Shown here: positions 1 through 33,229 of the stretch, piece by piece
Layout of the letters: every line of letters begins with the position of its first letter
How positions within the stretch are numbered: the stretch's first letter is position 1
NCBI GenBank assembly: GCA_016934015.1
Contig: JAFGTQ010000052.1
Location: forward strand, 1 to 33,229
Source of the DNA: Acholeplasmataceae bacterium
GTDB lineage: Bacteria > Bacillota_I > Bacilli_A > Acholeplasmatales > Acholeplasmataceae
DNA: 33,229 nucleotides
Direction: 5' to 3'
Program-made: the position numbers and the translations under genes
The notes under the pieces: model-generated
The model's input: only the letters and a program-made list of their open reading frames with translations
What the model was told of the DNA's origin: nothing
Databases searched by the model: none

Positions 1-115
1 CGCTTAATTTTTAAGATTTCACATGATTAAACATAAACTATAACCTGTAAATTAAATAAAATAAGAATCTTTCATTTAATCAATTTAATCAACTATACTT
101 TACATGTTAAAATAA

Positions 116-124
116 TGGTATAAT
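116..124 (+). promoter_or_regulatory. Extended -10 promoter for the GGDEF/HD-GYP gene
   Basis: TATAAT at 119-124 is preceded by TGG at 116-118, giving an extended -10 element. TTTACA at 99-104 sits only 14 bp upstream, too close for a standard -35, so the extended -10 probably carries most of the recognition. The remainder of 1-185 is AT-rich and I see no gene in it. Confidence 0.5.
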
Positions 125-185
125 GTAAAAAATTAGATAGTATATATAATTTAACTTCGAATTACAATGGCAGGAGGGTAAAAAA

Positions 186-2651
186 ATGAAAAAACACATG
201 AGAACTATCGTACTTATGGGCATTGCTATTTTTTTAGGATTTGCAGCTTATCTTGTCCCATTTGGAACAACTTATCATTACTTTTTTGTGCATGGGCAAT
301 TTATTTTTATTGTTTTGATTATCATGCTCAAGCAAAAAAGAATTTTACCCATTTTGCTAGTTTTAATAACTGGACACATCATTGCTGATTATTTAGCTTC
401 TGGTATTGTTCCTCTTCAAACGATAACGGAATCTTTTGTGCAATTTTTAACTGCACTCATCCTATATACACTTTTACAACAGAGAGAAAAACAATCAAAA
501 AGATATGAAAATTTTATTGAATCGACCAAGATTGGTACTTGGGAATGGAATGTTCAGACAGGTGCTTGCAGTTTTAATGAATATTGGGCAAATATTTGTG
601 GTTATACACTTGATGAACTAAAACCTTTAAGTATTAAAACTTGGCAAAAATTATCACATCCAGATGACTTGTTGGAATCTGAAAATAAACTCAAGAAAAT
701 GTTTCAGAAGGAAACTGATTATTATGAACATCAAGTACGTATGCGTCACAAGGATGGTCATTGGGTTTGGGTTTTAGATCATGGGAAAGTCATGACTTGG
801 ACAGATGATCAGCAACCGTTAATTGTTGCTGGAACACATATCGATGTGACAAGAGAGATTGACATGAAAAATAACATTCAATATGTACGCGATTTAATGG
901 CTTACATTGTTGAAAATGCGAATGCTGCGGTAGCTGTTCACGATTTAAATTTAAATTATATCTATGTGAGCAAAAAATATTGTGAGGCCTATCAAGTAGA
1001 ATATGAAAACATCATTGGAAAACATCATTATGAAGTATTTCCGGATTTACCTCAAAAATGGAGAGATGTTCATCAAAGGGTACTAAAAGGAGAAATTATC
1101 AGTGATGACCGTGATCCATACCAGCGTATGGATGGACATACCGATTACACACGATGGGAATGTAGACCTTGGTATGAACAAGATGGTAAAATTGGTGGAT
1201 TAATTGTCTATACCGAAGTGATTAATGACCAAATTGAACGCGAACTTGAACTTGAAAAGTCAAAACAAACACTTCAAGATATTATGGATAGCTTACCTAT
1301 TGGAATTGCTTCTCATGATTTATCATCAAATCTTGATTTTGAGTACATGAATGATGTTTATCCAGAATTCTATGGAACGACGAAAGAACTTATTGAGGAA
1401 AAAGGATTTTGGGAAGCTGTTTATGAAGATCCAGAGTTTCGAGATGAGATTAGAAAACGTGTTGTCGATGACATTCAAAATTATGACGGAAATAGACTCG
1501 AGTGGTTGGATATTCCTTTAAAAAGAGAAGGTCAACCAACGAGATACGTATCTTCATTTGCAACTAAAATTCATAAAACTGGTAAAATGGTTTCAACGGT
1601 TATCGATGTGACCGATCGTATACTTAGAGAAGAAGAAATTCGCAAATTTGGTTATACAGATAGTTTATTAAATATTCCGAATCGATTATTTTTTACGGAT
1701 CAATTCAAAACATTAGATAAGGGAAATTTATTACCACTTACCGTAATTGTGATGGATATTAATGGTTTAAAAATTATCAATGATGCTTTTGGTATGGAAA
1801 AAGGAAATGACGCACTTAAACAAGTTGCTCATATGTTAATTCAAATTAAGCGTGAAAATGATGTCATCGCGCGTATTGGTGGAGATGAATTCGCAATGCT
1901 TTTATCAAATACCAATCAAGATGAGTTGGATGCGATTAAATCCACGCTTCATGAACTATCAAAAACTTTAAAAATACAAGATGTTAGTTATTCACTCGCC
2001 ATTGGAGTATCAACTAAAAATGATTTAAAAACAGATCTTTATGATACACTCAAACAAGCTGAAGAAGATATGTATCGCAAGAAAGTTCTTGAAGGACAAA
2101 GCATTCGCAATCGAGCAATCTTAAGTATCTTAAGCATGTTAACGGACAAATATGATGAAGAACGGATTCATTCTGAAAGAGTAAGTCAATATTGCATGAA
2201 AATTGGAGAAAATCTAAAACTGAATGCAGATGAACTCGAGGAATTGAAAATGGCTGGTATGCTTCATGATATTGGTAAAATTGCCATTCCTGATAGTATC
2301 TTAGATAAACCTGGGAAACTTACTGATGAAGAATGGATAATTATGAAACAACACACACTTTATGGCTATAATATCTTAAAAGCTGCAGATGAATATAGTA
2401 ATCTTGCAACCTATGCGCTTACCCATCATGAAAAATTTGATGGCACAGGATATCCTCAAGGAATAAAGGGTAAAAAGATACCATTATATTCACGGATTAT
2501 AAGTGTTGTTGACGCATATGAAGCGATGACATCAGATCGTGTATACCGCAAAGCAATGGATCAACAAGACGCAATTGATGAGCTTACTCGATGGTCTGGC
2601 AAACAGTTTGATCCTGAGATTGTTGATATATTTATTCATCAAGCTTTATAA
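186..2651 (+). CDS. Membrane-anchored PAS-PAS-PAS-GGDEF-HD-GYP cyclic-di-GMP signalling protein
   Basis: Predicted to make and break cyclic di-GMP in response to a sensed signal. Residues about 8-99 hold roughly four hydrophobic helices with no known sensor motif that I recognise. Three PAS-type modules follow at about 105-225, 232-350 and 363-485; the first is a PAS_3-like fold with a recognisable PAC end. The GGDEF domain (about 487-645) has an intact GGDEF signature at 565-569 and an RxxD inhibitory I-site at 556-559, exactly five residues upstream. The C-terminal HD-GYP domain (about 645-821) has HD at 694-695, HHExxDGxGYP at 747-757 and the expected helical core. Both catalytic signatures look intact, so the net direction cannot be read from sequence. 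The start is set by AGGAGG at 172-177, eight bases upstream. It stands alone, ending at a bidirectional terminator shared with the convergent amino-acid transporter operon. Confidence 0.93.
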   Translation: MKKHMRTIVLMGIAIFLGFAAYLVPFGTTYHYFFVHGQFIFIVLIIMLKQKRILPILLVLITGHIIADYLASGIVPLQTITESFVQFLTALILYTLLQQREKQSKRYENFIESTKIGTWEWNVQTGACSFNEYWANICGYTLDELKPLSIKTWQKLSHPDDLLESENKLKKMFQKETDYYEHQVRMRHKDGHWVWVLDHGKVMTWTDDQQPLIVAGTHIDVTREIDMKNNIQYVRDLMAYIVENANAAVAVHDLNLNYIYVSKKYCEAYQVEYENIIGKHHYEVFPDLPQKWRDVHQRVLKGEIISDDRDPYQRMDGHTDYTRWECRPWYEQDGKIGGLIVYTEVINDQIERELELEKSKQTLQDIMDSLPIGIASHDLSSNLDFEYMNDVYPEFYGTTKELIEEKGFWEAVYEDPEFRDEIRKRVVDDIQNYDGNRLEWLDIPLKREGQPTRYVSSFATKIHKTGKMVSTVIDVTDRILREEEIRKFGYTDSLLNIPNRLFFTDQFKTLDKGNLLPLTVIVMDINGLKIINDAFGMEKGNDALKQVAHMLIQIKRENDVIARIGGDEFAMLLSNTNQDELDAIKSTLHELSKTLKIQDVSYSLAIGVSTKNDLKTDLYDTLKQAEEDMYRKKVLEGQSIRNRAILSILSMLTDKYDEERIHSERVSQYCMKIGENLKLNADELEELKMAGMLHDIGKIAIPDSILDKPGKLTDEEWIIMKQHTLYGYNILKAADEYSNLATYALTHHEKFDGTGYPQGIKGKKIPLYSRIISVVDAYEAMTSDRVYRKAMDQQDAIDELTRWSGKQFDPEIVDIFIHQAL

Positions 2652-2682
2652 ATATTTAATATATAGATGTAACAATAAAAAG

Positions 2683-2705
2683 AGCGCATTTTTGTTAAAT
2701 GCGCT
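2683..2705. terminator. Bidirectional terminator hairpin
   Basis: GCGCATTT (2684-2691) pairs with AAATGCGC (2697-2704), extended by A2683-T2705, with A/T runs on both sides. It serves the GGDEF/HD-GYP gene on the plus strand and the minus-strand operon whose last stop codon lies at 2707-2709. Confidence 0.85.
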
Positions 2706-2706
2706 T

Positions 2707-3573
2707 TTATATTTTTGTCATTTTTATCCAATCTTCTGGAATAGGTGAAATTTGTGCCATGACTGCACCTAGTATTAATCCTCGATCTGAACTTGCCCCA
2801 CCGAGCTTTGCATTCCAATCGATGATTTCTTCATAAGATCTAGAGCGATAAAGCATGTGATAAATGAGAGGAATGGATTGAGGTAAGTGACATGCTGTAC
2901 CAGCATAATCACGAATAAATGATTTTGTATCATCCATTTTTATTGCTTGGGTAAGTTTTTCTTGATAGCTCTTTGGTGCAAACTGAATCGCTTCAGATAA
3001 AACATCACTTAAAGGTTTAGTCTTAATATGTTTAAAGATGTAATCAAACATCTGATAAAAATACTTGTAATCTTCAAGAGTTGTAAAAGCAGATGCAAGT
3101 TCCCAAGCTTTATCACGATTGATATTTAGTTCTTTACATACAAGATATGGGATGAATCCAACAAGATGGTCATCGCTAAGAGGTTGTTCATCCATAGTAA
3201 GATTTAAGTCTTTAATAAGTCTTTGAAGGATTAATCTTTTACCGTAAGTTTCAATATAACCCTCATAAGATCCACCGGGTTTTATATAATTATAAATTAA
3301 ATCTTCATAATCATTTTTTGATATCGTTGGATTCGATTTCATTTCTTTATAAAGCCATTTCAACATCATACCTTGTGTAGTAGAAGAACCAATTTTAGCA
3401 TGTGGATAAACATAGTAGGAAGGCGTTGCACGATCAAAATGTTTCTTCATTTGTTTATTGAATAATAAATTTTGTTCTTTGGATAACTTTTCCAGATAGT
3501 CACTATCATAAATCCAATGAAAACCGAGAGTTGCTGCATTTGCAACTAACGCGCCTTTAATATATTGATCCAT
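2707..3573 (-). CDS. ADP-ribosylglycohydrolase-fold protein, J1-crystallin-like clade
   Basis: A 288-residue protein with the all-helical ADP-ribosylglycohydrolase (ARH) layout. The N-terminal GALVANAATLGFHWIYD (7-23) resembles the ADAAxxPLHWIYD motif that I associate with J1-crystallin/SelJ-type relatives of ARH. The C-terminal LGGASSDRGLILGAVMA stretch matches the final ARH metal-site region, where true hydrolases carry a GGDxDT-like sequence. The second-site acidic residues are therefore changed, and hydrolase activity is uncertain. It begins three bases after the stop of the transporter ATPase and is the last gene of that operon; its ribosome binding site (AAAAGG) lies within the end of the ATPase gene. 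Its role beside an amino-acid transporter is unknown. The family assignment is fairly secure, the biochemical function is not. Confidence 0.72.
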   Translation of the reverse strand: MDQYIKGALVANAATLGFHWIYDSDYLEKLSKEQNLLFNKQMKKHFDRATPSYYVYPHAKIGSSTTQGMMLKWLYKEMKSNPTISKNDYEDLIYNYIKPGGSYEGYIETYGKRLILQRLIKDLNLTMDEQPLSDDHLVGFIPYLVCKELNINRDKAWELASAFTTLEDYKYFYQMFDYIFKHIKTKPLSDVLSEAIQFAPKSYQEKLTQAIKMDDTKSFIRDYAGTACHLPQSIPLIYHMLYRSRSYEEIIDWNAKLGGASSDRGLILGAVMAQISPIPEDWIKMTKI

Positions 3574-3576
3574 TAT

Positions 3577-4281
3577 TTATCGTACCTTTTGCATGAATGC
3601 TTTTAAAGATTCACTTTTGGGATGATCTAATATTTCTGGGGTTCCCATTTCAACAATTTCACCTTTATCCATATAAATCACATAGTCTGCAAAATCCTTA
3701 ACAAAACTCATGACATGAGTGACAAAGATAAAATCTTTTCCTAAACTCTTTAACTCTTCAACAGCTGTTAAAACTTCATGAGTTAAGATAGGATCTAGTG
3801 AAGAAGTAGGTTCATCTAAAAAGATGATATCAGGGTTAATCGATAAAGCTCTAGCTATCGATGCTCTTTGAGCTTGGCCACCAGAAACATTTTTTGGTAA
3901 TTTATTGACTTGATCTTCGAGATGAAGCATTGAAAGATACTTCAAAGCGATTTGTTCTGCTTGATTATTCTCATATCCACGTGTTTTTTCTAAAACTAAT
4001 GTAATATTTTGTTTTAAAGTAAGATGAGGGAATAAATTATGATGCTGAAAAACAAAACCGATTTTTTTTCGATACTCTTCTTCATTAACGGCGTGATCAT
4101 TGACGAAAAGTTCACCTGAACTGGGCTTTTCTAAACCCGATAATAAGCGAATTAAAGTTGATTTACCTGAACCTGAAACACCGATGATGGCAACAGAATG
4201 ATGTCCGTCTAAATTAAGCGATAAATCATGAAGAACTTCAACATCATAAAGATGAGAAACTTGATCGATTTTTATCTTCAT
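3577..4281 (-). CDS. Polar amino-acid ABC transporter ATP-binding protein
   Basis: ATPase of a polar amino-acid uptake (PAAT/GlnQ-like) transporter, acting at the inner face of the membrane. Numbered from the chosen start (234 residues): Walker A GVSGSGKST at 34-42, Q-loop Gln79, ABC signature VSGGQ at 132-136, Walker B IIFLDEP at 152-158, and an H-loop TH further on. A longer reading frame opens at a GTG at 4290, but the AAGGA ribosome binding site abuts that GTG with no room. The ATG at 4281-4279 has the right spacing and forms a classic ATGA overlap with the permease stop at 4280-4278. The tight coupling fits stoichiometric synthesis with the permease. Confidence 0.93.
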   Translation of the reverse strand: MKIKIDQVSHLYDVEVLHDLSLNLDGHHSVAIIGVSGSGKSTLIRLLSGLEKPSSGELFVNDHAVNEEEYRKKIGFVFQHHNLFPHLTLKQNITLVLEKTRGYENNQAEQIALKYLSMLHLEDQVNKLPKNVSGGQAQRASIARALSINPDIIFLDEPTSSLDPILTHEVLTAVEELKSLGKDFIFVTHVMSFVKDFADYVIYMDKGEIVEMGTPEILDHPKSESLKAFMQKVR

Positions 4282-5006
4282 AAAGCCCACTTCCTTTCAA
4301 TCACTTTTGCAGCTTGAGAAAGTGGAATTGTAATCATTAAGTAAAGAACCCACATTAAAACATAACCTTCGACAAACCGAAATGTTTGAGATTGAGCAAC
4401 TCTAATTGCATAGTAGAGTTCATTATAGGATAAAACATTTAATAACGCACTACCTTTAATAATCATCGATAGATTATTCATCATAGGGGGCATTAAAATT
4501 CGAATAACTTGAGGGATAATGATATATCGATACCTTTGATATGGAGTAAATCCAAACAAATCCATTGTCATGTATTGATCTCTTGAAATACTAGAAAATC
4601 CAGATTGATAAACGTTTTTCATATAGGGTGTCATATAGATGATTAATGCGATATAGCCCATTAGATTTCGATTATAAGTTCCAAAGGCAGGTCCGATTAA
4701 AAAAGCTGTGATGACAACGAGTACTAATAGAGGTGTTCCATAGATGATTTCAGTAAATACATCGGTAATTGCATTTAAATATTTAACCTTTGAAATACTA
4801 AATAAATAGAAGATGAAACCTAAGACTAAACTACCCAATAGAGCAACTGTTGAAACTAAGATGGTGTTACCTATGGCAGAACCGATTAAATCTTGGTAAG
4901 GTTTAAATGAAGCAATCGAAAAATTCTCGACTTGACGTGTAACCACAAAAAAGACGAGTGCTAAAACTGTTAAAATAGCAAGTGCATACGCGGTAATTTT
5001 ACGCAT
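4278..5006 (-). CDS. Polar amino-acid ABC transporter permease
   Basis: A 242-residue inner-membrane permease with about five hydrophobic helices: an N-terminal helix at about 6-23, a second at about 43-70, then a cluster. The EAA-loop-like segment (QYMTMDLFGFTPYQRYRYIIIPQ) is where the ATPase docks, in the position typical of HisM/GlnP-type permeases. Its start overlaps the end of the binding-protein gene by eight bases and its stop overlaps the ATPase start by four. Only one permease gene is present, so it probably acts as a homodimer. Substrate specificity cannot be deduced beyond a polar amino acid or a close analogue. Confidence 0.92.
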   Translation of the reverse strand: MRKITAYALAILTVLALVFFVVTRQVENFSIASFKPYQDLIGSAIGNTILVSTVALLGSLVLGFIFYLFSISKVKYLNAITDVFTEIIYGTPLLVLVVITAFLIGPAFGTYNRNLMGYIALIIYMTPYMKNVYQSGFSSISRDQYMTMDLFGFTPYQRYRYIIIPQVIRILMPPMMNNLSMIIKGSALLNVLSYNELYYAIRVAQSQTFRFVEGYVLMWVLYLMITIPLSQAAKVIERKWAL

Positions 5007-5805
5007 TAGTATAGAAATCTAAACCTTTTCCTAAATTTTCAAGTAATATTGGATTCCATTTATTAGCAAGTATTTCATATAACCCATTTGCTTGATTAAA
5101 TGTTTCGATAAAAGCATTCGCTTGTTCAACAAGTTCTGTATTTCCTTTTTTAACAGCCATTCCGATTGGGCTTGCTACAAAAGAATCCCATACAACTAAA
5201 GTCGATGTTGGATTTGCTTTATAACCATCAACAACTGGATTTGCACTCATCAATAATATATCCGCAGTCCCTTGAGCTACCTCTTCAACAGCAGTTCCTA
5301 AATCAGTCGCCTGAATGACATCTTTCCCGTAACTTTGAGGAATTGAAGAAGAAACTTGGGACGCAATACCCACAAATTTGGCACCATCAACAGCTAATAA
5401 TTCTTCAACAGTCGAATCACTTGTTAAATTATGTTCATTAGCGAACTGTTGGTTAACGAGAGAGATAATTTTAAAATAAAAGTATGGATTTGTAAAATCA
5501 ACAACTTCTAAACGTTCTGCAGTAATACTCATCGATGCGATAGCAATATCAATTTCTCCAGATTGAATTGCTGGAATAATTGAACCAAAATCTGTGTTAA
5601 CAATTTCAACTTCACGACCTAAGTACTCACCTAAAGCATAGGCAATATCAACTGATATACCCTCGGGGTTATTATCTAAATCCACTGTTTCAAACGGTGG
5701 ATATTTTAAATCCATACCGACACGTAAAACAGTATCGTTTGATGTACATGAGCTTAAGATCAGTATTGAAAATATTAAAGTAAGAATAAAGATTGATTTT
5801 TTCAT
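4999..5805 (-). CDS. Amino-acid ABC transporter substrate-binding lipoprotein
   Basis: Extracellular solute-binding protein (SBP_bac_3, GlnH-like), 268 residues. A lipoprotein signal peptide ends in LSSC with Cys20 as the lipidated residue, so it is anchored on the outer face of the membrane, as usual in Gram-positive relatives. The mature domain begins with the family pattern RVGMDLKYPPFE and contains DIAYALGEYLGREVE and GEIDIAIASMSITAERLEVVDFTNPYF, the ligand-contact segments of the family. First gene of the minus-strand operon binding protein-permease-ATPase-ARH-like. AAGGAG lies eight bases before the start. The ligand is not identifiable from sequence alone. Confidence 0.93.
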   Translation of the reverse strand: MKKSIFILTLIFSILILSSCTSNDTVLRVGMDLKYPPFETVDLDNNPEGISVDIAYALGEYLGREVEIVNTDFGSIIPAIQSGEIDIAIASMSITAERLEVVDFTNPYFYFKIISLVNQQFANEHNLTSDSTVEELLAVDGAKFVGIASQVSSSIPQSYGKDVIQATDLGTAVEEVAQGTADILLMSANPVVDGYKANPTSTLVVWDSFVASPIGMAVKKGNTELVEQANAFIETFNQANGLYEILANKWNPILLENLGKGLDFYTNA

Positions 5806-5838
5806 TAAAATGCTCCTTTTTATATACGCTATAAATTA

Positions 5839-5867
5839 ATTATAAGGTAAAAAGATTTGACACTCAA
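5839..5867 (-). promoter_or_regulatory. Promoter of the amino-acid transporter operon
   Basis: On the minus strand TTGAGT (5867-5862) is followed by a 17-bp spacer and a perfect TATAAT (5844-5839). The start codon at 5805 lies about 30 bases downstream, with a clean AAGGAG ribosome binding site. Confidence 0.7.
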
Positions 5868-5885
5868 AGAATTTGCAACTATAAA
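5857..5885 (+). promoter_or_regulatory. Overlapping plus-strand promoter-like sequence
   Basis: TTGACA (5857-5862), a 17-bp spacer and TATAAA (5880-5885) make a near-consensus promoter pointing away from the amino-acid operon, sharing its -35 region. It would transcribe about 190 bases of leader before arsR, which already has a closer promoter. It could serve a short leader RNA, a second ars promoter, or be fortuitous. I see no gene and no known riboswitch in 5886-6005. Confidence 0.4.
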
Positions 5886-6005
5886 ATCAAGTTTCATCTA
5901 CTTACACGCAAAATAAGCCTTCGTAATGCGAACAAATATACAATTTAAGTTGGATGACATTGCCCTTTTCTTATGTAACTTTTTTGTAAAATTTGATTTA
6001 ATATA

Positions 6006-6033
6006 TTTACAAAGAAAAATGTCGTGTTATAAT
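6006..6033 (+). promoter_or_regulatory. Promoter of the ars operon
   Basis: TTTACA (6006-6011), a 16-bp spacer and TATAAT (6028-6033) precede arsR. Transcription would start near 6040, just upstream of the inverted repeat at 6046-6069. Confidence 0.75.
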
Positions 6034-6045
6034 ATAGATGAATTT

Positions 6046-6069
6046 AAATATAGATAATCATCGATATTT
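6046..6069. promoter_or_regulatory. Probable ArsR operator (inverted repeat)
   Basis: AAATATAGAT (6046-6055) and ATCGATATTT (6060-6069) form a 10-bp inverted repeat with one mismatch and a four-base gap. It lies between the inferred transcription start and the arsR ribosome binding site. AT-rich interrupted palindromes in this position are typical of ArsR/SmtB repressors, which leave DNA on binding As(III). Confidence 0.6.
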
Positions 6070-6081
6070 AGGAGTGAACAT

Positions 6082-6369
6082 ATGAACACTGATTATGCTA
6101 CGTTATTTAAAGCTTTATCGGATGGAAATCGTTTATTGATTTTAAAGCTTTTAATTCAGGGCGAAACATGCGGATGCACACTGATTGATAAATTACCGAT
6201 TACTCAGCCCACACTTTCGTATCATTTAAAAATATTGACAGAAGCGGGATTAACAAAGGCTTACAAAGAAGGCACATGGGTTAAACACCATGTAGATCAC
6301 GATAAAATTGATTTAATCATCAAATATCTCGTTGACCTAAAGAATGAGGAAACAGCATGCAACTTATAA
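6082..6369 (+). CDS. arsR: ArsR-family arsenic-responsive repressor
   Basis: A 95-residue winged-helix repressor that senses trivalent arsenic. The recognition helix region TQPTLSYHLKILTEAGL (about 41-57) is typical of ArsR. Cys30 and Cys32 (TCGC) sit where ArsR proteins carry the ELCVCDL thiols; Cys93 near the C-terminus could be a third ligand. First gene of a six-gene cluster whose products all fit arsenic handling. AGGAG lies about eight bases before the ATG. The probable operator at 6046-6069 implies autoregulation. Its 3' end overlaps the next gene by 13 bases. Antimony sensing is also possible, as for many ArsR proteins. Confidence 0.93.
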   Translation: MNTDYATLFKALSDGNRLLILKLLIQGETCGCTLIDKLPITQPTLSYHLKILTEAGLTKAYKEGTWVKHHVDHDKIDLIIKYLVDLKNEETACNL

Positions 6370-7391
6370 GCGATTTTTTCACATTTTTTAATGATCAGTT
6401 TCTTAAAATGAAATGGCTTGACCAAAGTGTACGTTGGTTTTTTGGTGATGTTTTAAATATAGATAGGAACTCCATGCTTTTCGAAAGTCTATCATTCTTT
6501 GTTTATGATGTCATCAAAATATTTATTCTCTTGTCGATTTTAATTTTTATTGCTTCATATATACAATCATTTTTTTCACCAGAGAGAACACGTAAAATTC
6601 TTTCGAATCACCATGGTATAGGAGCAAATCTTTTCGGAGCTTTATTAGGCACAGTCACACCTTTTTGTTCTTGTTCATCCATTCCTATTTTTATTGGCTT
6701 TACAAAAGCTGGTTTACCACTAGGGGTGACATTTTCATTTTTGATTTCTTCACCTTTGGTGGATCTCGCATCTGTTATTCTTCTAGCGAGTATCTTTAAT
6801 TGGAAAATAGCGATTGCATATGTTGTCGTCGGTTTAGTAATCGCTGTAATTGGTGGAAGCCTCATTAGTTTCTTAAAAATGGAAAAATACGTTGAATCAT
6901 TTGTGATGGAAAATCGACAAATCATCAATGAAAATGATGAAGAAATTGATCCATCAGTCATGACGAAAAAAGAGCGTATAACTTACAGTTTTGAACAGGT
7001 TAAAGAAATAATTCATCGAGTATGGATTTATATCCTTATCGGTGTTGGTATTGGAGCTATCATTCATGGATTTATTCCCCAATCGTGGATTGAAAGTGTT
7101 TTGGGTGATAAAAATCCATTCTCAGTTATTTTAGCTACGTTAATGGGAATACCCATGTATGCTGATATTTTTGGAACCTTACCAATTGCAGAAGCACTTG
7201 TATTTAAAGGCGTGAATATCGGAACTGTTTTAGCCTTCATGATGGCGGTAACCGCTTTATCATTACCTTCACTTATTATGCTTAAAAAAGTCGTAAAAAC
7301 AAAATTATTACTTACATTTTTAGGAATTGTTACGATTGGAATCATTATCATGGGTTACTTATTTAATGGATTTAGTTACTTATTCATATAA
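6357..7391 (+). CDS. arsP: ArsP-type permease (DUF318), probable organoarsenical exporter
   Basis: A 344-residue integral membrane protein of the DUF318/UPF0718 permease family with about eight to ten helices. The hallmark TPFCSCSSIP motif is intact, with Cys104 and Cys106. Characterised ArsP proteins export trivalent organoarsenicals such as methylarsenite, and their conserved cysteines take part. A second conserved segment (NPFSVILATLMGIPMYADIFGTLP) marks the paired half of the permease. Overlap with arsR (13 bases) and a downstream thioredoxin-like gene suggest coupled expression. The assignment to arsenic rests on this operon; other DUF318 permeases have unknown substrates. Confidence 0.85.
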   Translation: MQLISDFFTFFNDQFLKMKWLDQSVRWFFGDVLNIDRNSMLFESLSFFVYDVIKIFILLSILIFIASYIQSFFSPERTRKILSNHHGIGANLFGALLGTVTPFCSCSSIPIFIGFTKAGLPLGVTFSFLISSPLVDLASVILLASIFNWKIAIAYVVVGLVIAVIGGSLISFLKMEKYVESFVMENRQIINENDEEIDPSVMTKKERITYSFEQVKEIIHRVWIYILIGVGIGAIIHGFIPQSWIESVLGDKNPFSVILATLMGIPMYADIFGTLPIAEALVFKGVNIGTVLAFMMAVTALSLPSLIMLKKVVKTKLLLTFLGIVTIGIIIMGYLFNGFSYLFI

Positions 7392-7404
7392 AGGAGAATG
7401 AAAG

Positions 7405-7644
7405 ATGAATATTAAGATTTTAGGATCAGGATGTCAAAATTGCAAAAAATTGTATGAGAATGCAAAAGATGCAGTTAAAGCATCTCAAATTGACGCAAGC
7501 ATCGATTACGTTACAGATTTTAAAGAAATTGCGAAATATAATTTAATGCGTACTCCGGGATTAATCATTAATCAAAAAGTTGTATCTTATGGTAAAGTTT
7601 GTACAAAAGAAGAAATCATACAACTAATCAATCAGAGTATGTAA
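7405..7644 (+). CDS. Small thioredoxin-like redox protein, copy 1
   Basis: A 79-residue glutaredoxin/thioredoxin-fold protein of the small 'redox-active disulfide protein' type. It starts with a beta strand leading into the active site CQNC (Cys10, Cys13), has the cis-proline segment RTPGLIINQ, and ends in a helix. A third cysteine lies in the KVCTKEE segment. AAGGAG overlaps the end of arsP, eight bases before the ATG. The position directly after the permease suggests thiol delivery, reduction of permease cysteines, or electron supply to ArsC; the exact role is inference. Confidence 0.85.
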   Translation: MNIKILGSGCQNCKKLYENAKDAVKASQIDASIDYVTDFKEIAKYNLMRTPGLIINQKVVSYGKVCTKEEIIQLINQSM

Positions 7645-7645
7645 T

Positions 7646-8698
7646 ATGAAGATATCAACATTTGAAAAATATCTCACAGTATTTGTTCTAGTTTGTATGG
7701 CAATTGGAGTTTTAATCGGCACTTATCTTCCATCTGTTCCTGAGTTTTTGAATCAATTTGAAATTGCATCTGTCAATATACCCATTGGTATTCTCATATG
7801 GATAATGATATATCCAATGATGCTAAAAATTGATTTCACATCGGTGAAAAATGTTGGGAAAAAGCCAAAGGGCTTATTTCTAACTTGGGTAACAAATTGG
7901 TTAATAAAGCCATTTACAATGTTTGGTATTGCATATTTCTTCTTTTATATTGTATTTAAAAACTTAATTCCCGCAAATCTTCAACAAGATTATCTTGCAG
8001 GAGCAGTGTTACTCGGTGCGGCACCATGCACAGCAATGGTTTTTGTATGGAGTAGCTTAACAAGAGGCAATCCAGCGTATACACTTGTTCAGGTTGCTAC
8101 AAATGATCTTATTATTTTAATACTTTTTGTACCGATTGTTGGACTACTATTAGGTGTTAGTGGTATTGCTGTACCGTGGATGACTTTATTTCTTTCTGTG
8201 TTCCTATTTGTGGTTGTCCCTTTAGTTTCTGCATCATTGACGAGATATTTTGTGATTAAACATAAAGGACAAGAATTTTTTAATAAAAAGTTTATTCCTA
8301 AATTTAGTTTAATTACCATATCGGGGCTTTTATTGACATTAATTCTAATTTTCTCACTACAAGCAGAATTAATCATAAACAACCCTCTTCATATTCTATA
8401 TATTGCAATTCCATTGATTATTCAAACATTCTTGATTTTCTTTATTGCTTATTTAGGTGCAAAGAAAATGAGATTATCACATGATGTTGCTGCACCTGCA
8501 GGCATGATTGGAGCAAGTAATTTCTTTGAACTTGCAGTCGCAGTTGCAGTCAGTTTATTCCCTTTAAATCCAGGTGTTGCACTTGCTACGATTGTTGGCG
8601 TATTAGTCGAAGTACCAGTCATGTTGATATTGGTTAAAATAGCGAATAAAACAAAACATTGGTTTCCAAAAGAATTGGAGTTTTCATATGATAATTAA
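7646..8698 (+). CDS. acr3: Acr3-family arsenite efflux permease
   Basis: A 350-residue permease of the Acr3 (BART superfamily) type with about ten helices; it extrudes arsenite, driven by the membrane potential. The signature GAAPCTAMVFVWS contains Cys128, the conserved helix-4 cysteine needed for transport, followed by LTRGNPAYTLVQVATND. The later AAPAGMIGASNFFELAVAVA and VGVLVEVPVML segments are also characteristic. It starts one base after the stop of the first thioredoxin-like gene without a strong ribosome binding site, so translational coupling is likely. It overlaps the next gene by 11 bases. The length is normal for the family. Confidence 0.95.
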   Translation: MKISTFEKYLTVFVLVCMAIGVLIGTYLPSVPEFLNQFEIASVNIPIGILIWIMIYPMMLKIDFTSVKNVGKKPKGLFLTWVTNWLIKPFTMFGIAYFFFYIVFKNLIPANLQQDYLAGAVLLGAAPCTAMVFVWSSLTRGNPAYTLVQVATNDLIILILFVPIVGLLLGVSGIAVPWMTLFLSVFLFVVVPLVSASLTRYFVIKHKGQEFFNKKFIPKFSLITISGLLLTLILIFSLQAELIINNPLHILYIAIPLIIQTFLIFFIAYLGAKKMRLSHDVAAPAGMIGASNFFELAVAVAVSLFPLNPGVALATIVGVLVEVPVMLILVKIANKTKHWFPKELEFSYDN

Positions 8699-8933
8699 AG
8701 TTTTAGGGCCAGGGTGTCCCAAGTGTAAAGTTTTATATAATCAAGTTTTACGAGTTGAAAAAGATTTATCAAGGCACGACGAAGTGATTAAGGTTGAGGA
8801 TTATCAGGATATGATGGCATATAATATACTATCAACACCTGCACTTGTCATCGATGAAAAAGTATTATGTTCCGGTCGAATTGCGTCGACCGATGAAATA
8901 AAAAAATGGATAAAAGAAAGGGATAATTTATGA
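8688..8933 (+). CDS. Small thioredoxin-like redox protein, copy 2
   Basis: An 81-residue homologue of the protein encoded at 7405-7644, with active site CPKC at Cys10-Cys13 and the cis-proline segment STPALVIDEKV followed by a further cysteine (VLCSGR). The two copies share length, cysteine spacing and overall layout, but are clearly diverged in sequence. It overlaps acr3 by 11 bases and arsC by four (ATGA). It most plausibly recycles the ArsC disulfide, given this direct coupling, although general cellular thioredoxin could also do that. Confidence 0.85.
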   Translation: MIIKVLGPGCPKCKVLYNQVLRVEKDLSRHDEVIKVEDYQDMMAYNILSTPALVIDEKVLCSGRIASTDEIKKWIKERDNL

Positions 8934-9349
8934 AAAAATATAAAATTGCATTTGTATGTGTACACAATTCTTGTCGTAGCCAAATGGCAGAAGCGATTAC
9001 TAAAGAACTTGCATCAGATATGTTTGAAGCATATAGTGGTGGAACTGAGACGAAACCACAAATCAACCAAGATGCTGTTCGTATTATTAAAGACTTGTAT
9101 CATGTTGACATGAATAAGACTCAAAAATCTAAACTTATTGATGATCTTCCACAAGAACTTGATGTTTTAGTAACGATGGGATGCAATGTTGAATGCCCAT
9201 TTATTCCAACAAAACATCGAGAAGATTGGGGATTAGATGATCCAACAGGTTTGCCAGATGAAGCATATTTAAAGACTGCAGAACTTATTAAAGAGAAATT
9301 ATTTACTCTGAAAGAAAAAATTGAAAAAAAAGAGCTAGATTTAGATTAA
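8930..9349 (+). CDS. arsC: Arsenate reductase, low-molecular-weight phosphatase type
   Basis: Reduces arsenate to arsenite for export by Acr3. The 139-residue protein has the P-loop CVHNSCRS with nucleophile Cys10 and Cys15, the second redox region MGCNVECPFIP with Cys85 and Cys89, and the DWGLDDPTGLPDEAY segment with the general-acid Asp region. The CxxxC arrangement differs from the longer C82-to-C89 spacing of the staphylococcal enzyme, but matches the WGLxDPxG subgroup of thioredoxin-linked reductases as I recall it. Four-base overlap with the upstream thioredoxin-like gene. Last gene of the ars operon, followed at once by a terminator. Confidence 0.93.
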   Translation: MKKYKIAFVCVHNSCRSQMAEAITKELASDMFEAYSGGTETKPQINQDAVRIIKDLYHVDMNKTQKSKLIDDLPQELDVLVTMGCNVECPFIPTKHREDWGLDDPTGLPDEAYLKTAELIKEKLFTLKEKIEKKELDLD

Positions 9350-9379
9350 AAGAGTGGTGTAAAAGCACCACTTTTTTTA
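9350..9379 (+). terminator. Terminator of the ars operon
   Basis: AGTGGTG (9353-9359) pairs with CACCACT (9366-9372) around a six-base loop, followed by a run of seven T residues starting at 9372. Confidence 0.85.
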
Positions 9380-9384
9380 TCTTG

Positions 9385-9393
9385 TGATAAAAT
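9385..9393 (+). promoter_or_regulatory. Extended -10 promoter of the LtaS-like gene
   Basis: TGA followed by TAAAAT (9385-9393) forms an extended -10 element about 30 bases before the start codon; no clear -35 is visible. The ribosome binding site (AAAGAG) is weak. Confidence 0.4.
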
Positions 9394-9423
9394 ATATTTG
9401 TTCTATTTGAAAGAGTGTGAAAT

Positions 9424-11262
9424 ATGAAACAAAGTAAGCATCGTCGTATATATGAATATATACTGATAATCGCAATCATCCTTGGATTAGATGGTCTTTT
9501 TTTATTACGTTATGATTTCTCATTAACATTACTTAGATGGTCTTTGGATTTATTTATTATTGCGATATTAATCTCAGTTATTTCATTCATTAGAAATAAG
9601 CTATGGCGTTATATTTTAGAACTTACAACGATTTTGATCGCATTGACTTTTTTCATTACAGATAGCACACTATATTTTTATAAAAAAGATATCACCTCTA
9701 TAGCGATGTTGATTGAATCGTTTCGAGATACGATGACCATTGGTCTTAAATATAGCCCACTCGAAGTTTTCCCTTTGTATGGGTGGTTGCTCATTCTGAT
9801 TTTTGTAACGATTGGTGCTATCGTTCTAAAGAAACTTATATTTAAAGAAAATCAATATAGCACAAAGAAACAATTAAGACTTAACGTTATTAACCTAATA
9901 ATTTCCATATTAGGTTTAATCTCTACTACCTTATTTATCAATGATTATGAACATAGTATTTTGGATTATCCAAATGATAAAGTTCGGTTCATCGAAAATT
10001 TCGGATCCATTACATATCATGTTCAAGATATATCCTTATATACTTCGTCCTTAATTATTCCAGATTCTACGAGTGAAGAATATAAAGAAGAAATCATAGA
10101 AGAGACACAGTTTACAGTCGCTCAAACATCGCCATATTTTGGCTTATTCGAAGGTAAAAATGTGGTTTTCATCATGTGCGAAACTTGTGAGGAATATGCA
10201 TATTCAAGAGAATATACACCAAACTATTTTCGACTTAGAGATCAAAGTATTTATTTTTCAGAATTTTTCTCAGCTGCTAAAAGTAATTACACTTATGATG
10301 CGGAATTCAAATCTTTGACATCTATGATGTATTTTCTATCAGACAATTACATGTATAGTTATGAGGAAAATACATTTCAAAATGCTATACCTTATATTTT
10401 AAAAGATAAAGGATATTCAACAAGTTCATTCCATGATTTTACAAAAACTTTCTTTAATCGAAATCAAATGCATCCTCAACTTGGATTCGAAAATTATTAT
10501 GGAAGAGAAGATATGGTTTTTAGTGAAACAGAGTTTTGGCCAAAAGATTCTGAGATGTTTGAAAGCATGAAAGATTTGATGGTTCCTATCCAAGAAAACC
10601 CGTTTTTCACTTTTATTATCACAGTAACATCTCACGGACCATACAATGAGTATCGTCAAGAACTTGATGAATATTATCAAATCTTACTAAATGATCCTAC
10701 ATATGATGAAGCTGAACTTGAATATTTAACATTAATGGCTGCACAAATGGATTTTGATAAAGGTTTAGGGATTTTATTAGATAATCTTGAAGACAAACAA
10801 TTAATGGATGATACGTTAATCGTCTTATATAGTGATCATAAAAATTACTCAAGTCCTGAAATTACTGATAAATACTCAACTGATGTTAATGATTCACTAG
10901 ATGTTAATCGAGTACCTATGCTCATCTATGGTCAAGGATTAAACCCCGGAATTAATGATGTTCTATCTTCGCATTATGATATTACACCTACGGTACTAGA
11001 CCTTCTGGGCATTTCATATTATCAAGATTTTTATTATGGTGAAAGTTTATTCTTAACGGAAAGATCAAATATCCCCATCATCTTATCACTATCCACTTGG
11101 ATTACAAATTCATACCGATTATTGAATAATGAGATTGTTTCAGGTGAAGTAATTATCGACGAGATTGAAACAACAAGATCTTATGTGTTGGAAAAAATAG
11201 ACTTCTTTGAGAAATTATTTATAACCGATTATTTTTTAGAACATAAAACAACAGTTGATTAA
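9424..11262 (+). CDS. LtaS-like glycerol-phosphate transferase (sulfatase/alkaline phosphatase fold)
   Basis: Resembles lipoteichoic acid synthases, which polymerise glycerol phosphate from phosphatidylglycerol on the outer face of the membrane. The N-terminal part (about 1-190) has five hydrophobic helices; the rest is the extracellular catalytic domain. Metal-site residues appear at Glu253 (in MCETCEE), the nucleophile Thr290 in NYTYDAEF (the LtaS context is KTSDAEF), and Asp471-His472 in YSDH. The length (612) is normal for the family. Two Cys in the first metal motif are unusual. It stands alone between two terminators. It could be an LtaS primase/YvgJ-like paralogue or another sulfatase-family phosphotransferase; LTA synthase is the simplest reading. 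Confidence 0.85.
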   Translation: MKQSKHRRIYEYILIIAIILGLDGLFLLRYDFSLTLLRWSLDLFIIAILISVISFIRNKLWRYILELTTILIALTFFITDSTLYFYKKDITSIAMLIESFRDTMTIGLKYSPLEVFPLYGWLLILIFVTIGAIVLKKLIFKENQYSTKKQLRLNVINLIISILGLISTTLFINDYEHSILDYPNDKVRFIENFGSITYHVQDISLYTSSLIIPDSTSEEYKEEIIEETQFTVAQTSPYFGLFEGKNVVFIMCETCEEYAYSREYTPNYFRLRDQSIYFSEFFSAAKSNYTYDAEFKSLTSMMYFLSDNYMYSYEENTFQNAIPYILKDKGYSTSSFHDFTKTFFNRNQMHPQLGFENYYGREDMVFSETEFWPKDSEMFESMKDLMVPIQENPFFTFIITVTSHGPYNEYRQELDEYYQILLNDPTYDEAELEYLTLMAAQMDFDKGLGILLDNLEDKQLMDDTLIVLYSDHKNYSSPEITDKYSTDVNDSLDVNRVPMLIYGQGLNPGINDVLSSHYDITPTVLDLLGISYYQDFYYGESLFLTERSNIPIILSLSTWITNSYRLLNNEIVSGEVIIDEIETTRSYVLEKIDFFEKLFITDYFLEHKTTVD

Positions 11263-11293
11263 AAAGCCATAACCGCTAGGGTTGTGGCTTTTT
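11261..11293 (+). terminator. Terminator after the LtaS-like gene
   Basis: AAAAAGCCATAACC pairs with GGTTGTGGCTTTTT through one T-G wobble, with a short loop (about CGCTA) and a terminal T run. Confidence 0.85.
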
Positions 11294-11297
11294 CATA

Positions 11298-11306
11298 TGT
11301 TATAAT
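11298..11306 (+). promoter_or_regulatory. Extended -10 promoter of the Mpv17-like/cdaR pair
   Basis: TGT followed by TATAAT (11298-11306) makes an extended -10; a second TATAAT lies at 11310-11315. The first start codon follows within about 25 bases, so the leader is very short. Confidence 0.5.
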
Positions 11307-11329
11307 GGCTATAATAGATGAGGTTAATT

Positions 11330-12013
11330 ATGAAAAAAAGTGATTTTTTATGGGTATTAATGTTAGTTGGATTTACGTCACTCGTTTTAATTGAATCAAC
11401 AAGAGAAGTATATGAATCATGGAATTCAAATATGCCATATCTCATGGGATTTATAAAAACTGCTTTTTTAGCATCGATGGGTGAAAGACTGGTTCATCGA
11501 ATGAAGTACAAAACATATTTTGGAGATTCTGGGATTATTTTAAAAGCAATTGTTTGGGGTTTTTTAGGTATGGTATTTGTTTTGATATTTCAAATTTTTT
11601 CGCAAGGTGTTATTTATTCACAAAACCAACAATTACTTCCCATGATCAATCAAACATCCTTTTGGGGGGCACTCCTTACAGCTTTTTTAACTTCAACTTT
11701 AATGAACATATTTTTTGCACCAACATTTATGATGTTACATCGTATTTCGGATGGTTATATTGAATTGTCCAGCGGCAACTTCAAAAAAATGCGGAATATA
11801 AAGTTTGATGAAGTAATTTCGAAAATAGATTTTAAAATGTTCATCTCATTTGTCGTAATTAAAACAATTCCTTTGTTTTGGATTCCAGCACACACCATCA
11901 CATTTTTATTACAACCACAATACCGTGTGTTATTTGCAAGTTATTTATCAATCGCACTAGGAATTATTTTGACTTTTGCGAAAACAAAAAAAGTTGAAGG
12001 AGACCACATATGA
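11330..12013 (+). CDS. Integral membrane protein, possibly Mpv17/PMP22-like
   Basis: A protein of 227 residues with about four to five hydrophobic helices. The C-terminal segment IPLFWIPAHTITFLL followed by PQYRVLF resembles, residue by residue in pattern, the WPAxxxxNFxxxPxxYR signature of eukaryotic Mpv17/PMP22 proteins, and NIFFAPTF in the middle also fits. This is recognition from memory, not a search result. An upstream in-frame ATG at 11318 exists, but GAGG (11320-11323) lies six bases before the ATG at 11330 and would be inside the longer form, so 11330 is preferred. Its stop overlaps the cdaR start (ATGA), implying co-translation and a role linked to the sugar-acid locus. No transport function is demonstrated. 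Confidence 0.6.
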   Translation: MKKSDFLWVLMLVGFTSLVLIESTREVYESWNSNMPYLMGFIKTAFLASMGERLVHRMKYKTYFGDSGIILKAIVWGFLGMVFVLIFQIFSQGVIYSQNQQLLPMINQTSFWGALLTAFLTSTLMNIFFAPTFMMLHRISDGYIELSSGNFKKMRNIKFDEVISKIDFKMFISFVVIKTIPLFWIPAHTITFLLQPQYRVLFASYLSIALGIILTFAKTKKVEGDHI

Positions 12014-13149
12014 TTCTTTCAAAGAATGTTGCTGATAAAATTGTTTCAGAGCTTTCAAAGATTGTAGAACAACATATTAATATTATGGACATTGCAGGTG
12101 TCATCATTGCAAGTACTGATGCGAATCGTATTGGTAGTATCCATGGTGGAGCTGTCAAAATATTGAATGAAAAACTTTCTGAGCTGATGATTCAAAGTGA
12201 TGATGAATATTCAGGAGCTAAGAATGGGATAAATCTCCCCATAGAATTTAATGAAGAAATAATTGGTGTAATAGGCATGACAGGTAATTACAACCAAGTT
12301 TATAAATATGGTCAGATTATTAAAAAAATGACTGAAATTCTTTTGCTTGATTCATATATGAGAGAACAGCATATGATCGAGCAAAAAGCACGGGATCGCT
12401 TTTTAGAAGAGTGGATTTTTGGGCGATATGAATCAAATTATCCGAATGAATTTGAGCAGCGTGCTCAAAGGTTAGGTGTTGATGTAAAATCGGCAAAACG
12501 AATTTTAGTTTTTTCAGTAAGAACTATGAATAACCAACAAATGGATGATCAAACTCAAACAGCAATAAGCCATCGCATTCGTGTTTATTTAATGAGTTTA
12601 AAACAAGCATTTTTATTTCGAACAGCGACACTTTTTATATCGGTTTTTAATAATCTTAGTGATGAAGAGATACATTCAATCGCAAACGAAATAGAGTCTA
12701 TTGTAACTAAAAATTTTGATTGTAAAGTCTTTATTGGCATTGATTCTATTGAAACAAAAGATGTTGTTCAATCATTTAAGAACGCGAATGCAGCTTTACA
12801 GTTATCACTTAAAACAGGAAAAAACATTAATATTTATGACGCTCTAAACCTCGATTTATTTATAACAAGAATGCCCTTAAAGGATCGACATGATTTCCTC
12901 AATCATTTGTTTATCAATCAGACATATGAACAAATCAAACCGCTTATTGAATTATTAAAAGTTTTTTATAAAGAAAACGGCTCAATTGAAAAGACAAGTG
13001 AAAAAATGTTTATCCATAAAAACACACTACAATATCGACTGAATAAAATTACCCAAATTACGACTTATGATCCTAGAAAGCTTGGTTCAGCCCATTTATT
13101 CATGGCAGCAATCATGGTATTCGATTCCATAAAAAGTGATTTTATATAG
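12010..13149 (+). CDS. cdaR: CdaR-family sugar-diacid regulator
   Basis: A 379-residue transcriptional regulator. The N-terminal diacid-recognition domain (about 4-135) includes NIMDIAGVIIASTDANRIGSIHGGA and the GVIGMTGN segment. A central GGDEF-like/PucR module lies at about 150-290, and a C-terminal PucR-type helix-turn-helix at about 310-372, containing KTSEKMFIHKNTLQYRLNKI. CdaR proteins activate genes for uptake and catabolism of glucarate, galactarate or glycerate. The next genes are a GntP permease and a glycerate kinase, so the target is almost certainly that pair. AAGGAG in the end of the upstream gene sets the start; the two genes overlap by four bases. Confidence 0.93.
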   Translation: MILSKNVADKIVSELSKIVEQHINIMDIAGVIIASTDANRIGSIHGGAVKILNEKLSELMIQSDDEYSGAKNGINLPIEFNEEIIGVIGMTGNYNQVYKYGQIIKKMTEILLLDSYMREQHMIEQKARDRFLEEWIFGRYESNYPNEFEQRAQRLGVDVKSAKRILVFSVRTMNNQQMDDQTQTAISHRIRVYLMSLKQAFLFRTATLFISVFNNLSDEEIHSIANEIESIVTKNFDCKVFIGIDSIETKDVVQSFKNANAALQLSLKTGKNINIYDALNLDLFITRMPLKDRHDFLNHLFINQTYEQIKPLIELLKVFYKENGSIEKTSEKMFIHKNTLQYRLNKITQITTYDPRKLGSAHLFMAAIMVFDSIKSDFI

Positions 13150-13151
13150 TA

Positions 13152-13223
13152 TTCTGTAACATAAAAACACTATAAATATTAGTTTCTGTAATATATGAAA
13201 GCGCAATCATCCTTCTGTATAAT
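13152..13223 (+). promoter_or_regulatory. Triple direct repeat and promoter before the GntP permease
   Basis: TTCTGTAACAT (13152), TTCTGTAATAT (13184) and TTCTGTATAAT (13213) form three direct repeats at 32- and 29-bp intervals, roughly three helical turns. The third contains the TATAAT -10 box at 13218-13223. No good -35 hexamer stands 17 bp upstream, as expected for an activated promoter. A perfect 12-bp palindrome GAATTTAAATTC follows at 13231-13242, close to the transcription start. The repeats are the best candidate for CdaR binding. Confidence 0.5.
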
Positions 13224-13263
13224 AAATATAGAATTTAAATTCGATATATAGGAGGATTTTTTC

Positions 13264-14649
13264 ATGTTAACTGGTATTTGGCTATTTGTTGCATTGATTG
13301 TAGCCATCGTAGTTATGATTGTGTTGATCTCGAAATTTAAAGTTCATCCATTCATTTCTATGTTCTTTGTTTCAGTGGTATTAGCATTATTAGTTTTACC
13401 CATCGATTCAGTAGTTAATACGATTAATGCTGGATTTGGTGGAACAATGCAATACATTGGTATTGTTATTATTCTTGGTTCACTCATTGGTTATATCGTT
13501 GAAAAGACAGGCGCAGCTTTAACCATCGCAGATGTTATTGTGAAATTAGTTGGTAAAAAACGTCCAGAACTCGCCCTTATGATTATGGGTTGGATTGTTT
13601 CAATTCCAGTATTCTGTGATAGTGGATTTATCATTTTAGACCCAATTCGTAAATCGATGGCTAAAATGACAAGACGTTCTTCAATTGCAATGGGTGTTGC
13701 ATTGTCCTTAGGGTTATATGCATCACACGTATTTATCCCACCAACACCAGGTCCAATTGCCGCAGCAGCATCTGTTGGTTTAGGCGATAATCTACTATTA
13801 GTTATGGGCGTTGGTGCTTTAGTGTCCATTTTCGCTTTAGTACCTTCATATTTCTTTGCGATTTATATTGGCAAAAAAGTAAAAGTTGATGTTGATGATG
13901 AAAATACTGAATCTGATGAAAACGCCGTTGAAGAAGCTTTCCAAACATTAAAAGCAAGTTATGGTAAATTACCAAATGCATGGTTATCTTTTTCACCAAT
14001 TGTTATTCCAATTATTGCACTTTCACTTGGTACTATAGCTAAAGTATTAGCTTGGGGATCATTACCATTTTTTGCATTCATTGGAGCTCCAATTATTGCG
14101 TTATCACTTGGTGTAATTTTCGGGATTATTTTACTTCATACAACTGGCAAACTTGACAAGTTTTATGAAATTTCAGTAGAAAATTTAAAAGTTGTTGGAC
14201 CAATTTTATTCATCACAGCAGCTGGTGGTATTCTTGGTAAAGTTATCAGTACTGCAGGTATTGTTGATTATGTTAAGGGTAATGCAGATGTTCTTAAATT
14301 CTTAGGTATCTTATTCCCATTCATTATCGCTGCAATTCTTAAAGTTGCTCAAGGTTCATCCACTGTTGCAATTGTTACGACAGCAGCAATGATGGGTATT
14401 TATACAGATGCAGCTTCAATGATGACTGCTCTTGGATTTACAACACCAATTGCAGCAGCATTAGTGGTTATGGCTATTGGTGCAGGGGCAATGACTGTAT
14501 CTCATGCGAATGACTCGTATTTCTGGGTTGTTACAAATATGTGCGGCATGACTCCAGAACAAGGTTATAAAACTCAAACACTAGGTACACTTGTTTCAGG
14601 TTTAAGTTCAATCATTGGTATCCTTATTCTCAGCATATTTTTGATTTAA
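13264..14649 (+). CDS. GntP-family sugar-acid (gluconate/glycerate-type) permease
   Basis: A 461-residue inner-membrane transporter of the GntP family with about twelve helices, importing gluconate-like acids by proton symport. Family segments include the N-terminal FKVHPFISMF, GFGGTMQYIGIVIILGSLIG, the conserved MIMGWIVSIPVFCDSGFIIL, and the C-terminal MTVSHANDSYFWVVTNMCG. AGGAGG (13250-13255) lies eight bases before the ATG. The neighbours are CdaR upstream and glycerate kinase downstream, which favours glycerate as substrate, as in the arrangements of E. coli and Bacilli. A hairpin after the gene may reduce readthrough into the kinase. Confidence 0.93.
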   Translation: MLTGIWLFVALIVAIVVMIVLISKFKVHPFISMFFVSVVLALLVLPIDSVVNTINAGFGGTMQYIGIVIILGSLIGYIVEKTGAALTIADVIVKLVGKKRPELALMIMGWIVSIPVFCDSGFIILDPIRKSMAKMTRRSSIAMGVALSLGLYASHVFIPPTPGPIAAAASVGLGDNLLLVMGVGALVSIFALVPSYFFAIYIGKKVKVDVDDENTESDENAVEEAFQTLKASYGKLPNAWLSFSPIVIPIIALSLGTIAKVLAWGSLPFFAFIGAPIIALSLGVIFGIILLHTTGKLDKFYEISVENLKVVGPILFITAAGGILGKVISTAGIVDYVKGNADVLKFLGILFPFIIAAILKVAQGSSTVAIVTTAAMMGIYTDAASMMTALGFTTPIAAALVVMAIGAGAMTVSHANDSYFWVVTNMCGMTPEQGYKTQTLGTLVSGLSSIIGILILSIFLI

Positions 14650-14663
14650 TAAAAAAAAGTATG

Positions 14664-14693
14664 AAGAGGTTGCCAATTGGCAATCTCTTTTTA
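14664..14693 (+). terminator. Terminator or attenuator between permease and kinase
   Basis: AAGAGGTTGCC pairs with GGCAATCTCTT (one G-T wobble) around AATT, then TTTTT. It lies in the 73-bp gap, so either it partly terminates or the kinase has its own weak promoter. Confidence 0.75.
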
Positions 14694-14722
14694 TTAATAT
14701 CAGGAAGGAGAGACATAATGAT

Positions 14723-15850
14723 ATGAGCAAGAAATTTGTAATTATTCCAGATTCATTCAAAGGAACACTTTCGTCAATTGAAGTATGCGATATTATAGAA
14801 AATGAAATTAACAAGGTCTTCCATGATGCTCAAATCAAGAAGATTCCTGTCGCTGATGGTGGAGAAGGTTCAGTTGATGCATTTTTAGAAGGCTTAAAGG
14901 GACATAAAGTGTTTGTTGAAGTTAATGGTCCTTTCTTTGAAAAGATGACATCATTTTATGGTCTAATTGACTCAGGTGAAACTGCTGTGATTGAAATGGC
15001 AGCATGCGCCGGATTACCATTAGTTGGTCATAAAAGAGATCCAAGAATTACGACCACTTATGGCGTTGGAGAAATATTGTTACATGCAATTGATCAAGGT
15101 GTAAAAAAAGTAATTTTAGGTATTGGCGGAAGTTCTACCAATGATGGTGGATGCGGTTTTGCTGCTGCACTAGGCGTTAAATTTTACGATGATCAAGGTG
15201 AAGTTTTTATTCCAACTGGTGGAACTCTACATAAAATAAATAAAATTGATAAATCTAAACTAGATAAAAGATTAAATAAAATTGAACTAATAACGATGTG
15301 TGATATTGATAATCCACTTTTTGGTAAAGAAGGGGCAGCTTATGTTTTTGGACCTCAAAAAGGCGCTGATCATGAAATGGTTGAATTTTTAGATCAAGGA
15401 TTAGAACATTTAGCTCAAATAGTTCACCAATCTTTAGGCATTGATGATCCATATTTTAAAGGTGCTGGCGCTGCCGGTGGACTAGGATATGGAGCAAAAG
15501 TCTTTGCTAACTCGAAAATCCAGATGGGCATCGAAACAGTTTTAGATGCAATGCAATTTAATGAACTTGCCAATGATGCAGATTATATCATCACTGGTGA
15601 AGGACAAATGGATTTTCAATCTTTAAGAGGTAAAGTGGTTATTGGCGTAGCCCGTAGAGCAAAAGAAACAAATGCTAAAGTAATTGCAGTTGTTGGATCG
15701 CTTAAAGGGAATAGCGAAGACTATATAAAAGAAGGTATTACAGATATTGTCATCACAAACTATTTAAATTTATCATTTGATGAATTAAAACCAAGAGCTA
15801 AAGAAGATATGGCTCATACGGTTGGATTATACATTCAATCACTCAAATAG
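14723..15850 (+). CDS. glxK: Glycerate kinase (GlxK/GarK type)
   Basis: Phosphorylates D-glycerate with ATP to phosphoglycerate (2-phosphoglycerate in the characterised GarK/GlxK enzymes), feeding lower glycolysis. The 375-residue protein has the type-1 kinase landmarks: PDSFKGTLSS near the start, ADGGEGSVDAF, GIGGSSTNDGGCGFAAALG, GAGAAGGLGYGAK and ITGEGQMDFQSLRGKV. It follows the GntP permease and the CdaR regulator, completing a glycerate uptake and use locus. AAGGAG (14705-14710) is 12 bases before this ATG, slightly far. A two-codon frame (ATG ATA TGA, 14718-14726) with better spacing overlaps the start and may couple initiation. Confidence 0.95.
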   Translation: MSKKFVIIPDSFKGTLSSIEVCDIIENEINKVFHDAQIKKIPVADGGEGSVDAFLEGLKGHKVFVEVNGPFFEKMTSFYGLIDSGETAVIEMAACAGLPLVGHKRDPRITTTYGVGEILLHAIDQGVKKVILGIGGSSTNDGGCGFAAALGVKFYDDQGEVFIPTGGTLHKINKIDKSKLDKRLNKIELITMCDIDNPLFGKEGAAYVFGPQKGADHEMVEFLDQGLEHLAQIVHQSLGIDDPYFKGAGAAGGLGYGAKVFANSKIQMGIETVLDAMQFNELANDADYIITGEGQMDFQSLRGKVVIGVARRAKETNAKVIAVVGSLKGNSEDYIKEGITDIVITNYLNLSFDELKPRAKEDMAHTVGLYIQSLK

Positions 15851-15910
15851 ATGAAATATCGCATCTTTCATTTCCTATCAAAACCCAGTTCGATTTGAAC
15901 TGGGTTTTGG
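15851..15910 (+). terminator. Terminator after glycerate kinase
   Basis: A perfect 12-bp stem, AAAACCCAGTTC (15880-15891) with GAACTGGGTTTT (15897-15908), loop GATTT. A smaller ATGAAA/TTTCAT hairpin lies just before it. Confidence 0.9.
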
Positions 15911-15973
15911 TTTGTATGATTTCAAGTATTCTGGATTATAATAGACTTAAATTAATGATTGGAGATACTTACC

Positions 15974-17407
15974 ATGAATGATCAGAAACAATTATTAAGT
16001 ATTAGTAAAAAAGCTTTTTTGAATGTGATTTATATTCTATTGATTTTAATCGTGTCTGCAGGAATACTTACACTCTTAATTCAACCAGGTCAATTTTTAA
16101 GAGATTCAAATGGTATGGTAATCAGCGGAAGTTTTACATTTATCGAGCAAGTAAATTATCCATTTTGGCGGTGGTTTACTGCACCATTTGAAGTGCTTTT
16201 CGGACCAGATGCTATAAGCGTCATTATGATTGGTTTATTTTTGATTATTTTAGGTGGGACTTTTGGGCTCATGCATCAGACTGGCGGAATCAAAGTCATT
16301 ATTAAGAAACTCATCGATAAATATAAAAACAATAAATATACGCTCCTTCGAATGATTATTTTGATCTTTATGGTTTTTGGTGCTTTTTTTGGAATTTTTG
16401 AAGAATCGATTGCATTATTACCAATATTAATTATTCTATCTTTATCCATGGGTTGGGATACGATGACTGGCATGGGAATGTGTTTACTTGCTGCTGGATT
16501 TGGATTTGCAACAGCAATCACCAATCCTTTCTCGATTGGTATCGCATCTGATCTAGCCAATACAAATATCTTAAGTGGTGTGATTTACCGCTTAATAATC
16601 TTTGTTATTATGTATGGAGTACTTCAATTTTTCTTAGTCAGCTATGCGAAAAAGATTGAAAAAGAACCTTCTAGATCATTAACTTATGAAGAAGATTTAA
16701 AGAAAAAAACTGATCTAAAAGAAGAAGAAGATATTTCGAGTGAAAATGAGGTTAGAATATTCAAAGTTTATGTCACACTTTTTATTGTTTTACTCATCAG
16801 CATTATTACGACAGGTTTACTCGAACTTATTTTTAGCTTGTCTATACCAGCCATTCCTGTCATGGCAGCTATCTTTTTAATTGGTGGTTTAATATCGGGA
16901 TATATTGTGACTAAAAATATTAAATATACATTAAAAACGTATCTAAAAGGTATGTTAGGAGTTTTGCCTGCATTTATACTCATTTTATTAGCTGTGAGTG
17001 TGAAACATATTATATCAAATGCACAAATTATGGACACAATTCTTTATCATTTATCAAATATGCTTGATGGAAGTTCACCAATCGTTGCTATCTTGTTTAT
17101 TTATTTATTTGTTTTAATTATTCAGTTTTTTATTGGTTCAGCATCAGCTAAAGCATTTCTTATCATGCCAATCATCTTACCGCTTGTATCACTTATTGGA
17201 ATAACTTCGGAGTTAGCTATTCTAGCATTTATTTTTGGTGATGGATATACAAACGTCATTTTTCCAACAAATGGAGTTTTACTGATTGGGTTATCGATTG
17301 CTTCAGTGAGCTATTCCAAATGGTTTAAATTTACTTACAAATTGCAAATCATCACATTATGTTTAACTGTGATTTTCCTCATTGTTGGTATTCTCATTGG
17401 TTATTAA
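15974..17407 (+). CDS. YfcC/DcuC-family membrane carrier
   Basis: A 477-residue carrier with about eleven to twelve helices, of the YfcC/C4-dicarboxylate anaerobic carrier group that also includes arginine-ornithine antiporter relatives. Typical segments are GGTFGLMHQTGGI, a glutamate-containing FGIFEESIALLPILI, AAGFGFATAITNPFSIGIA, and the C-terminal GSASAKAFLIMPIILPL and GDGYTNVIFPTNGVLL. The frame extends up to a TTG at 15959, but GGAG (15961-15964) lies nine bases before the ATG at 15974, which is preferred. A charged loop (about 220-255) joins the two halves. Substrate is unknown; amino acids, peptides or dicarboxylates are all possible. It is convergent with an M20 peptidase. Confidence 0.82.
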   Translation: MNDQKQLLSISKKAFLNVIYILLILIVSAGILTLLIQPGQFLRDSNGMVISGSFTFIEQVNYPFWRWFTAPFEVLFGPDAISVIMIGLFLIILGGTFGLMHQTGGIKVIIKKLIDKYKNNKYTLLRMIILIFMVFGAFFGIFEESIALLPILIILSLSMGWDTMTGMGMCLLAAGFGFATAITNPFSIGIASDLANTNILSGVIYRLIIFVIMYGVLQFFLVSYAKKIEKEPSRSLTYEEDLKKKTDLKEEEDISSENEVRIFKVYVTLFIVLLISIITTGLLELIFSLSIPAIPVMAAIFLIGGLISGYIVTKNIKYTLKTYLKGMLGVLPAFILILLAVSVKHIISNAQIMDTILYHLSNMLDGSSPIVAILFIYLFVLIIQFFIGSASAKAFLIMPIILPLVSLIGITSELAILAFIFGDGYTNVIFPTNGVLLIGLSIASVSYSKWFKFTYKLQIITLCLTVIFLIVGILIGY

Positions 17408-17427
17408 AAAAAGCCCGAAGGCTTTTA
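17408..17427. terminator. Bidirectional terminator
   Basis: AAAAGCC (17409-17415) and GGCTTTT (17420-17426) around CGAA, between the stops of two convergent genes. Confidence 0.85.
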
Positions 17428-18849
17428 TAATTGATCGATAATATTTAAATAAAATTTAACACCATTAATAATGTTTTCAATTGAAATATCTTCATCAACA
17501 CCATGAATCTTTGCCAAATCAGCTTTTGAAACATCCATCGGTGAGAATTTATAAACATGTTCACATATCGAGTGGTAATGTCTAGAATCTGAAGTAGCAA
17601 TCATTAAATAAGGTGTGGGAATAACTTCAGGCCATGTCTCAGATATGGCTTTTTCAATGATTTGATAAGCTTCATCAATTTTTGAAATGGTGGTTACTTC
17701 TGAAACATCATCAGCTTCAACAATGATCTGATCATTATGGATGATTTTTTTGACGCGTTCAATAACTTCAGATGAGCCTTCTTGAGGTCTTAATCGATAA
17801 TTAATTCCAATACTTGATTCAGCGGGTAAAACGTTAATAGCTTCACTACCACTAGCCATTGTGAATGCTTGAGTGGTTTTAAATAGAGATAAGAATTCAC
17901 CCCCTGAAGATTTTGCAATCAATTTAACAATAGGTAAGAAAATCCACAAATTTGCAAAAATCATTCGAATAAAAAATGAATTTGAATAAGGTGCGATATG
18001 CTCAAAGAGTGCCTTAACAGGTGGTGTTAATTTGAGCTTAAATGATTTATGATTATTGAGTTTTGTGATTGCATTTGATAGCATTGTCAAAGTTGTGTTT
18101 TTAGGAGGTGTAGAAGCGTGACCCCCACTACTTTTTGCAGTTAATTTTAAATTCATGAATCCTTTTTCAGCGATACCAACAACAGCTGCCTTTTTAATGA
18201 CACCTGGGAAAATTTTAGAAACAATTGCTCCACCTTCATCTAAAACGAGATAAGGTTTGATATTATTTTCTTTAAAATAAGCCACCATTTCTTGTTGTGA
18301 TGTCCCATAGGTTTCTTCATCTCCACCAAAAGCTAAATACAAATCTTGTTTAAATGTTTTTCCATTTGAAAGTGAATGTTCAACAGCTTCCATAATCGCA
18401 TTTAAACTTGATTTTGTATCAAGAGTACCACGACCGTAAACATAGTTATTTTCAATTTTTCCACTAAACGCATCACTACGCCAATTACCATTAATCGGAA
18501 CTACATCATAATGGCTCATAAAGACAACGGGCTTTTCACATGATTCACCTTTGATATGAAAAAGTATTCCTCGATCAAACAACTGAGGTGATGCCAATTC
18601 ATGAATTTTAGGATATCGCGATTTTAAAAATGCACGAAATTTTACAAATTCAGCATCGTCTACTTTTGATGGATCAGGATTTGATATCGTTTTGAATTGA
18701 ATCATAGAACTTAGTGATTCAATCGCATGGTTTTCATCAATATCATGTTTCTTTTTCATTGTTGCTGTAATGATTGGTTTAAATTTTACTGTCCGAATGA
18801 TAATTACTAAAATTAAAGTAACAGGGATAATCAGAAGCAAGTATTCCAT
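17425..18849 (-). CDS. Membrane-anchored M20 metallopeptidase (carboxypeptidase S/PM20D1-like)
   Basis: A 474-residue zinc hydrolase of the M20 family. Residues 2-20 form an N-terminal hydrophobic anchor, so the catalytic part is either just inside or outside the membrane. Metal-site landmarks are SHYDVVP with His113 and Asp115, GRGTLDTK with Asp144, GGDEETYGT with the general base and metal-bridging Glu178/179, LDEGG with Asp204, and a C-terminal SRHYHS histidine. The large lid domain HASTPPKNTTL is typical of carboxypeptidase S-like members. On the minus strand a TATAAT-like -10 and an AAGGAG eight bases from the ATG precede it. Convergent with a YfcC-type carrier; a peptide link is possible but unproven. 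Confidence 0.88.
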   Translation of the reverse strand: MEYLLLIIPVTLILVIIIRTVKFKPIITATMKKKHDIDENHAIESLSSMIQFKTISNPDPSKVDDAEFVKFRAFLKSRYPKIHELASPQLFDRGILFHIKGESCEKPVVFMSHYDVVPINGNWRSDAFSGKIENNYVYGRGTLDTKSSLNAIMEAVEHSLSNGKTFKQDLYLAFGGDEETYGTSQQEMVAYFKENNIKPYLVLDEGGAIVSKIFPGVIKKAAVVGIAEKGFMNLKLTAKSSGGHASTPPKNTTLTMLSNAITKLNNHKSFKLKLTPPVKALFEHIAPYSNSFFIRMIFANLWIFLPIVKLIAKSSGGEFLSLFKTTQAFTMASGSEAINVLPAESSIGINYRLRPQEGSSEVIERVKKIIHNDQIIVEADDVSEVTTISKIDEAYQIIEKAISETWPEVIPTPYLMIATSDSRHYHSICEHVYKFSPMDVSKADLAKIHGVDEDISIENIINGVKFYLNIIDQL

Positions 18850-19019
18850 AAAATCAACTCCTTCGATAATTATCTATATTATAACTTAATCCACTATATA
18901 AAACGAAGTTGATGTGATAATCACTATAATTTATACACTTTTTTCCATAAAAAGCATTAAAAAAATAAATAAATTATGATATCATGGCACTATATTATCC
19001 GTTAACAAGGAGTGATTTC

Positions 19020-20381
19020 ATGCGTCGTTTATTCATTTTATCATTAATAATTTTAACTTCTCTTTTTTTAATATCATTCGAAGTCCAAGCAGAAGAGTAT
19101 GATGGTGACATAGCTGCTGGTACTTATTATGGAACATTGAACACCTTAAAGGACTCATCAACATATGGACTTGCATTTCCAGATCCAATTACTTTAACTT
19201 TTTATAAGCGTGGATTTACGTCTGAAACTGAATTTATTTTGCGCGCAGAATTGAATGGTGAATATTTTGAAAGTTTAGATGGACTTGATTTGAATACTAA
19301 TTCTATCGTGAGATGGCATCCATCGACTTATGCAGAATATAATTTAACTGCTGGGGATGAGCCAAGTTTTAATTTTAGATGGTCATCAAAAGAAATAGGA
19401 GATCATTTTATATCAATTGCTTCAAGTACATATTTCGATAGCGATGCAGGCGATTTCAAAGTCTATTTTAGAGCTGAATTGGCTGTGGATGAAGGTTTTA
19501 ATGTACCACAAATAAAATCAGTTCAAGAAGGCAGATTAAGTCGCATTGAAGAGGGCGAATATTATGAAGGAGATGGACCTTATAACCCTGGAGGAACCAC
19601 GGATCCTAGTGAAGATCCAGGAGATGACCCAGAACCAACATGTCCAAATCAAATTGATACTTCCAATATGTTACAGGTTCATGCAGGTGTAACCTATACA
19701 AAAGGTGATAATATTTATTTTAAGAATGAAGATTGTACGACAGGTAGAATTCGTAAGAATCAGCCTTTCTCAACCGGAGATATACTAACCACTGGATCTG
19801 GAGATACGGATTTCATGGAAGTATCACTGGGCACGGGCACTGAATTTTCTCAAGTGGGTGGTGAACCTTATTTTAGAATGCAACGCTTATCAATTTTTAG
19901 AGTCATGCCAGATGAAAAGGATGTTCGCGTCAGAATATCTAAAGGGAAAGTTATGTTTCGTGACATGATGTCTAAAGTCAAAGAATTATACTCTGATGAT
20001 TTTATTATTGAAACTCCGAGTGCAGTCACTAGCATACGTGGCACTGAACTTTATTTAGATGTTCAAGAAAATGGTGACACCGTGATTTATTTAACCCATG
20101 GAACAGTTGATGTGACAGATAATTATGGATACACAATCAATCTTATTGCTGGTCAAAAAGTAGAAGTCACTATGGATACCGGAATTGGGTTTGTCGATTT
20201 TATTTCTGAGGATGATTATTCTAGTTTTGAAATATATGAAATTGAAGAAGAAAGCAATTTTGTTTGGGGATTAATTTTAGTATTATTGATTGTTTCACCA
20301 ATTGTGATAGTATTCTTTGTTTTAAGAGCTATTAAGAGAAAACTATTCGGGAAAAAACAAAAATTAGAAAATAGAACTTGA
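19020..20381 (+). CDS. Secreted FecR-domain surface protein with C-terminal membrane anchor
   Basis: A 453-residue exported protein. Residues 1-24 are a signal peptide ending VQA before EEYDGD. An N-terminal domain of unknown family (about 25-175) is joined by a Pro/Gly/Asp/Thr-rich linker to a FecR-type beta domain (about 215-395), recognisable from TGSGDTDFMEVSLG, LSIFRVM, KGKVMFRDM, TPSAVTSIRGTELYLDV and LTHGTVDVTD. A hydrophobic helix and a basic tail (FVWGLILVLLIVSPIVIVF, then KRKLFGKK) anchor it. The frame opens earlier at 18984, but AAGGAG (19007-19012) is seven bases before the ATG at 19020, which also gives a proper signal peptide. No FecA or FecI partner is nearby, so an iron role should not be assumed. 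Confidence 0.8.
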   Translation: MRRLFILSLIILTSLFLISFEVQAEEYDGDIAAGTYYGTLNTLKDSSTYGLAFPDPITLTFYKRGFTSETEFILRAELNGEYFESLDGLDLNTNSIVRWHPSTYAEYNLTAGDEPSFNFRWSSKEIGDHFISIASSTYFDSDAGDFKVYFRAELAVDEGFNVPQIKSVQEGRLSRIEEGEYYEGDGPYNPGGTTDPSEDPGDDPEPTCPNQIDTSNMLQVHAGVTYTKGDNIYFKNEDCTTGRIRKNQPFSTGDILTTGSGDTDFMEVSLGTGTEFSQVGGEPYFRMQRLSIFRVMPDEKDVRVRISKGKVMFRDMMSKVKELYSDDFIIETPSAVTSIRGTELYLDVQENGDTVIYLTHGTVDVTDNYGYTINLIAGQKVEVTMDTGIGFVDFISEDDYSSFEIYEIEEESNFVWGLILVLLIVSPIVIVFFVLRAIKRKLFGKKQKLENRT

Positions 20382-20404
20382 TTAGATTAGCAAGATAAAA
20401 CTTG

Positions 20405-20436
20405 AAGGATGAATGCATAATTCATCTTTCTTTTTA
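20405..20436 (+). terminator. Terminator after the FecR-domain gene
   Basis: AAGGATGAAT pairs with ATTCATCTTT (20420-20429, one G-T wobble) around GCATA, then a T-rich run. Confidence 0.8.
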
Positions 20437-20512
20437 TTTATGTCAGAATTGAAAGGACGAATAAAACTATATCGTGTAAAATGTAGTTATAGAACTGATG
20501 AAATGAGGGATA

Positions 20513-22462
20513 ATGATGATCTACGAGAAAAAATATTTAGAATTACTTAGCCGCGAGTTTCCAACCGTACAACATGCGAGTAGTGAAATTATTAATTTAA
20601 GTGCAATCCTTAATCTTCCGAAGGGCACCGAAATTTTTATTACAGATATTCATGGAGAATTTGACGCATTCAATCATTACTTAAAAAATGCCTCCGGGAT
20701 TATCAAAGAAAAAATCGATATTATTTTTACGGATGAATCGGAAGAAAATCGTAGTAGACTGGCTTTTTTCATTTACTATCCTACCGATATGCTGAGTAAA
20801 TATCAAGCAAAAATTGATCCAAATGATTTTCATAAACTCGTTAGAAAAACACTCTATCAAATGGTACAATTATCAAAATATATCATTACAAAATATACTA
20901 AAAGCAAAGTTTCAAAAGCATTACCAAAAGAGTTTGGTTATATTATTACTGAATTACTATATGAATCATCAGATCACGAGGATAAAGAACGTTACTATCA
21001 AGCCATTATCGATTCCATTTTCGCAACTAAAAGAGAAAAGAAATTCATCGTAGAGATTAGTCGGTTTATTCGAAATATGGCAATCGATCGATTGCATATC
21101 GTTGGTGATATTTTTGATCGAGGACCAAAACCTCATTTAATTATGGAAAAACTTATTCCGAAACAAAATGTTGATATTCAATGGGGGAATCATGACATCA
21201 CATTTTTAGGTGCTGCATGTGGTTCTGAAGTTATGGTGGCTAATGTCATAAGAATTGCAGCTAGATATAGCAATCTTGACTATTTAGAAGATGGATACGG
21301 TATTAGTATGTTGCCTCTTGCAAGACTTGCACATAAATACTACGGTGATGATCTTTGCACTGAATTTATTCCCAAAAATAAAGAAGAAATCACGGAAGAA
21401 GATTTAAATTTTATGGCAAAAATCCATAAAGCCATTTCTGTGATTCAATTTAAGCTAGAGTATGAAGTTATATCACGTAATCCAAATTTTCAACTTGAAG
21501 ATCGACTATTACTTGACAAGCTAAATTTAGAAGACAAAACGATTGTTATTGACGGTACATCATATTCCTTGTTAGATTCAAATTTTCCAACAATCGATCA
21601 ACACAATCCTTATCAACTCAATGAGGATGAATGTGATGTCATTAATCACTTAACTCAATTATTTTTGCACAACGAAATGCTTCAGAAACATGCTAAATAT
21701 TTAATTCAAAAAGGATCAATGTATTTGAAATATAATGGAAATTTATTATTTCATGCTGTAATTCCAATGAATACAGACGGATCTTTCTTAGCCCAAGAAT
21801 TTGATGGTTTATTTTATAAAGGGAAAGCACTATTTGACGTTTGCGAACAAAAAATTAGACAAGCCTATTTAAATCGATACACACCAAACCATGATAAAGA
21901 TATCTTTATGTATTTGTGGCAAGGTTCAACAAGCCCATTATTTGGAAAACATACCATGAAAACTTTTGAACGTTATTTTATTGCGGATAAAGCTATTAGA
22001 AAAGAAAATAATAACGCATATTATAAAAACAGAGTGGAAGAAGCTTCTTTAAAGAAAATATATAAGGAGTTTAATCTTGATTTTCAAAGATCTAAAATTG
22101 TAAATGGACATGTTCCTATGGATATTACAAAAGGAGACCAAGTCATACTTGGTAATCATCGAATTTATTCAATTGATGGTGGTATGAGTAAACAATATTC
22201 TGATACAACATCGATTGGTGGGTATAGTATGATCAGTGACTCCCATGCTTATTTTTTAGTGTCTCATGAACGATTTGATACTTACCATGCGCTTATTCAA
22301 AAAGAAAAAGACATTGTATCTGTCACAAGAAGTGAAGAACTAAATACAAGAAGAACTTATATTTATGATACAGATCAGGGTGCAGAAATTGGTGAAAGAA
22401 TTCAAGATTTATATAAACTTCTTGAAGCTTATAGAAATGGAACAATCAAAGAAATTGGATAG
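20513..22462 (+). CDS. fbp: Fructose-1,6-bisphosphatase class III
   Basis: Hydrolyses fructose-1,6-bisphosphate to fructose-6-phosphate, the committed gluconeogenic step. The 649-residue length and metallophosphatase motifs identify the Bacillota-type class III enzyme (FBPase_2): FITDIHGEFDAF near residue 42, VGDIFDRGPKP, QWGNHDITFLGAACGSEVM, then a late NGHVPMDITKGD and SIDGGMSKQYS. GAGGG lies a few bases before a pair of ATG codons at 20513 and 20516; either could be used. No gluconeogenic neighbours are in view. It is followed by a probable non-coding RNA gene. I find no clear promoter with standard spacing in the 130-bp upstream gap. Confidence 0.96.
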   Translation: MMIYEKKYLELLSREFPTVQHASSEIINLSAILNLPKGTEIFITDIHGEFDAFNHYLKNASGIIKEKIDIIFTDESEENRSRLAFFIYYPTDMLSKYQAKIDPNDFHKLVRKTLYQMVQLSKYIITKYTKSKVSKALPKEFGYIITELLYESSDHEDKERYYQAIIDSIFATKREKKFIVEISRFIRNMAIDRLHIVGDIFDRGPKPHLIMEKLIPKQNVDIQWGNHDITFLGAACGSEVMVANVIRIAARYSNLDYLEDGYGISMLPLARLAHKYYGDDLCTEFIPKNKEEITEEDLNFMAKIHKAISVIQFKLEYEVISRNPNFQLEDRLLLDKLNLEDKTIVIDGTSYSLLDSNFPTIDQHNPYQLNEDECDVINHLTQLFLHNEMLQKHAKYLIQKGSMYLKYNGNLLFHAVIPMNTDGSFLAQEFDGLFYKGKALFDVCEQKIRQAYLNRYTPNHDKDIFMYLWQGSTSPLFGKHTMKTFERYFIADKAIRKENNNAYYKNRVEEASLKKIYKEFNLDFQRSKIVNGHVPMDITKGDQVILGNHRIYSIDGGMSKQYSDTTSIGGYSMISDSHAYFLVSHERFDTYHALIQKEKDIVSVTRSEELNTRRTYIYDTDQGAEIGERIQDLYKLLEAYRNGTIKEIG

Positions 22463-22487
22463 CAATAATCATGATATAACATTTAAA

Positions 22488-22517
22488 TTGGACATTATAA
22501 ATCTTCTATGATATAGT
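22488..22517 (+). promoter_or_regulatory. Promoter of the structured RNA
   Basis: TTGGAC (22488-22493), an 18-bp spacer and TATAGT (22512-22517), with TGA just before it giving an extended -10. The expected start is at about 22521-22525, exactly where the 5' arm of the RNA stem begins. Confidence 0.6.
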
Positions 22518-22518
22518 G

Positions 22519-22733
22519 AAGGTGTATTCCCCATATATGGATTTAAGTTTAAACGATTTAAGAGTTTCAAATAGATTTGTGTGTTGGGATTTACGCTTTT
22601 CTGTTAAGCTCAATATGAGCATGAAGTAGTTTATAATCTTTAAGTTTATTAGTTTATATATTTACGGATTTCTTGTGTATGTATATATGGGGAATACCAA
22701 TTAATAAAAAAACCAGTCGATGACTGGTTTTTC
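22519..22733 (+). ncRNA. Probable independent structured RNA, 6S-like architecture
   Basis: No open frame of note lies here. GTATTCCCCATATAT (22524-22538) pairs perfectly over 15 bp with ATATATGGGGAATAC (22683-22697), closing a span of about 175 bases. A hairpin GCTCA-ATA-TGAGC sits at the centre (22608-22620), and weaker pairings (22550-22563 with about 22637-22656) suggest a rod with internal loops. A promoter lies directly upstream and an intrinsic terminator directly downstream. Paired ends, central bubble and size fit 6S RNA, the regulator of sigma-A RNA polymerase, but I do not recognise conserved 6S sequence. A small inverted-repeat element (MITE) is the main alternative. Confidence 0.5.
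22708..22732. terminator. Bidirectional terminator
   Basis: AAAAACCAGTC (22708-22718) and GACTGGTTTTT (22722-22732) form a perfect 11-bp stem with loop GAT. It ends the structured RNA on the plus strand and the 5'-nucleotidase-like gene on the minus strand. Confidence 0.88.
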
Positions 22734-22735
22734 AT

Positions 22736-24304
22736 TTAATTAAATTCTTGTTTGGACACCTTAACATTTTTGACATATTCAATTTGAATTTTTTCTTTTT
22801 TCTGAATATCATTGATCAATAATTCTGTAATATCGAGTGGAAACTCTTTAATTATTTTAAGTTTTTTATGCCACAAAATATTTCCTCCACCACTCATCCG
22901 ATATGAATTCAAAACAATCGTGAAACGATCATCTTTTTTAATCTCCTGATTTTGGTAGGAAACACGTTTAACTTCATTGGGCTTATTTGTGAGAACAATA
23001 ATTTCATATTCAATACCATCAAAAATATCATAATTGTATAATTCCTTTTTTGGATATAGATAAGAAGGATTAATCATAAATTTGTTTTCATCATTCAAAT
23101 CAAAAAATTGAGCATTATGTGTTAATGCTTCTATTAGAGTTTCTCCGGTAATTTCACATAAAATGAGTGTATTAGGAAATACATAAGTGTTTAAAACATC
23201 CCGTATGGTGATAATCTGATGAAAGCCAGTAACGTCATTTCCTAAACTACAACAACTGATGGTTGCACCGGTCGCTTTCATTTGAACCTCATTAATGTAT
23301 TGAAAAATAGGATGTTTATGAAGTCTTGCATCTAAAGGATCTTCAATTAGAAAGGTTGAAGATGCTTTTCCTATGGCTTGATTGAGTTGGATATTGGATT
23401 TTTGAATAAAATTTTCTAAGTGAGTTAATACGTTTGGATCATCATCAAAATTTTCCATCGAAACTAATTCTCCATCAATATGATGAACTTTCCATTTTTT
23501 TTGTTTTACGAAATCAACCTTCGTGTGAGACACATGCGAACCAGCATAACCAGGTTGATGTGTGTATCGATTTTTTTGATGAATTGTGATGAGGCGATGT
23601 TCATGACCTGTGAGCAGTAAATCGATGGCTTTAATTTCTTTAAAAATTTGATATCCTAAATTTTCTTCGTTATTTTTTGCTTCAATAGCACCTGTGGCAA
23701 GATTCTTTCCATAACTTCCATGGTAGGCAACAATGATATAATCGGGATGTTCATTTTTTTTGATAAAACCAACCATTCTTTTTGCGCTTTCGAAGGCATT
23801 CTCTATAATGATGTCACCCAAAACCTCTTTTGATTCCCAATGAGAAATGTAGTTGTTGGTAATACCGATGATTGCGATTTTAGGTCCATCATTAAATGTT
23901 TTAATAGCATATGCATAGTTAAAATACAAGGATTCACCACGAAATACATTCGAACATAATGTTTTTGCATGAAGTGATTGCGTGAATTGTTTTAAATGCG
24001 TTAAGCCATAATTAAAATCGTGGTTTCCAGGAATAAAATAGTCGTATTTAATCAAATTCATAGTTTCGGAGAAAGGATTGAATGCTTGATCATGATTTTC
24101 TTTATAAATATATGCGAGTGGGCTTCCTTGAATAGTATCACCTAAATCAATCTTAATTTGATGGCGATGTGTCTGTGTCTTAAAAAAACTTGAAATTCTC
24201 GCGAACCCCTTATTTAAAGGATTATTGTCTCGGTATGAATCACTGGTTAAATGTCCGTGAGTATCGGAGGTGTGATAAATATGAAGTTCAAATTTTTGGT
24301 TCAT
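22736..24304 (-). CDS. 5'-nucleotidase/2',3'-cyclic phosphodiesterase-family metallophosphoesterase
   Basis: A 522-residue two-domain protein that should release phosphate from nucleotides or related esters. The N-terminal calcineurin-like domain carries the two-metal motifs HTSDTHGH (Asp14, His16 region), DLGDTIQGSP, PGNHDFNYG, the AYHGSYGK histidine and TGHEHRL. The C-terminal 5'-nucleotidase domain (about 305-500) supplies substrate contacts and includes the late SYRMSGGGNILWHK. No signal peptide is seen, so it is probably cytoplasmic like B. subtilis YunD, unlike secreted UshA. It is divergent from the phnD operon and shares a 136-bp control region containing PhoP-box-like repeats, suggesting joint phosphate control. 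Confidence 0.9.
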   Translation of the reverse strand: MNQKFELHIYHTSDTHGHLTSDSYRDNNPLNKGFARISSFFKTQTHRHQIKIDLGDTIQGSPLAYIYKENHDQAFNPFSETMNLIKYDYFIPGNHDFNYGLTHLKQFTQSLHAKTLCSNVFRGESLYFNYAYAIKTFNDGPKIAIIGITNNYISHWESKEVLGDIIIENAFESAKRMVGFIKKNEHPDYIIVAYHGSYGKNLATGAIEAKNNEENLGYQIFKEIKAIDLLLTGHEHRLITIHQKNRYTHQPGYAGSHVSHTKVDFVKQKKWKVHHIDGELVSMENFDDDPNVLTHLENFIQKSNIQLNQAIGKASSTFLIEDPLDARLHKHPIFQYINEVQMKATGATISCCSLGNDVTGFHQIITIRDVLNTYVFPNTLILCEITGETLIEALTHNAQFFDLNDENKFMINPSYLYPKKELYNYDIFDGIEYEIIVLTNKPNEVKRVSYQNQEIKKDDRFTIVLNSYRMSGGGNILWHKKLKIIKEFPLDITELLINDIQKKEKIQIEYVKNVKVSKQEFN

Positions 24305-24340
24305 TCAAATTTTTTCCTTTCTAATTAATTTCATATTTTT

Positions 24341-24369
24341 AGTATACGCGAATTTCATTAAATATTGTT
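24341..24369 (-). promoter_or_regulatory. Promoter of the 5'-nucleotidase-like gene
   Basis: On the minus strand TATACT (24346-24341) is the -10 box. The hexamer 17 bp upstream is AACAAT, a poor -35, as expected if an activator is needed. The nearby 11-bp repeats are well placed to supply that. Confidence 0.45.
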
Positions 24370-24385
24370 GTTATTTTATTGTTAT
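24369..24385 (-). promoter_or_regulatory. PhoP-box-like direct repeat
   Basis: Read on the minus strand, ATAACA-N5-ATAACA (24385-24369). This hexamer with an 11-bp period matches the PhoP pattern TTAACA-N5-TTAACA of Bacilli at five of six positions in each copy. It abuts the -35 region of the minus-strand promoter and overlaps the -35 of phnD. Confidence 0.5.
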
Positions 24386-24407
24386 CATACTATAAGTATG
24401 CTAAAAT
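24379..24407 (+). promoter_or_regulatory. phnD promoter with internal palindrome
   Basis: TTGTTA (24379-24384), a 17-bp spacer and TAAAAT (24402-24407), with TGC just before the -10. The spacer holds a palindrome, CATACT-ATA-AGTATG (24386-24400), a possible operator. Confidence 0.6.
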
Positions 24408-24440
24408 GTAAGCATAATAAAGAAAGAGGAGAAAAAAATT

Positions 24441-25505
24441 ATGTTCAAGAGACTTACGTTAGTTGTTCTAACATTATTCGTTGTGGTTAGTTTAGCAGCT
24501 TGTAGTGGAAAAGAAGTGGAAAAGACAGATTTAAGTGTATTCTTTGTTCCTTCAAGAGATAATGCAACTTTAGTTCAAGGAATTAGTTATTTACCAGAAT
24601 TGTTAAAAGCTGAGTTATCAGAATTGGGTTACGATTTTGAAACCGTCAGTGTTTATGTAGGTACATCTTATGAAGCTGTTGGTCAAGCACTAGATGCTGG
24701 CACAGCAGATATTGGATTTATTCCAGGCGGAACTTATGCGGTTTATGCAGATGGTAGTAACATGGATGTTGCACTTACAGCAACTCGTGGTGGTTTGAAC
24801 AAAGACTCTGCAAATCCTAAAGATTGGAACGATGGATTGCCAACAACTTCTGATCCAAACTATCAAGTAACTTATTACCGTTCACTTGGTATTGCTGGAA
24901 CTAGTGATAAAGGTCGTGAACTTGCTGAAAAAATTAATAACGGCGGACAAATCACTTGGGAAGATTTACAAGATGTTAAAATTGGAGTACAATCAGTAAC
25001 ATCTTCATCTGGTAGAGTTTATCCATCTTTATTATTTGCAAAATTATATGATGGTAAAACATTAAATGATCTTCCAACAACAAACGTTATTCAACTTGCT
25101 GGTTATGGTGCTGCAGCGGCAGCATTAGCTTCTGGTCAAGTCGATATCGCTTTCGGATATGCCGATTTTAGAAGAGATTATGCAACATTATGGACTTCTA
25201 CTGAAGAAGGTGGATACAGTCGCACTGAATCTATTTGGGCGGAAACCGATGTAGTTTACGTTTCTGACGGTGTTTATAATGATACAATTACTGTTTCAAA
25301 GAAAACTGTTGATGCTGATCTACAAGCAGCTATTGAACAAGCATTCATTAATTTAGTTTCAGATTCTACACCTCTTGCTAAACCATCTGGCATATTTGAA
25401 ATGGTTAAAGATATTTTCAAAGTTTATAGCCACGAAGGATATCAAATAGCTGATGATTCAGATTATGATGGAGCACGTGAAGCTGATAAATTAGTAAACG
25501 GTTAA
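24441..25505 (+). CDS. phnD: Phosphonate/phosphite-type ABC transporter substrate-binding lipoprotein
   Basis: A 354-residue PhnD-like binding protein. The lipoprotein signal ends LAAC with Cys21. Mature segments typical of the family are FFVPSRDNATLVQGISYLPELLK, ALDAGTADIGFIPGGTYAVY, VGIQSVTSSSGRVYPSLL-like text and ALASGQVDIAFGYADFRRDY. GAGGAG (24426-24431) sits nine bases before the ATG. It heads the operon phnD-phnC-phnE-phnE. No C-P lyase, phosphonatase or ptxD genes are in view, so the ligand could be phosphonate, phosphite, phosphate or an analogue. The adjacent nucleotidase-like gene supports a phosphorus role. Confidence 0.9.
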   Translation: MFKRLTLVVLTLFVVVSLAACSGKEVEKTDLSVFFVPSRDNATLVQGISYLPELLKAELSELGYDFETVSVYVGTSYEAVGQALDAGTADIGFIPGGTYAVYADGSNMDVALTATRGGLNKDSANPKDWNDGLPTTSDPNYQVTYYRSLGIAGTSDKGRELAEKINNGGQITWEDLQDVKIGVQSVTSSSGRVYPSLLFAKLYDGKTLNDLPTTNVIQLAGYGAAAAALASGQVDIAFGYADFRRDYATLWTSTEEGGYSRTESIWAETDVVYVSDGVYNDTITVSKKTVDADLQAAIEQAFINLVSDSTPLAKPSGIFEMVKDIFKVYSHEGYQIADDSDYDGAREADKLVNG

Positions 25506-25531
25506 GATTAAGCAATTTAGGCATAAATAAT

Positions 25532-25567
25532 AAATAGGCTTAATATAATCATATTAGGCCTATTTTT
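25532..25567 (+). terminator. Attenuator-like terminator between phnD and phnC
   Basis: A 15-bp stem, 25532-25546 with 25551-25565 (one T-G wobble), loop AATC, followed by T residues. Hairpins after binding-protein genes commonly let the binding protein be made in excess over the membrane components. Confidence 0.75.
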
Positions 25568-25587
25568 GCTAGAAGGAGTAAAACACT

Positions 25588-26370
25588 ATGATAAAATTTC
25601 AAAATGTGACTAAAATCTACCCTAATGGAGTTCAAGCATTAAAAAATGTTGATTTGGTGATTGAACCCGGCCAATTTGTTGCAATTATCGGGCTTTCTGG
25701 TGCAGGGAAGTCAACACTTATTAAATTAGTTAATAAGATGATTGATGTTACCGAAGGAAACATTACTGTTAATGGTTTAGAAATTCCTAATTTAAAAGGA
25801 AAAGCATTAAGAAGATATAGACGTCATGTAGGGATGGTGTTTCAGTCATTTAATTTGATCAATCGCACAACCGTCATTAACAATGTTCTAGCAGCGAGAG
25901 TGCCAGATATGAACCCTTTTTTAAGTATGTTTGGATTTTATACGAAGAAAGATAAACTTTTAGCTCTAGAGTCTTTGTATAAAGTCGGCATACTAGAGAA
26001 AGCTTATATTCGTGCAGATCAACTTTCTGGAGGACAGCAACAACGTGTTGCACTTGCACGAACGCTTGCTCAGAATCCAACGATTATTTTAGCAGATGAA
26101 CCTGTTGCATCCCTAGATCCAATTACAGCGAATCAAATCATGAGTGATTTTGAACGTATTAATAAAACCGAAAATATTACTATTTTAGTGAATATGCACC
26201 ATGTCGATTTAGCATTGAAATATGCGACACGGGTCATCGGTATTAATGAGGGAAAAATTGTTTATGATGGAAATACGGACAACGTTACAGAAGATATTCT
26301 CAAAAAAATATACGGGAGAGAGTTAACTGATGAAGATATTATGTTCAAAGATAAACAAGTTCCTCGCTAG
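25588..26370 (+). CDS. phnC: Phosphonate-type ABC transporter ATP-binding protein
   Basis: A 260-residue ATPase powering the PhnDCE transporter. Walker A GLSGAGKST is at 35-43, followed by a Q-loop (VFQSF), the signature LSGGQQQRVALARTL, Walker B IILADEPVASLD, and the H-loop MHHVD. The insertion NVLAARVPDMNPFLSMFGFY is typical of PhnC. AAGGAG lies nine bases before the ATG. Its 3' end overlaps the first permease gene by 41 bases, an unusually long overlap that suggests tight translational coupling. Confidence 0.94.
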   Translation: MIKFQNVTKIYPNGVQALKNVDLVIEPGQFVAIIGLSGAGKSTLIKLVNKMIDVTEGNITVNGLEIPNLKGKALRRYRRHVGMVFQSFNLINRTTVINNVLAARVPDMNPFLSMFGFYTKKDKLLALESLYKVGILEKAYIRADQLSGGQQQRVALARTLAQNPTIILADEPVASLDPITANQIMSDFERINKTENITILVNMHHVDLALKYATRVIGINEGKIVYDGNTDNVTEDILKKIYGRELTDEDIMFKDKQVPR

Positions 26371-27208
26371 TATTTCTAAGTTAACCGAACGCAGAAGAAC
26401 AACAGTTTTGAACGATGGTACGAAGATCACAAAACCAATTTCCTATAGTCTTTTATATCTTGCATTAATTGTGTATGTATTCTACTATTTTTGGAATATG
26501 ATTGTCACTGAGTTCTTCAGTAAATTTGGTTTTAACTTTTTTATCAACAATCTTCCTAATTTTTTTACAATTTTAGAAGATATGGTAACTACGGTTAATT
26601 TTTCTTATACACCCTATGTTATAGCTCCGATGATTGATACCATACAAATTTCAGTTTTAGGAACATTGTTCGGTGCGTTATTGGCAATCCCAGCTTCGAT
26701 TTTGGCATCACAAAATATCATGGGAAAAAGCGTTATACCAGCGATAACAAAAACATTTTTATCAATCATTCGAACATTTCCGACGTTAGTCTACGCCGTT
26801 GTTTTGTCATTCGTATTTGACTATGGTTCATTTGTAGGTGTATTAGCAACTATTTTATTTACATTTGGGATCATCTCAAAGATGCTTTATGAAATCATTG
26901 AGTCGATTGATATGGGGGCATTTATTGCAATTGAAACTACAGGTGCGACAAAATTACAAGCTTTTCGTGCTGCTGTCGTCCCACAAGTGATTGGACGTTT
27001 TTATTCAGTCACACTCTATAATTTTGAAATCAATTTGAGAGCTTCAGCTGTTCTTGGATTTGTTAATGCAGGAGGCATCGGACGCATTATGCAGGACCAA
27101 ATGGAATTGAACAAATTTGGAAATGTGGCTGTCATGATTCTTGCATTATTAGTTGTAGTCCTCGTGGTTGAAAACCTTTCACAAGTTCTAAGACGGAGGT
27201 TAACATAA
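26330..27208 (+). CDS. phnE: Phosphonate-type ABC transporter permease 1
   Basis: A 292-residue membrane permease with about six helices. A basic cytoplasmic N-terminus is followed by helices at about 45-60 and 100-125, and then the C-terminal set. The EAA-like loop IETTGATKLQAFRAAVVPQVIG contacts the ATPase. RASAVLGFVNAGGIGRIM is the signature end of PhnE proteins. The ATG at 26330 lies inside phnC; GGGAGAG upstream is a reasonable ribosome binding site. No better in-frame start occurs until after the first helix, so this start is probable. Confidence 0.92.
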   Translation: MKILCSKINKFLASISKLTERRRTTVLNDGTKITKPISYSLLYLALIVYVFYYFWNMIVTEFFSKFGFNFFINNLPNFFTILEDMVTTVNFSYTPYVIAPMIDTIQISVLGTLFGALLAIPASILASQNIMGKSVIPAITKTFLSIIRTFPTLVYAVVLSFVFDYGSFVGVLATILFTFGIISKMLYEIIESIDMGAFIAIETTGATKLQAFRAAVVPQVIGRFYSVTLYNFEINLRASAVLGFVNAGGIGRIMQDQMELNKFGNVAVMILALLVVVLVVENLSQVLRRRLT

Positions 27209-28011
27209 TGGATAATATACTTTTAGCGTATGAAAAAAGACCAAAAAATCATTTTAAAATTATATTATCCTTATCTATTATTTTATTTCTAGCTATATGG
27301 AGTGTTGCAGGAATAAAATATCCTGGTTTACAAGATAATGGTCGACAAATTGCGGCAAATATCGTGAAATCCTTAGTGAATCCAACCTGGGAAATTCTAT
27401 GGTCACTAGAAAGTTACCATGTTCCAATGCTTATGTTTGAAACAATAGGAATTGCTTTTTTAGGAACATTACTAGGCGCAGTTTTAGCGATTCCCTTTGC
27501 ATTTTTGACTGCTAAAAATATTGTTGGGAAATTCAGTTTTATTGGTAGCACGATTATTACGACGATCCGGTCGTTTCCCTTCTACCTTGTTGCACTCATG
27601 TTTGTTCGAGTCAGTGGAGCTGGACCTATGACAGGGACACTTACCATCGGTGTGCTATCCATTGGTATGATATCAAAATTATATATTGAAGTCATTGAAG
27701 ACATTGATCCAGGGATTATTCAAGCTCTAGATGCAATGGGCGCGAATGTTTTTCAAAAAATTAGATATGGAATCATCCCACAACTTACGGCAAGTATGAT
27801 ATCTGTTATTATTTACCGTTTTGAAATCAATGTGAAAAATGCAACAGTTCTTGGTATTGTTGGTGCTGGTGGTATTGGGGTAACATTAATTACTGCGATG
27901 AGTGCAGGTCGATACCGTGATGCAACTGCTGCACTATGGGGAATTATCATTGTTGTGTTAATCATTGATTATTTCTCAACAAAATTAAGAAAAAAACTTG
28001 TCAATGGATAA
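27208..28011 (+). CDS. phnE: Phosphonate-type ABC transporter permease 2
   Basis: A 267-residue paralogue of the preceding permease, with the same layout and the same EAA-like loop (LDAMGANVFQKIRYGIIPQLTA) and ending motif NATVLGIVGAGGIGVTL. It starts within the upstream stop (TAATG), after GGAGG. Two PhnE-type permeases probably form a heterodimeric channel, as in many Bacillota PhnDCEE systems. Last gene of the operon, followed by a strong terminator. Confidence 0.92.
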   Translation: MDNILLAYEKRPKNHFKIILSLSIILFLAIWSVAGIKYPGLQDNGRQIAANIVKSLVNPTWEILWSLESYHVPMLMFETIGIAFLGTLLGAVLAIPFAFLTAKNIVGKFSFIGSTIITTIRSFPFYLVALMFVRVSGAGPMTGTLTIGVLSIGMISKLYIEVIEDIDPGIIQALDAMGANVFQKIRYGIIPQLTASMISVIIYRFEINVKNATVLGIVGAGGIGVTLITAMSAGRYRDATAALWGIIIVVLIIDYFSTKLRKKLVNG

Positions 28012-28039
28012 TTGATTTACCAGTGATTCATTTTCAAAT

Positions 28040-28075
28040 AAAACACCAAAAGTGTTCTTGATTTTTGGTGTTTTT
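28040..28075 (+). terminator. Terminator of the phn operon
   Basis: A perfect 12-bp stem AAAACACCAAAA (28040-28051) with TTTTGGTGTTTT (28063-28074) around an 11-base loop. Confidence 0.88.
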
Positions 28076-28183
28076 AATTTATCAATGTGGTTAATTTTTT
28101 ATGATGTGAGATTATTTATCATATAATCACAATCGCGGTATAATAAAGATAAATATTTACTTATTATATAAGGAGGGTTTATT

Positions 28184-28531
28184 ATGCTTTTTACATTAGG
28201 TGTAGTTACGGTCATTTTTGCAGTACTTGCATCCGTTAATGCATTGAAGTCTCATTCAGAAAATAAAATGATAATGGGCATTGCTAAGTATCATAAAATC
28301 TTCGGATTACTCGCAATCCTTTTTGGGATTGCACATATGGTGTTTGCAATCATGGATAACCAATTAAGAATTACAGGATTACTTGTTATTTTATCCTTAG
28401 TATTAACTGGTCTATTTGGGATGTTATTTTATAAAACCAAAACTATTTGGATGTATAAAGTTCATCGTCTTTTAGGACCATTAACAATTTTATTGATTTT
28501 AATCCATGTGTTATTGAATACCAATTTCTAA
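28184..28531 (+). CDS. Small four-helix membrane protein with paired His, possible b-type cytochrome
   Basis: I do not recognise a named family. The 115 residues form four hydrophobic helices (about 2-21, 36-56, 62-82, 95-113). His37 and His51 flank helix 2, and His94 and His108 flank helix 4. Both pairs are spaced His-x13-His, the arrangement by which two helices hold two hemes in ferric-reductase and cytochrome b-type bundles. There is no flavin domain and no redox partner beside it. A strong AGGAGG-type site precedes the ATG, with its own upstream spacing after the phn terminator, so it appears monocistronic. The heme idea is inference from the spacing alone. Confidence 0.6.
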   Translation: MLFTLGVVTVIFAVLASVNALKSHSENKMIMGIAKYHKIFGLLAILFGIAHMVFAIMDNQLRITGLLVILSLVLTGLFGMLFYKTKTIWMYKVHRLLGPLTILLILIHVLLNTNF

Positions 28532-28614
28532 AACGAGCATTTAAATCAATCATGATGGATAGACTATATTAACTATTGCCGAAAAAAGGGATTATTGCGA
28601 AGAAAATGAAAGAT

Positions 28615-28643
28615 TTATAAGGAGAACTCCGGGTCTCTTTTTT
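28615..28643 (+). terminator. Weak terminator-like hairpin
   Basis: AAGGAGA pairs with TCTCTTT (G-T wobble) across ACTCCGGG, ending in a T run, in the gap before the TraX-like gene. A TATAAT at 28657-28662 just downstream probably starts the next transcript. Confidence 0.45.
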
Positions 28644-28684
28644 CATCCATCTCTTGTATAATAGAAGATAAGGAGAGTGAACCT

Positions 28685-29386
28685 ATGAACCGTATGGAAT
28701 TAAAAATTTTAGCATTAATTACGATGACAATTGACCATATTGGCGTTTTTATAATCACTAGCCAATCGGAATTTTATCTTTATTTTCGTATGATTGGTCG
28801 ACTTGCATTTCCAATATTTGCATTTATGATTGCTGAGGGATATTATCATACAAAAAATAAAAGGAATTACTTTTTAAGACTATTGGGCTTGGCTTTTATT
28901 TTCGAAGCTCTATTATATGCCATTTATTTGATATACGGATATAACATGACGCATATTCCTTTTACTGAAAATCGAGTCGCTTTGGTGAATATTATGTGGA
29001 CGATGGTTTTGGGATTCCTCGGTTTATTTGTTATCGACAAATATCATAAAAAAGGAATACCCCTACTCATTCCTCTGCTTGCTTTATCCTATTTTTCCTC
29101 CTATAGTTTTTATGGCTTTGGAATAATTTTAGCATTTGGACTATTGAAAGATATGAGAAAAAAGGAGTTAGCTTTTATTGGATTAACGATTTTATACTGT
29201 ATCATGCCACTAATCATTCCTCAAGGTGGATTTAGAGGGATTAACTATATTCAACTGTTTGCTGTAACATCAGTTGTTTTTATTCACGAATACAATGGGT
29301 TACCAGGAAAATATAAACTACGATTCTTTTATGTTTATTATCCACTGCATATTATTGTTCTATTTTTATTAAGTTATTATTTATAA
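28685..29386 (+). CDS. TraX-family integral membrane protein
   Basis: A 233-residue protein with about eight helices matching the TraX family (PF05857): LKILALITMTIDHIG at the start, then FRMIGRLAFPIFAFMIAEGYYHTKN, a conserved central loop, and a C-terminal HEYNGLPG-KYKLRFFYVYYPLHI. TraX acetylates F-pilin in plasmids, but chromosomal homologues like this one occur widely without conjugation genes and have no settled function; membrane acyl transfer is a reasonable guess. AAGGAG (28670-28675) sets the start. Only 11 bases separate it from the M20D gene, so it probably heads that operon. Confidence 0.88.
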   Translation: MNRMELKILALITMTIDHIGVFIITSQSEFYLYFRMIGRLAFPIFAFMIAEGYYHTKNKRNYFLRLLGLAFIFEALLYAIYLIYGYNMTHIPFTENRVALVNIMWTMVLGFLGLFVIDKYHKKGIPLLIPLLALSYFSSYSFYGFGIILAFGLLKDMRKKELAFIGLTILYCIMPLIIPQGGFRGINYIQLFAVTSVVFIHEYNGLPGKYKLRFFYVYYPLHIIVLFLLSYYL

Positions 29387-29397
29387 AGGAGAATATC

Positions 29398-30525
29398 ATG
29401 CTAGAGAAGCTTACCAAGATTAGAAGAGATTTGCATCAAATTCCTGAGTTATCGTTCGATTTATATAAGACACATGATTATGTGATGAAACTTTTGGTTA
29501 ACATGGGTTATGAAACTTATGTCACAGCACAAACAGGAATCGTAGCGGTTAAACACGGAACAACCAATCAAATGATTGCCTTTCGGTCGGATATGGATGC
29601 ACTTCCAGTAACTGAAAAAACCGGTGTGGATTTTAAATCAAAACATGAAGGTAAAATGCATGCATGTGGTCATGATGGGCATATGGCAATGCTTTTAGGA
29701 TTTGCAGATAAAATAAAAGATATAAAACTTAAGTCCCATGGAATTATGCTAATCTTTCAACCAGCTGAAGAGTTTCCAGGAGGTGCGAAAATCATTGTAG
29801 AAGAAGGCTTTCTAAAGCGATTTAACGTGATTAAAATTTTTGGGATTCATCTATACCCAGAACTAGAAGAAATGAAATTTGGCTTTGTTCCTGGTGCTAT
29901 GATGGCGAGAAATGGCGAATTTAATTTAACGTTAAAAGGCAAAAGTTCACATGGTGCCCAACCACATCACGGAAATGACGCTATCCTAGCAGTAAGCCAT
30001 TTAATTCATCAATATCACTCCATCATTAGTCGTAACATTGATCCTTTAGAACCTTGTGTGTTAACTGTAGGTACGATTGAGGGGGGAGAAGCGCGTAATA
30101 TCATCGCATCTACCGTAAAAATTAAAGGAACTGTTCGTGCATTTAACGATAAAGTTTATGAACTGATTAAAAATAGAATGAAAGCGATTGAAATAGGGAT
30201 TGAGCATTCATTTGATGTAAAAATCGAACAAGATTTTCAAGATTTTTATCCCATAGTTTATAACGATTTAGATATATATCAACATGTGATTCATCAGTTT
30301 AACGATTCTGAGTATCAAGTGATCGAAAAAATGACAGTTTCTGAAGATTTTAGTTTCTATCAACAAGTCGTGCCAGGGATGTTTATCATGTTAGGCACGA
30401 GGAATATTAATAAGGATTATATTTATCCACTTCATCATTCAAAGTTTAATTTTGATGAAAAAGTATTATTAAAAGGTGTTGAATACTACGATCGAATTGC
30501 AAAATCATATCATTTATACGAATAA
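29398..30525 (+). CDS. M20D-type amidohydrolase (N-acyl amino acid/hippurate hydrolase-like)
   Basis: A 375-residue metal-dependent amidohydrolase that probably cleaves an N-acyl or N-carbamoyl amino acid. M20D landmarks are RRDLHQIPELSFD at the start, FRSDMDALP, HACGHDGH with Cys90 and His92, QPAEE with Glu124/125, GIHLYPEL with His151, the lid sequence SSHGAQPHHGNDAI, and a late LHHSKFNFDE. The Cys-Gly-His metal site separates it from the M20A-type peptidase at 17425-18849. AAGGAG lies within 12 bases of the TraX-like stop. A cupin and a nitroreductase follow in the same direction. The true substrate is unknown. Confidence 0.92.
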   Translation: MLEKLTKIRRDLHQIPELSFDLYKTHDYVMKLLVNMGYETYVTAQTGIVAVKHGTTNQMIAFRSDMDALPVTEKTGVDFKSKHEGKMHACGHDGHMAMLLGFADKIKDIKLKSHGIMLIFQPAEEFPGGAKIIVEEGFLKRFNVIKIFGIHLYPELEEMKFGFVPGAMMARNGEFNLTLKGKSSHGAQPHHGNDAILAVSHLIHQYHSIISRNIDPLEPCVLTVGTIEGGEARNIIASTVKIKGTVRAFNDKVYELIKNRMKAIEIGIEHSFDVKIEQDFQDFYPIVYNDLDIYQHVIHQFNDSEYQVIEKMTVSEDFSFYQQVVPGMFIMLGTRNINKDYIYPLHHSKFNFDEKVLLKGVEYYDRIAKSYHLYE

Positions 30526-30539
30526 AAGGAGAATGAATA

Positions 30540-30887
30540 ATGGTAGGACATATTAAGAACCTAGATGCGATTCAAATGACGCATCCAGATATTAAAGAGG
30601 CTTCAATGAAGGTTTTAGTTTCACCCAAAGAAGGTTGGGATGGTTATGTGATGAGATTAGTTGAGGTTGGTTCTTTTGGGTATACACCAAAGCACAGTCA
30701 TCCATGGCCACACATTAATTATATTGTTGAAGGTGACGGTGAACTTATGATTAATGGTGAAATTCATCCAGTAACCAGTGGATCATACGCTTATGTCCCT
30801 GGAAATCAGATTCATCAATTCAGAAATGCTGGTAGTCAAATGTTTAAGTTTATTTGTATCGTTCCAGAAGAAGGGCATAAAATTTAA
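30540..30887 (+). CDS. Single-domain cupin
   Basis: A 115-residue small beta-barrel protein. Cupin motif 1 is seen with His52, His54 and Glu64, plus an extra His58. Motif 2 has GSYAYVPGNQIHQF with His92. These residues would hold one metal ion. Such proteins can be isomerases, dioxygenases or ligand sensors; nothing here decides. It lies 14 bases after the amidohydrolase stop, with AAGGAG, and overlaps the nitroreductase start by one base (TAATG). Confidence 0.88.
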   Translation: MVGHIKNLDAIQMTHPDIKEASMKVLVSPKEGWDGYVMRLVEVGSFGYTPKHSHPWPHINYIVEGDGELMINGEIHPVTSGSYAYVPGNQIHQFRNAGSQMFKFICIVPEEGHKI

Positions 30888-31720
30888 TGTTTATCGAACA
30901 AATAGAACAAAGACTTTCTGTCAGAACATATCAGAATAGACCACTTAATCATGAAGATCAAATAAAGATTAATCAAATTCTGAACCAAAATAAAAACTGC
31001 ATTGGACCATTTGGATCTTCGATTCATCCGTTTTTTGTCGCAGAAAACACGGATAAAGAACAAGAAAAAATTGGAACATACGGATTTATTAAAAATGCCC
31101 CATCTTTTTTCGGTGCCACAACAAAGAATTCAAAAAATGAACTCATAGATTTTGGTTATATTTTTGAGAAAGTGATCCTAGAACTTACACAACATAATTT
31201 TGGTACAGTATGGCTTGGTGGAACATTTCATCGTTCTCAATTTAGTCACTACATTTCTAATGATCTATTTATACCAGCCATATCACCAGTGGGGTATGAA
31301 GATAATAAATCGATAACTGAAAAAATGATTAGAATAGCAGCAAAGTCAGATCGAAGAAAAAAAATTAGTGAGTTTGTTTTTGTTAATCATTTTTTTAACA
31401 CGTATCTTGAAAATGATTTAAATTTAAATAAAATTTTTAGATACGTACAGCTTGCTCCTTCAGCATCGAATAAGCAACCCTGGCGATTTTTAGTTGAAGG
31501 CAATCAAATCCATCTCTATCTAGAAAGAACACCAAAATACGCTGAAAAACTTCCTTTTGACATTCAATATTTAGATATGGGTATAGCTATTTATCACCTT
31601 GAATGTTCCATGAAGGATTTAAAGACAAAATATGAAATTAAAGTTTTGAATAATCCTTATACTCATCATCCACTAGAGTACATCATTTCTTTTGTTTTAC
31701 ATGAAGGTTTTATTTCATAA
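30887..31720 (+). CDS. Nitroreductase-fold protein (TM1586-type)
   Basis: A 277-residue flavin-type oxidoreductase resembling the putative 'TM nitroreductase' family (PF14512), in which two nitroreductase-like halves lie in one chain. The N-terminal half has IEQRLSVRTYQNRPLNHED and the YIFEKVILELTQHNFGTVWLGGTFHRSQF segment; the C-terminal half has FRYVQLAPSASNKQPWRFLV, the FMN-contacting motif, and LDMGIAIYHLECSMKD. The start forms a TAATG junction with the cupin stop, so the two are co-translated. The electron acceptor is unknown. Confidence 0.85.
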   Translation: MFIEQIEQRLSVRTYQNRPLNHEDQIKINQILNQNKNCIGPFGSSIHPFFVAENTDKEQEKIGTYGFIKNAPSFFGATTKNSKNELIDFGYIFEKVILELTQHNFGTVWLGGTFHRSQFSHYISNDLFIPAISPVGYEDNKSITEKMIRIAAKSDRRKKISEFVFVNHFFNTYLENDLNLNKIFRYVQLAPSASNKQPWRFLVEGNQIHLYLERTPKYAEKLPFDIQYLDMGIAIYHLECSMKDLKTKYEIKVLNNPYTHHPLEYIISFVLHEGFIS

Positions 31721-31728
31721 AATAATCA

Positions 31729-31757
31729 TTAACATTTATAGAAAATTATGCTATAAT
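31729..31757 (+). promoter_or_regulatory. Promoter of the MATE gene
   Basis: TTAACA (31729-31734), a 17-bp spacer and TATAAT (31752-31757), with TGC giving an extended -10. This is one of the most consensus-like promoters in the window. Confidence 0.8.
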
Positions 31758-31782
31758 GCTTCATGTTAGCAGGTGATTTTTA

Positions 31783-33204
31783 GTGACTAAAGATGAAAGA
31801 AAACGACATTTGATTTTACATGATCCTAATATTTATAAGGGTCTTTTTTTACTGAGTATTCCATTGATGCTCAATAATTTCATTAAAACAATTCATGATG
31901 TTATCGATATGTATTTTGTAAGTAAAATTCCTGGATTTTCAGCAGATGCTGTCAGTTCAATTTCTTTAACATTTCCGATTGTTTTTACGTTTATTTCATT
32001 AGGAATTGGGTTAAGCGCTGCAGGTACAGCGCTAATTAGTCAACATGTTGGATCAAATCAAATAGAACAAGCAAGAAAATATGCGACAAATCTCGTCATT
32101 ATTTCTTTAATTCTTGGTGTAGCTTTAAATATCATATCTTTTTTCTCTGCAGAATGGATTATGGAATTGATGGGAACTGAAGGTTTTGTTCTCGAAAATA
32201 GTGTTAAATACTTAAAAATTCGTTCATTTGAACTTCCGGTTGTTTTTTTATTTTTTGCATTTACATCGATTCGACAGTCTTCAGGTGACACAGTAACACC
32301 CGTTATCTATGGAGTGATTACAGTGATTGTGAATATTATTTTATCGCCTATCTTAATATCAACAGCAAATCTTGGTGTTGCTGGTGCAGCGTATGCAACA
32401 TTAATTGCAAATGTCATAATCATGCCATTTGGACTATTACAACTTTTTAAATCAAAAACAGGTGTTACAATCAATCATCGATATATGATTTTAGAAAAAG
32501 AAACGAGTCAAAAAATTATTAATACAGCAATTCCTGCATCATTGGGACAATCATTTACATCGATAGGATTTGCAATTATGAATGGTATCATCGTTTCTTA
32601 TGGTGTTCAGACTGTAGCTGCATTTAGTGTCGGAAATCGAGTAAGTAGTCTTATCTTACATCCTGTTATGGCCATTGGTGCAGTGCTATCTGCATATCTA
32701 GGACAAAACATTGGGAATCGAAATGTGGAAAGAGCTAGAGAAACATTTAAAAAAGCCATGATCTTATCAGCGGGAATTATGGCTATTGGCAGTATTATTT
32801 TCTTGTTCATTCGTGAAGCTGCAGTGAGTCCATTTATTGAAAATGATCCAGTCACGATGAGCCTTGCAGTAGAATATATGTTTTATCTCTTAATTGGACT
32901 ACCTTTAATGGGAATATTCCAAACATTTGTTGGAACATTTAATGGAACTGGAAACACCAAATATACTTTTATTTTCACGATTACACGATTATGGATTTTA
33001 AGAATTCCACTTGTTTATTATTTCAAATTATTCACAGATTTAGGTTCATCAGGTATATGGTATGCCATGCTTATTTCAAATATATTAATTATACCAGTTG
33101 GTATGATCATGTATAAAAAGGTTGACTATAAACCTAAAGTTAATGTCAATCAAACTGAAGAATTTGAGTTATCGATTGCTGAAGAAATTAACACGATTGA
33201 GTAA
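31783..33204 (+). CDS. MATE-family multidrug exporter
   Basis: A 473-residue exporter with about twelve helices in two pseudo-symmetric halves. The N-terminal half has SIPLMLNNFIKTIHDVIDMYFVSKIPG, then LGIGLSAAGTALISQHVGSNQ and the FTSIRQSSGD segment; the second half begins NTAIPASLGQSFTSIGFAIMN and contains VQTVAAFSVGNRVSSL and GQNIGNRNVERA. These fit MATE proteins of the DinF/NorM type that export cationic drugs or metabolites using Na+ or H+. The start is GTG at 31783, with AGGTGA seven bases upstream. The promoter lies within 30 bases. Substrate cannot be read from sequence. Confidence 0.94.
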   Translation: MTKDERKRHLILHDPNIYKGLFLLSIPLMLNNFIKTIHDVIDMYFVSKIPGFSADAVSSISLTFPIVFTFISLGIGLSAAGTALISQHVGSNQIEQARKYATNLVIISLILGVALNIISFFSAEWIMELMGTEGFVLENSVKYLKIRSFELPVVFLFFAFTSIRQSSGDTVTPVIYGVITVIVNIILSPILISTANLGVAGAAYATLIANVIIMPFGLLQLFKSKTGVTINHRYMILEKETSQKIINTAIPASLGQSFTSIGFAIMNGIIVSYGVQTVAAFSVGNRVSSLILHPVMAIGAVLSAYLGQNIGNRNVERARETFKKAMILSAGIMAIGSIIFLFIREAAVSPFIENDPVTMSLAVEYMFYLLIGLPLMGIFQTFVGTFNGTGNTKYTFIFTITRLWILRIPLVYYFKLFTDLGSSGIWYAMLISNILIIPVGMIMYKKVDYKPKVNVNQTEEFELSIAEEINTIE

Positions 33205-33205
33205 A

Positions 33206-33229
33206 TATCCTTTTTAAAGGATAAAGGAG
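33206..33229. other. Inverted repeat and probable ribosome binding site at the window edge
   Basis: TATCCTTT (33206-33213) and AAAGGATA (33216-33223) form an 8-bp inverted repeat with a two-base gap and no T run, so it is not a convincing terminator. AAGGAG (33224-33229) looks like the ribosome binding site of a gene beyond the window, perhaps co-transcribed with the MATE gene. Confidence 0.5.

Follow-up and report, generated by a model that had tools for sequence, protein, structure and literature searches.

The global regulator 6S RNA (SsrS, RF00013) has a length of about 130–240 nt, paired ends, an independent promoter and terminator and a single copy, all of which are shared by the small RNA reported here. 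Some Firmicutes, Bacillus subtilis among them, have two 6S RNAs, and the closing stem of 6S is typically shorter and less perfect than the one described below. Nearest in architecture are the Y RNAs and YrlA (RF02553), with a conserved end-to-end stem, to which a protein binds in the Y RNAs, and a variable loop; the layout of the present RNA, in which the helix and two motifs are conserved and the loop is free, is similar. In the sponge RNAs CsrB/RsmZ and CrcZ, the loop is loosely structured and a short motif recurs in it, a likeness that extends to part of the present RNA family only.

The RNA studied here lies in the window (the whole stretch of 33,229 nt that was analysed) of an Acholeplasmataceae genome. 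It is a previously undescribed small RNA that resembles 6S in outline only, its ends being zipped together by 14–16 near-unchanging letters in at least 32 genomes. Unlike 6S, it combines a near-invariant perfect helix with a multibranched, variable interior, and no sequence or covariance-model similarity links the two. It also differs from the Y RNAs, as no tRNA-like domain was found and 160 genomes of its order have no Ro60/TROVE protein over the cutoff, and from the sponges, in which a long closing helix is atypical and the motif is GGA or CA instead of GAUUUA. A literature search yielded no paper describing this closing-stem RNA, and none on 6S RNA in Acholeplasma.

Results

The locus and its fold

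The RNA is located between fbp and a convergent gene for a 5'-nucleotidase-like protein, as the preliminary description had placed it, and its parts are listed in Table 1. Read in the opposite direction, the terminator could equally serve the nucleotidase gene. Upstream of fbp, a FecR-domain protein with a C-terminal membrane segment is encoded at 18984–20381 (the Pfam match is weak, above the cutoff).

Table 1. Features of the closing-stem RNA locus and its neighbors (window coordinates)
Feature	Position	Strand	Remarks
Closing-stem ncRNA, arm to arm	22524..22697	+	174 nt; predicted start no more than 3 nt from 22524
-35 hexamer TGGACA	22489..22494	+	10/12 consensus matches together with the -10; 17-nt spacer
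Extended -10, TG-A-TATAGT	22509..22517	+	ends 6 nt upstream of the 5' arm
5' arm of closing stem, GTATTCCCCATATAT	22524..22538	+	nearly invariant in 32 sequences
Interior motif UUGGGAUUUAC, consensus GUAUUGGGAUUUAC	22584..22594	+	position 62 in the window copy
3' motif UUUCUUGUG, consensus UUUCUUGUA	22669..22677	+	conserved; about 24 nt separate it from the 3' end
3' arm of closing stem, ATATATGGGGAATAC	22683..22697	+	pairs with the 5' arm
Intrinsic terminator, 11-bp stem and U tract	22708..22732	+	just beyond the 3' arm
Central 4-bp hairpin GCTC-AATAT-GAGC	22608..22620	+	in the sequence, not significant
Upstream neighbor, Firmicute-type fructose-1,6-bisphosphatase (FBPase_2)	20513..22462	+	E 2.8e-245
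Downstream convergent neighbor, Metallophos/5'-nucleotidase-like protein	22736..24304	-	domain match

The perfect 15-bp closing stem was verified. No second inverted repeat of this length, at a spacing of 20–300 nt, exists in the window, and of 30 shuffled windows 29 contained none. The predicted fold of positions 22520–22735, terminator included, has the closing stem fully formed and a free energy of -62.4 kcal/mol (z = -6.8), and none of 200 shuffles was as stable. The hairpin that had been described at the exact middle is indeed present in the sequence; its center, however, is displaced by about 3 nt, it pairs with a probability of 0.066, and it lacks conservation among the homologs.

Homologs and their distribution

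The searches suggested earlier, against Rfam and with its 6S model, gave no match for the window RNA at the thresholds of any family, and below threshold the matches were at chance level only. A family-wide search for the arms recovered many genomes in which the two lie about 130–210 nt apart, and covariance models were built from such arm-bearing sequences (R2 from 23 and R3 from 29). With these models, the closing-stem RNA was detected in 26 of the 88 family genomes, in 29 of the 160 genomes of the order Acholeplasmatales, where members also occur in another family, and in three genomes outside the order and within the same class, the class sample being 395 genomes, mostly draft metagenome assemblies, and the E-values of the models being rough. 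A 27th carrier in the family (G038) has the 3' end of the RNA truncated at a contig end, and the total is about 33 genomes (at least 32), with Peloplasma aerotolerans among the named carriers.

Two genera are almost fully covered, with all five genomes of g10 and 19 of the 20 of g11 (G038 included); the window genome's own genus has two carriers out of three, and g13 one out of three. R2 and R3 did not find the RNA in the remaining genera of the family (88 genomes, under strict filters, so that absence is not proof). Because most family genera are without it, the lifestyle as a whole does not require the RNA. Its length varies from 128 to 240 nt across the members, and it is present in single copy in the window genome and in every other carrier except one. 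In that genome (G025), two identical copies with identical flanks (L130 2354–2531 and L131 2284–2461) lie about 99 kb apart, which is either a segmental duplication or an assembly artefact; the contamination estimate of the assembly is 7%.

The preliminary description had left room for a new class of RNA, and this part of it held, as R2 and R3 recovered a family with no match in Rfam. The closing-stem RNA thus very probably founds a new family, independent and distinct from 6S, of Acholeplasmatales and a small number of further bacteria in the class.

Conservation of the stem and of two motifs

Over 32 sequences, 98.6% of the closing-stem cells are paired, and sliding the pairing partner by one base lowers this value to 28–35%. 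No change in pairs 1–13 breaks the pairing: five sequences have UG in place of UA, and the further changes are CG to UG, AU to GU, and UA to GC. The last, with both sides changed in five related sequences, is the only compensated pair revealed by the alignment of homologs that had been proposed as a check, and the others are wobbles; covariation is thin because nine pairs never vary. Since the wobble changes break the symmetry expected of two DNA copies, pairing in RNA is favored over a DNA site, and a DNA-level role of the nearly invariant arms is still conceivable. Both arms would be kept invariant if sequence constrained one of them, as the transcript start or as a contact, and pairing constrained the other.

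Two conserved, putatively single-stranded motifs accompany the helix. In most members, about 50 nt separate the first, GUAUUGGGAUUUAC, from the 5' end, and the distance of the second, UUUCUUGUA, from the 3' end is nearly fixed. The 6-mers GGGATT and CTTGTA occur at about 20 and 19 times their dinucleotide expectation, respectively. The stretch between the motifs is C-poor (3%–13%), freely variable in length and differently folded in each member; a second conserved helix within the loop is unsupported, the consensus keeping the closing stem alone.

A gene of its own

An extended -10 with the start point at the 5' arm, followed by a terminator just past the 3' arm, had been noted in the window, and both recur in the homologs. 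All 29 homologous loci have a TANNNT hexamer whose end is exactly 6 nt upstream of the 5' arm (in L007 it is TATAAT, with another hexamer overlapping), and several homologs have a TTGACA- or TTGCA-like -35 at the corresponding place. In 27 of the 29 loci, a hairpin and U tract resembling a terminator lie within 8–31 nt downstream of the 3' arm, and the three members outside the order have the -10 in the same placement and terminators as well.

The loci represent at least 12 different gene contexts. Neighbors so unrelated, and an internal length so variable, rule out that the RNA is the leader of any single gene. No ORF is conserved in the RNA, the longest ones varying in place and length among members, and a coding reading was rejected: the 30-codon ORF at 22537–22629 occurs only in the window genome, its start codon being absent in a sister sequence 95% identical. 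A predicted promoter and terminator that accompany the RNA through unrelated contexts, and the lack of a conserved ORF, mark the locus as a small RNA gene, in keeping with the independent structured RNA first proposed. Judging from the sequence, the RNA begins at the first base of a 14–16-bp closing helix, runs to a terminator of its own and is untied to its neighbors.

A separate 6S locus

The architecture had originally been considered to fit 6S RNA, a reading that did not survive comparison with these genomes. The RF00013 model found no match in the whole of the window's own genome at E ≤ 10, and the minimum-energy folds have more than one hairpin in 30 of the 32 members; a rod with a large central bubble was sought and is not conserved. 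In relatives, RF00013 gave weak full-length matches at other loci, and a 6S model (R1) built from four of these detected a 153-nt RNA, once per genome, in 54 of the 88 family genomes, comprising almost all non-phytoplasma members. Own-genome 6S was located by R1 at G000:C31:11618–11769 (L146 619–770; E 2.0e-22); other loci of this divergent family include L046, L047, L048, L050 and more. R1 also reaches other families of the class, where one of its matches, L123, is Rfam 6S over its full length (56.5 bits against a cutoff of 46.4).

At its threshold, the Rfam model reached none of the 88 family genomes: most members of the divergent family score too low for it, and their link to 6S consists of the weak matches together with L123 and L124. 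As this separate locus is tied to Rfam 6S, the genome's own 6S is a different gene from the closing-stem RNA. A divergent 6S family of Acholeplasmataceae, missed by the Rfam model, was in this way uncovered alongside. In the putative phytoplasmas (genus g12), R1 gave only two marginal matches, and these bacteria may have lost 6S.

Y RNA comparison

A Y RNA identity was also rejected. None of the 160 order genomes has a Ro60 protein (TROVE, PF05731) over the cutoff, at which the positive control was detected; ARAGORN found no tRNA-like gene in the window, and the YrlA model had no match. Since Ro60 is missing, any Y-RNA-like action would use another protein.

Discussion

That the closing-stem RNA is itself a divergent or second 6S, binding RNA polymerase as a promoter mimic, would agree with its length, paired ends and independent promoter, and with the pairs of 6S RNAs in some Firmicutes. 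The silence of RF00013 in the window's own genome, the bona fide 6S family elsewhere in these genomes, the multibranched folds without a conserved upper rod and the unusually long and perfect helix all speak against it, and we regard such a 6S as very unlikely. The inverted ends could instead belong to a MITE-like mobile element that happens to carry a promoter. In 16 genomes with both RNAs, 6S keeps one gene context and the closing-stem RNA occupies six, and in one genome outside the order (G318) the latter is nearer to the family than is its 6S, a copy that may represent a transfer. Against mobility of this kind, however, the only genome with more than one copy has a whole segment duplicated, flanks included; the -10 and the terminator stand at fixed places outside the repeats; and neither the scattered copies nor the target-site duplications named beforehand as grounds for abandoning an RNA gene were found, as arm sequence elsewhere is at chance level and the arm edges of the 29 loci have no consistent duplications. 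Moreover, distances between closing-stem RNAs track 6S distances (Mantel rho 0.55, with 0 of 999 permutations as high), so that inheritance in the order has mostly been vertical while the gene relocates. A MITE was rejected on these grounds and is, in our opinion, extremely improbable. A virus or plasmid origin was rejected too: no relatives were found in phages and plasmids, and in 17 viral contigs one arm occurred by chance without its partner, one of these cases being cut off by the end of the contig.

The remaining explanations concern how an RNA gene of this kind would act, presumably in trans. Our tentative proposal is that the blunt helix joins both ends, hiding them from single-strand ribonucleases, and positions GUAUUGGGAUUUAC, by the 5' arm, and UUUCUUGUA, by the 3' arm, for contact with a partner, the likeliest being a protein able to read helix and motifs together, with the C-poor middle serving as a flexible loop. 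A regulator in which one or both motifs bind mRNA targets and the closed ends give stability is nearly as likely, hence a possibility of about the same modest order: the motifs are kept where the remaining interior varies, as would be expected of a seed. The invariant helix would be superfluous for such a role, though, and the sole complementarity found fared poorly. It joins the interior motif (GUAUUGGGAUU) to a conserved 6S stretch (AAUCCCGAUAC, at about 80–95 of 6S), with up to 10–11 bp in some genomes, but pairs within one genome did not surpass mixed pairs (permutation P 0.74), and 6S of the order's other family has lost AAUCCC while the motif persists. An RNA targeting 6S was rejected accordingly, and the match is probably a coincidence. 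Sequestration of an RNA-binding protein by repeated GAUUUA in the loop, in the manner of CsrB or CrcZ, we consider doubtful. GATTTA is observed 18 times outside the conserved positions against 2.4 expected, at 8.0 times expectation in the RNA and 1.7 times in same-strand flanks, and the variable middle of 15 diverged members has 31 GATT where 13.6 are expected; yet GATTTA is not over-represented in every member, and several, the window's own middle part included, have no GATT excess. Repeats of the CsrA or TRAP type were rejected, as GGA (5 observed, 5.6 expected) and NAG spacing are not enriched.

Should a protein partner be confirmed, the closing-stem RNA might represent a new class of ribonucleoprotein RNA in wall-less bacteria and their relatives, with helix and motifs binding a dedicated protein and a gene that relocates while remaining in single copy; this wider reading is possible and is offered with reserve. 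Few regulators are known in wall-less bacteria. One published scan method for structured RNAs relies on G+C-rich intergenic regions (PMC8632094), and an A+T-rich RNA such as the present one is likely to be skipped by scans of that kind. Its near-universal presence in two genera, and a helix that has stayed frozen across so great an evolutionary distance, point to a strong partner, which the closing-stem RNA could be used as bait to fish out.
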